Source: Rhodospirillales bacterium (GTDB lineage: Bacteria > Pseudomonadota > Alphaproteobacteria > Rhodospirillales > Casp-alpha2). Taken from it: 64,000 nucleotides of DNA. The translations under genes and the position numbers were made by a program. Of this stretch, positions 1-64,000 are shown one piece after another. The stretch's first letter is position 1, and each line of letters begins with the position of its first letter. The stretch is from NCBI GenBank assembly GCA_013203595.1, contig JABMNT010000121.1:1-64000 (forward strand). The letters are read 5' to 3'. A model generated the notes under the pieces. That model was given only the letters and a program-made list of their open reading frames with translations, did no database searches and was not told where the DNA came from.

Positions 1-1
1 C

Positions 2-1162
2 ATGGCGCTTTCCTGCCACCCCGATGTGCTTATTGCCGACGAGCCGACCACGGCGCTGGATGTGACCACCCAGGCTGAAATTCTTGATCTGATGGCCAGG
101 CTGCAGAAAGAGTTTCACATGGCCATCATGTTTATAACCCATGACATGGGAATCGTCGCCGAGATCGCTGATGATGTGATTGTCATGGAAAAGGGACATG
201 TGGTCGAACGCGGCGAGACCCGCGCCCTGTTTGACCATCAGGCACACCCCTATACACAACGCCTGCTGAATGCCGTCACCCAGTTGGCAAAACCGGCTCA
301 GGCCAAGGTCAGGCCCGAGCCCGACGCGCCCGACATCCTGCGTGTTGAAGGCCTCAAGCTGCATTTCCACAAACGCGAAGGGTTTTTGCAGCGTATTACC
401 GAGACAACCAAAGCTGTCGACGGCATCAGTTTTAATCTGCAAAAAGGTGAGGCCCTCGGCATCGTCGGTGAATCCGGCTCCGGAAAAACCACCGTCGGGC
501 GCTGCATTGCCCGGGTCTACGACCCGACGGCTGGGACCATTGCCTACAACGGTGATGATATTGCAGCCGTCAATCCAGCCGCGTTGAAGGTCTATCGCCA
601 GCAGATACGGATGATTTTCCAGGACCCCTTTGCCTCGCTCAACCCGCGCATGACGGTACAGCAGATCATTGCCGAACCGCTGGTTGTCAACGGCATCGCC
701 AGCGGGTCCGAGCTCGAGGACCGAGTCGCCGGCCTGCTCATGGCCGTCGGCCTCGACCCCGGCATGATGGAACGCTATCCGCATGCCTTTTCCGGTGGCC
801 AGCGGCAACGGATTGTCGTCGCCCGCGCCATCGCCCTGGAACCCAAGCTGGTCATTGCCGACGAGCCGACAAGTGCGCTTGACGTTTCGATCCGCACCCA
901 GGTGCTCGATTTACTGCTTCGCCTGCAGGCGGAAATGGGACTGTCGTTTATTTTCATCAGCCATGACATGGCGGTCATCCGTTATTTTTGCGACCGCGTT
1001 GCCGTCATGTATCAGGGCCGGATTGTCGAAATCGGCAAGACGGAACAAATCATCACGGACCCCCAGCACGGATATACCAAGGCACTTCTCAGCTCGGTGC
1101 CGATCTCCCATCCTTCCGAGCGCGGCATGCACCAGCGTCATCGGTATCTGGACACACCATGA
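2..1162 (+). CDS. dipeptide/oligopeptide-type ABC transporter, double ATPase (5' truncated by window)
   Basis: Partial gene running in from the left edge. What remains starts at the Walker B of a first ATPase domain (residues 9-14, [10 protein letters not shown]) with its H-loop (ITHD), followed by a complete second domain: Walker A GESGSGKT (156-163), Q-loop in FQDP (about 207), signature SGGQR (264-268), Walker B IADEP (285-289) and ISHD. This is the fused DppD-DppF arrangement of GsiA-like proteins, which energise uptake of peptides or other small solutes through an inner-membrane permease. The true start and the permease and binding-protein genes lie outside the window. The stop codon TGA overlaps an ATG, but no credible gene begins there. 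Substrate unknown; the following sugar-acid dehydratases hint at a carbohydrate acid (inference). Confidence 0.93.
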
Positions 1163-1330
1163 ACGGCACGACAGCAAACAGCATCCGCCGGGGCGGCCGT
1201 TGCCGCGCCACTTTGCGGCCCCGGCTGCGCACATCGACCGGCTTCAGGACTTTTAACCGGTTTCCCGGGCCCGGGGAACAAGCCCTCCCAGGGAGCCGCA
1301 TTTTCAATTCAAACTGAACGAGGAGAGATC

Positions 1331-2482
1331 ATGAAGATCGAACGCGTAGAGGCAAAAACTTTCAGCTATATAACCAATCAGTCCCGCGACACCGACGGGC
1401 ATTCGCATCCCGGCCCGGACAGCCCGGCGACCACGGCGATTTTGACCATCACCTGTGATGATGGCACATCCGGCCATGTGATTGCCCGTCCCGGCGATGT
1501 CGAGGAAAACCTGCTCAAGGCGTTTGTCCGCCCGGTGCTGGTCGGTGCCGACCCCATGGGCCATGAGGCCATCTGGCAGGGACTTTACAAATGGCAGCGC
1601 GGCAGCGCCGCCAAGCTGACGGACCGGGTCCTGTGCGCCGTTGATCTGGCACTCTGGGATCTGATCGGCAAGGCCTGCGGGCAACCGGTATGGAAACTGC
1701 TTGGCGGCTATCGGGACAAAATTCTGGCCTATGGATCAACCATGTGCGGGGATGATCTGAAAGGCGGGCTGGCAACGCCTGACGATTACGCCCGCTTCGC
1801 CGAGTGGCTGGTCAATGTGCGTGGTTACAAGGCGGTCAAACTGCATGGCTGGATGCCGCCCGTTCCCGGCGCCCCGGATGTAAGAAAGGACTATGCCGCC
1901 TGCGCCGCCGTGCGCGAGGCTCTGGGCCCGGATATTCCCCTCATGCTCGACCCCAACCATTGGTATTCGCGGACCGACAGCCTTTGGCTTTGCCAGCGCC
2001 TTGAGGAGCTGAATTACTTCTGGATCGAGGAGATGATGGAAGAGGCGTCCATGTCATCCTATCAATGGCTCACCAGCAAAACCCCACGGCTCAATATTTG
2101 CGGGCCTGAATCGATGACCGGCAAGCACTGGACCCGGGCCGAATGGGCGGCCAACGGGGCCTGCGACATGCTGCGCACCGGGGTCTGGGATGTGGGCGGT
2201 ATCGGCCCGGCCATGAAGACCGCAAAGATGGCGGAAAGTTTCCATATGTCGTGCGAAGTGCATGGTACAGGTGCCGGCAATATGGCGGTTGTCGCCGCCA
2301 TCCCGAATACCAACTTTTATGAACGCGGGCTGCTGCACCCGTTTGTCGACTATGACCAGCCGCGCCAATACCAGAACAGGATCGATGACGAAATGGACGC
2401 GGACGGTTATGTCCATTTCAGTCAGGCGCCGGGGCTTGGGCAGGATTTGAATCTCGCCTATATCGAGGCCAATCTTGTCTGA
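1331..2482 (+). CDS. enolase-superfamily dehydratase (mandelate racemase/muconate lactonizing family)
   Basis: Full-length enolase-superfamily protein (383 aa). Metal ligands are readable: Asp in MLDPNHW, Glu in WIEEMME and Glu in CGPES. The second-strand base is a K-x-H version (VKLHGW) and the seventh strand offers His in EVHGTG. That pattern fits an acid-sugar dehydratase rather than a cycloisomerase. A strong Shine-Dalgarno (GAGGAGAG) sits just before the ATG. The stop overlaps the next gene by 8 bp, so the two are co-translated. It probably dehydrates a sugar acid to a 2-keto-3-deoxy acid in the cytosol; the exact substrate cannot be told from sequence. Confidence 0.9.
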   Translation: MKIERVEAKTFSYITNQSRDTDGHSHPGPDSPATTAILTITCDDGTSGHVIARPGDVEENLLKAFVRPVLVGADPMGHEAIWQGLYKWQRGSAAKLTDRVLCAVDLALWDLIGKACGQPVWKLLGGYRDKILAYGSTMCGDDLKGGLATPDDYARFAEWLVNVRGYKAVKLHGWMPPVPGAPDVRKDYAACAAVREALGPDIPLMLDPNHWYSRTDSLWLCQRLEELNYFWIEEMMEEASMSSYQWLTSKTPRLNICGPESMTGKHWTRAEWAANGACDMLRTGVWDVGGIGPAMKTAKMAESFHMSCEVHGTGAGNMAVVAAIPNTNFYERGLLHPFVDYDQPRQYQNRIDDEMDADGYVHFSQAPGLGQDLNLAYIEANLV

Positions 2483-3704
2483 TCTGCGTATCGCCGAAGC
2501 CCGCATAACGCCGATTGCCTTCGCTGATCCGCCGTTGCTCAATAACGCCGGCTGCCACCAGCCATACGCCCTGCGTTCGATCATCGAGGTCGAAACCGAG
2601 GCCCGGGTAATCGGTCTGGGAGAAAGCTACGGCGGACGCAGCGTGCTTGACGGACTGGCCAGACTGGCGCCGCTGCTGACCGGGCTCAAGGTCACTGACC
2701 TGAACGGCCTTTGGTCGGCGGCCCGCACCGTTGTCAGCGAAGGCGACAGCGCTCTTCTGCCCCGTCTGGTGGGGGCCGTCGAGGTCGCCATGTGGGATGC
2801 TTTAGGCAAGAGCACCGGCCAGCGGGTTTGTGACCTTCTGGGTGGCCAGGTTCGTCAGCGGGTCCCCTACTCGGCCTATCTGTTCTATAAATTCGGGCGT
2901 CACGCCGGCGCCGACGCGGACGATTCCTGGGGCGAAGTCCTGACCCCGGAAGCCCTGGTCGAGGAAGCCCGCACAATGATCAATCTCTACGGCTTCAAGG
3001 CAATCAAGCTGAAGGCCGGCATACTTGATCCGGAAGCCGAGATTGCCGGTCTGGAGGCCTTGCGGGTTGCCTTCCCGCAGGCACCGCTGCGGATTGATCC
3101 CAATGGCGGGTGGCGCGCGGAAACGGCGATTAAACTGCTTCCCCGCCTTGAAAACCTGATTGAATATCTGGAGGACCCGACCCCTGGTCTTGACGGCATG
3201 GCGGCGGTGCAGGCGGCAACGGGCATTCCCCTGGCCACCAACATGTGCATCATTTCACCGGAACATCTGCCGCCAGGGATCGCCAGGGATTCATGCCGGG
3301 TCATCCTTTCCGACCACCATTACTGGGGCGGCCTCGCTGCCAGTCGTGAACTGGCACGGATCTGCGCAGTCTGGGGGCTCGGCCTGTCCATGCATTCCAA
3401 TTCGCATCTTGGTATCAGCCTGGCGGCGATGACCCACCTTGCCGCCGCCACACCCAATCTGACCTACGACTGCGACACCCATTCGCCGTGGCAGACTGAC
3501 GAAGTGATCGAAGGTGGAAAACTGGTCTTTAAGGAGGGCGAACTGGAGGTCCCGGACGGACCCGGCCTGGGCGTTACCCTGGACAGAAGCGAACTGCAGC
3601 GGCTGCACAGAAACTATCTCGAACATGGCTATGAGCAGCGTGACGATGCGGCGGAAATGCGCAGGCACTGGCCGGACTGGAGCTTTGCCCGACCTCGTTT
3701 CTGA
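2475..3704 (+). CDS. glucarate dehydratase-like enolase-superfamily protein
   Basis: 409-aa protein with the glucarate dehydratase signature: K-x-K base pair (IKLKAG), Asp ligand in RIDPNGGW, Glu in EYLEDP, Asn as third ligand in ATNMCI, Asp in SDHHYWGG and His in MHSNSHLG. The Asn third ligand and MHSNSHLG are typical of GudD/GlucD, which convert D-glucarate or L-idarate to 5-keto-4-deoxyglucarate. The start is a TTG at 2475 inside the end of the previous gene (8-bp overlap), indicating translational coupling. The adjacent enolase-family gene and ABC ATPase suggest a sugar-acid uptake and degradation operon. Some paralogues lack glucarate activity, so the substrate is inferred. Confidence 0.9.
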   Translation: MSDLRIAEARITPIAFADPPLLNNAGCHQPYALRSIIEVETEARVIGLGESYGGRSVLDGLARLAPLLTGLKVTDLNGLWSAARTVVSEGDSALLPRLVGAVEVAMWDALGKSTGQRVCDLLGGQVRQRVPYSAYLFYKFGRHAGADADDSWGEVLTPEALVEEARTMINLYGFKAIKLKAGILDPEAEIAGLEALRVAFPQAPLRIDPNGGWRAETAIKLLPRLENLIEYLEDPTPGLDGMAAVQAATGIPLATNMCIISPEHLPPGIARDSCRVILSDHHYWGGLAASRELARICAVWGLGLSMHSNSHLGISLAAMTHLAAATPNLTYDCDTHSPWQTDEVIEGGKLVFKEGELEVPDGPGLGVTLDRSELQRLHRNYLEHGYEQRDDAAEMRRHWPDWSFARPRF

Positions 3705-3874
3705 GCAATCGTGATGCCATTCCCAGACGTCCGCAGCGACAGGAACTGAGCGCGATCAGAAAATCAAACCGCGCGCCAAATCGCCCCGTCCCGGCGCCGG
3801 AAACACCCCAGAATGATTAATTATGTATTCTCAACACTTTTCGCAGAGACATTTACAAGTTACACTGTCGACTA

Positions 3875-3898
3875 CCCTCCCTCAGATCCTGAGGGGGG
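3875..3898. other. 10-bp stem-loop in the leader of the EAL-like gene
   Basis: Arms 3876-3885 and 3889-3898 pair over 10 positions (one G-U) around a 3-nt loop. No T-run follows, so it is not a standard terminator. It lies about 32 nt before the preferred GTG start at 3931 and could structure the 5' leader. Confidence 0.55.
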
Positions 3899-3930
3899 TG
3901 GCAGTCCGGTTGTTTTGGAGGCATTGCGAA

Positions 3931-5151
3931 GTGAGCGAGATTATACAACTCCAGTCAGTCGGCGCACTTCGTGCGCTTCGTGCGAAGCTCGAAGAATACA
4001 ATCCGAAGGGGCCGATTAACACCATTTTCCTGGTTTCCTTTGATGGATTACCCGTGAATTTTTCCGACAGCAGAGAACGCGATACCTTTGCCCATGAGTT
4101 TGCCGCCTTCTGCGACAAGCAAGGGACACAGGCGTTTCAAATTTCAAACTTCGAATATGCATTTCTCGCTTCAACCGATGCCGACAATACAAAGGGTACG
4201 GGCACGGACCTGAAAATCATGTTGCTTGGAATAATTCAAAATCTGTATCCTGATTACTTTCAGGAAACCGACCAGTCACGGATTGTCAGAAAGTTGCCGC
4301 TACCCGAACGCCTTGTCGGGTTTCAGGAATATATCTCGAAGCGTCATAAAGAGGTGTTAATTGACGCCGGCGTGATCAAGCCAAAACACAAACTGAACGA
4401 AGCCGATATCACCCATTTGAAATCGATTTTCAGTGAAATGAGTTCGGAAAAAATCGCGGGCACCTACATTTCCCGCCAGTCCATTTATGCGGCAAAAAAG
4501 AATGAGCCGGTTTCGCCGGTCGCAGAAGAATTCTTTATCTCCATCGAAGCGATCAGGGCAAACGTGCTGCCAGACACCGATTTTCGTGGCAACGGCTCGC
4601 TATTCAACCACCTGACCCTCTATCTTGATAAAATTTTACTTGGCTCCCTGCACCATGTCGCCGACCGCAATCTGCCCATTTCCATTAACCTGAACGTCGA
4701 AAGCGTATTCTCCGTTGAATTCAAGAAGTTCATGGGGTCCTTCGGCAAGGATAACCTGAAACGAATTCAAATCGAATTTCGCCAGGCCGATATTCTGCAA
4801 AACCTCCGCCAATACCAACTGGTCGGAAGGATACTGGCAGAGCATCAGGGCTCAACCGTGATCGATGCGGTCTTCCCCGACACCCTCGGTCTGGTACGCA
4901 TGGAAAGACTGTCTCCCGCATTTGTTAAGATTTTCTGGCAAAACGACAGCGACACCCCATTGCATGAGCATAAACAGGACGTCGCCGATATTATCGAAGC
5001 AGGTATCTTCCCGGTGCTGTCACGGGTCGAAAGTGAAGCCGGTTTCCAGGCCGGCCTTGATCTGGGGATAAAGCTTTTCCAGGGGTTCTATTTTGACGCC
5101 CTGGCTAAAAAGCAGCAAGCAACGGCTCCCGCATCCAAGAAACAGGGTTAG
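3931..5151 (+). CDS. degenerate EAL-domain (YdiU-unrelated) signalling protein
   Basis: About 406 aa, no signal peptide or membrane helix. The C-terminal half resembles an EAL phosphodiesterase fold: an SINLNVESVFS strand, a QIEFRQADIL segment and a closing segment IFPVLSRVE..F..GLDLGIKLFQGFYF, which matches the family's loop-6 region and QGYxF end. The catalytic E-x-L and metal-binding residues are not recognisable, so it is probably a non-catalytic c-di-GMP-binding or protein-interaction module. The N-terminal 200 residues match nothing I know. An ATG at 3823 would add 36 residues that look non-coding; the GTG at 3931 has GGAG ten bases upstream and is preferred. Two perfect palindromes lie in its first 60 bases. 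Confidence 0.72.
   Translation: MSEIIQLQSVGALRALRAKLEEYNPKGPINTIFLVSFDGLPVNFSDSRERDTFAHEFAAFCDKQGTQAFQISNFEYAFLASTDADNTKGTGTDLKIMLLGIIQNLYPDYFQETDQSRIVRKLPLPERLVGFQEYISKRHKEVLIDAGVIKPKHKLNEADITHLKSIFSEMSSEKIAGTYISRQSIYAAKKNEPVSPVAEEFFISIEAIRANVLPDTDFRGNGSLFNHLTLYLDKILLGSLHHVADRNLPISINLNVESVFSVEFKKFMGSFGKDNLKRIQIEFRQADILQNLRQYQLVGRILAEHQGSTVIDAVFPDTLGLVRMERLSPAFVKIFWQNDSDTPLHEHKQDVADIIEAGIFPVLSRVESEAGFQAGLDLGIKLFQGFYFDALAKKQQATAPASKKQG
3962..3988. repeat. two adjoining palindromes at the start of the EAL-like gene
   Basis: GCGCAC-TTC-GTGCGC (3962-3976) overlaps by two bases GCTTCG-TG-CGAAGC (3975-3988). Both are perfect and encode the repeated residues ALRALRA. Together with the leader hairpin at 3875-3898 they flank the start codon. 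Confidence 0.6.
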
Positions 5152-5212
5152 TGCCTTTCCTATTGAAATGAAAACAGCTGAGATCGCGACCTTCTCTGTG
5201 GCTTGAAAACTG

Positions 5213-5250
5213 CCATTTCCCGTACCGGTTCGCGGTGGAACCGGAAATGG
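5213..5250. terminator. hairpin between convergent genes
   Basis: CCGGTTC (5225-5231) and GAACCGG (5238-5244) form a 7-bp stem with a 6-nt loop. CCATTT (5213-5218) and AAATGG (5245-5250) extend it past a one-sided bulge. It lies in the 119-bp gap between the convergent EAL-like and reductive-dehalogenase-like genes, so it may end transcription from both sides. There is no strong T-run. Confidence 0.4.
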
Positions 5251-5270
5251 CTGATGGTTTCATCCGCGTG

Positions 5271-7463
5271 CTACGGGGCTTCCTCCGGCAGCGCTGGTGT
5301 CGGGTTATAGTGATCGGGTTTCTCCCCGCCCCTGGCTTTTCGCAGGCGCGCCGCGTCGGGAGTCTCAACCAGGGCCATGGCGGCGATGGCGTCCTTGCGA
5401 TTAACCGGCACCGGTTGGCTTGCATTGGGTGGCGGCATTCTGTTCGCATGATAGACGGCGATCTTGATTTGTTCGGGACTGACCTGCCGGGCGGGATCGA
5501 TATCCCTGGTGTTTGCACCCTTTGGGGTCACCCCCACCCCATCGACAACCTCAACATCAAACCACCACTTTTTCATGAGGTTTCGTTTGCCATGACCGAG
5601 CAGATCATCGAGCCTGACCGCGACCGGCACCAGCAACGGCTTCAACCACATAGCATTGATTCCCAGCCAGCTGGCAATGCGCTGGGCGAGCGGGCCGTCG
5701 GCGGTGACAACCTTGTTCAGCGGGCAGGTTTTCATACAGCGCCCGCAGGCCGATCCCCTGGCATTGGTCAGTCGGTAGCGGGTACAGCGTTCCACGTCCG
5801 GCTTCCAGGTCTCATAGCCGTTGAACATGATCTTGTCGCCAAAGGGAATTGCGTCACAGGGGCATTCGCGGGCGCACTTGCGGCAGCTCTGACAAAAATA
5901 CTGCAACCCGAAATCAATCGGTTTGTCGGTGACCAGTGGCATATCGGTGGTCAGCACCACGGCCTTGAAGCGGGGCCCGACAAAGGGATTGAGAACCAGT
6001 TCACCAATGCGGCTTAGCTCGCCAAGACCGGCCCACAGCACCAGCGGGATTTGCAGAACGTCACTGTCGACTACCGTGTGGGTACGCGATGAAAATCCCA
6101 GATCGCGCATCATCTCGGCCATCACGCCGGCAAGTTCGCCACCCCGCATATAGGCGCGCATGGACTGGGCGCCGGAAATCCAGTCATCACCACTGGCCCC
6201 TTCCATGGTCTCAAATTCCTGGTCAATCAACATGACCACGGCGTATTTATGATAGGGTGTGATCGGCTTGCCGTCCTTGCCATGGGAATACCAGGCATAG
6301 TCGGGAATTTCACAGATCCCGGTCAGGTCCGCGCCGAGAAAATAAGACAGGGATTTCAGGGCCTGGCTGTTGGCCGCCGGGTCTGCGCAGGCTGATCTGT
6401 CGGCACCGGCGTTGACCGGGCCATCCTGGGCCGGGACCATGCGCCCGATCGGATCGGCGAGCGCGTTTGATGTCGGATGCTTGAGCGAAAACCGGGTCCG
6501 CTCTTTGCGTGTCTTTTCACCCAGATCGCCTTTCACCGCACGCTCGAAAAACGCCGCACGGGCGGGCACCCGCGGCACTTCATCATCCAGAATAAGCGTT
6601 GTCGGACGCGCCACCTGTGTGACCCGCTCCATGGGGTATTTGCTGGCATGCGACGGCCGGGCCCGGCGCCGGTCTCTTTCGCGGCCTGATTCGGCTCCGT
6701 TCAAACCCCACCAGTAGCGCAGGTTTTTACCGTTGATGGCGGCTTTCGACAGCGGGCGGTCAACCGCCATTTCATAGTCGGTGGTGATCACAGACAGTGA
6801 AAAACGGTCATCCAGATAGGGGCTGACAACCTGGTCTTGCGGATCGCGAACGGCAATTCCCGCCATCACCGCCAGGCGCGCCATATCCACCGACGTGGCC
6901 CCCGCCACATGGGCCTGGGCCGCATAGCCATAGACCCGGATCAGGCGCGCCAGGCAGATCGCAATTTCCGCGGCCCGCATGTCGCCGGTTTCCCCGACAG
7001 CCGGCGCTATCCAGCTATGGGCCAGGGTCCCGGTTTCCGGCAGCCGTCCATGTTCGACCAGCAGCACCAATGCATAAGGATGCGCCACCCGGCGGTGACC
7101 GCCGTGCCAGGCCGCGTCGGGGATTTGGCAAATACCGACATGGGCCGCATTCATGAAATAGGCATAGCCCTTGGCATCGATCATCCGCAAATGTGGGTCT
7201 TCGGGAATGGGCGCCGGGCGCCGGGCCTTGTCACCGGCGATAAACTCGCTGAACAAATCGCGATATTTGCGGGCGGCTCTGGCCAGCGCCGCGTCGGCAA
7301 CGGGGCTCGGCGGGGCTGGCGACAGCGGTTGACGCGCCGCCTCCTGGCGCAAAACCCGGTCATCACGCGGCAATGATTCTAAGGGAAACGGGCCCAGATG
7401 ATAGGGCCGGTGTTTGGCCGCCGTTGTAAAAAACAAGAAACCGATCCCCGTCCCGTTAAACAC
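5271..7463 (-). CDS. cobalamin/FeS reductive dehalogenase homologue with duplicated core
   Basis: 730-aa soluble protein; no Tat signal. Residues about 370-520 match the RdhA core (GADLTGICEIPDYAW, RAYMRGGELAG, LVLWAGLGELSRIGELVLNPF, TTDMPLVTDKPIDFG). Two ferredoxin-type 4Fe-4S sites follow: C524-x2-C527-x2-C530-x3-C534 and C560 with C573-x2-C576-x3-C580. Residues about 95-240 repeat the same fold without clusters (AAHVGICQIPDAAW, SWIAPAVGETGDMRAAEIA, SPYLDDRFSLSVITTDY), so the protein contains an internal duplication. The C-terminal ferredoxin-reductase part of self-sufficient dehalogenases is absent, and no membrane anchor gene (rdhB) is near. The family uses B12 to remove halides; another reduction is possible. 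Start is GTG at 7463 with AGGG upstream. Confidence 0.82.
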   Translation of the reverse strand: MFNGTGIGFLFFTTAAKHRPYHLGPFPLESLPRDDRVLRQEAARQPLSPAPPSPVADAALARAARKYRDLFSEFIAGDKARRPAPIPEDPHLRMIDAKGYAYFMNAAHVGICQIPDAAWHGGHRRVAHPYALVLLVEHGRLPETGTLAHSWIAPAVGETGDMRAAEIAICLARLIRVYGYAAQAHVAGATSVDMARLAVMAGIAVRDPQDQVVSPYLDDRFSLSVITTDYEMAVDRPLSKAAINGKNLRYWWGLNGAESGRERDRRRARPSHASKYPMERVTQVARPTTLILDDEVPRVPARAAFFERAVKGDLGEKTRKERTRFSLKHPTSNALADPIGRMVPAQDGPVNAGADRSACADPAANSQALKSLSYFLGADLTGICEIPDYAWYSHGKDGKPITPYHKYAVVMLIDQEFETMEGASGDDWISGAQSMRAYMRGGELAGVMAEMMRDLGFSSRTHTVVDSDVLQIPLVLWAGLGELSRIGELVLNPFVGPRFKAVVLTTDMPLVTDKPIDFGLQYFCQSCRKCARECPCDAIPFGDKIMFNGYETWKPDVERCTRYRLTNARGSACGRCMKTCPLNKVVTADGPLAQRIASWLGINAMWLKPLLVPVAVRLDDLLGHGKRNLMKKWWFDVEVVDGVGVTPKGANTRDIDPARQVSPEQIKIAVYHANRMPPPNASQPVPVNRKDAIAAMALVETPDAARLRKARGGEKPDHYNPTPALPEEAP

Positions 7464-7551
7464 TGACCCTACTGATTAGCCATGACCAACCCTAATCACG
7501 TTTCCGGCAAAATTCCATTTTCATCGTCTTCACCCTGAAATTCAGGATTGA

Positions 7552-8553
7552 TCACCGGGTTTCCCACACCCCCTGATTTTCCCCGGCGGTTTCGTCCCTG
7601 ATATAGGCGTAGAGGATTTGCGCGGCCGGCGACAGGGTCTGATGTCTGAGGTTGAGCAGATTATAAGGCTCAATATGCATTTTCTCGGCAATATTCAGGG
7701 TCTGAATGACACCCTCCATGCCGTTTTCATCCATGAAAAATTCGGCAATTTCACTGGCCGCAACGGAAATCGCATTGGTCTGGCGGACCATGACAGAGGT
7801 CAGCAAAATTGAAGAGGTATTCAAGATTTTGTCCGGCATGGGAACGCCGAATTTGATAAACATATTGTTAACGGCACGCCGCAACAGATTGCCTTCGGGC
7901 TGCAGAACCCAGTCATAATTCCTCAGTTCCTCAAGCGTTACATGGTCCTTGCGCAGCAAGGGATGGCCCTGCCTGACGAGGATATTCAGGGTTTCTTCGC
8001 CCATGAAATGGACGTCGAACAGCTGCGGGTTCATATCGCCGGGAATGCGGGCGATGACAAAATCATGGCGCGAGGCCAGCAGTTCCTGAACCAGTGTCGG
8101 GCTGGTTTCCATTTGCACATTGATACTGATATTGGGATATCTGATCCTGGCTTTTTTAATGGCCGGAATAACACAGCCGATGGCCGGTCCGGTCACCGCC
8201 CCGATATTGACCACACCGCCAACACCGGATTTCAGCTCATCGATTTCGCGGTCAATGTTTGTCAATTCCATCAGAATTTTGCTGGCGCGCTGGGCCATGG
8301 CAAGGCCGTAGTTGGTCAGCGAAACACCTTTGGAATGGCGTTCATGCAACTTGACCTCAAGAATCTTTTCAATATCGGCCAGCATGCGCGACGCAGCGGG
8401 CTGGGTGATGTGAAGGTCAGCGGCGGCGGCGCTGATCTGGTGCTTATCGGCCAAGGCGGCAATCAGGCGAATATGGGTCAGTTTCAGCCCGCGCCGCAAT
8501 AAATCGCCGGGTTTGCGGTCCCGGCCAGCCTGTCTGACAATAAAATCATCCAC
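7552..8553 (-). CDS. gbpR: LysR-family regulator, GbpR type (divergent from chvE)
   Basis: Winged-helix N terminus (THIRLIAALAD..., ITQPAASRMLADIE) plus a periplasmic-binding-like effector domain, 333 aa from the preferred GTG at 8553, which has GGAG about ten bases upstream. A start at 8736 would add 61 residues translated from the AT-rich promoter region and rich in Phe/Tyr; I reject it. In Agrobacterium, GbpR is a LysR protein divergent from chvE that controls it in response to sugars, and the same arrangement is present here. It presumably binds the 8554-8758 gap. Assignment of the symbol rests on context and general similarity. Confidence 0.85.
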   Translation of the reverse strand: MDDFIVRQAGRDRKPGDLLRRGLKLTHIRLIAALADKHQISAAAADLHITQPAASRMLADIEKILEVKLHERHSKGVSLTNYGLAMAQRASKILMELTNIDREIDELKSGVGGVVNIGAVTGPAIGCVIPAIKKARIRYPNISINVQMETSPTLVQELLASRHDFVIARIPGDMNPQLFDVHFMGEETLNILVRQGHPLLRKDHVTLEELRNYDWVLQPEGNLLRRAVNNMFIKFGVPMPDKILNTSSILLTSVMVRQTNAISVAASEIAEFFMDENGMEGVIQTLNIAEKMHIEPYNLLNLRHQTLSPAAQILYAYIRDETAGENQGVWETR

Positions 8554-8758
8554 TTTGGCAATGCTCCAGCAGCTCAATAGGGGGTCGCTTATTTTATACC
8601 ATAAATAGTATATCAAAATGCAATAAAAGAATTTGATTGTTATATCATTGACGCCGTAAATTGCCGCCAATCGCTCCTGCTTTTCAAAAACACAAAAAAA
8701 ACCGGGGCGAAAATAGGGACTATTCACGTTCAACACGTAATTATTTTGGGAGACTTAA
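8554..8758. promoter_or_regulatory. divergent gbpR/chvE promoter region
   Basis: AT-rich 205-bp gap between divergent starts. It holds the inverted repeat ATCAAA (8612-8617) / TTTGAT (8632-8637), a plausible LysR-type site. The chvE Shine-Dalgarno TGGGAGA lies 7-13 bases before the ATG. No -35/-10 pair was assigned with confidence. Confidence 0.5.
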
Positions 8759-9844
8759 ATGAAACGATTAAAAATCGCTCTTGCCTCAATGGGCGCAGGG
8801 CTAATGATGGTGGCAGTCGGCTTGCTGCCCCTGTCAACAGCTGCGGTCGCAGCCGACAAAGGCCTGGTTGGAATCTCCATGCCGACCAAATCCTCCGCCC
8901 GCTGGATTTCAGATGGCAACAGCATGGTCGAGCAATTTAAAGCGGCCGGCTACTCAACCGATCTGCAGTATGCGGAAGATGATATCCCCAACCAGTTGCA
9001 GCAGATCGAAACGATGATCCTCAAGGGCGTCAAAGTCCTGGTCATTGCCGCAATTGACGGCACAACATTGTCCAATGCCCTGCAGCAGGCCGCCGATTCC
9101 GGCATTAAAGTGATTGCCTATGACCGCCTGATCCGGGATTCCGGCAACGTCGACTATTATGCGACCTTCGACAATTTCCAGGTCGGCGTCATTCAGGCCA
9201 CATCCCTGAATGATGCCCTGGGCGTCAAAGACGGAAAAGGCCCGTTCAATATCGAACTGTTCGGCGGCTCACCGGACGACAACAACGCCTTCTTCTTCTA
9301 CGACGGCGCCATGTCGGTTCTGCAGCCATTTATTGATAAGGGACAACTGGTAGTCCAAAGCAAGCAGATGGGAATGAAACAGGTGGGAACCCTGCGCTGG
9401 GATGGTGCTGTTGCCCAGGCCCGCATGGACAACCTGTTGAGCGCCTTTTATACGGACAAGCAGGTGAATGCTGTGCTGTCGCCCTATGACGGATTGAGCA
9501 TCGGCATCCTTTCCTCTTTGAAAGGGGTCGGTTACGGCAGTGGCGATCTGAAGATGCCTTTCGTATCCGGACAGGATGCCGAAGTCCCCTCCGTCAAATC
9601 GATGCTGGCGGGCGAGCAGTATTCAACGGTGTTCAAGGATACCCGCGAACTGGCAAAAGTCACCGTCGGCATGGTCGAAGCCCTGCTGGGCGGCGGCACG
9701 CCGGAAATCAATGACACCAAGACCTATAACAACGGTGTCAAAATTGTTCCGTCCTACTTGCTTAAACCCGTTGCCGTCGATGTAACCAACTGGGAAAAAG
9801 TCCTGTTGGGCAGCGGCTATTACACGGCAGACCAGATTAAATAA
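8759..9844 (+). CDS. chvE: ChvE-type periplasmic sugar-binding protein
   Basis: 361-aa type-1 periplasmic-binding-fold protein with a clear signal peptide (MKRLK then a hydrophobic stretch, cleavage near AVAA-DKG at about 32). Family features include [58 protein letters not shown] and [11 protein letters not shown]. ChvE binds aldoses such as arabinose, galactose, glucose and xylose for the GguAB importer; in Agrobacterium it also presents sugars to VirA. No virA is present, so a transport role is the safe call. A terminator separates it from gguA. Confidence 0.93.
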
Positions 9845-9854
9845 ATCCTCCCTG

Positions 9855-9895
9855 TGTGGGGCTGGCGCCTATTTCGCCGGCCCCACATTTTTTTT
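9855..9895 (+). terminator. rho-independent terminator between chvE and gguA
   Basis: Arms 9855-9867 and 9875-9887 pair at 13 positions (one G-U) with a 7-nt loop, followed by eight T (9888-9895). It is eleven bases past the chvE stop. It probably terminates most transcripts after chvE with partial read-through into gguA. Confidence 0.9.
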
Positions 9896-9977
9896 ACAGC
9901 CGGCCTCTGGCTCAAGAGGTATACATTCTTTTATATATTTATATATTCAGATCAAAAATCTGTAAGACGGGGCGACC

Positions 9978-11504
9978 ATGACCACCATTCTTGAGATGCG
10001 CGACATCACCAAGACCTTTCCCGGGGTCCATGCGCTGAAAAATGTAAACCTTGAAATCGAGAGCGGTCAAATTCATGCCCTGGTCGGCGAGAACGGTGCT
10101 GGCAAATCAACCCTGATGAAGGTGCTGAGCGGGGTCTATGCCCATGGCGACTATTCCGGCGACATTATCTACAAGGGCGAGGTCCAGAAATTCTCCGGCA
10201 TTGCCGACAGCGAAGCCAAAGGCATCATCATCATCCATCAGGAACTGGCGCTGGTTCCCTTGCTGTCGATTGCCGAAAACCTGTTCCTCGGCAATGAACG
10301 GGCATCGAAGGGTATTATCGACTGGGCCGAGACCTTTTCCAGATCCGACGCGCTGCTTAAAAAAGTTGGCCTGGACGAGCCGTCCAGTACCCTGATAACC
10401 AATCTGGGTGTCGGCAAACAACAGCTTGTTGAAATCGCCAAGGCCCTGTCCAAGGAAGTCCAGTTGCTGATCCTTGATGAGCCGACCTCGAGCCTGAACG
10501 AAACCGACAGCGACGCCCTGCTGGAACTGCTGGTGGAATTCAAACGCCAGGGCATATCGTCAATCCTGATTTCCCACAAACTCAACGAAGTGGCAAAGGT
10601 CGCGGACAAGATAACCGTGTTACGCGACGGCGAAACGGTCAGTACACTGCTCTGTGAAAACACTGCGGAAATTGAAAACCAGATCATCAAGGACATGGTT
10701 GGACGCGAAATATCAGACCGCTTTCCGGCGCGCAGGCCAAAGATTGGCGAGCTTCTGATGGAGGTCAAAAACTGGAACGTCTATCACCACATCCATGATG
10801 ACCGGCATTTGGTGAAAAACATTAATTTCAGCGTCCGGGCCGGCGAAATTGTCGGCATTGCCGGGCTTATGGGCGCCGGACGCACCGAACTGGCAATGAG
10901 CCTGTTCGGGCAGTCCTATGGCCAGAATATTTCCGGTGAGGTCTATCTGCGCGGCGCGCCTGTCGATGTCAGCTCCGTCGCCAAAGCCATTGCGCTGGGC
11001 ATTTGTTATGTCACGGAAGACCGCAAGGAATACGGGCTTATCCTTGACGACCACATCAAACACAACGTCACCCTGGCCAATCTGGACGCCGTCGCCAACC
11101 GCTTCATCATCGACGACAACGCCGAGCGCCAGGTTGCCAATGCCTATCGCGACAAGGTCAATATCCGCTGCTCCAGCATCCTGCAGCAGGTCGTCAACCT
11201 GTCGGGCGGCAATCAGCAGAAGGTAGTGCTCAGCAAGTGGTTGTTCGCCGACCCCGATGTCTTGATCCTCGACGAGCCGACCCGGGGCATCGATGTCGGT
11301 GCCAAATATGAAATCTATTCGATCATCAACCAACTGGCCGATGACGGCAAAGGGGTGCTTTTTATATCCTCTGAAATGCCGGAGCTTTTAGGCATGTGTG
11401 ACCGCATTTATGTGATGAACGAGGGTGCTTTTGCCGGTGAATTGTCAGCCGCCGAGGCGTCGCAGGAAAAGATCATGCGCATGATCATCAAAACCAATGG
11501 GTAG
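9978..11504 (+). CDS. gguA: sugar ABC transporter ATPase GguA
   Basis: 508-aa tandem ATPase of the monosaccharide (RbsA/MglA/XylG) class. Domain 1 has Walker A GENGAGKS (37-44) and [10 protein letters not shown]. Domain 2 has the family's variant P-loop ([10 protein letters not shown]), signature LSGGNQQK and Walker [10 protein letters not shown]. It energises ChvE-dependent sugar uptake with GguB. The 3' end overlaps the first possible gguB start. This is the chvE-gguA-gguB-gguC order known from Agrobacterium. Confidence 0.95.
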
Positions 11505-12708
11505 CAAAATGAATCAGGAAACACAGAGCACATCAACCGCGGACAAAACAAACCCCATGGGCCACTACCTGAAGCGACATCTCAGGGAATACGGCCTGCT
11601 GTTAGCGCTTGTCTTCATTATGGGTTCCTTTCAGATCATGACCAACGGCATCCTGATGAAGCCGCTCAACATCACCAACCTGGTCCTGCAGAACAGCTAC
11701 ATCATTATCATGGCGGTCGGTATGCTGCTGGTTATTGTCGCCGGCCATATTGATCTGTCGGTCGGCTCGGTGGTCGGCTTTATCGGCGGTCTGGCGGCGG
11801 TGATGATGGTTGAGTATGACTTCCATTACGTGCCAACGACCATCGTCTGCCTGATGGTGGGCGCCGCCATCGGCGCCGCCCAGGGCTACTGGATTGCCTA
11901 TTATAAAATTCCGTCGTTCATTGTCACCCTGGCCGGGATGCTGGTTTTCAAGGGCCTGACTCTGGCCCTGCTGGATGGCAAGTCGATCGGCCCCTTCCCC
12001 AAGACCTTCCAGAAACTGAGCTCCGGTTTTATCCCCGATATCGCCGCCATCGACGGCATTCACCTGCTGACCCTTGTCCTCGGCGCTGCGGTCAGCCTGC
12101 TGCTGGTCTATTTCAATTTCCGCGCCCGCCAGGCCCAGCAAAAACTCGACTATGCGGATGAGCCCTATGTGTTTTTTGTCCTCAAAAATGGCCTGATCCT
12201 GCTGGCCATCAATTACCTGACTTATCTGATGTCGACCTACAAGGGCCTGCCCAACGTGCTGATCCTGATGGCGCTGCTGATCAGTATCTACAGCTTCCTG
12301 GCGGCACGAACGACAATCGGGCGGCGCATCTACGCGCTCGGCGGCAACGAGAAAGCGGCCAAACTGTCCGGCGTCAAGACCGAACGCCTGACCTTTCTGA
12401 CCTTCGTCAACATGGGCATGCTGGCGGCCGTTGCCGGCCTTGTTTTTGCCGCGCGCCTGAACACGGCGACGCCAAAGGCCGGCCTCGCCTTCGAGCTCGA
12501 CGTGATCGCCGCCGTGTTCATTGGCGGCGCCTCCATGTCCGGTGGCGTCGGCAAGATCGTCGGCGCGGTTATCGGCGCCTTCATCATGGGCGTGATGAAC
12601 AACGGCATGTCGATCATGAGCGTCGGCATCGACTACCAGCAGGTGATCAAGGGCCTGGTCCTGCTGGCGGCGGTTATTTTTGATGTCTACAACAAAAACA
12701 AATCCTGA
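11497..12708 (+). CDS. gguB: sugar ABC transporter permease GguB
   Basis: 403-aa polytopic inner-membrane protein of the ribose/xylose permease family (BPD_transp_2). Typical segments are [55 protein letters not shown] and [24 protein letters not shown]. It forms the membrane channel for ChvE/GguA. Two starts are possible: ATG 11497, overlapping the gguA stop by 8 bp, or ATG 11509 four codons later. Neither has a striking Shine-Dalgarno, so the first is listed. Confidence 0.94.
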
Positions 12709-12737
12709 ATATGCGCTAACCGGAACAGGCAAGACAA

Positions 12738-13637
12738 ATGCTGATCTCGCAAATACGCGGTGATGACGACAGGACGGAGGTTGTCGTGCGTGAGGGAACG
12801 GAGGCCTATATCGTCAACAACGCGGGAAGCCTCTATGCCCTGGCCATGGAAGCCGCGGACCAGGGCGCCAAACTGGTCGATATCATCAGCCGCCACGGTC
12901 TCGGTGCTGCCGTTGATCTGGAATCCGCCTATAGTGAAAACCGCATTCTCGCCCCCATTTCCCACAGCGATACCGCGCATCTTTATGTCACCGGATGCGG
13001 GCTGACCCATCCCGGCGCGGTGACGATCAGCGATGCTGGGCAAACCGGGGTTCAGCCCGACTGGTTCTTCAGGGGCAACGGCACGACGGTGGTCGGAGCC
13101 GGCACAGCCCTCGAGCTGCCGGCTTTTGCCAACGATGGCAGCGAACAGCCGGAAATTGCCGGTATCTATATTATCGATAAGACGGCAACCCCCCGGCGGA
13201 TCGGGTTTGCCCTGGCCAACGGGTTTTCCGATCATGTCCTGGCCCGGCAAAGCGCTGTTTGCCTGGCCCATTCGAAACTGCGGCAAACGGCTGTCGGCCC
13301 GGAAATCATGATTGGCGCCCTGCCACGCAGCATCACTGGCAATGCACGCATCCTGCGCAATGGCGCACCCATCCGGGAAAGGGCGTTTTTGGCGGGCGAA
13401 GACAATATGTCCGTTGCCATTGAAAATCTGGAAGTTGACCATTTCAAACATGCCCAGTTCAGACAGCCCGGCGATGTCCATATCCATTTGTTTGGTACCG
13501 TCACCCTGTCGTTTGCCGATGGCGTCAAAACCACAGCCGATGATATCTTCGAAATCGAAGCGGCCGCGTTCGGCCTGTCGCTGCGCAATCCCATGCGGCG
13601 CACAGATGCCGTCCCCTTTGCCGTCAAAGCCATCTGA
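12738..13637 (+). CDS. gguC: GguC / AraD1-family protein (FAH-like fold)
   Basis: 299-aa member of the AraD1/GguC group within the fumarylacetoacetate-hydrolase-like fold (YVTGCGLTHPG, PDWFFRGNGTTVVG, VGPEIMIGALP, NMSVAIENLE). Relatives include L-2-keto-3-deoxyarabonate dehydratase of the non-phosphorylating arabinose pathway, which suits a pentose import operon. It starts 29 bp after gguB, so it is operon member four. Agrobacterium GguC was reported as not needed for sugar uptake, consistent with a catabolic enzyme. The exact substrate is inferred. Confidence 0.88.
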   Translation: MLISQIRGDDDRTEVVVREGTEAYIVNNAGSLYALAMEAADQGAKLVDIISRHGLGAAVDLESAYSENRILAPISHSDTAHLYVTGCGLTHPGAVTISDAGQTGVQPDWFFRGNGTTVVGAGTALELPAFANDGSEQPEIAGIYIIDKTATPRRIGFALANGFSDHVLARQSAVCLAHSKLRQTAVGPEIMIGALPRSITGNARILRNGAPIRERAFLAGEDNMSVAIENLEVDHFKHAQFRQPGDVHIHLFGTVTLSFADGVKTTADDIFEIEAAAFGLSLRNPMRRTDAVPFAVKAI

Positions 13638-13808
13638 CTTTTCCGTTAGAACCGGCCCCCCTCACTCATCCATCACTTTCCCGCCGCCCCTTGGGGCATG
13701 GAAAAACAGCCTGTAGCAATTTCCCCGAACCGCTATTGATGCTAAACAGGGCCAGGGTGGTGTCATCGCCGGGCTTTTCCTGCCCGGTTTCTGGCTTAAG
13801 GAGACTGC

Positions 13809-14678
13809 ATGTCCGTTGAACGGGTGATCGAGCCGCGCTTGCGGGATCTGGGCGGGTTTTCCGTGCGCCGGGTTCTGCCTTTTGCCAAACGCCGCATGGT
13901 GGGGCCGTGGATTTTCTTCGACCATATGGGACCAACCGCCTTTCCCGCCGGCCAGGGCATTGATGTATTGCCGCACCCGCATATCGGTCTGGCGACGGTG
14001 ACCTGTCTGTTTGAAGGCGAAATCCTGCATCGCGATTCGCTGGGCAGTCAGCAGCTGATCCGCCCCGGCGATATCAACCTGATGCTCGCCGGACGCGGTA
14101 TCGCCCACTCCGAGCGCGAAGCGGACGCGGTAAGGGCCCGGCCCCACAGCCTGCACGGGCTTCAGCTCTGGCACGCTCTGCCAGTCGCTGACGAGGAAAC
14201 GGAGCCGGCCTTTTACCATTACCCGTCCGTTGATTTACCCAAGGGCCGCGCAAACGGTGTCGACATCCGGGTCCTGATCGGCAGCGCCTACGGCCTCGCC
14301 TCACCGGTCAGAACCTGGTCAGACACGCTCTATGGCGAGGCCCGTATGCAGGCCGGCCAGTCCCTGCCAACGCCGCCCGCCGCTGAGCTGGCTCTTTATC
14401 TGGTCAGCGGCGCCGCCACCATGGACGGCCACAGGATCGCCGCCCAGACCATGGCGGTGCTGGCCGCCAATAGCCGGGTGATGGTCCGGGCAACAGCGGA
14501 CAGCCACCTGATCCTGATCGGCGGGGCACCCTTGGGCGAGCGGTTCATGGAGTGGAATTTTGTCTCCAGCCGCAAGCAACGGCTGACACAGGCAAGCGAA
14601 GACTGGCGGGCCGGACGATTTCCGAAAGTGGTCGGCGATGAAGAGGCTTTTACGCCATTGCCGGAGAGCCGCGGTTAA
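13809..14678 (+). CDS. pirin family protein (double cupin)
   Basis: 289 aa with the pirin N-terminal cupin: FDHMGPT, DVLPHPHIGLATVTCLFEGE and HRDSLG supply the His/Glu metal site (HPH...H...E). The C-terminal cupin is present with MEWNFVSS near the end. Bacterial pirins bind iron or another metal and may act as quercetinase-like dioxygenases or regulators; no specific role can be assigned. AAGGAG precedes the ATG. The stop (TTAA) is shared tail-to-tail with a minus-strand gene remnant at the edge of the next island. Confidence 0.88.
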   Translation: MSVERVIEPRLRDLGGFSVRRVLPFAKRRMVGPWIFFDHMGPTAFPAGQGIDVLPHPHIGLATVTCLFEGEILHRDSLGSQQLIRPGDINLMLAGRGIAHSEREADAVRARPHSLHGLQLWHALPVADEETEPAFYHYPSVDLPKGRANGVDIRVLIGSAYGLASPVRTWSDTLYGEARMQAGQSLPTPPAAELALYLVSGAATMDGHRIAAQTMAVLAANSRVMVRATADSHLILIGGAPLGERFMEWNFVSSRKQRLTQASEDWRAGRFPKVVGDEEAFTPLPESRG

Positions 14679-14770
14679 GCGGAGAGCAGGAGATTTCTCG
14701 CCATTTCCGGAAAATAACGCCTGGCTTCGAGCCTGGGGTTGTCGGTCAGCGCCTTCTCGTAACCACGCGG
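14675..14770 (-). pseudogene. C-terminal remnant of an unidentified gene at island edge
   Basis: On the minus strand, 14770 down to a TAA at 14677-14675 reads PRGYEKALTDNPRLEARRYF followed by PEMARNLLLSA, a composition like a real protein C terminus. The frame runs back only to a stop near 14813 and has no start. The likely interpretation is that the front of a gene convergent with the pirin gene was lost when the neighbouring lower-G+C segment arrived. I cannot name the family. Confidence 0.45.
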
Positions 14771-14880
14771 TCTTCTTGGCCTATCATTCCATTTAGTGCA
14801 AGACGATCTCGCTTACTCTCATTTGATACTAAGGATCAAGATTTTGGGAAAGTGTTGGAAGCCATATCGGGAAGTCCGTC

Positions 14881-15462
14881 CTATTTATTTTCGCTATTAG
14901 GGGAAAACCGTATGACATTCCCTAGTTCCCGGCCAAGTTCGCGGAGTTCGTCCGGGGTTTGTGCGGTAGCAAAGCGCAAACGGAATGTGGTCGCGGATAA
15001 GACCAGATTCGAACGGTCATCAGCGATACGAAGGCGCTTCTGGACCGGTGAGAATAGGAGATAGACCAGACCGCCAACTGATAGCGAAGTAAAAACCGAA
15101 GGGAGAACACTTTTGCCCTGTCCAAAGAACGGAGATACGGCGGCCGCTAACGTCAAAACAACGATTACAATGCCTACGACTAAAATCCAATTGCCAACTG
15201 CTGCTTCTGCCTTTTCCCGATCTTTCAACACATTTTCGATTGCGGAGTCCAGTCTGTCCAATGCTTTTGATATTTCTGCTTTAAGGACGAAAGTTTCATC
15301 GGTGGTTAACCCGGTGTCGGACTCGACGCTTTCTTCCTTCCGATTGAATTGCGTGACCGCACTAGTCAATGCGTCGTCAACAACTTTGGCTGTTTCAATT
15401 TCCTGCAAAAGCAGGACGCGGGTTTCTTGGGTCATAAATTTCGTCAGATTAGGAAACTTCAT
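14881..15462 (-). CDS. small two-helix membrane protein (SLATT-like layout), partner of CHAT protein
   Basis: 193 aa. Residues 1-90 are charged and helix-prone (KALDRLDSAIENVLKDREKA); two hydrophobic helices follow at about 91-113 and 118-140 with a short Gly/Lys turn; a charged C-terminal helix follows (TPDELRELGRELG). No signal peptide. The layout (cytosolic helix, hairpin of two membrane helices, cytosolic tail) recalls the 2TM effectors, such as SLATT proteins, found beside nucleotide- or protease-based immune sensors, but I see no decisive family motif. The gene begins 20 bp after the CHAT gene with AAGGA before the ATG, so the two are co-transcribed. A role as substrate, pore or anchor of the CHAT protease is inferred. 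Confidence 0.8.
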   Translation of the reverse strand: MKFPNLTKFMTQETRVLLLQEIETAKVVDDALTSAVTQFNRKEESVESDTGLTTDETFVLKAEISKALDRLDSAIENVLKDREKAEAAVGNWILVVGIVIVVLTLAAAVSPFFGQGKSVLPSVFTSLSVGGLVYLLFSPVQKRLRIADDRSNLVLSATTFRLRFATAQTPDELRELGRELGNVIRFSPNSENK

Positions 15463-15482
15463 GATTTTTTCCTTCGATTCAA

Positions 15483-18400
15483 TTAACTAAGAGACAACCG
15501 GGCTGTCGGATTTCCATAGATACTATAAGCACTCCAAGTTGGGTCAGTATAGGGGCTGCGCGCATGCAACTTACGTTTAGCAACTCCGAGTGCATCTGCG
15601 AACGGGCGTCCTTCGAGCGGGCTGCGGTTCAACCAGCGCCAGATCATTGCATTTGGGGGCGGTAGCGCCAGTGAGTAAAACTCGGTTGCCAACTCGGTCG
15701 CGAACACTGTCTGCACTGGCCACTGTGAACCGATGACTGTCGCGCCGCGTTCGAGAAACGGCGTAGCAAGACCGGCGATCGCCGATCCGCCAAGGTCTTG
15801 TTGTTCCTCGAGAGATCCGCAGGCATTTATGAAGATCAGACTGGGTGGTCGTTTGATTTTATTGAGGAGCCGGGTCAAGCTCTCGGGCTCTAGCGCGATT
15901 GATGGGGTTAACCAAAACTGAGCGGCTTTGTTACCGGTCTCTGTTGCGGATGCGTGTCCTAACAAGTGAAGTACATCCACACCTTCCAATAGAGTATGAA
16001 CATCACTGAGATCCGTCACTCCGGTTCGTGTGCGCACATCTAGGATACCGGCGTGTCTCATCACTTTCGCCAGAGCCTGTTGCTCGTCGTGCCAGGCATT
16101 CGACTCTAATGGGGTGCCTGCCTCAGCTACAAAGAGTGTTGCGCATAACCGGCCCGTTGGTCCCTCGTGCTCGGCAATGCGGTCGGTCCGAATGACCCGC
16201 GAGACTGCGGTTCGTGCGAAAATAGGCTGGTTGTTAGACCCAATGAGATTATCCCATGGCATGTCGCTAAGTTCCCGGCTGACATCGAACAGCAGGTTTT
16301 CCGCATTAAAGGACTGTAACTCGAAGCGCATTTCAGTTGGCAGGCTCTGAGTGAGTAGGTTTGTCATGCCATCGAGAGTTTTAGAGAATATCTCACGCCC
16401 CGCGGGTGTCCGGGTTTCCGGCGCGAGGACGTTGAGGGAACGCAGCTTCTGTCGGAGGTCATTGAAGGGAAATGCACCTGTTTCCGACACAGCGCTGAGC
16501 CGGAGAGGTGCACCGGCCGCAGATAAAACCGCATTGAGGCGTCCCTGATCGTCCGTTGAAAGACTGATCGTGCGATCGATATTTCCAAGAAGAATGCGCC
16601 ACCGTCGACGTCCCAGCCTGCGGAGGATCAAGTCGAGAGCTACGGGGCTTCGAACCACGATGAATAAACTAATCAGCACAGCCAATACTCCGGCTGCCAA
16701 AATGCGCGGATCTTCAGACCATGGTCGCACATAAGTCAACGTGGCATGGACAGGGTCGGATACCTGCCCTGCCAAATCGATGAATTGCGCTTCGATTGCA
16801 TAAAGCACATCTGGGCTCAGGCCGGTTAGGGTGAATTCTCCGTCTGGTTCGGCTATGCGGGTCGCGCTTTCGTCAATCGGCGGATCAACGCGCACCCGCA
16901 ACTCTCCTTCGGATGGCGGATAGGCGCGACCATCGAGGTCAAAGGATAGCGAGATATAGGGCTCGGATATTTCGCTCGGTGGTAATTTTGTTAAACTAAG
17001 ACTAGGAATATGACGTGGTGGTTTAACCGCGAAGAGCGCATTTTCGGCAGCGAGATCGAGCCGGAACCCAAACGCACTCTCGGTGTCTGGTGTGATAGCA
17101 AATGCCGTTGTCCGCCGTTGTAACCGTTCATCTATTAGTGCCACACGCTTAAAGCCATCACTGTTACGTAGGAAAACACCTCGATCCGTGAGGACAAACT
17201 CTGCACCGTCGGGTGACATAGTGGCATCGTGAAACACGTAGGGTGTATCGTTCGTGACGTTCTCCGTCTCTGCGATCAATTGCTGGCCATCAAATTGCAC
17301 TGATACGGGGTAACCCCAGGCACCCCAGGCTATCACTGCCCGTTGGCCAGACCTTAGCGTTAAGGCACCAAACGAATTTTTCTTGGCATTTGAGCGAAGG
17401 GGAAAGACATCCGTTTCCAGCCAGGCACCCGCGGGAGTCCGTACGGCGACCGTGTCGCTCCCCAAGGCCCAGAGGTAACCGTCGGCATCGCAAATAAGAT
17501 CACTGATCGCTGCGCCACCTATATTTCCGTGCAATGAATGATCGACTTCCCAAGACCCGTTGACCAGCCGCTCAATGCTGCTGCTCCAAACGAAACCCAG
17601 ATAAACCGCCGCGTCAGGGCAGACTGCGAGTGCTGCAGGGGCATTGGGGCGGGATGTTATGGGGGCGTCAGCTTGCCGAGTTACGGCGGTTCCATCTGTA
17701 GCCAGATAGAGGCCATTGGCATGTAGTATCCAGACAACGCCGTTCGCGGATTCAAACAGGAGTGGTACGCGCGAATACGGTTGTGACTTGGCTGCGGGCG
17801 GCAATACTATTCGCCATTCACCTTCCTCCAAGACAGTAACCGCTCCAGCGCTATCGCCTACGAAGAGCCGACCATCCCGCGTCCGCAACAGCGCCGTAAG
17901 CCGGTCTGTGGCAATTGTTGGCAGCTCTGTTGTATGCAGATAATGGCGCCAGAGACCGTCAGAAGTCGCCACCCAAAGGCTTCCGGTTTTGGTTAGAGCG
18001 AAGCGTGCTGCCCGGCCGATTCCATTAGGCGCATTGCTGAAATACATTCGCCATGATACCCTGTCAAACCGGAACACACCTGCAGCAGTCGAGGCCCAGT
18101 ACTCGCCGGGAGCCGTCTCGATCAGGTCGTAACAGGCGCCGTCAAATATCTGTTGCGCGGCGGGCTCAGAACCGGGTGTGACGATAAAACAGCCGCCATT
18201 ATCGTAGTGCGGCGTCATCGCGACCAGCAGGAGGCCATTACTGGTTGGACGGAAAGATGCCACGGCATCACTATTAGCCGTGTAAGAATGGGCTGGCTGC
18301 GCCTTACCGGTCTTGAGATCAATCTCCGAAATTTCACCACGATTGGCTGCGAAGAGCCGCCCTCCCAGCATTGTGAGCCGTTGGGTGTTCTTGATCACAA

Positions 18401-19028
18401 TGATCGGGCGACCCAAAGCCTTGGCCATGCGATTTTCAAAACCGGCATCAAGCCGCCAATCATCAAGGCCGATGGCCAGGCGACCATCTGGCAGCGCCGC
18501 GAAACTGAACGAGCCTCTAATATCTCGTGAATTCAATTCGGTCAGCCCATCGGGGCTCGCAAGGAATATTTCACGCCATATTGTCGAGATTAGAAGATCA
18601 TCACCCAGCATGATCATATCGTGGGAGATGATTGTCGGAATTGGTGCAACTCGACCACTCGCCCAGCGCTCGACCAGCGTGACATCGCTACCAGTTTTCC
18701 GACGGAGGACCCCGCCATTGCCCGCGATCCAGATATCTCCACGTGGAGTGACTTGAACCTTTGCGGGTAGGCTGTCAGAAGCTATGGTTGGGATGAAATC
18801 CCAACGGCCGGGAAACATTGGCGGTGGTGCGGTGTCGATTGTAATCGTCGGAATTTTTCCGACGTTGAAAAGCCTTTCCCGTCCGTCAACGGGGTTCGTG
18901 CAGAAAACGGCAATGACCGTCGCAAATACCGAGAAACGGCAGATCTGTGTAATCACACGTCCTATTGTCAATTTTAAATCAATTGCGAACATATTTGGAT
19001 ATATTTGCGGGTAGCTAAACACAACCAA
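15483..19028 (-). CDS. membrane receptor with beta-propeller sensor and cytosolic CHAT caspase-like protease
   Basis: 1181 aa. Order: N-terminal signal/anchor (about 28-44); beta-propeller repeats (about 55-665) rich in D-G-x-L-W/F-x-A units such as PRGDIWIAGNGGV, TGSLWVATSDGLW, DGRLFVGDSAG and DGYLWALGSD; an Ig-like Y_Y_Y-type domain (675-768); one membrane helix (776-793); a linker; and a CHAT domain (about 955-1180) with the His of LLGHAS (H1025) and Cys of INACGS (C1070). This is the sensor layout of hybrid two-component receptors with a caspase-like peptidase in place of the kinase. It probably senses a periplasmic ligand and cleaves a cytosolic or membrane target. Start: TTG 19028 has GGAGGAGAGG about ten bases upstream; ATG 18992 is the alternative. 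Confidence 0.87.
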   Translation of the reverse strand: MVVFSYPQIYPNMFAIDLKLTIGRVITQICRFSVFATVIAVFCTNPVDGRERLFNVGKIPTITIDTAPPPMFPGRWDFIPTIASDSLPAKVQVTPRGDIWIAGNGGVLRRKTGSDVTLVERWASGRVAPIPTIISHDMIMLGDDLLISTIWREIFLASPDGLTELNSRDIRGSFSFAALPDGRLAIGLDDWRLDAGFENRMAKALGRPIIVIKNTQRLTMLGGRLFAANRGEISEIDLKTGKAQPAHSYTANSDAVASFRPTSNGLLLVAMTPHYDNGGCFIVTPGSEPAAQQIFDGACYDLIETAPGEYWASTAAGVFRFDRVSWRMYFSNAPNGIGRAARFALTKTGSLWVATSDGLWRHYLHTTELPTIATDRLTALLRTRDGRLFVGDSAGAVTVLEEGEWRIVLPPAAKSQPYSRVPLLFESANGVVWILHANGLYLATDGTAVTRQADAPITSRPNAPAALAVCPDAAVYLGFVWSSSIERLVNGSWEVDHSLHGNIGGAAISDLICDADGYLWALGSDTVAVRTPAGAWLETDVFPLRSNAKKNSFGALTLRSGQRAVIAWGAWGYPVSVQFDGQQLIAETENVTNDTPYVFHDATMSPDGAEFVLTDRGVFLRNSDGFKRVALIDERLQRRTTAFAITPDTESAFGFRLDLAAENALFAVKPPRHIPSLSLTKLPPSEISEPYISLSFDLDGRAYPPSEGELRVRVDPPIDESATRIAEPDGEFTLTGLSPDVLYAIEAQFIDLAGQVSDPVHATLTYVRPWSEDPRILAAGVLAVLISLFIVVRSPVALDLILRRLGRRRWRILLGNIDRTISLSTDDQGRLNAVLSAAGAPLRLSAVSETGAFPFNDLRQKLRSLNVLAPETRTPAGREIFSKTLDGMTNLLTQSLPTEMRFELQSFNAENLLFDVSRELSDMPWDNLIGSNNQPIFARTAVSRVIRTDRIAEHEGPTGRLCATLFVAEAGTPLESNAWHDEQQALAKVMRHAGILDVRTRTGVTDLSDVHTLLEGVDVLHLLGHASATETGNKAAQFWLTPSIALEPESLTRLLNKIKRPPSLIFINACGSLEEQQDLGGSAIAGLATPFLERGATVIGSQWPVQTVFATELATEFYSLALPPPNAMIWRWLNRSPLEGRPFADALGVAKRKLHARSPYTDPTWSAYSIYGNPTARLSLS

Positions 19029-19277
19029 ACATAGTCGACCTCTCCTCCCCTTGATTCTCGCACGGACTTGTCCAAGTTCATATTATTGACTTTAATATTT
19101 AGAGGTAACTCTATTGAATGATCGAATACAATGCAACTGTAAGCTTTATAACACAGGAGAGGTTTAGAAATAAAACTAATTAGAAATCCTGGGATTATTC
19201 ATCATTTATTTCAGGAGACCGAATAAATCCGATGGTAGCAATTCACTTGGTGAACAACCGGCATCAGTTTCAGTAAA

Positions 19278-19952
19278 TCATGTCTGGGTTCGACTTCGGG
19301 CGATGGCCAGGCCATCATGACCTTTTATGCCGACCTGCTGCAGAACGATGGCTTCGAGCCGGGGGTGGGCAGCGAGAGCGGCATTGAACCGCGCGGCGCC
19401 GATGGCCGACTCATCTGTGGTGGCGGGGTCGAGAACCGCGCCTTCGCGGATAACGTTGTCGGCGATAATCAGGCCGCCCGGGCGCACAAGTTTCAGCGCC
19501 CCATCCAGATAGTTTGTATAGTTCAATTTGTCCGCATCCAGAAACACCAGATCAAAGGGCGGATCGGCCCGCTTCTGCAAATCCGGCAGGGTCGCCAGGG
19601 CCGGGCCGGTTATGATTTCGATCTGGTCAGACAGCCCGGCCAGCCGGAAATTGGCTTGTGCCACGGCGGCATGGTGGGGGTCTGATTCCAGGGTGACCAC
19701 CCGGCCATGGGAGCCAAGGGCGCGGGCCAGCCAGATCGTGCTGTATCCGCCGAGCGTGCCAATTTCCAGGATGCGTTTTGCGCCGTGGATTTTGGCCAGC
19801 AGATATAGCAGCTTGCCCTGTCCGGGCGAGATCTGGATCGGCGGCAGCCGGGCCACGTCCATGGCCTGTTCCACCGCTTTGAGAGCCGGGTCATCAGCGA
19901 CAAACAGGCGCTCGATTTAGGCATCGATGGACTGGAAAAGATCCGTTGTCAT
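19278..19952 (-). pseudogene. SAM-dependent O-methyltransferase with in-frame stop at codon 12
   Basis: The class I O-methyltransferase (COMT-like) body is intact: PPIQISPGQGKLL, the SAM loop ILEIGTLGGYSTIW, VVTLESDP, the metal Asp in LVFLDADK, and LIIADNVI. The natural start is ATG 19952 with CAGGAG upstream, but codon 12 is TAA (19919-19917) where homologues have a residue such as Tyr; the frame resumes with IERLFVADDPALK. The open part begins at an internal ATG at 19874. Either the gene is dead, or translation restarts inside. It lies downstream of iolD and a PhyH gene on the same strand, 15 bp after the latter. A sequencing error is possible. Confidence 0.8.
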
Positions 19953-19967
19953 TGAAGACTCCTGTGT

Positions 19968-21095
19968 TTAGGCAAGCGTACGGCAATAGGCATCCGGCGA
20001 CTGATTTTCCGCCAGCGCTTCGGCCATCAGCACCTGTTGTGATTTCGGCGCCAGGCCACCGGCCGGCGGCGTTTCATCAAGGCTGAGAGGAAACGCATAA
20101 CCCTCGGCGCAGGCGGCAATGGCGTTACTGATTTCGCCTGCGGTCAGTTCTCCTGATTGTCGGGCAGTCAACAGCACCGGATACAGCAGCTGACACATGC
20201 GCCGCCGATCAACCCGCTCCATGGCCCGACCGAACGCCGACGAAATCTGCAGCAGATTGGCCATGCGTTCGACGGTGGCGGTGGTATTGGCGCCGGCCGC
20301 ATGAAACAGCGACGGGTTGAAAAACAGGGCATCGCCCTTATCCATGGCGACCTGGACGCAATGAGCCTCAAAGTAATCCCTGAAATCAGCCCGCCGCCAG
20401 GCCAGATACCCGGCCCCGTAGGTTTGTGAAAAGGGCAGTATTTTTGTCGGCCCGCTGGCCACCGGCATGGCGCAATGGGCGATCCCCGCCTGCAGGGTCA
20501 GGGCCGGTGACAGTGTGTGCACATGGGCCGGATAGCGGGCCGCTTCGGCGGCGGTCAAAAAACCCAGGTGGTAATCGCAATGGGGCTGCTGGGCTTCGCC
20601 GCCGGGGCGCACCACATTGATCTGCGAGGTGATCTGGTAGGCCGGCCCCAGCCAGGCTTCGGCAGCCAGCGCGATCATGTCGTTGCCGTAATAGCGGGCA
20701 AAAATATCCGGCGCTTTCACACAGAGCTTTTCGAGGGCGTTCCAGATGCGGTGGTTGGCGCCGGCCCTGGCAAAATGATCCTGGCCGCCCTGGCTGGTCC
20801 GCTCGGCTTCAATGATCTGATTAAAAACCATGGTCGCCTGATCGATCACCGCCGGATCCGCGAACGCCTGTTTGATCACAAATACCCCGGCACCATCCAG
20901 CAATACGTCGGCAAACTCGGCCATGATTTCCGGCCCGCGGGTGTTGTCCGCCAGTTTGGCGCGCAACGCAGGGGCCTCATAAAGCGGCACGTTTTGCTCG
21001 AGCCCCGTGGCATGGCACAGCCCGGCGCCGCCATCGCGGTTGTTAAGCAATGCCCTGAACTGCGCGAGCGAACAGCTTTCTTCCGTGTACCCCAT
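19968..21095 (-). CDS. phytanoyl-CoA dioxygenase family (Fe/2-oxoglutarate) protein
   Basis: 375-aa PhyH-family enzyme. The facial triad is visible as H172-x-D174 (QPHCDYH) and H265 (LFHAAGAN), with a 2-oxoglutarate-binding Arg in ERMAN (277). Such enzymes hydroxylate or oxidatively demethylate small molecules in the cytosol using Fe(II), O2 and 2-oxoglutarate. It sits 49 bp after iolD and 15 bp before the O-methyltransferase, suggesting a role on an inositol-related or methylated compound (inference). The substrate cannot be read from the sequence. Confidence 0.87.
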   Translation of the reverse strand: MGYTEESCSLAQFRALLNNRDGGAGLCHATGLEQNVPLYEAPALRAKLADNTRGPEIMAEFADVLLDGAGVFVIKQAFADPAVIDQATMVFNQIIEAERTSQGGQDHFARAGANHRIWNALEKLCVKAPDIFARYYGNDMIALAAEAWLGPAYQITSQINVVRPGGEAQQPHCDYHLGFLTAAEAARYPAHVHTLSPALTLQAGIAHCAMPVASGPTKILPFSQTYGAGYLAWRRADFRDYFEAHCVQVAMDKGDALFFNPSLFHAAGANTTATVERMANLLQISSAFGRAMERVDRRRMCQLLYPVLLTARQSGELTAGEISNAIAACAEGYAFPLSLDETPPAGGLAPKSQQVLMAEALAENQSPDAYCRTLA

Positions 21096-21144
21096 GGCCT
21101 TCCCCTGCCGGTTGCAAACGCCCCGTTGATCTCTGGTTTGCGCC

Positions 21145-23019
21145 TTAGACGCCCTTGCGCTGGCGCTGGCGATCTATCGACGCCTGCTGGCGGGCCGCAT
21201 CGACCTGCGGCCGGTTGGAAACTTCGGGAATGCCGACCTCCCACCAGGTATGGTCTTCCCCGGTCCAGCCATCGATGCCGTCGACTTTCATGGAAATCAC
21301 ATAGGTCCGCTCCGATGCCTTGGCGCGGGCAAAGGCCTCGTCGAAGTCCGCCATGCCGTCGATGGTTTCAGCCTCCGCCCCCATGGAGCGGGCATGCGCC
21401 GCGAAATCGACGGCAAAGGGTTCACCAACAATTTTGCAATCAGCAATCAGGTTGTTGAAAGACGCATTGCCGGTGTTGTTCTGCAGTTTGTTGATAACCG
21501 CAAAGCCGCCATTGTCGAGAACGATGATGATCAGCTTTTTGCCCGACAGTACCGACGAATAAATGTCCGAGTTCATCATCATGTAGGAGCCGTCTCCGGT
21601 AAACACGATGGTGTCGTTGTCGGGTTCGCGCTCGGCCTGGGCAATCCGCGCCCCCCAGGCACCGGCAATCTCGTAGCCCATGCAGGAAAAGCCGAACTCG
21701 ATATCGACGGTACCCTGGGATTTGGTCCGCCAGTTGGCGGCCACTTCGCCGGGCAGACCGCCGGCGGCGGCGACCACCCGGTCGCGTACATCACACAATC
21801 GGTTCGCCGCCCCCACGGCCTGGGCATAGGTGGCCGGCCGGTTGCCGGGCTCGATGTTGGCCGCCACATAGCTGTCCCAGGCGCGGCGTTCGGCTTTCGC
21901 CTTATCGGTCCAGGCGGTGGGGCACTGAAAATCGCCAAGCCCTTCATGCATCAGCAGCAGGGCTCGTTTGGCATCGCCAACCACCGCCAGGGCGCGGTGT
22001 TTGCCGGCATCGTGGCGGGCCGCATTGATGTTGATAAACCGTGCATCCGGGGCAAAGGCAGTCCACGAGCCGGTGGTGAAATCCTGCAGGCGGGTACCGA
22101 TGGCAACAATCACATCGGCCTCTGCCGCCAGGGCATTGGCCGAGTTGGACCCGGTCACGCCAACCGGCCCGCAATTCAGGGGGTGTTCAACAACCAGGTT
22201 GGCCCGCCCGGCAATGGTTTCGACAACGGGAAGTCCAAAGGCGCTGGCAAAGGCGGCCAGTTCGGCGGTGGCTTGGCTGTACTGAACGCCGCCACCAGCG
22301 ATGACCAGCGGCCGCCGGGCGGTGCGCAACAGGGCAATGGCGTCGTCGATTTCGAGGGGGTCGGGCGAGGTCCGGCGAACCCGGTGCAGGCGTTCTTCGA
22401 AAAACACTTCGGGGTAGTCATAGGTCCAGCCCTGCACATCCTGGGGCAGGCCGATGAAGGCCGGGCCGCAGTCGGCTGGGTCGATCAGGGTCTGGATCGC
22501 CGCCGGCAGCGACTGGATGATCTGCGCCGGGTGGGTAATCCGGTCGAAATAGCGCGACACCGCACGAAAGCCGTCGTTGACGGAAATCGTCGGGTCACCG
22601 AAATGTTCGACCTGCTGCAACACCGGGTCCGGCAGGCGGGACTGAAAGGTATCGCCAGCCAGCAACAATAGCGGCAGGCGATTGGTATGGGCAACTCCGG
22701 CAGCGGTCAGCATGTTGGTGGTACCCGGCCCGGCCGATGCGGTGGCGAACATAAAGCGCCGGCGCAGTTTCTGTTTGGCATAGCCGATCGCCGCCAGCGC
22801 CATGGACTGTTCGTTCTGGCCGCGCCAGACCGGCAGTTCATCGCGGTACTCATACAGCGCTTCGCCAAGGCAGGTCACATTGCCATGGCCGAAAATCGCG
22901 AAGCCGCCACCGCAAAGGCGCGTGCGTTGTCCGTCGATTTCAATAAACTGGTTGGCCAGATGGCGGACAAGGGCCTGCGCCATGGTTAATTTGACGGTTT
23001 TCTCAGGTGTCGGCTTCAT
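21145..23019 (-). CDS. iolD: 3D-(3,5/4)-trihydroxycyclohexane-1,2-dione hydrolase
   Basis: 624-aa thiamine-diphosphate enzyme of the acetohydroxyacid-synthase-like fold. The PYR domain contains RGQNEQSMALAAIG with the catalytic Glu; a central domain follows; the PP domain has the ThDP/Mg motif starting at GDGSYMMMN and ending LDNGG. IolD opens the ring of the diketo-inositol intermediate in myo-inositol catabolism. The ATG at 23019 has TTTGGAG upstream; the frame stays open much further, but that part is antisense to the divergent dehydrogenase gene. Divergent Gfo/Idh/MocA genes support an inositol locus, although iolB, C, E and J are not in the window. Confidence 0.93.
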   Translation of the reverse strand: MKPTPEKTVKLTMAQALVRHLANQFIEIDGQRTRLCGGGFAIFGHGNVTCLGEALYEYRDELPVWRGQNEQSMALAAIGYAKQKLRRRFMFATASAGPGTTNMLTAAGVAHTNRLPLLLLAGDTFQSRLPDPVLQQVEHFGDPTISVNDGFRAVSRYFDRITHPAQIIQSLPAAIQTLIDPADCGPAFIGLPQDVQGWTYDYPEVFFEERLHRVRRTSPDPLEIDDAIALLRTARRPLVIAGGGVQYSQATAELAAFASAFGLPVVETIAGRANLVVEHPLNCGPVGVTGSNSANALAAEADVIVAIGTRLQDFTTGSWTAFAPDARFININAARHDAGKHRALAVVGDAKRALLLMHEGLGDFQCPTAWTDKAKAERRAWDSYVAANIEPGNRPATYAQAVGAANRLCDVRDRVVAAAGGLPGEVAANWRTKSQGTVDIEFGFSCMGYEIAGAWGARIAQAEREPDNDTIVFTGDGSYMMMNSDIYSSVLSGKKLIIIVLDNGGFAVINKLQNNTGNASFNNLIADCKIVGEPFAVDFAAHARSMGAEAETIDGMADFDEAFARAKASERTYVISMKVDGIDGWTGEDHTWWEVGIPEVSNRPQVDAARQQASIDRQRQRKGV

Positions 23020-23130
23020 GGTCTCCAAAGCTCGAAATGACTGTTGTCTGAGACCATAAATCACTACTTGTCGTTTTGCTACGGGTTGCAAAACGATTTC
23101 TGCAGATTTTCCCGGGGAGGCGATTGAAAA
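23020..23130. promoter_or_regulatory. divergent iolD/dehydrogenase promoter with 9-bp inverted repeat
   Basis: TCGTTTTGC (23071-23079) and GCAAAACGA (23088-23096) form a perfect 9-bp inverted repeat with an 8-bp spacer, centred between the two divergent starts. The size and position fit a dimeric repressor site controlling both directions. No regulator gene is adjacent. Confidence 0.6.
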
Positions 23131-24246
23131 ATGCGCAACATAGGTATCGGCATTATCGGCGGCGGCTATATGGGCAAGGCGCATGCGGTTGCCTACCAGG
23201 CCGTGGCCAGCCTGTTCGCCACCGCCCTGCGCCCGGTCTGCGAAATGATCTGTACAACCACCGAAGACGGCGCCCGGGAAAAAGCCAACGCGCTCGGTTT
23301 CAGCCGCTCCACCGCCGACTGGCGGGTACTGGTCGCGGACCCGGCAATCGAAGCGGTGGTGATCGCATCGCCGCAGGAATTTCATCGCGATATCGCGCTC
23401 GCCGCCTTTGCCGCCGGCAAGCCGGTGTTTTGCGAAAAACCCCTTGGCGCCAGCGTCGCCGACGGGCGGGCCATGGTCGACGCGGCAACAAAAAGCGGCC
23501 TCGTAAATATGACCGGGTTCAATTATATCCGCACCCCGGCTTCGCAACTGGCTTGCCAGATCATCGCCGCCGGCGAGATCGGTGAGATCACCAGCTTCCG
23601 GGGTGAACATACGGAAGATTTTTACGCCGACCCGGATGCTGCCGCCAGTTGGCGAACCCAGGGGCGGGCCAGTGGCACCATGGGCGATCTGGCGCCGCAT
23701 ATGGTCAATGCAGCCCTGGCCCTGGCCGGGCCGATCACGCGCCTGGTCAGCGATATCCAGACCGTCCATACATCCCGGCCCGATGGCAACGGCACGTCCC
23801 CTGTCACCAATGACGATCACGGGCAGTTGCTGTGCCAGTTTGCCAACGGCGCCATGGGCGGACTTTATTTCAGCCGCGTCGCGAGCGGACGCAAGATGGG
23901 CTATGCCTACCAGATCTATGGCACCAAAGGCGCCATTCGTTTTGATCAGGAAGACCAGAATGCCCTGTGGGTCTATGACAGTGCCGCCAAAGCCGGGCGG
24001 CAGGGCTATACAAAAATACTGACCGGTCCGGAACATCCCGACTATGCCGCCTTCTGCCAGGGGCCAGGCCATGGCACCGGCTATCAGGATCAGATCATTA
24101 TCGAGGCCAAGGATTTTCTGGACGCCATTGCAACCGGTAAACCAATGTGGCCAACCTTCCAGGACGGGCTCGAGGTCAGCCGGGTCATTGACGCGGCCTG
24201 GACCAGCTTCGAGCAACAGCGGTGGGTGGCCATGGACGAGGTCTGA
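23131..24246 (+). CDS. Gfo/Idh/MocA family dehydrogenase, inositol 2-dehydrogenase-like
   Basis: 371 aa. N-terminal Rossmann fold (GIIGGGYMGKAHA), family E-K-P motif (FCEKPLG, Lys catalytic) and a C-terminal alpha/beta domain with the catalytic-region GDLAPHMVNAALAL carrying Asp and His. The enzyme oxidises a sugar or cyclitol hydroxyl with NAD(P). Divergence from iolD across a shared operator-like repeat suggests an inositol isomer or derivative as substrate. Shine-Dalgarno GGGGAGG is 12 bases upstream. The next gene is a paralogue. Confidence 0.88.
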   Translation: MRNIGIGIIGGGYMGKAHAVAYQAVASLFATALRPVCEMICTTTEDGAREKANALGFSRSTADWRVLVADPAIEAVVIASPQEFHRDIALAAFAAGKPVFCEKPLGASVADGRAMVDAATKSGLVNMTGFNYIRTPASQLACQIIAAGEIGEITSFRGEHTEDFYADPDAAASWRTQGRASGTMGDLAPHMVNAALALAGPITRLVSDIQTVHTSRPDGNGTSPVTNDDHGQLLCQFANGAMGGLYFSRVASGRKMGYAYQIYGTKGAIRFDQEDQNALWVYDSAAKAGRQGYTKILTGPEHPDYAAFCQGPGHGTGYQDQIIIEAKDFLDAIATGKPMWPTFQDGLEVSRVIDAAWTSFEQQRWVAMDEV

Positions 24247-24317
24247 GCTGGGGTTGCCAGGGCGGGCAAGGCCATAAAAAACAATGCGGTTGAGTTTCAT
24301 TTAACAAGGATGCGGAT

Positions 24318-25457
24318 ATGAAAAAACTGAACTGGGGACTGATCGGCGGTGGCGAAGGCAGCCAGATCGGGCCCACCCACCGGCTCGGCGCCGCCGTTGA
24401 CGGTAAGTACACCCTGGTCGCCGGGGCGCTCGATGCCGATCCGGAAAACGGCAAACGGTTTGCCGCCACCTTAGGCATTGCACCGGACCGCGCCTATGCC
24501 GACTGGCAAGCCATGCTGGCTGCCGAATCCGGCCGCGCCGACCGGCTTGATCTGGTCACGGTTGCGACCCCCAACGCAACCCATTTCGAGATCACAAAAG
24601 CCTTCCTGCAAGCTGGCATCGATGTGCTCTGCGAGAAGCCGATGACCATGACCGTCGCCGAAAGCCAGCAGATCGTCCGTCTGGCGGCTGAAAAAAACCG
24701 CGTCTGCGCCGTCAATTATGGCTATTCCGGCTATCCCCTGGTGCGGCATATGCGGACCATGGTGGCGCGCGGCGATTTGGGCCGTATCCGTGTGGTTAAA
24801 GCCGAATTTGCCCATGGCTTTCATGCCGACGCCAGTGATGCCGACAACCCGCGCCTGCGCTGGCGCTACGATCCCGAACAGGCCGGGGTCTCGGCGGTGA
24901 TGGCCGATTGCGGCATTCACGCCCTGCACATGGCCTGCTTTGTCACCGGCCAGCAGGTTGCATCCGTCGCCGCCGATTTTGCCTCCTGCGTCGACGGACG
25001 CGCCCTGGAAGACGACGCCATGATCTCGTTTCGCATGAGCGAAGGCTGCGTTGGCCGGCTGTGGACCAGCGCCGTTGCCGTCGGGCGCATGCACGGGCTC
25101 ACCATTCAGGTATTTGGTGAAACCGGCGGTCTGCGCTGGGCCCAGGAATGGCCCAACCAGTTATTCTGGACGCCACTGAACGGGCCGACGCAAACCCTGG
25201 AACGCGGCTCCGCCGGCCTGTCGCCGGAAGCCGACCGCGCATCGCGGGTGACGATTGGTCATGCCGAAGGGATGCCGCTCGCCTTTGCCAATATCTATCG
25301 CGATCTGGCCGAGGTGATCGGCGCCCGGCAGGAAAGCCGCGCTGCTGATCCACTGGCCCTGCATTATCCGACTGCCCAGGACGGCCTGAACTCACTGGCG
25401 GCTGTTTATGCGGCGGTAAAATCGGCGCAAAACGGTTCCGCCTGGACGCCCCTGTGA
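24318..25457 (+). CDS. Gfo/Idh/MocA family oxidoreductase
   Basis: 379 aa. Rossmann start GLIGGGEGSQIGPTHR, the long form typical of YcjS/levoglucosan-dehydrogenase-like members, E-K-P motif in CEKPMTM, then GHAEGMPLAFANIY near the C terminus. It probably interconverts a hydroxyl and ketone on a sugar or cyclitol. It follows the previous dehydrogenase by 71 bp on the same strand, so the pair may act in sequence on one substrate. Exact substrate unknown. Confidence 0.87.
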   Translation: MKKLNWGLIGGGEGSQIGPTHRLGAAVDGKYTLVAGALDADPENGKRFAATLGIAPDRAYADWQAMLAAESGRADRLDLVTVATPNATHFEITKAFLQAGIDVLCEKPMTMTVAESQQIVRLAAEKNRVCAVNYGYSGYPLVRHMRTMVARGDLGRIRVVKAEFAHGFHADASDADNPRLRWRYDPEQAGVSAVMADCGIHALHMACFVTGQQVASVAADFASCVDGRALEDDAMISFRMSEGCVGRLWTSAVAVGRMHGLTIQVFGETGGLRWAQEWPNQLFWTPLNGPTQTLERGSAGLSPEADRASRVTIGHAEGMPLAFANIYRDLAEVIGARQESRAADPLALHYPTAQDGLNSLAAVYAAVKSAQNGSAWTPL

Positions 25458-25603
25458 CAGGAGCCCAGGAACGCATTCATTCCAGTGGGCACCAAATTGC
25501 AAATGCATCGGATCTGTTTGCCTGGCATCGCCGTTTCAATTAAACAGGCTGAATGCCCACCGGAGCCGGACGGCAGATTACCACACCCCATTCAGGAGAT
25601 CCT

Positions 25604-26170
25604 ATGACCCGAATCCTTCCCCTCATGCCGGACCAGATGACAGCACGCCAGCAACAGGTATCTGAGACCATAGCATCGGGCCCCCGTGGCGCGGTTCGCG
25701 GCCCGCTTGCTGTCTGGCTGTACCGGCCGGAGCTTGCCGACCGGGCGCAGGCGCTCGGCCAGTATTGCCGCTTCGAGAGTTGTCTGCCACCGCGGCTTTC
25801 CGAACTGGCCATTCTGGTAACCGCGCGGCTATGGAATTCGGAGTATGAATGGGCGGCCCATAAGCCCATTGCCCTGAAGGGCGGGCTTGCACCGGAAATT
25901 GTCGAGGCCATCCGCTGCGGCCGGGAGCCCGCCTTTGCGCAGGCGGACGAAGCCGTGGTTTACCGGTTTGCCACCAGCCTGCATCAGAACCGGCATATTG
26001 ATGATGCCCTGTATGCGGATGCGGTGGCGATCCTGGGTGACGAGGGGGTTGTCGATCTGACGGGAATACTTGGCTATTACACCCTGATCTCGATGACCAT
26101 CAACGTGTTCAAGGTTGCCACTGCGGACGGACATACAGCCGAGCTCGGCCCGGTCACCGGTTCGGATTAG
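25604..26170 (+). CDS. carboxymuconolactone decarboxylase family protein
   Basis: 188-aa AhpD-like/CMD fold protein: LSELAILVTARLWNSEYEW and AHKPIALKGG mark the family's conserved helical hairpin with Glu and His. There is no CxxC redox pair, so a gamma-carboxymuconolactone decarboxylase-like or uncharacterised activity is more likely than a peroxidase. The start is ATG 25604 with AGGAGAT upstream; the open frame from 25553 adds 17 unlikely residues. The stop overlaps fcl tail-to-tail by 17 bp. Confidence 0.85.
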   Translation: MTRILPLMPDQMTARQQQVSETIASGPRGAVRGPLAVWLYRPELADRAQALGQYCRFESCLPPRLSELAILVTARLWNSEYEWAAHKPIALKGGLAPEIVEAIRCGREPAFAQADEAVVYRFATSLHQNRHIDDALYADAVAILGDEGVVDLTGILGYYTLISMTINVFKVATADGHTAELGPVTGSD

Positions 26171-27116
26171 CCAGCTGTTCGCAGTACCAGTCATAGGTCC
26201 TGGTTATACCTTCGCGTAATCCGATCCGCGCCTGCCAGCCCAGGGCCGACAACCGTGAGGTATCCAGTTTCTTCAACGGTGTTCCATCGGGCTTGTCGGT
26301 CAGGAAATTCAATCCGCCCTGGAAGCCGACCACTTCGCAGATCAGCGCGCTCAGTTCGCCAATACTGATATCGCGGCCGGCACCCACATTTAAATGTTGT
26401 TCATCCGAATAGTGCTGCATCAGATAAACAATGGCTGCGGCGGCGTCATCCACATACAGGAAATCCCGGCGCGGGGTGCCGGTGCCCCAGACATCAAGTG
26501 CCGCAGCGCCTTTTGTTTTCGCCGCATGGGTTTTGGCTATCAGCGCCGGAATAACGTGGCTCGTCTGCAGATCAAAATTATCATGTTCGCCATACAGATT
26601 GGTCGGCATGGCTGAGACGAAATCACTGCCGAATTGTCTGCGATAGGCCTGGCAAAGCTTAATGCCGGCAATCTTGGCAATGGCGTACCATTCATTTGAT
26701 GGTTCCAGCGCGCCGGTCAACAGGGCGTCTTCTGTTATCGGTTGTGCAGCATTGCGCGGATAAATACACGACGAGCCCAGAAACATCAGCTTTTCCACAC
26801 CGATCCGATGGGCAGCGTGGATGATATTGCTCTCAATCATTAAATTATCGTACAGAAAATCTGCCGGAAAGGTCTGGTTGGCCATGATCCCACCGACCTT
26901 CGCCGCCGCCAGAAAAATGGCCTGCGGTCGGGTTTCGGCCATCCAGTCTTCAACATCCGACTGGCGGCGCAAGTCCAGCCGCTCCCTGCCAACGGATATC
27001 AGTTCACAGTTTTCGTTCTCCAGTTGCCGGGAAATCGCCCGACCAACCATTCCGCTGCTGCCGGCGACCCAGATGCGTTTGCCGGCAAGCCGGTAGCTGG
27101 GCACCCGCTCAGTCAC
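26154..27116 (-). CDS. fcl: GDP-L-fucose synthase
   Basis: 320-aa extended SDR. NADP motif [10 protein letters not shown], then LAAAKVGGI and SSCIYP, the catalytic YxxxK in [10 protein letters not shown], and [14 protein letters not shown]. It epimerises and reduces GDP-4-keto-6-deoxy-mannose to GDP-L-fucose for surface polysaccharide. It overlaps gmd by 8 bp, the usual gmd-fcl operon. No glycosyltransferase or polymerase gene is adjacent. Confidence 0.95.
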
Positions 27117-28173
27117 TGCGCCGCTTCCCGTTTTGCTTCACAGACTCCAGATCAGAATCCATCATTTCACGGACCAGTTCGGCAAAGGACGTCTTGTGTT
27201 CCCATCCCAGTATATTGCGGGCCTTGCTCGGGTCGCCGATCAGCAGATCGACTTCAGTCGGGCGGAAATAGCGTGAATCAATTTCCACCACGACCTGCCC
27301 GGATTTCGAATCCCGGCCTTTCTCGTCAATCCCCGAACCGCTCCATTCAACCTGCCGCCCAACGCAATGCATCGCCTGTTCAACAAATTCACGAACCGAA
27401 CGCGTCTCGCCGGTGGCCAGAACATAGTCATCGGCTGTATCCTGCTGGAGCATACGCCACATGCCATCGACATAATCGCGGGCATGGCCCCAGTCACGCC
27501 GGGCATCGAGGTTTCCCAGATACATCTTGTCCTGCAGACCCAGTTCAATGGCGGCGACGGCGCGGGTTATTTTGCGGGTAACGAACGTTTCGCCACGAAC
27601 CGGGCTCTCATGATTGAATAGAATGCCGTTAGACGCGTGGAAATTATAGGCCTCGCGGTAGTTAACGGTTATCCAGTAGGCGTATAACTTGGCGGCGGCA
27701 TAGGGACTGCGCGGATAAAAAGGTGTCGTCTCCGATTGCGGGATTTCCTGCGCCTTGCCGTACAATTCCGAAGTCGAGGCCTGATAAAACCGGGTTTGCC
27801 CGCCCAGGTCCAGAATCCGCATCGCTTCGAGAATGCGAAGCGGACCCAGGGCGTCGGAATTGGCTGTATACTCTGGCGTATCGAAGCTCACCTGCACATG
27901 GCTTTGCGCAGCTAAATTATAAATTTCTGTTGGCTGGATTTGCTGAACAAGACGGATCAGGTTGGTGGCGTCGGTCAGGTCCCCATAATGCAGAAAAAAC
28001 CGCAGACCTTTTTTGTGTGGATCCTCGTACAAATGGTCGATTCGTTCCGTATTAAACGACGACGACCGACGTTTGATGCCATGCACTTCGTAATCTTTGT
28101 TGAGAAGGTATTCGGCTAAATAGGCCCCGTCCTGGCCGGTTATCCCGGTAATGACGGCAATTTTCTTGCTCAA
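27109..28173 (-). CDS. gmd: GDP-mannose 4,6-dehydratase
   Basis: 354-aa extended [18 protein letters not shown] (NADP site), [15 protein letters not shown], the active-site [14 protein letters not shown] and YxxxK in [10 protein letters not shown], and [17 protein letters not shown] are family hallmarks. It produces GDP-4-keto-6-deoxy-D-mannose, the first step to GDP-L-fucose, which Fcl completes. A perfect 8-bp inverted repeat lies about 78 bp upstream of its start. Confidence 0.96.
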
Positions 28174-28250
28174 AGTGTTGTCCCTCGCGTCTATTTGCCG
28201 AACGGGCGATTCAATCTAACCGTAACGGGTTAAGTTTGCACATAGATTTG

Positions 28251-28269
28251 GCTTTGCACATTGCAAAGC
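28251..28269. repeat. perfect 8-bp inverted repeat upstream of gmd
   Basis: GCTTTGCA (28251-28258), spacer CAT, TGCAAAGC (28262-28269). It could be an operator for gmd-fcl or a short hairpin. No T-run follows on either strand. Confidence 0.6.
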
Positions 28270-28466
28270 TGTTCGCTGCCGATCCGCCTTGTCAGGTATT
28301 TAAACAAAAGAACGTCACTTTAACCTAATTTGTTGCATCCTCAACCGAAGCTATCTAAGCTTCTACAGACAAGGCGTTATTCCTGTCAGGAACACATCTT
28401 GTATTTTAGCGTATAAGGGTCCGCTATAGTATTGCTAATTATCTGGGAGGATTAACGCAAAAGTTG

Positions 28467-28501
28467 TATGTGAATAGGAACGAGAATTTTATATTCACAT
28501 A
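28467..28501. promoter_or_regulatory. perfect 10-bp inverted repeat upstream of dctP-like gene
   Basis: TATGTGAATA (28467-28476) and TATTCACATA (28492-28501) are exact reverse complements with a 15-bp spacer, 135 bp before the TRAP binding-protein start. Candidate operator for the TRAP operon. Confidence 0.6.
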
Positions 28502-28635
28502 GCTCGACAATCAATGTATACAATAACGTATGCTAAGAGCTCAGGATCAGAGATGATGAAATCACAAAGATCTTGAACTTGGATTGTGCAATATTAAGGG
28601 ATCAGGCAATTAAACCGAATAGGGAGAAGACTATA

Positions 28636-29712
28636 ATGAGTACGAAAAGATTTATAAGCATTGCAGCAGCCGCTGCAGTTGCCATGAGTGTCGTTGGGGT
28701 CTCCGGATCTGCTGACGCTGCTGGCAAACGCGTTAAATGGAAAATGCACAGTGCATGGGGCAGCTCTGTGCCTCATCTGGGCTCATCCGGCGTTCGCTTC
28801 TCAGGCGTTATTGAGCGTCTTTCCGATGGTGATTTCACCATGAAATTCTTCGAGCCAGGTGCTTTGGTTCCGGGCAACGAAGGTTTCGATGCAACGTCCA
28901 AAGGCTCCATTGAAGCGGCCTGGACAACGGCTGGATACGATGTCGGTAAATACCCGGCATTGGCCTTCTTCACGGCTGTGCCTTTTGGCCCAAGCGTCGG
29001 TGAATACTTTGCATGGAAAAAGTATGGTGGCGGTGACGTTATCCAAAAAAGAATCTATGCCAAGCACGACATTGTTCAGCAAGACTGCTTCGCAATCGGC
29101 CCGGAAACATCTGGCTGGTTCAAAGAAGAAATCAAGGATCTGGACCAAATGCGTGGCCTGAAAATGCGCTTCTTCGGTCTTGGCGCGCGCGTCATGCAGA
29201 AGCTGGGTGTTTCCACACAGCTTCTGGCTGGTGGCGATATCTTCCCGGCACTTGAAAAAGGCGTTATCGACGCAACCGAGTTTTCGATGCCAGCTATGGA
29301 CATCAAGTACGGTTTCTATCAGATCGCCAAAAACAACTACTTCCCCGGTTGGCATCAGCAGACGTCTGTAAGTCAGCTGTTGATCAACAAAGCGAAATGG
29401 GAAAGCCTTTCCGACCAGCATAAAGCAATGGTTGAGACGGCTTGTGGTGACAGCATCCACGCGACCTATTCTGAGACCGAATATGTCAACCCGTTTGCCA
29501 TGGTTGAAATGGGTGAAAAATATGGCGTTAAAGTACGTCGCTGGACGGACGACCAGTTGGCCGTCTTTGAGAAAGCCTGGAACGAAGTTATTGTTGAAGA
29601 TTCAGCAAAAGATCCACTTTTCAAAGAAGTGAACGACAGCTATGCAGCTTTCCGCAAATCCTATGCGATTTGGGGTGAGGCTCAGTCACTTAAGCCGACC
29701 TACCTCAAGTAA
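28636..29712 (+). CDS. TRAP transporter substrate-binding protein (mannitol/chloroaromatic type)
   Basis: 358 aa with signal peptide (MSTKRF, hydrophobic core, cleavage near ADAA about residue 29). DctP-fold protein of the COG4663/FcbT1 group: KMHSAWGSSVPHLG, ALVPGNEGFDATSKG, the substrate Arg region RGLKMRFFGLGA, and ATEFSMPAMDIKYG. It delivers an organic acid to the membrane subunits downstream. The start is ATG 28636 with AGGGAGA upstream; an open frame from 28573 adds 21 unlikely residues. A terminator follows, so it should be the most abundant product of the operon. Lower G+C than genes on either side. Confidence 0.92.
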   Translation: MSTKRFISIAAAAAVAMSVVGVSGSADAAGKRVKWKMHSAWGSSVPHLGSSGVRFSGVIERLSDGDFTMKFFEPGALVPGNEGFDATSKGSIEAAWTTAGYDVGKYPALAFFTAVPFGPSVGEYFAWKKYGGGDVIQKRIYAKHDIVQQDCFAIGPETSGWFKEEIKDLDQMRGLKMRFFGLGARVMQKLGVSTQLLAGGDIFPALEKGVIDATEFSMPAMDIKYGFYQIAKNNYFPGWHQQTSVSQLLINKAKWESLSDQHKAMVETACGDSIHATYSETEYVNPFAMVEMGEKYGVKVRRWTDDQLAVFEKAWNEVIVEDSAKDPLFKEVNDSYAAFRKSYAIWGEAQSLKPTYLK

Positions 29713-29737
29713 CCGGTAGTTTTGGACTGAAATTAAG

Positions 29738-29773
29738 AAGCCGGAACCTATTCGTTTGGGTTCCGGCTTTTTA
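29738..29773 (+). terminator. rho-independent terminator after the TRAP binding-protein gene
   Basis: AAGCCGGAACC (29738-29748) pairs perfectly with GGTTCCGGCTT (29759-29769) around a 10-nt loop, followed by TTTATT. It sits 25 bp past the stop and upstream of the permease gene. Confidence 0.9.
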
Positions 29774-29822
29774 TTAATGCATATGTAATTTCCTTGTTTA
29801 ATAAAAAAAGTAGGGCTTTTCG

Positions 29823-31316
29823 ATGGAAGCAATCGCCAAAGACGTGAAACGCAATGGACCACTTATTGCAGTCATTATCATACTCGCGGTAATTGGACTC
29901 GCATACGCGGCCATTTTAAACATGAGCGAAGATGCACAGTATGAACTCCTGTACTTTGTTCAGGATTATTTGCCGATGGTCATGTTCGCGACCCTCGCTA
30001 TTCTGCTATTCACCGGTTTTCCCGTCGCCTTTATTCTGGGCGGGCTTGCGATGCTGTTCGGTTTCCTTGGCTATTTCCTCGATATGTTCTCGCTGATCGA
30101 GTTTTTTAATTTCCTCCCCCGGATCTGGGGCACTGCAGCAGAAAACCTGGTACTTGTATCCATTCCCGCATTCGTTTTCATGGGTGTTATGATGGAGCGC
30201 TCCGGTGTTGCCAATGATTTGCTCTATTGTGTACAGGTTCTCTTGAAGAAAGTACCGGGCTCGCTGGCTTTGGCGGTAACAATTATGGGCACGGTTCTGG
30301 CCGCCATGACCGGAATTATTGGTGCATCCGTTACCATGATGACTGCATTGGCGCTCCCAACCATGATGCGCCAGGGCTATAGCCACTCGCTATCCTGTGG
30401 CACCATTGCCGCTTCAGGCACTCTTGGCATCCTGATCCCGCCCAGCATCATGCTGATCATTATGGCTGACTTGTTAAGCGTTTCCGTTGGTAACGTCTTC
30501 ATGGCCGCTGTCGTACCAGGTCTTTTCCTTGCGACCTTATATATCCTTTACGTCGCCATCTACGCCCGCTTGCGTCCTTCGGTCGCTCCACCACTTCCTC
30601 CGGAGTTGCTGGATATTCCACGAAAAGAATATCCGGGCCTCATTTTTAAAAGCTTCTTGCCCCCTGTGTTCTTGATCTCGATGATCAAGGGTTCCATCTT
30701 GATGGGTATTGCAACGCCGAGTGAAGCTGGCGCAGTTGGTGGCTTTGGCGTTATGATTTTGGCGTTCTTCAATGGCCGCTTAAGTGGCAAGCTTGTTCAA
30801 AGTGCCTGTCATACCACGGCCCAAACAGTTTCCATGATTTTCTTCATCATCATCAGCGCAACCTGCTTTGCATACGTTTACCGTTCTTTAGGCGGCGATG
30901 ATATTGTTGAGCATTTGATCCTGAACGCCGGCCTCGACTCCTGGGGATTGCTTATTCTGATCATGATCCTGACCTTCATGCTGGGCTTCTTTCTCGACTG
31001 GATCGAAATCACACTGATCGTTCTGCCGGTGTTTGCACCGTTGGTTGCCGGCATGGATTTTGGTACTCACGTTGCACCCGACGATATCATCTTTTGGTTC
31101 ATCATCCTGATGGCTGTTAACTTGCAGACATCATTCCTAACCCCACCGTTTGGGTTTGCGTTGTTCTATCTTAAGGGCATTGCTCCTAAAGAGATCAAAA
31201 TTCAAAGCATATACACAGGCATTATCCCCTTTGTTATTTTGCAGGTAATTGGTCTTATAATGGTTATGTGGCAGCCAGATTTGGCTCTATCATTAATGAA
31301 ATCGGTTTACGATTGA
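29823..31316 (+). CDS. TRAP transporter large permease (DctM/FcbT3 type)
   Basis: 497-aa polytopic membrane protein, longer than typical DctM because of an N-terminal extension with an extra helix (PLIAVIIILAVIGLAYAAI). Family segments include SIPAFVFMGVMMERSG, GASVTMMTALALPTMMRQGY, GTLGILIPPSIMLIIMADL, TPSEAGAVGGFG and LTPPFGFALFYLKG. It forms the Na+-coupled transport domain used by the upstream binding protein. It precedes the small subunit (order P-M-Q). Confidence 0.93.
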   Translation: MEAIAKDVKRNGPLIAVIIILAVIGLAYAAILNMSEDAQYELLYFVQDYLPMVMFATLAILLFTGFPVAFILGGLAMLFGFLGYFLDMFSLIEFFNFLPRIWGTAAENLVLVSIPAFVFMGVMMERSGVANDLLYCVQVLLKKVPGSLALAVTIMGTVLAAMTGIIGASVTMMTALALPTMMRQGYSHSLSCGTIAASGTLGILIPPSIMLIIMADLLSVSVGNVFMAAVVPGLFLATLYILYVAIYARLRPSVAPPLPPELLDIPRKEYPGLIFKSFLPPVFLISMIKGSILMGIATPSEAGAVGGFGVMILAFFNGRLSGKLVQSACHTTAQTVSMIFFIIISATCFAYVYRSLGGDDIVEHLILNAGLDSWGLLILIMILTFMLGFFLDWIEITLIVLPVFAPLVAGMDFGTHVAPDDIIFWFIILMAVNLQTSFLTPPFGFALFYLKGIAPKEIKIQSIYTGIIPFVILQVIGLIMVMWQPDLALSLMKSVYD

Positions 31317-31373
31317 TCCGTTATCATATTGTACTCTTTGAGAATTAAGTTCGAACACGTGAGGTAATAAAAT

Positions 31374-32138
31374 ATGAGTGATTCAACTACGACCGTAAAC
31401 TTTCATCGTCTAACCGAAGATGAAATGCCGTGGCCATTGCGGGCCTGTGAAAAACTGCGTCGGTTTGTCGATGTCGCAGGCCGGTTTGGTTCCTGGTTTA
31501 TTTTGCCGCTTGTCCTGATTACCGTTTTTGATCTGGGTTTGCGTAAAACAGGTGAATTCCAATTGTGGCTGATTGACAATGTCAGCCCCATTTTTGGGTC
31601 GACCTTGTTACAGGAACTGGAATGGCATTCACACACCGTGTTATTCACACTCGTGCTCGGATATGGCTACATATGGAACACCCACGTACGCGTTGATCTG
31701 GTTCGTGAAAACCTGCACTTCAGAAAGAAGCTATGGCTTGAGTTTATTGGCCTGACATTCTTTTTCATTCCGTATCTTTGCATCCTTGTTTATTTTGCAA
31801 GCATCTATGCTTACGATGCGTTCATGATCAGTGAAGTCTCTGCGTCCCTGGTCGGCCTGTCACATCGCTGGATTATTAAATCCTTCCTTGTTGCCGGCAT
31901 TATCGTTTCGATTTCAGCTGGAGTGGCCGTATGGTTGCAGTTAATAATCGCCTTGTTTGGACCACAGAATAATCGGTTCCCAATGATGACCGTTGAGTGG
32001 CCCGAAGACGAAGGAAGCATGATTGAAGGAAAAGAACGTCTCGATTTCGAGAAAACCGAGGATATTCTGGCAAAACGCACCCGGGAATTAAAAGAACGGG
32101 TTGCTGCAGAAGAAGCCGCAGCAAAAAACGGCTCATAG
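31374..32138 (+). CDS. TRAP transporter small permease (DctQ/FcbT2 type) with charged C-terminal tail
   Basis: 254 aa. Four membrane helices of the DctQ fold (FILPLVLITVFDLGLRKTG, HSHTVLFTLVLGYGYIWNTHVRVDLVRE, LTFFFIPYLCILVYF and a last helix near residue 180). Then comes a cytosolic, coiled-coil-prone tail (KTEDILAKRTRELKERVAAEEAAA) not usual for DctQ. It partners the large permease. The tail could contact the two downstream membrane proteins (inference). Confidence 0.88.
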   Translation: MSDSTTTVNFHRLTEDEMPWPLRACEKLRRFVDVAGRFGSWFILPLVLITVFDLGLRKTGEFQLWLIDNVSPIFGSTLLQELEWHSHTVLFTLVLGYGYIWNTHVRVDLVRENLHFRKKLWLEFIGLTFFFIPYLCILVYFASIYAYDAFMISEVSASLVGLSHRWIIKSFLVAGIIVSISAGVAVWLQLIIALFGPQNNRFPMMTVEWPEDEGSMIEGKERLDFEKTEDILAKRTRELKERVAAEEAAAKNGS

Positions 32139-32162
32139 TTAAATCGAATAAGGAACCGCAGT

Positions 32163-32645
32163 ATGGCGATGGATTGGGAAAGCCTTTTCAAGAAGTACAT
32201 TTGGAATGAGCAAACCACCCCATACCTGACTGCGGTTCCAGATTTAAATCGACGTCAGGGCAATAGTGAAATATTCATATATTCGCTTTTTCTGGGCGTT
32301 TTTTTTGCCCTGTTTTCAATTTTATCCCTGGGCAGTGACTTAATAGAGCGCTCCGTAGGGATCGGCATCTACAGTTTTTCGGTTGTCTGTGCCGCCTTTA
32401 TATTTGGTATTCTGAAAAGCTATCCGGCGGCGCTCTATTTGAGTGCAACCCCGTTGGCTGGAATAGCTTATTTGTTCATTTACGGGTTTAATTCAGATCG
32501 CGAAGCCGTTGACACGGCCATTATCGCGATCATCCTTTTATTACTTTTACGTTACTCGCTTCGCATTGTCGCCGTCGCCCGCGCCTATCCAACCTTACCA
32601 AAAGTTGAAGGGCCGTTCCGGCGTGATAAAGGGGGGGGGCTATAA
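32163..32645 (+). CDS. uncharacterised four-helix membrane protein in TRAP operon
   Basis: 160 aa. A soluble N terminus (MAMDWESLFKKYIWNEQTTPY) precedes about four hydrophobic helices (SLFLGVFFALFSILSLG, IGIYSFSVVCAAFIFGIL, AALYLSATPLAGIAYLFIYGF, AIIAIILLLLLRYSL). I do not recognise the family. It starts 24 bp after the DctQ gene and ends 2 bp before the next, so it belongs to the TRAP operon. Confidence 0.75.
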   Translation: MAMDWESLFKKYIWNEQTTPYLTAVPDLNRRQGNSEIFIYSLFLGVFFALFSILSLGSDLIERSVGIGIYSFSVVCAAFIFGILKSYPAALYLSATPLAGIAYLFIYGFNSDREAVDTAIIAIILLLLLRYSLRIVAVARAYPTLPKVEGPFRRDKGGGL

Positions 32646-32647
32646 CT

Positions 32648-33019
32648 TTGTCGTCCCCCGACAGTCCTAAAAAAACCCGACTTTCCCTGTTGGGAATTGC
32701 TGTTGATTTTCTTCCTTTGCACAAACGCATTTATACATCTGTCATGATCCTTACCATCGTTAGCCAGTTCATCTGGCCGTCCGAGTGGTGGTTCTTTTGG
32801 CCGCTGGCCATATGGAGCATGGTATTTTTTCTGCATGTCATGACGATAAAAACGATTTTCGTTGACGAAGACTGGGTCAACGAGCGCACCGATAAACTGT
32901 CCGAAAATGCCTTCGATTTCGGCCACATTGAAACCATCCGTGATCAAATTTCCAAGAAAACCTATGGTGAAGCCTATCACGGTGACAACAAAACATTCGA
33001 TCCCGACACCAAGAAATAA
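32648..33019 (+). CDS. uncharacterised 2TM-domain protein in TRAP operon
   Basis: 123 aa. Two membrane helices (IYTSVMILTIVSQFIW and WWFFWPLAIWSMVFFLHVM) flanked by charged termini; the pattern resembles the short 2TM domain seen beside sensor kinases. The start is TTG 32648, two bases after the previous stop, implying coupled translation. Function unknown; an accessory role for the TRAP system is inferred from position. Confidence 0.7.
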   Translation: MSSPDSPKKTRLSLLGIAVDFLPLHKRIYTSVMILTIVSQFIWPSEWWFFWPLAIWSMVFFLHVMTIKTIFVDEDWVNERTDKLSENAFDFGHIETIRDQISKKTYGEAYHGDNKTFDPDTKK

Positions 33020-33113
33020 AACCCGTCTCTTTTCGCGTCCGTCAAAGAGTAGACGTATTCAACGCGATACGTCATTCTAACATTCTCAAATTGAGGACAA
33101 CGAGGAGACGTTC

Positions 33114-34214
33114 GTGAAAATAGCCAAAGTCGATATTATTCCGCTCGCCATACCCTTTGATTTTGGCGGCAAGCCCTACGGCTGGGGCAAGCAGGTCTGG
33201 AGCAGCCTCAATACCATGCTGGTCCGTATCGAAACCGATACCGGCATCGTCGGCTGGGGGGATGCGTTCAGTTACAGCTCGCGGCGCGCCATTCAGGGCG
33301 TTCTGGAAGAAATGGTTACCCCTATTCTGATTGGTGAAGATGCGACGGATATTGCCGGACTGATGCATCGCCTGCAAAAGGACCTGCACCTTTTCGGTCG
33401 CTACGGAATGATCATTCATGCCCTGTCCGGTGTTGATATCGCGCTTTGGGATATCGCCGGCAAAGCCGCGGGTCTGCCACTCTGCAATTTGCTGGGCGGT
33501 CGCCTGCGCAACGACCTGATCGGCTATTCTAGCCTGTTTAAGTACAACGACCCTGAACTTGTCGCCGCGAAAACCCGCAGTTCCCTGGACGAAGGCTATG
33601 GCCTGGTCAAACTGCATGAAACCGGGGAAGCGGAAGTCCGCGCCGCACGTCGGGAAGCAGGCGACGGGGTCCCTATAATGATTGACACCAATTGCCCATG
33701 GACCCCCGAACAAGCCAAGCAGATGGCGCTCGCGTTTAAACCCTACGATCCTCTCTGGCTGGAAGAGCCGATTTTTCCACCCGAGGATTTCACCGCCCTG
33801 GCGGCGTTGCGCACCAGCACAGGTGTTGCCATAGCTGCTGGTGAGAACGCCTGCACCGCCTACCAGTTCCGCGACATGTTCCGGGCCGGCGCGGTCACCT
33901 ATGCCCAACCCAGCGTCACCAAGGTCGGCGGGATTACGGAGTTTCGAAAAATTTCCGCCATGGCCGCCATGAATGGTGTCCAGCTGATGCCCCATTCGCC
34001 CTATTTTGGCCCGGGTTTTCTGGCAACATTGCATTTAACCGCAGCCGAGGCCAATCCGGGCTATATTGAATGGTTTTATCTGGACCGTGAAGCCTGCCTC
34101 TATGGCGAGGCGATCAGACCGAAAAACGGCCTGTACACAGTGCCCGACGGCCCCGGATTGGGGATTGACCCCAACCCGGATGTCATTAAAGATTACCGGG
34201 TAAAGGGTGACTGA
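33114..34214 (+). CDS. mandelate racemase/muconate lactonizing enzyme family protein
   Basis: 366-aa enolase-superfamily enzyme: Asp in MIDTNCPW, Glu in WLEEPIFPP, Glu in AAGENACT, a K-x-H catalytic pair in VKLHETG, and the C-terminal His in LMPHSPYFGPG. Likely a sugar-acid dehydratase or racemase. GTG start with GGAGACG upstream. It heads a three-gene set with an aldo/keto reductase and a cupin. Substrate not determinable. Confidence 0.9.
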   Translation: MKIAKVDIIPLAIPFDFGGKPYGWGKQVWSSLNTMLVRIETDTGIVGWGDAFSYSSRRAIQGVLEEMVTPILIGEDATDIAGLMHRLQKDLHLFGRYGMIIHALSGVDIALWDIAGKAAGLPLCNLLGGRLRNDLIGYSSLFKYNDPELVAAKTRSSLDEGYGLVKLHETGEAEVRAARREAGDGVPIMIDTNCPWTPEQAKQMALAFKPYDPLWLEEPIFPPEDFTALAALRTSTGVAIAAGENACTAYQFRDMFRAGAVTYAQPSVTKVGGITEFRKISAMAAMNGVQLMPHSPYFGPGFLATLHLTAAEANPGYIEWFYLDREACLYGEAIRPKNGLYTVPDGPGLGIDPNPDVIKDYRVKGD

Positions 34215-34231
34215 CCAACAGGGATGAAAAC

Positions 34232-35209
34232 ATGAAATATCGAAGACTCGGCAAAACCGGACTGCAAATTTCCGAAATCGTATTCGGCGGCGGTTTCGTC
34301 GGCGGTATTCTGATTGATCCGGATGATGACACCAAACGCGAAGCCATCCGGCGCGCCCAGGCTGCCGGGGTCAACTGGATCGACACCGCCGCCTCCTATG
34401 GCCAGGGTCAGTCCGAACAGGCCCTTGGCTGGCTGCTGGCGGAACTGGAGCAACAGCCACATGTATCGACAAAGGTTGGTCTGGATGTGGACCATCTCGA
34501 CGATATTGCCGGGCAGATCGAGCGCAGTCTGCATGCCAGCCTGCAACGGCTGAACAAGGACTCGGTCGACTTGCTGCAACTCCACAACCAGATCGGCACC
34601 CAGGTTGGCGGCCGGACCATCCAGCTGGAACACGCCCTGCAGGCTGCGGATGGTCTGGAACGCATGCGCGAGCAGGGGTTGATCAACCACATCGGATTTA
34701 CCGCACTCGGCGACGGCGCCGTATGCAAACAGGTGGTCAATTCGGGACGCTTCGATACCGCCCAGGTCTATTACAACCTGATCAACCCCAGTGCCGGCTG
34801 GAAACAGCCCCGCGCCTGGGATTGCCATGATTTCACCGGCCTTCTGGAGGCCTGCGCAAACAACGATGTTGGAGTCATGAATATTCGGGTTTTTGCGGCG
34901 GGAATCTTGGTGACGGAAACCCGCCATGGCCGGGAAATTCCAGTAACCACAAACGCCGACCAGCAGTTGGAAGAACAACGGGCCCGGCGCGTTCTCGACG
35001 CCCTGGGAATAACCGCCGATGGCACAACACCCCATGGCACGCGCTCGCAAACAGCTATTCGTTTTGCCCTGTCAAATCCGGGCCTGGCCTGCAGTGTCGT
35101 CGGCATGGCTGAACTGGCCCATCTGGATCAGGCGGTTGCAGCATCGGATATGGGCCCCCTGCCCGCCGACGCCCTGGCTGCGCTGGAACGTCTTTACGAT
35201 CAGCCTTAA
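34232..35209 (+). CDS. aldo/keto reductase
   Basis: 325-aa TIM-barrel oxidoreductase. RRLGKTGLQISEIVFGGG at the N terminus, the catalytic Asp/Tyr in WIDTAASYGQGQSEQALG, Lys in STKVGLD, His in LLQLHNQIG, and the NADP site near SVVGMAEL. It reduces or oxidises a small carbonyl compound, possibly an intermediate of the upstream dehydratase (17-bp gap). Substrate unknown. Confidence 0.9.
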   Translation: MKYRRLGKTGLQISEIVFGGGFVGGILIDPDDDTKREAIRRAQAAGVNWIDTAASYGQGQSEQALGWLLAELEQQPHVSTKVGLDVDHLDDIAGQIERSLHASLQRLNKDSVDLLQLHNQIGTQVGGRTIQLEHALQAADGLERMREQGLINHIGFTALGDGAVCKQVVNSGRFDTAQVYYNLINPSAGWKQPRAWDCHDFTGLLEACANNDVGVMNIRVFAAGILVTETRHGREIPVTTNADQQLEEQRARRVLDALGITADGTTPHGTRSQTAIRFALSNPGLACSVVGMAELAHLDQAVAASDMGPLPADALAALERLYDQP

Positions 35210-35219
35210 GGAGGGACTT

Positions 35220-35678
35220 ATGACCACAGCAATCACGCCACAGGCTTCCAACCATGCCGGTCTTCCCGACCTGGCGTCGCGGTTTGTCAAAGTTGATGAC
35301 CTGCCCTGGGAGCCGACAACTGTCGAAGGGGTCGAAACCAAAACCCTGTTGTTCGAAAAGGCCTCCGGCCTGTTGACGGTAATTATGAAAATGGCCCCCG
35401 GCGCAGCCCTTCCCGACCATGCCCATATGCAAATTGAGCAGACTTTTGTTCTCGAAGGCCGGCTGGTCTGTGGCGAAGGGGAATGCCTGAAAGGTGATTT
35501 TGTCTGGCGTCCCGCCGGTAGCCGGCATAAGGCCTGGTGCCCGGAAGGTGGTGTCATGCTGGCCAGTTTCCAGGTTCCCAACAAGTTCTTTGTCGACGGT
35601 GCAGAACGCGATATATTGGGACAGGACTGGAACGCAGTCTGGGGAAAGTGCACGAATTTTGCGGCACTGGCATCCTGA
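35220..35678 (+). CDS. cupin-domain protein
   Basis: 152-aa single cupin with the metal motif DHAHMQIEQTFVLEGRL (His, His, Glu) and second motif GDFVWRPAGSRHKAW (His). It resembles ChrR-type or acid-sugar cupins; an isomerase, dioxygenase or lyase role is possible. ATG 35220 follows AAGGAGGG; the longer frame from 35019 is antisense-like filler over the previous gene. Last gene of the small operon. Confidence 0.85.
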   Translation: MTTAITPQASNHAGLPDLASRFVKVDDLPWEPTTVEGVETKTLLFEKASGLLTVIMKMAPGAALPDHAHMQIEQTFVLEGRLVCGEGECLKGDFVWRPAGSRHKAWCPEGGVMLASFQVPNKFFVDGAERDILGQDWNAVWGKCTNFAALAS

Positions 35679-35849
35679 GCGAACCGGAAGTCCCGAAACC
35701 AGGGCTTATGCGCCTCTTTAAGTAGACGCCCACACAGCCGCGTTCCGAGACTTCACATATCTGAATTTAAATCCGTTCACATTCTTGAGCCCAATAGGAA
35801 CGGCTGAATTGCACCCGTTTTTACCAGTTTTTGCGGCCGGTTAAACTAT

Positions 35850-35876
35850 TTGCCTTGCATATAGTCTCCATGGCAA
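35850..35876. promoter_or_regulatory. candidate MarR autoregulatory site
   Basis: TTGCC (35850-35854) and GGCAA (35872-35876) form a short inverted repeat just before the MarR start. Spacing is wide (17 bp) and arms are short, so this is tentative. Confidence 0.3.
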
Positions 35877-35889
35877 CTAATTTACAGAC

Positions 35890-36366
35890 ATGCTGGAAGA
35901 GAATCTAGATCGAAACTTTGGTTTCCTGACCAATGATGTTGCCCGGTTGTTGCAGAATGACTTTGACCGGCGTGTGCGCTCGCTCGGGATCACCCGGGCC
36001 CAGTGGCGTGTCCTGATGTGGGTGTATCGCACACCTGGTGTCACCCAGTCCGAACTGGCCGACACCCTGGACGTTCAAAAGGCAGCTCTCGGGCGGATGC
36101 TGGACCGACTTAACGACAAGGGCTGGATTAAACGCGAAGCCGATTCCGGGGACCGGCGCATTCGCCGCGTCCATTTATCGAAGGAAGTTAAACCGCTGAT
36201 CACAACCATGCGCAAAATTGCAGCCGAATTGCGGGCCGCCGCCATGCAGGGCATACCGGAAGCGGACCGGGAGCGCTTTGTTGATACCCTGCTTTTGGTG
36301 AAAAACAACCTGATTGCCTTCCAGGGCAATCATTCAAACGGTGCCGGGGTATCCTTGAATGAATGA
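35890..36366 (+). CDS. MarR family transcriptional regulator
   Basis: 158-aa winged-helix protein. GITRAQWRVLMWVYRTPGVTQSELADTLDV forms the helix-turn-helix, followed by GRMLDRLNDKGWIKREAD and the wing SGDRRIRRVHLSKE. It overlaps the HlyD-type gene by 8 bp and so probably controls that export gene and itself, as MarR proteins often do with efflux pumps. The inducer is unknown. Confidence 0.92.
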   Translation: MLEENLDRNFGFLTNDVARLLQNDFDRRVRSLGITRAQWRVLMWVYRTPGVTQSELADTLDVQKAALGRMLDRLNDKGWIKREADSGDRRIRRVHLSKEVKPLITTMRKIAAELRAAAMQGIPEADRERFVDTLLLVKNNLIAFQGNHSNGAGVSLNE

Positions 36367-37525
36367 AGCCTCCGCCAGCAAAACCGCATCCATGGCCCCG
36401 GCTGACGTCACCCGGCCAACCCCTGTGGAGCCCCCGGCGACAACCGGGACGCTGCGCAAATGGGTACGCCGCATTCTGCTGGCCCCCATCGTGCCGTTGC
36501 TGATTGTCGCGGGTGGCTGGGCCTACGAAAACACCGGTCGCTACATCAGCACTGAAAACGCCTATGTAAAAACCAATATCACCCCCATCACCACCATTGT
36601 TGCCGGTCCGGTTGTCGAGGTTGCCGTGCAGGAAAACCAGCACGTAAAAACCGGTGAGCTGTTGTTTCGGATCAGCCCGGATCTGTATATTTTTACCCTC
36701 GAAGCCGCCGAAGCGGATCTGGCTGCGGCGCGCATTCAGGTGGAAGGCCTTAAATCCGATCTGCGTCAGTACGCGGTCGAATTGAAGGAAGCCAGCGAAC
36801 GCATTCGTTTCAATGAATTGAAATTTGAGCGCCAGAAAACCTTGGAATCTAAGAATTTCGGCCGCCGGGCGATGATGGAGGAGGCCGAATATAATCTGGC
36901 CGCCGCCCGTCAGCACGAAAGAGCGATCCGTGAACACCGCCGCAAGGCCCTGATAAACCTGCAGGGCAACCCGGATCTGCCTGTCGAAAAGCACCCGTCC
37001 GTGCTGGAAAAAACCGCCGTCAGAAACCGGGCGGCAAAAAACCTGAACGATACCTCCGTCTATGCCCCGACCGATGGCATTATCAGCAACCTCAATCTGC
37101 GATCCAGCGAGTATCTGGAAGCCGGCGATCATGTCTTCAGTCTGGTCGAAACATCCAACCTGTGGGTTGAAGCCAATTTGAAGGAAACCCAGTTGACCTT
37201 TATCGAGGTCGGCCAGGAAGCTGAATTTGTCGCAGATTCCTATCCCGACGCGGTCTGGAAGTCACACGTCACAACCATCAGCCCTGCGACCGGTGCTGAA
37301 TTTGCCCTGCTGCCACCGCAGAATGCCAGCGGCAACTGGGTCAAGGTCGTACAGCGCCTGCCGGTTCGGTTTTCCGTGGAACAGAAGGAAGGCATGCCCG
37401 CATTACGCGCCGGCATGACCGTCACCGTATCCATCGACACCAAACGCGAGCGCACCATTGCCGGTCTGTGGCAGGATATCCTGGCCCACTATCGCGAACT
37501 GCGCGACAATCATTTCCCCTCCTGA
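36359..37525 (+). CDS. HlyD/EmrA-type membrane fusion protein
   Basis: 388 aa. A cytosolic N terminus, one membrane helix (ILLAPIVPLLIVAGGWAYENTG), the first lipoyl half (YVKTNITPITTIVAGPVVEVAVQENQHVKTGELLF), a coiled-coil hairpin, then the second lipoyl half and barrel (DTSVYAPTDGIISNLNLRSSEYL, LVETSNLWVEANLKETQL). EmrA-like adaptors link a 14-helix MFS pump to an outer-membrane channel. No EmrB or TolC gene is adjacent here, so it looks like an orphan adaptor. Translationally coupled to the MarR gene. Confidence 0.9.
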   Translation: MNEASASKTASMAPADVTRPTPVEPPATTGTLRKWVRRILLAPIVPLLIVAGGWAYENTGRYISTENAYVKTNITPITTIVAGPVVEVAVQENQHVKTGELLFRISPDLYIFTLEAAEADLAAARIQVEGLKSDLRQYAVELKEASERIRFNELKFERQKTLESKNFGRRAMMEEAEYNLAAARQHERAIREHRRKALINLQGNPDLPVEKHPSVLEKTAVRNRAAKNLNDTSVYAPTDGIISNLNLRSSEYLEAGDHVFSLVETSNLWVEANLKETQLTFIEVGQEAEFVADSYPDAVWKSHVTTISPATGAEFALLPPQNASGNWVKVVQRLPVRFSVEQKEGMPALRAGMTVTVSIDTKRERTIAGLWQDILAHYRELRDNHFPS

Positions 37526-37576
37526 CACAGCGGGCCGTCCGTCCACCACCCGCCTCCATCAAGGTTTAATCCCCCA

Positions 37577-38170
37577 ATGCTCGCCTATATTGCTGCGGTT
37601 TCGTTTCTGATCATCACGCCGGGACCCGGCGTCCTGACCACTGCCGGGGTCGGTTCCGCCTATGGATTTAAGGCCGGCCTGGCCTATATGTCGGGCATCA
37701 TCATCGGTGGCCTGATCGTCATGACATCGGTCGCCTCGGGACTGACCGCCATCGTCTTTTCGTTCCCCCCGGTCCGCTACATCCTGCTGTTCGCGTCGCT
37801 GGCCTATCTGCTTTACTTAGGCTTTCGCATCGCTACCTCGGGCGCCCGCATTGCGTTTATAGCAACCGACCGGCCGCTTGGATTCCTGAACGGCCTGGCC
37901 CTGGCCGTCATCAACCCGAAAGCCTATGCCGTCTCGACAACCCTGTTCGGTGGTTTTGCCATCCTTCCCGGCAATCCCTTGCTGGAACCGGCCGTCAAGA
38001 TCGCCGTTTTCGCCAGCATTTCCATACCTGTGCATTTTCTCTGGCTTTATGCGGGCGCATCGCTGAAACAGCTGGGCCTTGGCAGCACGGCCATGCGCCT
38101 GATCAACATTGCCATGGCCCTGGCCATGCTGATGGTTGTTGGCCTGGCTCTCTATGCCTCGGGGTTTTAG
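37577..38170 (+). CDS. LysE family exporter
   Basis: 197-aa, about six-helix protein with the LysE/RhtB opening (FLIITPGPGVLTTAGVGSAYGFKAGL), LAYLLYLGFRIA and VINPKAYAVSTTLFGGF. The family exports amino acids or related small solutes. It follows the membrane-fusion gene by 51 bp. Its stop overlaps the convergent MFS gene by 4 bp. Substrate unknown. Confidence 0.88.
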   Translation: MLAYIAAVSFLIITPGPGVLTTAGVGSAYGFKAGLAYMSGIIIGGLIVMTSVASGLTAIVFSFPPVRYILLFASLAYLLYLGFRIATSGARIAFIATDRPLGFLNGLALAVINPKAYAVSTTLFGGFAILPGNPLLEPAVKIAVFASISIPVHFLWLYAGASLKQLGLGSTAMRLINIAMALAMLMVVGLALYASGF

Positions 38171-39453
38171 GTTTCTTCACCCGGAATTTTAGGGGCGCGC
38201 AGGAACAGAACAACAAAGGCCATGGTCGCAGGAAGGATCGCCAGGTCAAGCAGCATCGGCGCAAATTCTCCAAAATAATCAAATCCATAACCCGGCAACA
38301 CCGGCCCTAAGGAGGCACCGACAACCGCAACCATCTGACCAGCGCCCTGCACGCTCCCGATATGCTTACGTCCGAAATAATGGGCAAACATGTAAGAGAA
38401 AAAAGTCATGGTCACAGCATTGTTCAAACCAAAAAACATGGCGTAAATAATGGCGGATGGCAGATCATTGACGAACGTAACCGTGACCAAAGAGCAGGCC
38501 ATTACGATCAGCCCGCCGGAAAATATCCAGTTCGCAGGAAAACGGTCCAGCAAGCGGCCAACCAGGGGAATACAAACGGCCATGGTAAAGGCGGAAATGG
38601 AAAAAACCTTGGACGCAATTTGCGGCTCTAACCCCTGGTCTGCAAAAATTGACACCTGAAAGAAATGCAGCGACGTCACCAGCATGGATAAACTGAACAT
38701 ACCGGCCGAAAGAATATAAAAGGTCGGTGTATGAAGCGCCTGATTTAACGTCAGCCCGGTAATCCTGTTTGCCGAACTGACATCGGCTGCGCTGGCATCA
38801 GCGGCCAGAATTTCACCATCCGGCCTCAGCCCCACATCCTCCGGTTTATTGATAACAAAAAAGATAATGGGAACCAGCAACAGCGCCCAGGTTGTACCGC
38901 CAAGGATAAACCAGGCCTGACGCCAGCCAAAACTGTCGATCAGCCATTGCGCCAACGGTGGGTGTATGGCCATCGATAAGGTAAAGCCCAGGCCCATGAG
39001 GCTCATGGCAAAACCACGTCTTTTGGCGAACCACTGCGAGACGATATTGACACTGCCCATCATCAGCGAGCCCTGGCCAAAAAAGCGAAGCGATGCATAA
39101 CCGATGGAAAGCCACACAATACCCGTCGACAGGCCAAACGCGAAACAGGCGCAGCCAAGTAAAATGGCGATGATCGTCATCATATGACGCGCTCCATGAC
39201 GATCAATCAATCGCCCCATCAGGGGCAGACAAACCGCGGCAAAAAGCGTTGCCCCCCCGTAGGCAGAGGCAATTTCAGTAGCCGTTATGCCCAGTTCTTT
39301 ACTAATAGGACCGACAAAAACGCTGAAGGTATGGGATTGGCCGGGGCCGCTGGCGAACATGCCGAGCGCACCGATAGCAAGAATAACCCACCCATAAAAC
39401 AACCTGGATTGAACCCGCTGCACCAGCCGTTCTCTTATATGCTCAAGCGCCAT
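38167..39453 (-). CDS. MFS transporter (monocarboxylate/OFA-like)
   Basis: 428 aa, about twelve helices. RLFYGWVILAIGALGMFASGPGQSHTFSVFVGP and LMGRLIDRHGARHMM match the OFA/monocarboxylate-porter branch of the major facilitator family; LVGRLLDRFPANW is the second-half counterpart. Probable uptake of an organic acid. An ATG at 39498 adds 15 residues, but ATG 39453 has AGGA seven bases upstream and is preferred. Next upstream on the same strand is an amidohydrolase gene. Confidence 0.88.
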   Translation of the reverse strand: MALEHIRERLVQRVQSRLFYGWVILAIGALGMFASGPGQSHTFSVFVGPISKELGITATEIASAYGGATLFAAVCLPLMGRLIDRHGARHMMTIIAILLGCACFAFGLSTGIVWLSIGYASLRFFGQGSLMMGSVNIVSQWFAKRRGFAMSLMGLGFTLSMAIHPPLAQWLIDSFGWRQAWFILGGTTWALLLVPIIFFVINKPEDVGLRPDGEILAADASAADVSSANRITGLTLNQALHTPTFYILSAGMFSLSMLVTSLHFFQVSIFADQGLEPQIASKVFSISAFTMAVCIPLVGRLLDRFPANWIFSGGLIVMACSLVTVTFVNDLPSAIIYAMFFGLNNAVTMTFFSYMFAHYFGRKHIGSVQGAGQMVAVVGASLGPVLPGYGFDYFGEFAPMLLDLAILPATMAFVVLFLRAPKIPGEET

Positions 39454-39557
39454 CACAAATCCTAAAGGGTCAATCGGGGGTTGGTTGAAAGTGAACAATC
39501 GATGTCAGAAAATATCCCTAATGAAGGCCAATTACCACACCGACTTTCAGGTTTATC

Positions 39558-40514
39558 CTACAAACGATAAAAGTCCGTGGCCGTGTCATGAAACAATGCC
39601 GACCGTTCGTCCGCAGAGCAGTCCGCAACCATATGGGCGATCGCTTTCACCTGGTCCACATAGCCGATCCTGAGCCCGGCAACCGGGAAATTGGAGGCAA
39701 ACATACAGCGATCGAAGCCAAACAGTTCGATGGCTTCGCGCACCACCCGGCGGTTATCGGGATAATCCCAGGCAGCCCCGGCAAGGCCAAGCTCGGAGAT
39801 TTTGAGAAACACATGCTCCTGTTCCGCCAGCGCCGCCATGCCCTTTCGCCATTCTGCCAGCCCCGCCTCGCTGCGGTCCCAGGCCAGACCCGTATGTTCA
39901 ACCACAATCGGCAGATCCGGATACAGGCGGCAAACCGCGGCGGCTTCCGCCAGATGCCAGAACGGGACGCGCAGGTCCCATGAAAAATTGTAGCTGCGCA
40001 ACAGCCCCAGTCCGCGGCGCCAGTTTTCATCCTGCATACTGCCCGGCTGTCCCTGAACATCGTCGCGGGTTTCGGCCGTCGGCGAGGTCACCGGTTTGCT
40101 GCGAATCCCCCGCACCACCGGAAATTGCGATTGTGCCGCCAGGGTTGCCTGGCTGTCCGCCCTGTGCAGCCAGGAATGGGCGACGATGGCGCTGGGCAAG
40201 TCGCCTGATTTAATGAGGCCGGATAACCAGCGGGTTTCCGCCAGCGGATTGTCGTGGTCGGATTCGGCTTCCACATGCACCGATTTGACGACCCGCAAAC
40301 CGCCCGTATCGGCGCGAAAATCAGCGACCGGATAGTTGCCCTTGATGGCGTCGTAATTGCCAAGCAGGAAATGCGGTTCGGGATGGTCGGTCAGCCACGG
40401 ATAATGAACCGCCTCCAGATCAAACAAATGATGATGGCTGTCTGCGATATCGAAGTCCGTATCAAGGCCTGAGAAATCAGGCAGGTTAGTGGGGTGTGAC
40501 AATGCGTGATCCAT
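39558..40514 (-). CDS. amidohydrolase family (amidohydrolase 2) hydrolase
   Basis: 318-aa TIM-barrel protein. Metal motif H-x-H in IADSHHHLFD, a later His in VVEHTGLAWD, and the closing CMFASNFPVAGL where many relatives have GSDWP. Related members are lactonases (L-fuconolactonase, 2-pyrone-4,6-dicarboxylate hydrolase). It probably hydrolyses a lactone in the cytosol; the neighbouring MFS gene may bring in the substrate. Confidence 0.87.
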   Translation of the reverse strand: MDHALSHPTNLPDFSGLDTDFDIADSHHHLFDLEAVHYPWLTDHPEPHFLLGNYDAIKGNYPVADFRADTGGLRVVKSVHVEAESDHDNPLAETRWLSGLIKSGDLPSAIVAHSWLHRADSQATLAAQSQFPVVRGIRSKPVTSPTAETRDDVQGQPGSMQDENWRRGLGLLRSYNFSWDLRVPFWHLAEAAAVCRLYPDLPIVVEHTGLAWDRSEAGLAEWRKGMAALAEQEHVFLKISELGLAGAAWDYPDNRRVVREAIELFGFDRCMFASNFPVAGLRIGYVDQVKAIAHMVADCSADERSALFHDTATDFYRL

Positions 40515-40796
40515 GAAATCGGGCCCGTTCAGCTATGCGTAAAAAAGTGATCCACGGCCAGACAATAAAGCCAGCGCTGATCCTTGCCAACTGCTATGTC
40601 CGACTGCGCAATATGCCGATAACCGGTGGCCGGCAAAGGCCGCCACGGCGCGCACAGCCGGGCTGTGATATAATCTATCCTGATCCGTCATTTCGGCGCG
40701 CTTGGTCCTTGCCTCGACAGGCCAATGCCTGCACAGTCGCAGCGAATTTAGGTGAGCGCCTGTAAACGGCACCGACAACGCAAAGGGAGACCCCCC
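40515..40796. other. 282-bp divergent intergenic region
   Basis: Between divergent amidohydrolase and dimeric-barrel genes. Only weak GC-rich repeats (GGTGGCCGGC region) and the Shine-Dalgarno AAAGGGAGA of the next gene were seen. Presumably promoters for both directions. Confidence 0.4.
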
Positions 40797-41159
40797 ATGG
40801 CCAATCCGGCAAAATATCTGTTTATTGCAAGCATGGACGTCGAGCCTGACAAGCTCGATATCTTCAATGAAGTCTACGACAAGGAGCATTGTCCGATGCT
40901 CCGCAAGGTGCCCGGTGTTGTGGCGATTTCCCGGCTTTCCCTGGAGCCCCTGAAACTGAGCATGGGCGGCAAGGTAATGGATATCGTTGCCGAGGGAGAA
41001 CCCAATTTTTCCGCCTTTTACTGGATCGAAAGTCCGGAAGTTCTGGTCAGCAAGGCCTGGGCTGACGCCATCGAGGAAGGCCGCTGGCCGGAGCAGGTAC
41101 GGCCCTACACCAAGAATCGCCGGCACGTCCTGCGCAAGGTCATGGAACCCAGTGGCTGA
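40797..41159 (+). CDS. small dimeric alpha/beta-barrel (EthD/DUF4286-like) protein
   Basis: 120 aa: KYLFIASMDVEPDKLDIFNEVYDKEHCPMLRKVPGV is the ferredoxin-like barrel start with the D-x-E-H-x-P-M motif of this group; FSAFYWIES is a central strand. Such proteins act as small-molecule-binding or decarboxylating/monooxygenase barrels in catabolic clusters. The ATG at 40797 follows GGGAGA; the frame opens 45 bp earlier without a good start. Confidence 0.78.
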   Translation: MANPAKYLFIASMDVEPDKLDIFNEVYDKEHCPMLRKVPGVVAISRLSLEPLKLSMGGKVMDIVAEGEPNFSAFYWIESPEVLVSKAWADAIEEGRWPEQVRPYTKNRRHVLRKVMEPSG

Positions 41160-41207
41160 GCCAGTGGCTGGGCCGGTGTTGCTGACAACGCGCGGAGCTG
41201 TCTAGCT

Positions 41208-42128
41208 ATGGCGTCTTCTCCCCGTATCAGCGCGGCGACGATCCCCATGGGCGGCGTCATCCTGCTGGCCGCCCTGACCCTGTTTTGGGGCGGCAACTGG
41301 CCGTTCATGAAAATGGCACTGGGAGAGATCCCGGTCTGGTGGTTTCGCACCATTTGCCTGACCGTGGGCGGCGCAAGCCTGCTGCTGATTGCCGGCCTGT
41401 CCGGCCAGATCACCCAATTGCAGCGCTACGAGATCAAACCACTGCTCGCCTGCACCGTTCTCAACGTGGTTGGCTGGCACCTGTTTTCCGCCTATGGGGT
41501 ATCGCTGATGCCGGCCGGACGGGCGGTCATCATCGCCTTCACCATGCCGGTCTGGGCATCCATACTAAGCAGTTTTTATCTGAACGAGCCGCTGACCGTT
41601 AACAAGTTCATTGCCCTCGGCCTGGGTATGGCCGGGCTGGCGGTGCTGATCGGGCCGGATCTGTGGGTTATGAAGGAGGCCCCGATCGGGGCACTTTGCA
41701 TGCTCGGTGCCGCAGTGTCCTGGGCCTTGGGCACGGTCGCCTTCAAACGCACCAACTGGACCGCGTCGACATCGGCGCTGGCCGGCTGGCAGTTGGTCTT
41801 TGCCAGCATCCCCATAACCATCGGTGCCGTATTGCTGCAGCCGATGCCCGACTGGAGTACGATCAGCCCGCGCACCTGGTATTCGATGATCTACATTCTG
41901 GCCTTTCCCATGGTGTTTTGCCAATGGGCCTATTTCAAGTCGGTACGCGCTTTTCCGGCCAGCCTGGCGGCCATCAGCACGCTCGGAATTCCCGTGGTCG
42001 GGGCTTTTTCCAGCGCCCTTATCCTCGGCGAACATATCGGGATTCAGGAGATAACCGCCCTGATCCTCGTTTGCGCAGCGCTTGGCTCTGTGCTTTTATT
42101 GCCCGCTCTTCAACAATCCAAACCTTAG
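41208..42128 (+). CDS. DMT superfamily (EamA) transporter
   Basis: 306 aa, ten helices in two EamA repeats: LTLFWGGNWPFMKMALGEIPVWWFRTICL opens the first half, AVSWALGTVAFKRTNW the second. Drug/metabolite transporter, probably an exporter of a small metabolite. It lies between two small barrel-protein genes on the same strand with short gaps. Substrate unknown. Confidence 0.88.
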   Translation: MASSPRISAATIPMGGVILLAALTLFWGGNWPFMKMALGEIPVWWFRTICLTVGGASLLLIAGLSGQITQLQRYEIKPLLACTVLNVVGWHLFSAYGVSLMPAGRAVIIAFTMPVWASILSSFYLNEPLTVNKFIALGLGMAGLAVLIGPDLWVMKEAPIGALCMLGAAVSWALGTVAFKRTNWTASTSALAGWQLVFASIPITIGAVLLQPMPDWSTISPRTWYSMIYILAFPMVFCQWAYFKSVRAFPASLAAISTLGIPVVGAFSSALILGEHIGIQEITALILVCAALGSVLLLPALQQSKP

Positions 42129-42138
42129 GGGAGGTCCC

Positions 42139-42465
42139 ATGATCCACGAACTACGTATTTATCACACAACCCCCGGCAAAATGCCGGAACTGCTCAAGCG
42201 CTTTGATACCATCACGCTTAAAATCTGGGAACGCTTCGGCATCCGCCAGGCTGGCTTCTGGACGGTGCTGGTTGGCGAAAACAACCAGGATCTCTATTAC
42301 CTGCTGGAGTGGGAATCCCTGGCCGAGCGCGAAGAAAAGTTCACCGCTTTCACGGTCGACCCGGAATGGCTGGAAAAACGCGCCGGCACGGAAGTCAACG
42401 GTCCGCTGGTGCAATCCATTACCAATACGATCCTGCAGCCGACCTCCTTTTCATCGGTTAAGTGA
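42139..42465 (+). CDS. NIPSNAP family protein
   Basis: 108 aa with the NIPSNAP signature MIHELRIYHTTPGKMPELLKRF and YYLLEWESLAEREEKFTAF. Dimeric ferredoxin-like barrel of unclear biochemical function, often found in catabolic operons. The start is ATG 42139 after GGGGAGG. Its stop TGA overlaps the GTG start of the broken msrA, so the two were translationally coupled. Confidence 0.87.
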   Translation: MIHELRIYHTTPGKMPELLKRFDTITLKIWERFGIRQAGFWTVLVGENNQDLYYLLEWESLAEREEKFTAFTVDPEWLEKRAGTEVNGPLVQSITNTILQPTSFSSVK

Positions 42466-42904
42466 GCGGACAAAGCGAAACCGCAACCTTCGGCGCAGGC
42501 TGTTTCTGGGGGTGCTCAGAACCTCGGTTGGTTTCATGGGCGGGCGCAGCGAAAACCCCACCTACGAACAGGTCTGCATCGGCAATACGGGCCATGCGGA
42601 AGTGGTGCAGGTGGTCTACCGGCCGGACCAGATCAGCTACGCGGCCCTGCTCGATCAGTTCTGGAAAATCCATGACCCGACGGCCAGGCCCGGATCCAGT
42701 CTGCAAATGGCCAGTCAGTACCGCTCGGTGATCTTTTATCATTCAGTCGCCCAGGCCGCCCTTGCCCAGGCCGCCAAAGTCCGGGCCCAGGCAGATCACC
42801 ATAACGCCATCGCCACCCAGGTCCTGCCGGCCGGCAGCTATACCCGGGCCGAAGCATTCCATCAGCAATATGAGGAAAAGCAGGCGCGCCGCAGGCAGGC
42901 CTGA
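42462..42904 (+). pseudogene. msrA: peptide methionine sulfoxide reductase A, disrupted by a small internal deletion
   Basis: The start GTG 42462 reads TATFGAGCFWG, including the catalytic Cys, then the frame changes. From about 42515 the rest continues in another frame as TSVGFMGGRSENPTYEQVC, TGHAEVVQVVY, FWKIHDPTA and SQYRSVIFYH to 42904. Compared with normal MsrA, about ten residues (the VE..FR.LPGV segment) are missing between the halves, and the loss is not a multiple of three. The junction falls in GGGGGTG (about 42508-42514), consistent with recombination between short GGGGTG repeats. The enzyme would repair oxidised methionine; this copy cannot be made full length unless the assembly is wrong. 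Confidence 0.85.
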
Positions 42905-42947
42905 GCCAATTATCCCGCCCGGATCGGTCGACCGGTAACCGACATCC

Positions 42948-43991
42948 CTACCCCGGCGTCGGCGCATCCCTGGGCAGGTATTTTTCATGCTTGAGCTCTT
43001 CCCACAGGTCATCGGGAATCGGTGCCATAACCTGGGTGAAGTTGGAGATCACCTGGTCCGGGTGATTGGCACCGGGGATCACGCTGGTGACGGCCGGATG
43101 ATGCATGGGGAACTGCAGGGCGGCGGCAGACAGGGTGACTCCGTGCGACGCGCAGATGGCAGTGATCTTCCTGACCTTTTCCATGATCTCGGGCTCTGCA
43201 TCAACGTAGCGATACAGCGCCCCGTCAACGGCACCGGTGGCAAGAATGCCGGATGCGAACACGCCGCCCAGTATGATGCCGATGTTGTTGTCGACACAAA
43301 GCGGCAGATCCTCATCCAGGCCCGGCTGGTCAAGCAGGGTATAGGGCCCGGCGTAGAGGAAATAATCCATATCAAAATGATCGATAAAACGCCGGATATA
43401 GCCGGGGAAATTGATCCCGGCGCCAATGGCTTTGATCTCGCCCCGGGCTTTCAGTTCCTCCAGTGCGCGGAAACCCCGGCCTTCGTCAAGCTGACGAAAT
43501 CCGGCAGCAACCCCGTCTTCGTCGAGCCGGTGGCGGGTATCGAGGTCATGAATGGTCAGGCAATCCACGTTGGGGATGCCTAGCCTGTTGAGGCTGTCCT
43601 CGTAGGCCCGCATAATGCCGTCGTAACTATAGTCAAAACGCAGATCAAAGGGCAGGCCGCCGCGCCAGCGTCTGGCAAAAGGCGAATTGGTTTTGAAGGC
43701 GTCGATATCAGCGGGCCGTGAATAAACCCGCCCGACCTTGGTCGACAGCACGAAGCTGTCGCGCGGTTTGGTGCGCAGAAAACCGCCAACCCGGTGTTCG
43801 CTTTTGGTATTGCCGTACCAGGGAGCCGTATCAAAGTAAGTGACCCCGCGATCAAAGGCCGCCGCCATGGTCGCGGTCGCCTGTTCCTCGCTGGTGATTT
43901 CCGTCGGATCGCCCATGGTGCCGCCGCCAAAACCCAGACGCGGCAGCCGGACGTCGGTTTTGCCCAATTGTGATGTGAATGCCGGATCCAT
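42948..43991 (-). CDS. aldo/keto reductase (D-threo-aldose/pyridoxal dehydrogenase-like)
   Basis: 347 aa. LPRLGFGGGTMG, the catalytic FDTAPWYGNTKSEHRVG (Asp, Tyr), STKVGR (Lys), LTIHDLDTRH (His) and IPGANHPDQV (cofactor). The sequence resembles the branch containing D-threo-aldose 1-dehydrogenase and pyridoxal 4-dehydrogenase, which form lactones. Downstream of the isopropylmalate-dehydrogenase-like gene on the same strand (21-bp gap). Confidence 0.88.
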   Translation of the reverse strand: MDPAFTSQLGKTDVRLPRLGFGGGTMGDPTEITSEEQATATMAAAFDRGVTYFDTAPWYGNTKSEHRVGGFLRTKPRDSFVLSTKVGRVYSRPADIDAFKTNSPFARRWRGGLPFDLRFDYSYDGIMRAYEDSLNRLGIPNVDCLTIHDLDTRHRLDEDGVAAGFRQLDEGRGFRALEELKARGEIKAIGAGINFPGYIRRFIDHFDMDYFLYAGPYTLLDQPGLDEDLPLCVDNNIGIILGGVFASGILATGAVDGALYRYVDAEPEIMEKVRKITAICASHGVTLSAAALQFPMHHPAVTSVIPGANHPDQVISNFTQVMAPIPDDLWEELKHEKYLPRDAPTPG

Positions 43992-44012
43992 TATTCTTCC
44001 CCCTCCCCGCTT

Positions 44013-45158
44013 CTAAGCCAGTGCTTTGCAAATGGCTTCCACACAATCGGCGGTGCGCGCCTCGCCGCCCACGTCCCGGGTCCGCGCCGCCCCGGAAATC
44101 AGGGCAGCAGATGTGGCCCGGCGGATGTTTTCAGCGCAGGTTATCAGATAGTCGTCATCGTGCCTGTGGCCCAGCCATTCAAGCATGCAGGCGCCGGACA
44201 GGATGGTTGCCACCGGATTGGCAATGCCCTTGCCGGCGATATCGGGCGCAGTGCCGTGCGAGGCCTGAAAATAACCATGCCCGTCGCCCAATTCGGCGGC
44301 CGCCGACATACCCATGCCGCCAACGGTAGCAGCACCCAGGTCGGACAGCAGGTCGCCGACAAAATTTTCGCTGACCACCACATCAAAGGTATCGGGCCGT
44401 TCAATCATATAGACCGACATGGCGTCGGTCAGGGCGTAGTCGGTTTCGATATCCGGATAGTCGGCCATTACTTCGTCGGCGACTTTGCGGAAAAAGGCAA
44501 AACTGCGAAGCACGTTTGACTTGTCGACGATGGTCACCCGCTTCACCCCGTCGCTGGGTGCGCCGTTGCGGGTACGGGCCAGCTCCGCCGCATAGCGGAC
44601 AATCCGCTCCACCCCTTTGCGGGTGATCACCATCAAATCCGTAGCCACCTCGTCGCCCAGCACCACACCGCCCCCGCGTGACGCATACAGGCCTTCGGTA
44701 TTTTCGCGGACAATCACATAATCGATGCTGCCGGGCTCAAACCGGCGCAGCGCCGAGGTCACACCCGCATAGAGCTTGATCGGTCGCACATTGGCATAGA
44801 GGTCCAGTTCGTTACGCAGTTGCAGGGTGAAGTCCTGACCGGCTTCGGTGCCGTCCGCATAAAGCACACCGGGCAGGCCCGCCGCCCCGTGCAGGATGGC
44901 ATGGGCACTGCGGCAGGCCTCCAGGGTTTCCTTCGGAAAGGCGATGCCGGTCCGCGTGTAGCAGTCGGCGCCGGCTTCAAAATCCGAACAAGTGAGAGTG
45001 CGGGCCGAGCCAACCGCCGCCTTCACCACATCCAGTGCCGCCTGGCACACCTCCGGCCCGATGCCATCGCCGCCGACAATGGTCAGATTATAGGCCGGTG
45101 GCCGGTTGGCCGTTTCCGTGGGCGTCATGGCAGTATCCAGTTCCAGGGTTTTAAGCAT
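44013..45158 (-). CDS. isocitrate/isopropylmalate dehydrogenase family enzyme
   Basis: 381 aa. IVGGDGIGPEV, the substrate loop LRNELDLYANVRP, the Tyr of RENTEGLYASR, the Lys in VDKSNVLR, Asp pair in ENFVGDLLSDLGA, and HGTAPDIAGKGIANP. Members include 3-isopropylmalate, tartrate/D-malate and homoisocitrate dehydrogenases. No leuC/leuD is nearby and a GntR regulator is divergent, so a tartrate/malate-type catabolic role is more likely (inference). The ATG 45158 lacks a clear Shine-Dalgarno; ATG 45128 is an alternative. Confidence 0.88.
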   Translation of the reverse strand: MLKTLELDTAMTPTETANRPPAYNLTIVGGDGIGPEVCQAALDVVKAAVGSARTLTCSDFEAGADCYTRTGIAFPKETLEACRSAHAILHGAAGLPGVLYADGTEAGQDFTLQLRNELDLYANVRPIKLYAGVTSALRRFEPGSIDYVIVRENTEGLYASRGGGVVLGDEVATDLMVITRKGVERIVRYAAELARTRNGAPSDGVKRVTIVDKSNVLRSFAFFRKVADEVMADYPDIETDYALTDAMSVYMIERPDTFDVVVSENFVGDLLSDLGAATVGGMGMSAAAELGDGHGYFQASHGTAPDIAGKGIANPVATILSGACMLEWLGHRHDDDYLITCAENIRRATSAALISGAARTRDVGGEARTADCVEAICKALA

Positions 45159-45164
45159 TTACGT

Positions 45165-45209
45165 AGGTCTTTAAGTGTTATATATATCAAAAAATAAATA
45201 TCAAGACCT
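45165..45209. promoter_or_regulatory. inverted repeat in divergent dehydrogenase/GntR promoter
   Basis: AGGTCTT (45165-45171) and AAGACCT (45203-45209) flank an AT-only core containing two ATATC boxes. It fills most of the 74-bp gap between divergent genes and is a plausible GntR operator. Confidence 0.5.
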
Positions 45210-45232
45210 GCTTTTCACCGTCTGGAGACCCC

Positions 45233-45904
45233 GTGTCACAAAACCCGTCCATGACTGATCGTGCCTATGGCGACATCAAGGGCAAGGTCCTGGCCGGCAC
45301 CTATGCGCCGGGGGCGCATTTCGAGGCCGGGCAGTTGGCGGATGATCTGGGTATGAGCCGCACCCCGGTGCGCGAAGCCCTGCTTCGCCTGCAAAGCGAG
45401 GGCATCCTGGAAGTGGTCGCCAAAAAGGGCGTGCGCATCATTCCCCTGTCGGCCGGCGATCTGCAGGACGTCTACCAGATCATTACCGGGCTTGAGGTCG
45501 AAGCGGTCGGCAATCTGGCCCGGCTCCGGCTGACCGATGAGGCGCTGGCACCACTTTTCAGAGCGACTGCCGCCATGCAAGCGAGCGTCGCGGACGGCTC
45601 CATCGATGGCTGGAGCATGGCTGATGAGCAGTTTCACCGCAGCCTGTTTGATCTCAGCGGCAACGCCCGCCTGGCCGCCGAAGGCCATCGCTACCGGGAT
45701 CTGGCGCAGCGGGCACATTTTGTCGCCCTGCGCCTGGTCGATGCCGAGCAAAAACGCAGATCGGTAAAATCGCACACAGATCTGATCAAAGTCATCAGGA
45801 GCGCCGACGAGGCGAAAGCCCGCCAGCTGCATTTCGAACAGCGGCGGCGCGGCGGCCGGCTGCTTGTCAATATTGTCAAAAAATACGGCCTTAATTTACT
45901 ATAG
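45233..45904 (+). CDS. GntR family transcriptional regulator (FadR/FCD type)
   Basis: 223 aa. N-terminal winged helix (GTYAPGAHFEAGQLADDLGMSRTPVREALLRLQSEGILE) and an all-helical FCD domain with metal-binding Asp/His pattern (FHRSLFDLSGN, SHTDLIKVI). It probably represses the divergent dehydrogenase gene and perhaps the downstream alcohol dehydrogenase until an organic acid binds. GTG start with TGGAG upstream. Confidence 0.92.
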   Translation: MSQNPSMTDRAYGDIKGKVLAGTYAPGAHFEAGQLADDLGMSRTPVREALLRLQSEGILEVVAKKGVRIIPLSAGDLQDVYQIITGLEVEAVGNLARLRLTDEALAPLFRATAAMQASVADGSIDGWSMADEQFHRSLFDLSGNARLAAEGHRYRDLAQRAHFVALRLVDAEQKRRSVKSHTDLIKVIRSADEAKARQLHFEQRRRGGRLLVNIVKKYGLNLL

Positions 45905-45928
45905 GCCAATGGAAAGGGAGACTGACAA

Positions 45929-46984
45929 ATGAAGGGTGTGGTATTTACCGGTAACCGGCAGGTCGAGCTCATGGACTTCCCCGACCCGACACCGGGACCG
46001 GGCGAGGTGGTTCTGAAAATCAAGGCGTCCGGCATGTGCGGCAGCGATCTGGGGGTTTATCGCTCGCCCGGTGGCGGCCCTGCAAAGGCCGCCGAACTGG
46101 GCCTTGGCGGCAGTGGTGAAGCGGTGATCGCCGGGCACGAACCCTGCGGCATTGTCGTTGCCCGCGGCCCGGAAGTTCTGGAAAAAGCCGCCCCCATTGG
46201 TGCCCGGGTGATGGTCCACCACTATGACGGCTGCGGCACCTGCGCCCATTGTCATCAGGGCTGGGCGCAGTTGTGCCAAAACGGCATCACCGTCTATGGC
46301 ATTACCGGCCACGGTGCCCATGCCCCGTATATGAAGGTGCCAGCGCATACCCTGGTGACCCTGCCCGAGCCACTCAGCTTCGCCGCCGGCGCCGCCATTT
46401 CGTGTGGCACCGGCACCGCTTATGGGGCGATCCGGCGCATGGACATGCCGGGCGGCACCACCATGGCGGTGTTTGGCCAGGGACCGGTCGGCCTGAGCGC
46501 AACCCTGCTCGGCAAGGCCATGGGTACGCGGATCATCGCCGTCGACATTTCCGATGAACGGCTTTTTCTGGCACAGAAATTCGGGGCCGACGCGACCATT
46601 AATGCCGGGACCCACGATCCCATCGACATGCTGCATCAACTGACCAACGGTCAGGGTGTGGACTACGCCATGGAATGCAGCGGCTACGCCGAAGCACGGC
46701 TCAATGCGATCCGCTCGACCCGGACCTGGGGCACGGTGTGTTTTGTCGGCGAAGGCAACGATGTGACCATTGATGTGAGCCGCGACATGCTGCGCCGGCA
46801 ATTGACCATCCTCGGCTCGTGGACCTTCAGCACCATGGGCCAGGCCGACTGCGCCGAATTTTGCGTCCGCCATCAGGTACCCGTAGACAAGCTGTTCACC
46901 CATCACTACGGCATCGACGAAGCCGACGATGCCTACGACCTGTTCGACAAACAGACCACCGGCAAGGGGGTATTTCTGTTCTAG
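45929..46984 (+). CDS. zinc-dependent alcohol dehydrogenase (MDR family)
   Basis: 351 aa. Catalytic zinc site: Cys in SGMCGSDLGVY, GHEPCGIV; structural zinc site in CGTCAHCHQGWAQLC. NAD motif VFGQGPVGLSATLL. Oxidises a secondary alcohol or polyol such as a sugar alcohol or threonine-like substrate. It follows the GntR gene by 24 bp, so they are co-transcribed. Confidence 0.9.
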   Translation: MKGVVFTGNRQVELMDFPDPTPGPGEVVLKIKASGMCGSDLGVYRSPGGGPAKAAELGLGGSGEAVIAGHEPCGIVVARGPEVLEKAAPIGARVMVHHYDGCGTCAHCHQGWAQLCQNGITVYGITGHGAHAPYMKVPAHTLVTLPEPLSFAAGAAISCGTGTAYGAIRRMDMPGGTTMAVFGQGPVGLSATLLGKAMGTRIIAVDISDERLFLAQKFGADATINAGTHDPIDMLHQLTNGQGVDYAMECSGYAEARLNAIRSTRTWGTVCFVGEGNDVTIDVSRDMLRRQLTILGSWTFSTMGQADCAEFCVRHQVPVDKLFTHHYGIDEADDAYDLFDKQTTGKGVFLF

Positions 46985-47084
46985 CCAGCGACAAATTGGA
47001 ACGATGGGGTTGGTTTACAGAGGCGAATGCGTGGCTCAATCAGCAGGGGAGGGCGTTTGCGGATATCCCAAACCGCCGCCAACC

Positions 47085-47846
47085 CTAGTTCCGTTTACGA
47101 AACAAATCGCCCAGCCAGAAGGCCTGGGCACCAATGGCGCCGAACGGCAGCAGCACCCAGACCACGTCGAAGGCCGACAGGATCAAAATAATAAAACAGA
47201 ACTCGGCCCGGCTCAGGGTGTGGAAGATATAAAACAGCTTTTGCCCAAGGGTTTCTTCGGCCTCTGGCCCGTCTGTGGTTGCTGCCAGGGCATCCGCGTC
47301 CGGCATCCCCGATGCGGCCTGTTCGGCGGCTTTCTCTGCCGCCTTGCGGGCCTGGATGAAGGGGTTGGCACGGACCAGATCAACGCCGTAATCAACCGTT
47401 GAGCCGGCCGCGGCAATCAGCCCCAGCCACAGCCACCAGATATTGCCGTCGGCGATCCAGGCGCCGTAACCGAGACCGGCGAAGATCGCCGTATCGACCA
47501 GCCAGTCGACAAAATCATCAAAGGCGGCGCCGCCCGGCGAGCACTGGTCTTTGAGTCGGGCAACCACCCCGTCGCAATAATCCAGCGCATAGCTGAGCAC
47601 CAGCAACAATGCCCCATAGACATTCAGGATCACCTCGCCATAGGTGAACAGCCAGCAGCCGGTCAAACCAACCCCCATCGAGACAAAGGTCACCTGATTG
47701 GCACTGACCGGCAGGCGGATCACCAGCAGGGAAAGGACATATCCCAACTGCCGGGCCAGCGGAAACAGCGAGTCCGGCCGGATTATCGCCGGACCGGTAT
47801 TGCCCGGTTTACCAGCGTCCAGATTGACTTGGATGGAGAGCGACAT
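47085..47846 (-). CDS. CDP-alcohol phosphatidyltransferase family protein
   Basis: 253-aa integral membrane enzyme. The full CDP-AP motif is present: CDGVVARLKDQCSPGG then AAFDDFVD (D-G-x2-A-R-x8-G-x3-D-x3-D). Several helices flank it (NQVTFVSMGVGLTGCWLF, LLLVLSYALDY). It joins a CDP-activated lipid or polyol to an alcohol acceptor. An Ala/Glu-rich insert (KAAEKAAEQAASG) sits in the second half. It is divergent from hpnL; a second enzyme of the same family closes the hpn operon. Confidence 0.88.
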   Translation of the reverse strand: MSLSIQVNLDAGKPGNTGPAIIRPDSLFPLARQLGYVLSLLVIRLPVSANQVTFVSMGVGLTGCWLFTYGEVILNVYGALLLVLSYALDYCDGVVARLKDQCSPGGAAFDDFVDWLVDTAIFAGLGYGAWIADGNIWWLWLGLIAAAGSTVDYGVDLVRANPFIQARKAAEKAAEQAASGMPDADALAATTDGPEAEETLGQKLFYIFHTLSRAEFCFIILILSAFDVVWVLLPFGAIGAQAFWLGDLFRKRN

Positions 47847-47906
47847 GGGTTGAACGCCTCAATTGGAAAGGGTGGAGAATGTGTAACGCAAGGGAATGGA
47901 GGGAAC

Positions 47907-47943
47907 AACCCGGTTTCGTGGATTAGACCGAACCCGGGTTTTT
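47907..47943 (+). terminator. hairpin with T-run in the hpnL leader
   Basis: AACCCGGTTTCG (47907-47918) pairs with CGAACCCGGGTT (47929-47940) with one mismatch and a 10-nt loop, followed by T (47939-47943). It lies about 110 bp before hpnL on the sense strand, where a leader attenuator would be. Confidence 0.5.
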
Positions 47944-48053
47944 CACCATTGACGTTTGTACACCACTCGGTGTTTGTCTCAGATGCCCTTGAATGCTAGG
48001 TTCGCCGCCGGATTCAGGGCTGGCCGCGGGGCCAGCCGGAACGGGACAAAACG

Positions 48054-49052
48054 TTGGCGAAATTGATTTCCTACATCGGGCTGGTTGTCGGCCTTGTGGT
48101 CATGACCGGGCTGATTGCCTGGCAGGGGCTGGGTGATGTTACCGACATCATTCTGGCGTCCGGCTGGCCGATTCTGCTGGTGCCGCTGGCCTGGAGCCCG
48201 ACGGTGTTTCTGGGCTCCATATCCTGGCGCCTGCTGTTCGCGCCCGGCCACGAGCCAACCTTCAAACAAATCTTCATGGCGCTGTGGATGGGCCGTTCGA
48301 TCAATACCCTGCTGCCGGTTGCCAGTCTCGGTGGCGAGGTGGTCAAGGCCCGCATGCTGATCCTGTGGGGGTACCCGAAGGCCGAGGCCGGGGCCTCGGT
48401 GGTGGTTGATAAAACCGTGCAGGTGTTCGGCACCATCATCTGGGGCCTGATCGGGGTGTCGCTGCTGGTCCATTATTCGGTCGAGCAGGATCTGATTGCC
48501 GCTGCGATCACCGGCTTTGCGGTTCTCGGCGCCGCCGTTGCCGCCTTCGTGATGGTGCAAAAGGCCGGGATCGCCAGCGCCGTGGTCCGCTCCGCGCACC
48601 GGGTCACCAAGGCCGACCTGTTCGCCGATATGAAAGACGGGGCCGATGACGTCGATGCCTGTGTGCGCGCTATTTACGGGCGCTGGGGCCGGCTTCTGGC
48701 CTCCACCATCTGGCGCACGGTCACCCTGCTGCTGCAAACCGCCGAGGTCTGGGCGGCGGCCTATGTGCTGGGCCATCCGCTCACCGTCATGGAAGCGATG
48801 TTCCTGAAAAGCATGACCTCGACGCTGAGCGATGTCGCCTTCATGATCCCCAACGCCTATGGCATTCAGGAAGGCGCTTTTGTCGTGCTCGGTGCGATGA
48901 TCGGCCAGCCGCCGGATTTGATGCTGGCGGTCTCCATTGCCATCCGCATCCGCGAACTGCTGGTTGATCTGCCGGGCCTGGCCATCTGGCAACATGCGGA
49001 AGGCAAACATTTCTTCACGAAGCGCCGCATGTCCGAAGCCGAGAAGCCATAG
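48054..49052 (+). CDS. hpnL: HpnL-type flippase-like membrane protein
   Basis: 332 aa, about eight helices, of the lysylphosphatidylglycerol-synthase TM (UPF0104) fold: SLGGEVVKARMLILWGY, ASVVVDKTVQVFGTIIWG and IPNAYGIQEGAFVVLG. HpnL members occur with hopanoid side-chain genes and are thought to move lipids across the inner membrane. It heads hpnLIJK; the stop abuts the hpnI start (TAG-ATG). TTG start at 48054. Confidence 0.87.
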   Translation: MAKLISYIGLVVGLVVMTGLIAWQGLGDVTDIILASGWPILLVPLAWSPTVFLGSISWRLLFAPGHEPTFKQIFMALWMGRSINTLLPVASLGGEVVKARMLILWGYPKAEAGASVVVDKTVQVFGTIIWGLIGVSLLVHYSVEQDLIAAAITGFAVLGAAVAAFVMVQKAGIASAVVRSAHRVTKADLFADMKDGADDVDACVRAIYGRWGRLLASTIWRTVTLLLQTAEVWAAAYVLGHPLTVMEAMFLKSMTSTLSDVAFMIPNAYGIQEGAFVVLGAMIGQPPDLMLAVSIAIRIRELLVDLPGLAIWQHAEGKHFFTKRRMSEAEKP

Positions 49053-50219
49053 ATGCAGATCGCCCTGTATATGACGCTGGCCCTGTTTGCCGCCTCCATC
49101 GGATACTTGCTGGTGGCCAGCTACTGCGTGCTGAAATTCAAAGCCAAGCTCATGGCCCCGCTGCCTGAACTGGCCGAACGGCCGCCAGCGACGCTCTACA
49201 AACCGCTGCATGGCAGGGAGTTCGAACTCAAAGAGAATCTCGAGAGCTTTTTCAGACAAAGCTACCCCCACTTCCAGATCATCTTCGGCGTCGGCAGCGA
49301 AACGGACGGGGCGGTAGCCATAGTCCGCGAACTGATTGCCAGATATCCGTCGATTGATGCGGAACTGGTGATTGACGATACCGCCAACGGGCTTAATCCG
49401 AAAATCAGCAATCTGATCAATATGGATAAGCGCGCCAAACACGACCTGCTGATCATTTCAGACAGCGACATGATCGTTGAGCCCGACTATATGGACCGCA
49501 TCGTCGCTGCCTTCCAGGCACCGAACACCGGGCTGGTTACCTGCCTGTACAAGGGCACACCGGCGCCCGGCCTGGCCTCGAATCTGGGGGCCATGTTCAT
49601 CAGCCAGTGGTTCACCCCGTCGGCGCTGATCCCGGCGACCTTCGGTGAAATGCAGAACTGCTTTGGCGCGACCATGGCGGTCCGGCGCGACGTGCTTGTG
49701 GAAATTGGTGGCTTCGATGCCCTGGTCAGCAATCTGGCCGATGACTATACGCTCGGGCGCCTGGTCCGCCAGGCCGGTTACGCCATTGCGCTGGCGCCGG
49801 TGGTGGTTGAAAACAGCGTTCAGGAAAAAAGCCTGGCGTCGCTGGTTTTGCACGAGCTGCGCTGGGCCCGGACCATCCGCTCGGTCGAGCCTTTGGGCTT
49901 TCTGTCGACCTTTCTGACCGATGCTATTCCGCTCAGCCTGATCAGCGGGATCCTGGCCCATCTGGCCGGCTTTGGCGGCCTGTGGGTGGCGTTGCCCCTG
50001 CTGTTGGCCCTGATGATACGAATTCTCTTGCATATCTCGACAAAGACCACATTTTCATCTAAACAACCGGTGTCCCTTTGGATTATTCCAATTCGCGATT
50101 TGCTTTCATTCTTTGTTAGACTCTTGTGCTATACAGGACGGACGGTAAATTGGCGCGATACGGAATTATCCGTTGAAAAAGGCGGCGAAATTACCCATTT
50201 AGGCCCAGCAGTTCGGTAG
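49053..50219 (+). CDS. hpnI: hopanoid biosynthesis glycosyltransferase HpnI
   Basis: 388-aa GT21/ceramide-glucosyltransferase-like membrane protein. N-terminal helix, YKPLHGREFELKENLESFF, DSDMIVEPDY (D-x-D site), DDYTLGRLVR and the acceptor motif ELRWARTIR, then C-terminal helices. HpnI adds N-acetylglucosamine to bacteriohopanetetrol. The start immediately follows the hpnL stop, and hpnJ follows with no gap. Confidence 0.92.
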   Translation: MQIALYMTLALFAASIGYLLVASYCVLKFKAKLMAPLPELAERPPATLYKPLHGREFELKENLESFFRQSYPHFQIIFGVGSETDGAVAIVRELIARYPSIDAELVIDDTANGLNPKISNLINMDKRAKHDLLIISDSDMIVEPDYMDRIVAAFQAPNTGLVTCLYKGTPAPGLASNLGAMFISQWFTPSALIPATFGEMQNCFGATMAVRRDVLVEIGGFDALVSNLADDYTLGRLVRQAGYAIALAPVVVENSVQEKSLASLVLHELRWARTIRSVEPLGFLSTFLTDAIPLSLISGILAHLAGFGGLWVALPLLLALMIRILLHISTKTTFSSKQPVSLWIIPIRDLLSFFVRLLCYTGRTVNWRDTELSVEKGGEITHLGPAVR

Positions 50220-51659
50220 ATGACAAACATGAAAAAAACACTCTTTCTCAGCCCCCCCTCCTTCGAAGGTTTTGATGGCGGAGCCGGTTCACGCTATCAG
50301 TGCAAACGCGAAGTCACGTCGTACTGGTACCCAACCTGGCTGGCCCAACTGGCCGCACTGGTGCCGGACAGCACCCTGATCGATGGCCCGGCCGGCGGAT
50401 ACTCGCTGGAAACCGTGGTTCCCGAGGCCAGCAAGTACGAAGTGCTGATTGTCTATACCTCGACACCAACCTTCGCCAACGATGTGATGGTCGCCAATGC
50501 CATGAAGGCGGCCAATCCGGACCTGCTGATCGGTTTTTGCGGGGCGCATGTGATGATCAACTGGGAAGCCTCGATGGCCGCATCACCGCATATCGATTTT
50601 GTCTGCGACAAGGAATTTGATTTTACGGTCAAGGAAGTCTGCGAAGGCAAACCCCTGGCCGAGGTCAACGGCCTGTATTACCGCGATGGTGACAAGATTG
50701 TGAAATCCGGCCCGCGGGAACTGATCCACGATATGGACAGCCTGCCCTGGGTGACACCGGTTTACAAAAAATTCCTGCAGCCGAAAAACTATTACAACGG
50801 CTACATGCTGCATCCCTATATGTCCTTGTATACGGGCCGCGGCTGCAAATCGCGCTGCACCTACTGTTTGTGGCCGCAAACCATTTCCGGCCACAATTAC
50901 CGGACCCGTTCGGTCAAGGACATTGCCGCCGAGATCGCCTATGCGCAGAAAGAGTTTCCGGAAGTGAAGGAATTTTTCTTCGATGACGACACCCTGACCG
51001 ATAATATTGAACATGTCGAAGCGCTGGCCCTTGAACTGGGCAAACTGGGTGTCACCTGGTCGTGCAACGCCAAGGCCAATGTGCCGCGCAAGACCCTCGA
51101 AGTTCTCAAGGCCAATGGCCTGCGGTTGTTGCTGGTCGGCTACGAATCGGGCAATCAGAAGATTCTCAACAACATGAAAAAGGGTGTGCGGCTGGATTTT
51201 GCCCGCAAGTTCACCAAGGACTGCCACGACCTGGGTATCCTGATCCACGGCTGTTTCATCATGGGGCTACCCGGCGAAACCAAGGACACCATCAAAGAAA
51301 CCATGGCCTACGCCAAGGAGATCAACCCGAAAACCATTCAGGTATCCCTGCCCGCCACCTATCCCGGCACGTTTTTATACAAACAGGCCATGGAAAACGG
51401 CTGGCTGCAGACCGACGAGGTAACCACCGGGCTGGTTACCGATTCCGGCACCCAGGAAAGCATCCTGAGTTACCCGCATCTCGACAAGACCGAAATTTTT
51501 GCAGCGGTAGAGACCTTCTACAAGGACTTCTATTTCCGACCTGCAAAAATGTTCCAGTTGACGATCGACATGTTCCGCGACTGGGACATCATGAAACGGC
51601 AATGTCGTGAAGGGGTCGAGTTCTTTAAATTCCTGTGGGGACGCAAGGAAGCTACTTGA
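50220..51659 (+). CDS. hpnJ: hopanoid biosynthesis radical SAM protein HpnJ
   Basis: 479-aa B12-binding-type radical SAM protein. N-terminal cobalamin-binding-like domain (LAALVPDSTLIDGPAGG, IGFCGAHVMINWEAS); radical SAM cluster C-x3-C-x2-C in GCKSRCTYCLW; TGRG; and GLPGETKDTIKETMAYAKEI. HpnJ contracts the glucosamine ring to give bacteriohopanetetrol cyclitol ether. The stop overlaps the preferred hpnK start. Confidence 0.94.
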   Translation: MTNMKKTLFLSPPSFEGFDGGAGSRYQCKREVTSYWYPTWLAQLAALVPDSTLIDGPAGGYSLETVVPEASKYEVLIVYTSTPTFANDVMVANAMKAANPDLLIGFCGAHVMINWEASMAASPHIDFVCDKEFDFTVKEVCEGKPLAEVNGLYYRDGDKIVKSGPRELIHDMDSLPWVTPVYKKFLQPKNYYNGYMLHPYMSLYTGRGCKSRCTYCLWPQTISGHNYRTRSVKDIAAEIAYAQKEFPEVKEFFFDDDTLTDNIEHVEALALELGKLGVTWSCNAKANVPRKTLEVLKANGLRLLLVGYESGNQKILNNMKKGVRLDFARKFTKDCHDLGILIHGCFIMGLPGETKDTIKETMAYAKEINPKTIQVSLPATYPGTFLYKQAMENGWLQTDEVTTGLVTDSGTQESILSYPHLDKTEIFAAVETFYKDFYFRPAKMFQLTIDMFRDWDIMKRQCREGVEFFKFLWGRKEAT

Positions 51660-52474
51660 AGAAACTCATCGTCACCGCAGACGATTTCGGCATCTCGAAA
51701 GAAGTAAACGAGGCGGTGGAAACCGCCCATAAAAACGGCATCCTGACCGCCACCTCGCTGATGGTCGGTGAACTGTTTGCCGGCGATGCGGTCAATCGTG
51801 CCAGGTTACTGCCCAATCTGGGTGTTGGTCTGCATGTGGCCCTGTCCCGAGCCCGCCCGCTCTCGGCCCCGGCTGACATCCCCGACCTGCTGGATGCAGA
51901 CGGCCTGCTGCGGGCCGATCTGGTCGGCAGCGGCTTCCGGTTTTTCTTCCTTCCCCAGGTTCGCCGCCAGTTGCGCGCCGAAATTACCGCGCAATTCGAG
52001 GCCTTTGCCAACACCGGATTACGGCTCGACCACGTCAATGCCCACAACCATCTGCACCTGCATCCGACGGTCCTGAGCCTGCTGCTCGCCATCGGCCCCG
52101 CCTATGGCATGAAATCTATCCGTCTGCCCTATGACTGTAATGCCAGAGGGATTGGCGCGTTTTTCCTGAAGCCCTGGCTGGCGCTGATGAAATGGCGGCT
52201 TCGCAAACACCATATTCGCCATAACGATGTGCTGCTCGGGCTTAACGAGACTGGCCAGCTTGACAGCAAAACCTTGATTTCCCTGGTTGAAGGTTTATCA
52301 GAGCGGACGGCGGAACTGATGTGTCATCCGGCAACCGGGCCGTGGCCCGGCATGGACCCGATGGCCGGCGGTTTTCGCCACGATCTGGAATTCAAGGCCC
52401 TGATTGATCAGGCCTCGATCAAGGCAATTTGTGACAACGGCGTACAATTGATCGCCTACAGGGACATTGAATGA
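51656..52474 (+). CDS. hpnK: hopanoid biosynthesis deacetylase HpnK
   Basis: 272-aa YdjC-like deacetylase: KKLIVTADDFGISKEVN (metal Asp pair), HVNAHNHLHLHPTV (His ligands) and CHPATG. HpnK removes the acetyl group from N-acetylglucosaminyl bacteriohopanetetrol, ahead of HpnJ. The start is TTG 51656, overlapping the hpnJ stop, with AAGGA upstream; a GTG at 51635 is the alternative. It overlaps the next gene by ATGA. Confidence 0.92.
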   Translation: MKKLIVTADDFGISKEVNEAVETAHKNGILTATSLMVGELFAGDAVNRARLLPNLGVGLHVALSRARPLSAPADIPDLLDADGLLRADLVGSGFRFFFLPQVRRQLRAEITAQFEAFANTGLRLDHVNAHNHLHLHPTVLSLLLAIGPAYGMKSIRLPYDCNARGIGAFFLKPWLALMKWRLRKHHIRHNDVLLGLNETGQLDSKTLISLVEGLSERTAELMCHPATGPWPGMDPMAGGFRHDLEFKALIDQASIKAICDNGVQLIAYRDIE

Positions 52475-53121
52475 CTGACGCAAAGACCACCCCTGAAAGC
52501 AAGCCGGAGTACGTCCTCGGGCGTTCCTGGACCCACCGGCTGGCGCTGGTCTTTGTGCGGCCTCTGGCCAATACAGCGATCACCCCCAACCACCTGACCT
52601 TCCTGCGCCTGATTTCGGGGCTGGCGGCCTGCTATTGCTTCGCAACCGGCGAGCGCGAACTGGTGATCTGGGGCGGCTGGATCTGGATTCTGTCGGCCTT
52701 TCTGGACCGGGCCGATGGCGAACTGGCGCGGGTCAGCGGTAAATCCAGCCCCTGGGGCCACAAGTTCGACATGTTCTGCGATTCGGCCATTACCAGCCTG
52801 TTTTTCGTCAGTGCCGGGATCGGCCTGCGCCATACGGAACTGGGCAACTGGGCGATCGTCATGGGGATTGCCGGTGGCCTGGGCGTATTGGCGGCGGAGT
52901 ATTTTGCCGAACAGATCGACAAACGCTCCGATGATCCGGCGGACCGCGCCTATCCCGGTTTCGCAGGCTTTGATTTTGATGATGTGCTGTACCTGTTCGC
53001 CGCTGTCGCCTGGCTCGACTGGTTCGGGCCGTTCGTTATCGGCGCCTCCATCGGTGCGCCGGCCTTTGCCCTGCTGACCTGGTACAAATGGCGCAAGCTG
53101 CCACCTCTGGAAACGGTTTGA
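52471..53121 (+). CDS. CDP-alcohol phosphatidyltransferase family protein, last gene of hpn operon
   Basis: 216-aa membrane enzyme with a perfect CDP-AP motif: ADGELARVSGKSSPWG then HKFDMFCD. PNHLTFLRLISGLAAC precedes it, as in phosphatidylinositol/glycerol-phosphate synthases. The start overlaps hpnK by 4 bp, so it is the fifth gene of the hopanoid operon. It may transfer a phospho-alcohol to a hopanoid or make a partner phospholipid (inference). Confidence 0.88.
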   Translation: MTDAKTTPESKPEYVLGRSWTHRLALVFVRPLANTAITPNHLTFLRLISGLAACYCFATGERELVIWGGWIWILSAFLDRADGELARVSGKSSPWGHKFDMFCDSAITSLFFVSAGIGLRHTELGNWAIVMGIAGGLGVLAAEYFAEQIDKRSDDPADRAYPGFAGFDFDDVLYLFAAVAWLDWFGPFVIGASIGAPAFALLTWYKWRKLPPLETV

Positions 53122-53129
53122 ACTGCGCC

Positions 53130-53758
53130 CTATGAGGTGCGCCGCACCAGCGCCGTCAGCAGACCTGCACCGATCAGAAAACCGGCACCAACCCGGTTGG
53201 CAATCCGCAACGTTTCGGGACGCTGAAAGCGCGCCTGCATCCTGCCCGCCAGGATCGCCCAGACAGCGACGTTAACCCCGGCCAGCAACACAAAAGTGGT
53301 TTCAAGGATGGCGAACTGCTGGAAAGCCGCCTGTGCCGGATCGACAAATTGCGGAACGAAGGCAATGAAAAAAACAATACCCTTGGATTCAATGTGGTCA
53401 CAATATAGGCGTTCCAGAACATCTGCGCCTTTGATCGGATGCCGGCGGCGGCCCTCGTCGCGTCGTCGAAGTGGGGTTTTGAGCGCCAGAGCCTGATGCC
53501 TATGAATATCAGATAGGCGGCGCCAACCAGCTTCAGGGTCGTAAACAGGGCGGATGAGGCCGCGAGAACGGCACCGGCTCCCAGCAGCGACACCGTCATC
53601 GCCGTAAAGTCCCCGAGCATAACACCGGGAACGGTTGCCCAGGCGGTATCGCGTCCCCTGCCCAGGGCATAGCTAACCACCACAGTGACGGTCGGACCGG
53701 GAACAATCAGCAGGGCCGTTGTCGCAACAACAAATGCAATCCATAGGTCCAGGGACAT
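53130..53758 (-). pseudogene. LysE family exporter with 1-nt frameshift
   Basis: From ATG 53758 the frame reads a normal LysE/RhtB protein (LLIVPGPTVTVVVSYALGRG, LVGAAYLIFIGIRLWRSK, AYIVTTLNP), then switches. Restoring one base near 53383 (CCTTGG on the plus strand where CCTTTGG is expected) continues with GIVFFIAFVPQFVDPAQAAF and ends VRRTS at a TAG (53132-53130), a normal length of about 209 aa. The uncorrected frame ends at 53174 with an atypical Ser/Arg-rich tail. Either a recent inactivation or a homopolymer error. Convergent with the hpn operon. Confidence 0.85.
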
Positions 53759-54004
53759 ATCATCACCTCCACTTCATCGCGAAAGGAAAAACAGACCTGC
53801 ACAGCAGGTACAAGCGGTTTTTTGGTTTCCCGGGGGCTCCTGGCGATTTTCCCCTGCGACGAACGGTCTTGGCGGTTTTATATTCGGTTTATTCCGCTTA
53901 ATGAACAGACCAACAGGATTGCATTTCCTTTTGTGGCGATCTTTGATACTCACCCCATACAACTATTACCAAATCACCAAACTCCGACAGTCCAAGGACC
54001 ACCC

Positions 54005-54232
54005 ATGATACCCGCACGCTATGCCAACCTGCTGTTCAGTTTTTTCCTGTCGCTCATGATGTCGTGCCTGGTATCGTGTATCGCTACCGTGAGCACGATC
54101 GGGCTGATTGACGGATTCCATGAGGTCTGGCTGAGGTCCTGGTTGCACAGCTGGATTATTGCCTTTCCGGCGGTCCTGATCATCGCCCCCATCACCCGCA
54201 AGCTGGTCAGCAAATTGACAGCCAGTCCTTAG
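54005..54232 (+). CDS. DUF2798-like small membrane protein
   Basis: 75 aa, two membrane helices (NLLFSFFLSLMMSCLVSCIATVSTIGL and WLHSWIIAFPAVLIIAPITRKLV) joined by a short polar loop with W-x2-SW, typical of DUF2798. Function unknown. The ATG at 54005 has AAGGA upstream; the open frame starting at 53822 is not supported. Confidence 0.8.
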   Translation: MIPARYANLLFSFFLSLMMSCLVSCIATVSTIGLIDGFHEVWLRSWLHSWIIAFPAVLIIAPITRKLVSKLTASP

Positions 54233-54288
54233 TGCTTTTCATTTTAATACGGAAACAACTGAGATCGGAAATGCAATGGGGAAGGTGA

Positions 54289-55707
54289 TTATTTGCTGGC
54301 AGGCAGGGTGATATAAAATGTTGAGCCAACACCGACTTCCGATTCAAAGCCGATGGTCCCGCCCATGCCCTCGATCAGCGCCTTGCTGATCGACAGGCCC
54401 AGCCCGGTCCCCCCGTGTTTGCGGGTCGATGATGAATCGGCCTGGGTAAACTGATCGTAAATTTTCGATTTGAAGTCTTCGGGTATACCTTCCCCGTGAT
54501 CCCTGACTTTCACACGCACCTGTGGTCCGCTGTTTTCCACGGAAATTTCCACATCACCACCGGGATATGAAAACTTCGCCGCATTGGACATCAAATTATT
54601 GAGAACCTGTTCAAGCCGGTATTCATCGGCTTCTCCATAAATCGGCGTTCGCTGCTCCTGAAAGACAAATGTGACCGATTGCGCGCGCGCCAGCCCCTGA
54701 TTGTTGTTGACCGTACTCAACACCAGTTGGCAGATGTCATGGCGGCCGGTTTTCAACTCCAGGCGCCCGGAAAGGATACGTTCAAAGTCCAGCAATTCGT
54801 TGACCAGGCGGAGCAGGGCTTCGTTGTTTCGCTTGGCAATGACGATGAGATCCCGTGCCTCCTCAGTCATATTTTCCGGTAAAAATGATTGCAGTAATCC
54901 AAGACTTCCCAGCGATGAGGTCAACGGCGTGCGCAGTTCATGGCTCATGGCCGCCAAAAATTCGGATTTCGCCTGGTTGGCGGCTTCCGCCTGCTGTTTG
55001 GCTTCGTTAAGCGCTTCCGTTCGCTCTTCCACCAGACTTTGCAGATTCTGCTCATATTTGAACTGCAGGTCCTGCATTTCATTAAACTGCGAGATCAGGA
55101 CGCCGATTTCGTCGCCCCGGTTCCAGGCAACGGCCGGTCGACTGCCATCGCTGGTGTGTATTTGAAAGGCATCCATCAGCCGGCCCAGGGGTTTGCCGAT
55201 AAAGCGGTAGTGGGCGAAATGCGCCCCGCCGACAAAGCTGACCAGCAGGATCAGGCACATAAGGGCATCAGACTTGAGCCGGTCCACGGATTCCCGGACA
55301 ATGACCTGGTCGGTCATTTCAATTTCCAGGCTGCCAACCCGCACGAACCCGTCGTTACTGATGAAATTTATGCGGGTGGATTTTGTCAGTGCCGGATTTT
55401 CCGGATCCATCGGCCCGTATTTGTCGATGACGTTTCCACCGGGGTCACGGACGATAACCCGCAGGACTTCCTCGTTGGAAATCGTCGAGGCCAGTATCAA
55501 TTTGATCTGGTCTTTGTCTTTCTGAAAAACCGGCCCCGCCAGAATGAGAGACTGGCTGGCAACTGTTCGCGCCAGTTTTTGCGCCAGTTGCCGTTTCGCT
55601 ACGCCAAACTCAATCCATTCGTAGCTGCCGACCACGATGACCGATATGATCAATGTGATCGAAATAACATAAGCAAGAAAATTCCGGGTTAGCTTTCGGG
55701 TTCTCAC
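54289..55707 (-). CDS. sensor histidine kinase
   Basis: 472 aa. Helix 1 (about 11-29), a roughly 110-residue extracytoplasmic domain, helix 2 (about 148-164), HAMP-like linker, coiled coil, dimerisation box FLAAMSHELRTPL with phospho-acceptor H256, N box NLMSNAAKFS, G1 RDHGEGIPE and G2 GTGLGLSISKALIE. No receiver domain. A cognate response regulator is not adjacent. The GTG start overlaps the stop of the periplasmic YHS gene by one base, suggesting the YHS protein helps sense the signal. Confidence 0.92.
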   Translation of the reverse strand: MRTRKLTRNFLAYVISITLIISVIVVGSYEWIEFGVAKRQLAQKLARTVASQSLILAGPVFQKDKDQIKLILASTISNEEVLRVIVRDPGGNVIDKYGPMDPENPALTKSTRINFISNDGFVRVGSLEIEMTDQVIVRESVDRLKSDALMCLILLVSFVGGAHFAHYRFIGKPLGRLMDAFQIHTSDGSRPAVAWNRGDEIGVLISQFNEMQDLQFKYEQNLQSLVEERTEALNEAKQQAEAANQAKSEFLAAMSHELRTPLTSSLGSLGLLQSFLPENMTEEARDLIVIAKRNNEALLRLVNELLDFERILSGRLELKTGRHDICQLVLSTVNNNQGLARAQSVTFVFQEQRTPIYGEADEYRLEQVLNNLMSNAAKFSYPGGDVEISVENSGPQVRVKVRDHGEGIPEDFKSKIYDQFTQADSSSTRKHGGTGLGLSISKALIEGMGGTIGFESEVGVGSTFYITLPASK

Positions 55708-56198
55708 TAGAGATCATTTGCCGGTACATGCTTAATTTTCGGCCAGGTCCTGTTGCCAATCTCGATATTTTTTTCCAGATTATCTTCCCAGATCAAACGC
55801 GTGCCCTTGTCGAGTTGGAAGAACAGGACATTGTTTACAATGCGCCAGGCATCCGGTGCATTATCAAACTTCTTGCCCAGAACAACCCCGTAAGCACAAT
55901 AGCCCCCGTAGGCGGGAATGTACTTTTGCGGCATCGCCTTGAACTGTTTCTGGTTTTCGGCACTGACAAAACTGTATTTCGCACCCTCGAAAACCGTGAC
56001 ATAGGAATCAACCCCTTTTTTCGGGCCATCCTTATCAAAATAGGAAACAACATCGTAGCCGTTGGCAACAAAGCCATCTGCGTTGACATTGATTTCAACA
56101 AGACCGGCAGCCCGCGCCCCACTCGGTGAAAAACCGAACATCAAACAGACAACGGCAACATATACGAGAGAATTCAAAGTTCTTACAGGTATAGACAT
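55707..56198 (-). CDS. exported YHS-domain protein
   Basis: 163 aa with signal peptide (MSIPVRTLNSLVYVAVVCLMFGF, cleavage near ARA-AG). YHS family features: GYDVVSYF, AKYSFVSAENQKQFKAMPQKYIPAYGGYCAYG. YHS domains bind metals such as copper or are found with metal transporters. Co-transcribed with the histidine kinase, so it may be its periplasmic co-sensor or target (inference). Confidence 0.88.
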   Translation of the reverse strand: MSIPVRTLNSLVYVAVVCLMFGFSPSGARAAGLVEINVNADGFVANGYDVVSYFDKDGPKKGVDSYVTVFEGAKYSFVSAENQKQFKAMPQKYIPAYGGYCAYGVVLGKKFDNAPDAWRIVNNVLFFQLDKGTRLIWEDNLEKNIEIGNRTWPKIKHVPANDL

Positions 56199-56371
56199 AA
56201 CACACCTTTCCGCACACGCAGATTAAATGGCTGTAGCCAAACCTGACCAGCCAGGATGACGACTGAATACTATTATCACCAGCCGGTTTTGAATTGTAAA
56301 TGAATCACAACCTAACAGTTATGAACGGATGTAACCACTTATGCGGGATATCTGCGTTAAATTAGTGCTTT

Positions 56372-56794
56372 TCATGCTGGCTGGGCGACGGAAACAATCA
56401 CTTCACCGGTTGCCGGATCAACGCTAACAGTATCGCCGGTTATTATCCGGGCCGTAATATTGACGTCGAACCGATCGACCAGGGCGATCCCGCCAAAAGC
56501 CGCACCCTGGGCAATGATCGGGTTGGCATAGTTCAGCAGCAAGGCTGCAGGCGCCATCCCCCGTGACGCCATTTCGTGCAACATCCAGGCGGTGGCGACG
56601 CCGCCCTTTGCAATATTAAGGACCAGGATTTTCCCCACATAGGCTTGCCCGAACAGTTTGTGGGCCGGGCGGGAAAACACGCCCTCGATCCGGTTCAGGT
56701 CGTAGCGCGCACTGAAATTATCATCGGCAACAAGCGCCAGGCCAGTGGCTTTCGGCCCGATTCCTGGGTGGCCCTGGATCAACACGCTATTCAT
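56372..56794 (-). CDS. aconitase X small (swivelling, DUF126) subunit
   Basis: 140 aa. DUF126/AcnX swivel-domain features: GPKATGLALV, FSRPAHKLFGQAYVGKILVL, GGVATAWML, and IVDRFDVN-like ALVDRFDVNITARIITGDTVSVD. It completes the active site of the large AcnX subunit; both genes share ATGA. Last gene of the long minus-strand operon. Confidence 0.9.
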   Translation of the reverse strand: MNSVLIQGHPGIGPKATGLALVADDNFSARYDLNRIEGVFSRPAHKLFGQAYVGKILVLNIAKGGVATAWMLHEMASRGMAPAALLLNYANPIIAQGAAFGGIALVDRFDVNITARIITGDTVSVDPATGEVIVSVAQPA

Positions 56795-58038
56795 CAGACG
56801 ATCCGCCCAGCGATTGCAGACGCGACACAGCGTTCCATGTCGGCAAGCATGGGCTCGTAGCCATAGCCGCCGATGATATTCACCAGCTTGGCCGAATTGG
56901 TCATCAGCCGTTTCCAGCCGTTAGCTTCGCCCAGTTCACGCGCATGCATCTGGTAGAAACAAACTCCTTCCATCAGGATGGCGCCTGACTTCGAGATCCT
57001 GGCGTCCAGTCCCATGCGTTCGGCGGCGCGTTTGTTTTCCGGGCTGGTTGCGATAAGCAATGAAACATCGGCATGGATCTGCTGGCCTTGCAGCAAGCCG
57101 GCCAATCGGTCCAGTTCGAACAGCGACAACTGCGGGGCCGCAAACACCACCACATCCAGAGCGTCGTCCGGCATCGCGTAGCTGGCAAAAAAATCAGTGA
57201 TGTCTTTGGCTTTGATGGCCCGGGCAGGCGGAACAGGGTTGGCAAATACAGTCGCCAGATCCGGCGCCTCCGGGGTCACACCGATCATGTGGAACAAGGC
57301 CGTTGAGCCGAAGCTGGCCATGGCTGCGCCAAAATGTTTGAGATCGTCGGAACCGGGCGGGCTGGTTATGCCATCGAGCACGGGAACGTCGTAGTAAGAT
57401 CCCATTTCACGGCCAATAAAGCCCCCCAATGCCCCCCACTGGCTCCAGTCTGTGGGTTGCTGTTCAACCCGGAACAGGCGTGTGCCCCGTCGCATTTCAT
57501 CCAGGTGAAAGCCATATCTCGGGGTCCGCCCGGTCAATGCCGCCGCCAGCGCCGATGGCCCGCCTTCATAATTGGTGCGCGCACCAAATACAGAGTTTGA
57601 ATAAATCACAACGCCGGTATCGCCCATCGCCAGATGCTCGCCGCGAACCGGTGGCAGGATGGTCTGATAATTGATACAGGTGTCGGTCATCAAGATACCC
57701 AGGGCCCGAAATGCCTGGTCGGCGCGGCGCTCCAGCTCGACATAGGCCGGATCGTGCCTGATCCGCTCGAAGGTGTTGAAATCAGCACCACGCGGATCCG
57801 TGATGGTCGGGATGCACACCCGGTTATCGGATTCCGGCTCCGCCGCCAGCTCTTCGAGAAAGCGAACCCCGGCTTCGCCGAGCGATTCCGTATCGGCCAT
57901 AATATGGGCCTGCACCACCTCAACAAAATCTTCCGCATCGAAAAACCGGCCGACCTGGATTTGCTGTTCGATGGCGCGCTGGCGGGCAGCGCCCATTTCA
58001 CCGGCACGCATGGCCTGTTCAAATGCGTTAAGTTTCAT
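56794..58038 (-). CDS. aconitase X catalytic (DUF521) subunit
   Basis: 414 aa of the AcnX family (DUF521): DTCINYQTILPPVRGEHLAMGDTGVVIYSNSVFGARTNYEGGPSALAAAL, IGVTPEAP, and GVCFYQ near the C terminus supply the conserved cysteines for an FeS cluster. Known AcnX activities are cis-3-hydroxy-L-proline dehydratase in bacteria and phosphomevalonate dehydratase in archaea. The usual hydroxyproline genes are absent, so another hydroxy acid or amino acid is possible. Operon with dehydrogenases and TRAP permeases. Confidence 0.92.
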   Translation of the reverse strand: MKLNAFEQAMRAGEMGAARQRAIEQQIQVGRFFDAEDFVEVVQAHIMADTESLGEAGVRFLEELAAEPESDNRVCIPTITDPRGADFNTFERIRHDPAYVELERRADQAFRALGILMTDTCINYQTILPPVRGEHLAMGDTGVVIYSNSVFGARTNYEGGPSALAAALTGRTPRYGFHLDEMRRGTRLFRVEQQPTDWSQWGALGGFIGREMGSYYDVPVLDGITSPPGSDDLKHFGAAMASFGSTALFHMIGVTPEAPDLATVFANPVPPARAIKAKDITDFFASYAMPDDALDVVVFAAPQLSLFELDRLAGLLQGQQIHADVSLLIATSPENKRAAERMGLDARISKSGAILMEGVCFYQMHARELGEANGWKRLMTNSAKLVNIIGGYGYEPMLADMERCVASAIAGRIV

Positions 58039-58155
58039 TTGATCCCCGGATCTCCGTCAGTGGTCGAGCTTAACCAATCGATCATATCAATTCAAAACCT
58101 GGCGGTGCCTTTCGCGGACGGAACATCACCTCACGCGAAACTTCGCTGACCCTGT

Positions 58156-58962
58156 TCAGATACCGGTTACCTGAAAATCATCGGCAATCGGCCAATGCAG
58201 ACCGGCCGAAGCACCGCCATCGACACGGATCACCTGGCCGGTCAAAAAGGCCGATGCCGACGACGCCAGAAAGAGTGCGGTTCCGATCATATCGACGGGC
58301 ACCCCCATGCGCTGCAACGGTGTCACAACCTTTCCCCATGCCTTCATGTTCGGGTCCGACCATAGTTTCTGGGTCAGGTCTGTGAGGATAAATCCCGGAG
58401 CCAGGGCGTTGACCCGCACACCATGAGGCCCCCATTCCGACGCCAGTCCACGGGTCATGGCACTGACGCCCGATTTGCTCATGGAATAGGGAACCACCTG
58501 ATGGATCGGTGCATTGGACGAAAGCGAATCAATATTGATCTGGCTGCCACTGCCCTGAGCGATCATCTGCCGGCCGACCCGGGTCGACAGCAGAAAGGTG
58601 CCGCGCAGGTTTATATTAAAGACAAAATCGTAGTCTTCGGCGGTAAATTCGGTGGCCGGTTTGCGAATATTCACGCCCGCAGAATTGACCAGGGTATCGA
58701 TGCGTCCGTATTTTTCGATGACCCGGTCGACACAGGCATTGATTGACGCTTCCTCGGCCACGTCACAGACAATACCTTCAACGGACCCCTTGCCCACATC
58801 CAGTTTTTCGGCGGTCGCGTCCAGAGTCTCCTGATGACGCCCGGTTATGACAACGGTGGCATCACGTTCGGCAAAAGCCTGGGCGATGGTTTCACCAATA
58901 CCCCGGCTGGCACCGGAAACCAGGACGACACTTTCGCTGACATCAAATATATTCTCAACCAT
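58156..58962 (-). CDS. SDR family oxidoreductase
   Basis: 268-aa classical short-chain dehydrogenase: GASRGIGETIAQAF, LVNSAGVNIRKP, the catalytic Ser in INIDSLSSNAP, YSMSKSG, and LAPGFILTDLT. Resembles gluconate 5-dehydrogenase-type enzymes that interconvert hydroxy and keto acids. Within the AcnX operon, 13 bp after the Gfo/Idh/MocA gene. Confidence 0.92.
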   Translation of the reverse strand: MVENIFDVSESVVLVSGASRGIGETIAQAFAERDATVVITGRHQETLDATAEKLDVGKGSVEGIVCDVAEEASINACVDRVIEKYGRIDTLVNSAGVNIRKPATEFTAEDYDFVFNINLRGTFLLSTRVGRQMIAQGSGSQINIDSLSSNAPIHQVVPYSMSKSGVSAMTRGLASEWGPHGVRVNALAPGFILTDLTQKLWSDPNMKAWGKVVTPLQRMGVPVDMIGTALFLASSASAFLTGQVIRVDGGASAGLHWPIADDFQVTGI

Positions 58963-58975
58963 TCACTTTTCCTTT

Positions 58976-59986
58976 TTAAACGTCGACCCACTGGCCGGTT
59001 TTACCGGCTCTGAAAACCGCATCGATGACCCGCATATTGGCAATCGAGTTTTCCAGCGAAACGGTTACCGGCCCGCCATCGCGAATCGCCCGCGACAACA
59101 ATTCACCCTGGACCGTGTACTGGTCGTTGACCGGAAACTCCTCGGTTTTAATGCCGGTGCCAAAATTGTCCTGCCCATCATCAATGAAGATCCGGCACGG
59201 CCGGTCATTGGGCGCATTGAACGGGATTTCCACCTCAATCCGGCCTTTGGTGCCGACAAAGTTCATGCGCTGGCGCAGGGCCATTTGCGTTGAACACATC
59301 CAGGTTGCCTGGACCCCATTGGGAAAGGTCATGATGGCCGAGGTCAGCCGGTCGGTTTTCATGACCGGGTCGCGGTCGATAACCGCCGCCAGCCGGTCGG
59401 GTTCCTGTTCGGTGACCATCCGTGATGTGGTGATCAGATAGCAGCCGATATCATAGATGCCGCCGCCACCGATATCGGCCATGTTGCGGATATTATCCGG
59501 ATCATCATTGAAATAGCTGAACATGCCCTGAATTGCCCGCAACTCACCAATGGCCCCGGTTTTGACCAGTTCAACAACCCGCAGCCACTGAGGGCTCTGA
59601 CGCACCATAAAGGCTTCTTCGACAATTTTCCCCGTGCGCCGGCTGACGTCGATCAATTGCTCCGCCTCGGCCGCGTCCAGGGCAATCGGCTTTTCGCACA
59701 ACACGTGCTTGCCCGCTTCCATAGCCTGAATGGTCACCGGCACATGCAGGTGATTGGGCAGCGGGTTATAGACCGCTTCAACGTCAGGATCGGCCAGCAG
59801 TTCCGCGTAGGAACCATAGGCTTTCGGGATCCCCAGTTCATCCGCATAGGCCTGGGCCGCCGAAAGATCCCGCGATGCAATGGCCGAGACAAACACATCC
59901 GGGCTTTTCATCATTGCCGGCACCACATGCACGCGGCCGATTTTGGCCGTGCTGATTATCCCCCAATTGACAGGCTTGCTCATCAT
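58976..59986 (-). CDS. Gfo/Idh/MocA family oxidoreductase
   Basis: 336 aa. Rossmann start GIISTAKIGRVHVVPAM (the GIIST variant seen in xylose/dihydrodiol-dehydrogenase-like members), VLCEKPIALDA (E-K-P), and DIGGGGIYDIGCYLI with conserved Asp. NAD(P)-dependent oxidation of a sugar or related polyol. ATG 59986 or 59983. Confidence 0.9.
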   Translation of the reverse strand: MMSKPVNWGIISTAKIGRVHVVPAMMKSPDVFVSAIASRDLSAAQAYADELGIPKAYGSYAELLADPDVEAVYNPLPNHLHVPVTIQAMEAGKHVLCEKPIALDAAEAEQLIDVSRRTGKIVEEAFMVRQSPQWLRVVELVKTGAIGELRAIQGMFSYFNDDPDNIRNMADIGGGGIYDIGCYLITTSRMVTEQEPDRLAAVIDRDPVMKTDRLTSAIMTFPNGVQATWMCSTQMALRQRMNFVGTKGRIEVEIPFNAPNDRPCRIFIDDGQDNFGTGIKTEEFPVNDQYTVQGELLSRAIRDGGPVTVSLENSIANMRVIDAVFRAGKTGQWVDV

Positions 59987-60076
59987 TTCTCTCCCATAAC
60001 ACGATAGTTTTAACGATTACCGCGTACCATAAGTGGGAGAAAGTCAGATAACCAGAAATTTCACAAATTGACGGGG

Positions 60077-60958
60077 TTAGCGTTTCAGATCAGCCATGTG
60101 TTCAAGCAGACGACAGACAACAGCCGTATCCTGTTTCCTGAAGCCAGCCTCAAGGGCGGCGTTATAGAGGGCTGTGGAGGTATCGAAAAGCGGTGTCATC
60201 GTGCCATGGCGGCGGGCAAAATCACCAATTATATCGAGATCCTTCTGCCAGACATCCATTTTCATGCCTGCGTCATCATAGGTTTGCTCGACCATCACCG
60301 GACCGCGCACTTCAAACATCCGCGACGAGCCAGCCCCGTCACCGATCACCTTCAGGATCGCATTGGCATCAAGGCCCGATTTCATGCCCAGAACCAGGGC
60401 TTCCGCAGCCGCCACATTATGGATCGCCACCAGCAGGTTGGCGACAAACTTCATGCGACTGCCGTTACCGAAAGCACCCACATAATGGCACGAGCGGGCA
60501 ATCATCCCGAACACCGGCCGGGCTTTTTCAAAGCCGGCCTCACTGCCACTGGCATATATCGAAATGTCCTTGCTGATCGCCTGTTTACCGGTACCGCTGA
60601 TCGGCGCATCCAGCATGTCGATCCCGGATTTTTGCAAAATCTCGAAAGCGGCTTCCTTGTCCTCGATCCGCAGGGTCGACAATTCGACCACAACCCGGTC
60701 CCCGGCCCCGGCTTCGTCGATCCCGCCGGCACCACCGATCACCGCAGCCAGCGCGCCGGGCGACGGCAGCGACGTCAGAATGACGTCAGCAGCCAGCGCC
60801 ACATCCTTCGCAGATGAGGCGATTTCGATCCCCTGGTGACCCAGTTCCGCACAGATCCCGGGGTCAATATCATAGCCGACGACATCAGCCCCCGCCGCCA
60901 CCAGATTGCGGGCAATGGCACCACCCATTATCCCCAGACCAATAACACCGACCGACAT
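60077..60958 (-). CDS. 3-hydroxyisobutyrate dehydrogenase family oxidoreductase
   Basis: 293 aa. VIGLGIMGGAIARNL (NAD site), LDAPISGTGKQA (substrate loop), and the catalytic Lys in GNGSRMKFVANLLVA. Beta-hydroxyacid dehydrogenase such as tartronate-semialdehyde or hydroxyisobutyrate type, acting on a 3-hydroxy acid. Operon member between the quinone oxidoreductase and Gfo genes. Confidence 0.91.
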   Translation of the reverse strand: MSVGVIGLGIMGGAIARNLVAAGADVVGYDIDPGICAELGHQGIEIASSAKDVALAADVILTSLPSPGALAAVIGGAGGIDEAGAGDRVVVELSTLRIEDKEAAFEILQKSGIDMLDAPISGTGKQAISKDISIYASGSEAGFEKARPVFGMIARSCHYVGAFGNGSRMKFVANLLVAIHNVAAAEALVLGMKSGLDANAILKVIGDGAGSSRMFEVRGPVMVEQTYDDAGMKMDVWQKDLDIIGDFARRHGTMTPLFDTSTALYNAALEAGFRKQDTAVVCRLLEHMADLKR

Positions 60959-60985
60959 TTTATTACCCTCCCGCGACGAAAAGAC

Positions 60986-61963
60986 TTATGGCAAAAGCAC
61001 ACTGGAGCCGGTGGTTAAGCCCATTTCCAGATCACGATGGGCCTTGGCCACCTGGTCGAAGGGGTAGCGCTGATTGATGTTTACGCTGAGCACCCCGTTT
61101 TCAATATGGTGAAAGACCGCATTGGCCGACATCTCCAGGTCTTCGCGCGATGCCGTATAGGTGACCAGCGTCGGCCGGGTGAAATAGAGAGAACCGGCTT
61201 TCTGCAGGGTTGATGGGGCGACCGCCGGCGCCTCACCGGTTACCGAGCCAAAGGACACAAAATAGCCGCGCGGGGCTAATGACTGCAGCGAGGCATCAAA
61301 GCTCGCCGCTCCGATCGGATCATAGACAACCGGCACCCCGGCACCGCCGGTTATCTCCTTGACCCGTGCCGCAATATCTTCGGTTTTGCGGTCAATGGCG
61401 TGGCTATAGCCATTGTTCAGGGCAATCGCACATTTGTCGGCACCCCCAGCCACGCCGATCATGACCGCCCCCATATGCCTGCCCCATTGTCCGGCCAGTT
61501 GACCGACACCACCGGAGGCCGCGTGGAACAGAACCATTTCGCCTGCTTTGACCGGATAAGTCCGGTTCAGCAGGTATTCAGCGGTCATCCCTTTCAACAT
61601 AACTGAGGCGGCGACCTCGTCAGATATCGCATCGGGTATTTTGACCAGACGGGCCGCCGGGTACAGGCGATGGGACGCATAGGACCCCGGCGGGCCACCG
61701 GCATAAACCACCCGGTCGCCGGGTTTTACAGCGGTTACACCGGGCCCGGTTTCCAGCACCACGCCGGCCGCTTCCGAGCCGAGACCGCTGGGCAGCTGCA
61801 TGGGATACTGGCCACCCCGGTGATAGATATCGATAAAATTCAGACCGATCGCCGTATGTTCAATCAATGCCTGTCCGTCTCCGGGTGCCGCCACCTCAAC
61901 ATCGACGATTTCAAGGACCGACGGGGCTCCCTGGGTTTTGAATATGACGGCCTGGGCTTTCAT
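60986..61963 (-). CDS. quinone oxidoreductase-like MDR protein
   Basis: 325-aa zinc-free MDR enzyme: GSEAAGVVLETGPGVTAVKPGDRV, FHAASGGVGQLAGQWGRHMGA (NADPH site), YDPIGAASFDASLQSLAPRG. Qor/zeta-crystallin branch; reduces quinones or enones with NADPH. In the AcnX operon it could remove an enone intermediate (inference). Confidence 0.91.
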   Translation of the reverse strand: MKAQAVIFKTQGAPSVLEIVDVEVAAPGDGQALIEHTAIGLNFIDIYHRGGQYPMQLPSGLGSEAAGVVLETGPGVTAVKPGDRVVYAGGPPGSYASHRLYPAARLVKIPDAISDEVAASVMLKGMTAEYLLNRTYPVKAGEMVLFHAASGGVGQLAGQWGRHMGAVMIGVAGGADKCAIALNNGYSHAIDRKTEDIAARVKEITGGAGVPVVYDPIGAASFDASLQSLAPRGYFVSFGSVTGEAPAVAPSTLQKAGSLYFTRPTLVTYTASREDLEMSANAVFHHIENGVLSVNINQRYPFDQVAKAHRDLEMGLTTGSSVLLP

Positions 61964-61995
61964 GAGGTTCTCCTGATTTTGGTTCGGAATTGCGC

Positions 61996-63360
61996 CTAGA
62001 AGAGCAATCGGGGAAGGTAGGTGGCAATTTCCGGAAAGATGACGATCGACACCATACAGATCAGCATGATGATCCAGTAGGGGGTCGAGCTTTTGAATAT
62101 GGTCATGACACTGACATCCGGATCAATCTCCTGGATCGACGCCTTGACCGTATAAACCAGCAATCCGAACGGCGGTGTCAGCAACCCGGCCTCGATGGCA
62201 ATAATACCGATGATGGCAAAGGCGATCGGATCGTACCCGATCTTGACGGCGATGGGCGCAAAGATCGCGGCCGTCAACAGCATGATGGATATGGAATCGA
62301 TGACCATGCCAAGGGCAAACCAGATCCCGACCATAATCGATATGACCATCCATGGCTCCAGGCCGGAGTCGACAAAAACCCCCTCGATGGCATTGGCCAG
62401 ACCGGTCATGGCGAGGGTCCGTGAATAGAGCGCAGCGGTCACCAGCAACAGCAGGATCGGTGCAGAGGTGCGCCCGACAAGCAATATGGAATCAATAATG
62501 TCACGCAAGCGCATGCCTTTGATAATCCCCAGCGCCAGGCCGATCAGTGCGCCCGCCCCGGCCCCTTCGGTCGGCGTGAAAACACCGAACCAGATACCGC
62601 CGAGAACCGCGACGATGACAGTGACAATACCCGCCAGACTGATCAGGAACTGCCCGGTGGAGACGTCTTCGATATCAGCCATGGCCTCGGCATCACGGGC
62701 CGAAGGTGCCTGTCCGTCAACGAAACCCACAGTCGACGGGCGGAAAACAGCGGCCGCCAGAACATAGATCATAAACATACCGGCCAGCAGCAGACCGGGA
62801 ATAACGCCGGCCGCAAATATCTGACCAATGGACTGTTCGGTCAGAATGCCCCAGACGATCATCAGCACGGACGGCGGTATCAGCATGCCTAGGCAGCTCG
62901 ACCCGGCGACGGTGCCCAGGGCAAACCCCCGGTGATAGCCATAACGCTTCATTTCCGGATAGGCGATCCGGGAAAACGCCGCCGCGGATGCGATACTGAC
63001 ACCGGTTACAAAGGAAAACAGCGCGTTGCCGATAATCGTCGCAATCGCCAGCCGGCCCGGCAGCCGATGCAGCAGTCGGTTTATGCCGCGATAGACATCG
63101 GTGACCACACCTGATTTGCCAATAAATTCACCCATCAGCATAAACAGCGGAATGACCGCAAAAATATAGGCCCGAATGGCCTCGTAGGCGGTTGCCGCCA
63201 GCATGCTCTGGACTGTGGCAAAGGCGTAGGAATCGGCACCCGTTACCAGGAAGATGCCAAGCGCGCTGGTCATTCCAAGGGCAATGGCAATATGGACGCC
63301 AATCGCCACCAGGACAACCAGGCTGACGATCAGCAGAATAGCGGTATTGGATTCAAACAA
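61996..63360 (-). CDS. TRAP transporter large permease (DctM)
   Basis: 454 aa. VIPLFMLMGEFIGKSG, GVSIASAAAFSRIAYPEMKRYGY, GTVAGSSCLGMLIPPSVLMIVWGI, TPTEGAGAGALIGL and LLTPPFGLLVYTVK are DctM signatures across about twelve helices. It imports the substrate for the downstream AcnX/dehydrogenase genes with the small subunit 30 bp upstream. Confidence 0.94.
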   Translation of the reverse strand: MFESNTAILLIVSLVVLVAIGVHIAIALGMTSALGIFLVTGADSYAFATVQSMLAATAYEAIRAYIFAVIPLFMLMGEFIGKSGVVTDVYRGINRLLHRLPGRLAIATIIGNALFSFVTGVSIASAAAFSRIAYPEMKRYGYHRGFALGTVAGSSCLGMLIPPSVLMIVWGILTEQSIGQIFAAGVIPGLLLAGMFMIYVLAAAVFRPSTVGFVDGQAPSARDAEAMADIEDVSTGQFLISLAGIVTVIVAVLGGIWFGVFTPTEGAGAGALIGLALGIIKGMRLRDIIDSILLVGRTSAPILLLLVTAALYSRTLAMTGLANAIEGVFVDSGLEPWMVISIMVGIWFALGMVIDSISIMLLTAAIFAPIAVKIGYDPIAFAIIGIIAIEAGLLTPPFGLLVYTVKASIQEIDPDVSVMTIFKSSTPYWIIMLICMVSIVIFPEIATYLPRLLF

Positions 63361-63390
63361 TGGACTGATCTTTCGTGTTGCTGAATGGAA

Positions 63391-63915
63391 TTAAGGGGTT
63401 TTGGAGCCCGCAGCCGCTTCGGAATCCAACAATTCCGGTTTAAATATATCGATATAGGCCATAACCAGATAATTGACCAAAGCCAGGGCACTGCCGGCAA
63501 TAACCGTCCAGCGCGCCGGCCACGACGGCACGTGCAACGCACCTTCGCCTTCAAACTCACCTTCCACATAGGAAAGAATGCTTTCTTCCCAGCCACCGGT
63601 GATAATCATCAAAAAGAAGGCCGCCCCCAGCAGATAGCCGATGGCCAGAAGGACTCGCTGGACCGGGACCGGCAACAGAAGCACCAGAAAATCGGCCTTC
63701 AGCATGGAGCCGCTGCGAATGGCATAGCCGACCTGCAAAAAAACCACGATCACGATAGACGCCGAGACGATTTCAGCGACCCCGTAAATCGGCGTATCGA
63801 AAACCGTCCGGCCGATGATGGCCGCCATCACCAGAAAGGCGAGGCCAAAGGTCCAGGTAGCGGCGACGACCATCAGAAATTTCGACAAACGATCACTGAA
63901 CGTAATGAGCGACAT
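63391..63915 (-). CDS. TRAP transporter small permease (DctQ)
   Basis: 174-aa four-helix DctQ protein (FLMVVAATWTFGLAFLVMAAIIGRTVFDTPIYGVAEIV, YAIRSGSMLKADFLV). First gene of the operon inside the window; the binding-protein gene should lie just past the right edge, because a terminator on the same strand occupies 63955-63999. Confidence 0.9.
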   Translation of the reverse strand: MSLITFSDRLSKFLMVVAATWTFGLAFLVMAAIIGRTVFDTPIYGVAEIVSASIVIVVFLQVGYAIRSGSMLKADFLVLLLPVPVQRVLLAIGYLLGAAFFLMIITGGWEESILSYVEGEFEGEGALHVPSWPARWTVIAGSALALVNYLVMAYIDIFKPELLDSEAAAGSKTP

Positions 63916-63954
63916 GGTGTATCCTCTATGCGTTGAGCCGTAGGAATATCAAAC

Positions 63955-63999
63955 GAAAAACAGTCCGGCTGGAATCACGGATCTTCCGATTCCAGCCGG
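63955..63999 (-). terminator. rho-independent terminator upstream of dctQ at window edge
   Basis: CCGGCTGGAATC (63965-63976) and GATTCCAGCCGG (63988-63999) form a perfect 12-bp stem. On the minus strand it is followed by ACTG and a T-run (63960-63956). It most likely ends a binding-protein gene lying beyond 64,000. Confidence 0.85.
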
Positions 64000-64000
64000 T

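Follow-up and report, generated by a model that had tools for sequence, protein, structure and literature searches.

A reading frame of 1181 codons in the window (the whole stretch of 64,000 nucleotides analyzed, originating from a Rhodospirillales bacterium) encodes a protein that joins two known kinds of module in a new variation. Its N-terminal half is homologous, at the sequence level, to the double beta-propeller sensors of HTCS proteins, and its C-terminal part is a CHAT domain with a conserved His-Cys dyad; one membrane helix lies between them. A gene encoding a small membrane protein with two predicted helices (2-TM protein) follows directly. The product is probably a single-pass transmembrane receptor-protease, in which a periplasmic ligand would switch on proteolysis in the cytosol, the 2-TM protein perhaps being the substrate. 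Features of the locus are summarized in Table 1.

Table 1. Features of the receptor locus (nucleotide positions in the window).
Feature	Position	Strand	Residues	Remarks
Putative propeller-TM-CHAT receptor-protease gene	15483..19028	-	1181 codons	TTG start as listed; based on the ORF list and a full-length Ti-plasmid relative
N-terminal signal peptide or anchor	18882..18992	-	~13-49	hydrophobic 25-43 after positive residues
Double beta-propeller ectodomain	17004..18812	-	~73-675	14 blade motifs ~42 residues apart; based on Reg_prop, 4a2l, hhalign and motif register
Linker domain before membrane	16710..17000	-	~677-773	occupies the Y_Y_Y position of sensors; without Pfam match
Transmembrane helix	16647..16703	-	776-794	Arg-rich flank; same layout in the Ti-plasmid relative
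CHAT caspase-like protease domain (predicted)	15513..16355	-	892-1172	His1025 and Cys1070; Pfam, alignment and structure match
193-aa two-helix membrane protein	14881..15462	-	helices ~92-110 and ~119-137	candidate partner or substrate

The reading frame, whose span the first-pass annotation had given exactly, was unbroken in an ORF check of the window. An in-frame ATG is present at codon 13 of the frame as listed. Scanning the encoded protein against Pfam returned CHAT and Reg_prop above cut-off and no TPR repeats, and NCBIfam and PADLOC scans yielded nothing beyond the Pfam matches. Moreover, the GC content of the receptor gene (0.55) and of the downstream gene (0.48) is lower than that of the flanking genes (0.62-0.64). 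Upstream of the receptor gene, an AT-rich gap of ~250 bp was observed (19015-19277, GC 0.37). Immediately ahead of the TTG start, a strong GGGGAGGAG site is directly followed by a very short ATG frame (MFGCV, then stop). Promoter and terminator scans at the locus performed no better than chance.

Propeller ectodomain and membrane topology

The Reg_prop assignment is based on the summed Pfam score (29.4 bits vs. a cut-off of 20.4), with each single repeat below the cut-off. The best solved-structure matches were HTCS sensors, namely 4a2l (E 1.5e-4 from the single sequence, E 4.8e-9 from a two-sequence profile), followed by 3ott, 3va6 and 3v9f. Furthermore, hhalign against six Reg_prop sensors reported a probability of 98% over residues 260-670. 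Applying a blade-motif profile built from Reg_prop sensors, 14 spaced motifs were detected with a summed score of 112 vs. a shuffle maximum of -11 (0/500 shuffles), and the blade-motif counts were matched in none of 5000 shuffles. The same 14 sites, at ~42-residue spacing, are present in register in the Ti-plasmid relative at ~25% identity. Since site picking enforced a minimum spacing of 30, it is the scores and the register between both proteins that carry weight, not the blade count alone. Residues 348-360 (TGSLWVATSDGLW) and 384-394 (RDGRLFVGDSA), where D-G-x-L-W/F-x-A repeats had been reported, both represent blades, and the repeat is real as judged by the shuffle tests. HTCS sensors have been described as carrying two seven-bladed propellers, i.e., 14 blades, which bind oligosaccharides (PMC3243724).

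A single-sequence AlphaFold model of the whole receptor was uninformative (pLDDT 35), so the propeller assignment rests on homology. The N-terminal half had been expected to form a propeller and no other fold, and its relationship to HTCS/Reg_prop double propellers bears this out. The proposed likeness to hybrid two-component receptors holds for the ectodomain, but the label is too narrow: the closest propeller relatives examined carry a GGDEF output as often as a histidine kinase. CHAT is thus a further output behind the Reg_prop ectodomain, which is widely shared.

The first-pass annotation had also placed a Y_Y_Y-like domain ahead of the membrane. Pfam reported no Y_Y_Y in the linker. In hhalign comparisons, linker and helix aligned in register with Y_Y_Y and helix, and after removal of the helix the score fell within the range of column shuffles. 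Because the alignment signal comes from the membrane helix, Y_Y_Y is unproven in this receptor.

The transmembrane helix is the strongest in the protein and its one strong internal helix, in agreement with the single helix originally described. Within the 30 residues following it, 7 K/R and 2 D/E were counted in the receptor and 6 K/R and 3 D/E in the Ti-plasmid relative, which likewise starts with a signal-peptide-like stretch. According to the positive-inside rule, a positive flank marks the cytosolic side. The propeller is therefore predicted to be periplasmic and the CHAT domain cytosolic, as had been proposed; the charge pattern points away from a CHAT domain located outside.

CHAT output domain and comparison with known systems

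The C-terminal CHAT domain claimed previously was recovered by Pfam (PF12770) with E 9e-19 and 68.4 bits vs. a curated cut-off of 24. It is the sole Pfam match after the helix, where histidine kinase, receiver and HTH domains are absent. The dyad of His1025 and Cys1070 is invariant across ten diverse aligned CHATs, and the CHAT profile matched, by sequence, Craspase TPR-CHAT, Csx29, SAVED-CHAT and separase chains. A partial CHAT model computed by AlphaFold from a three-row alignment was poor overall (mean pLDDT 45), with a core mostly at ~50-78; its structural matches comprised SAVED-CHAT (Z 15.4), DdvA (13.9) and Csx29 (12.9), and also separase and caspases. As modeled, the receptor's CHAT domain has a caspase-like fold. 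In Craspase, activation shifts the dyad H585/C627 from ~7 to 3 angstrom, and mutation of C627 abolishes cleavage (PMC9729208).

With the HTCS/Reg_prop-Y_Y_Y sensors (4a2l, 3ott, 3v9f), the receptor shares a signal sequence, 14 blades in ~600 residues, the linker position and one helix before the cytosolic output (PMC3243724). In contrast to these sensors, it possesses no kinase, receiver or DNA-binding domain, its output is CHAT and Y_Y_Y is not demonstrable; lacking a phosphorelay, it is not an HTCS. Reg_prop-Y_Y_Y-GGDEF sensors combine an ectodomain of this type with an output other than a kinase, the output being a cyclase in their case and a predicted protease here. Craspase TPR-CHAT/Csx29 and SAVED-CHAT have the CHAT fold, the His-Cys dyad and activation by a sensing module in common with the receptor, but they are soluble proteins whose cues are RNA or cyclic nucleotides, whereas the receptor is predicted to be membrane-anchored with its sensor outside. 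HetF of Anabaena likewise combines CHAT with one membrane segment (PMC8406250); its CHAT domain is N-terminal and it contains TPRs and no propeller, while the CHAT domain of the receptor is C-terminal and follows the propeller. Like the receptor, DdvA (8rot, 8rw5) is a transmembrane protein of signalling that contains a CHAT-fold region, although DdvA is an anti-sigma factor and its sensor part differs. The receptor is neither an HTCS nor a TPR-CHAT protein, and as a defence system it is a candidate only. No paper naming the combination of Reg_prop and CHAT was found in the literature searched (subscription journals excluded).

Relatives, distribution and gene neighbourhoods

A full-length relative was found on four Agrobacterium Ti-plasmid records (24% identity over 94% coverage). 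This protein, WP_080830745.1, is annotated as 'CHAT domain-containing protein' and has the same whole architecture. The CHAT domains of both proteins are reciprocal best matches (E 1e-33 vs. 1e-15 or weaker) with 28% identity, and both keep His and Cys. They are sisters in a CHAT tree (SH-aLRT 87); since both branches are long, this join is weak and the reciprocal-best match is the stronger evidence. In addition, a broken copy in three frames that has lost its CHAT end is located on plasmid pOM4 of Mesorhizobium onobrychidis (L034:7665-10609) and is 46% identical to the Ti version.

Overlapping genome samples were searched, comprising ~60 close relatives, 397 other genomes of the phylum, 384 others of the class and 316 others of the order. 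Among these ~1000 genomes, matches covered one half or the other and no other protein contained both; within the set of ~60 close relatives and within the 317 genomes of the order, the source genome is the sole carrier. The fusion is therefore rare and probably spreads horizontally, its rarity being an estimate, as two candidates per genome were scored in the larger draws. The low GC values given above agree with this. A peptide-pattern search in the genome and viral contigs and a search of phage records returned no receptor relatives, the viral contigs containing TPR-type CHATs and distant Reg_prop proteins only.

In the class as a whole, further CHATs occur frequently (70/337 genomes). Scanning the N-terminal regions of 110 of them revealed TPRs in most, and Reg_prop was absent among the 25 families listed. 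The fusion implies an exchange of sensory modules between signalling and proteolytic outputs, as suggested in the first-pass annotation, and so does this census, in which other CHATs are mostly located behind TPRs. The next-nearest CHATs (L050:6725-10087 and L035:1891-7353) occur with DUF7379 plus DUF7363 or an LCAT-like region, a little-known arrangement. In many TPR-CHATs of the class (e.g., at loci L116, L130, L120 and L105), a hydrophobic stretch resembling a signal peptide is found at the start; the CHAT domains of those proteins may thus often function outside the cytosol.

The 193-aa gene begins 20 bp after the receptor stop, behind an AAGGA ribosome site. Its product matched no family above cut-off, including those of Pfam and NCBIfam, and no relatives were found in the 397 other genomes of the phylum or in plasmids. 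Its identification as a gasdermin was rejected, as none of the gasdermin families of Pfam, NCBIfam or PADLOC was matched, and so was its identification as one of the known TRADD-associated membrane domains, again for want of a family match. In bacterial gasdermin operons, a gasdermin gene lies beside a protease, whereas the receptor locus has no gasdermin match. For neither the receptor nor the downstream gene did PADLOC report a family up to E 1.

Genes for sugar and cyclitol metabolism, including gguABC, iolD and TRAP transporter genes, surround the receptor gene in the window, and not a defence island. An adjacent pair of the flanking pirin and methyltransferase genes was not found in relatives by synteny search, so an insertion site is not demonstrable. 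Elsewhere in the window, a 730-aa ORF (5271-7463) had no Pfam match at E 1e-6.

At the Ti-plasmid locus, an S8 subtilase gene and not a 2-TM protein gene follows the receptor relative after 33 bp, and then a TIR gene; caspase, ThsB-like TIR and trypsin-nuclease genes are also nearby. Besides the receptor relative and another gene with a CHAT annotation, the dense cluster (L033, pTi_AR125 164243-183587) encodes two S8 subtilases, two TIR proteins scoring as ThsB-like, a trypsin-Endonuclease_NS protein and a caspase, and it looks like a conflict-type island. A CHAT receptor followed by a candidate target that differs per locus suggests a substrate role for the downstream protein. This role has no comparative support, since the 193-aa gene is an orphan and is missing at the Ti-plasmid locus, where the subtilase is found instead.

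Proposed mechanism and alternative explanations

In the proposed mechanism, the periplasmic double seven-bladed propeller would bind a ligand; by analogy to HTCS, this would probably be a glycan, or else a molecule of the envelope or of an invader. The short linker domain and the single helix would relay the ligand-driven change to CHAT on the cytosolic side. Re-positioning of CHAT, or pairing of two CHATs, would then bring His1025 and Cys1070 into the active state. The target cut by the protease would lie in the cytosol or close to the membrane, the product of the directly following 2-TM gene being the most plausible one. Such cleavage would result in a toxic or defence response directed at the membrane, or else in a signal by regulated proteolysis.

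Regarding the purpose of such a receptor, the Ti-plasmid surroundings favour conflict and those in the window favour metabolism, neither being decisive. A defence or self-killing receptor, in which an invader or envelope-damage cue would act through CHAT on a toxic membrane protein or a protease cascade, is possible. It is consistent with the Ti-plasmid relative lying among TIR, caspase, subtilase and trypsin-nuclease genes, peptidases often being combined with TIR in conflict systems (PMC10907252), and with low GC and a patchy distribution, which fit mobile accessory genes. However, PADLOC yielded no match, the copy in the window is surrounded by metabolic genes, and phage DNA or RNA would be invisible to a periplasmic sensor. 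Those same metabolic neighbours, together with the sensing of oligosaccharides by HTCS propellers and the CHAT-fold region of the transmembrane anti-sigma factor DdvA (8rot/8rw5), would suit a nutrient regulator, where sugar on the propeller would lead CHAT to cleave a membrane-held regulator and change transcription of the neighbouring sugar genes. This appears doubtful: the flanking genes are not syntenic in relatives, therefore the neighbourhood may be chance, and the downstream protein has no sigma, anti-sigma or DNA-binding domain above cut-off.

Two further explanations question the activity of the protein itself. A CHAT score of 72 bits vs. 100-240 for typical TPR-CHATs of the class indicates a divergent domain and, protease activity being predicted from sequence, CHAT might serve as a non-catalytic signalling or oligomerisation module. 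Retention of His1025 and Cys1070, both in the ten aligned CHATs and in the relative with 28% CHAT identity, argues against this quite unlikely reading. That the gene is a recent import, functionless in its host and heading to decay, would fit its single occurrence among ~60 close relatives and 317 genomes of the order, its low GC and the broken Mesorhizobium copy. Such a fate is very unlikely, since all 1181 codons are intact and catalytic and blade residues are kept at ~25% identity from the relative.

The receptor-protease reading remains the preferred one. Its most far-reaching form is speculative and rather unlikely: a bacterial transmembrane 'death receptor', in which an outside ligand would switch on an inside caspase-like protease within one polypeptide, acting on a dedicated membrane-protein substrate and spread by plasmids between alphaproteobacteria. 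The best-understood CHAT proteases, Craspase/Csx29 and SAVED-CHAT, respond to internal cues. If the receptor-protease reading is true, Reg_prop sensors would gain proteolysis as an output through the direct coupling of an outside cue to a caspase-like protease inside the cell, and the gene pair would allow outside-in protease signalling in bacteria to be studied in a simple system of two genes.
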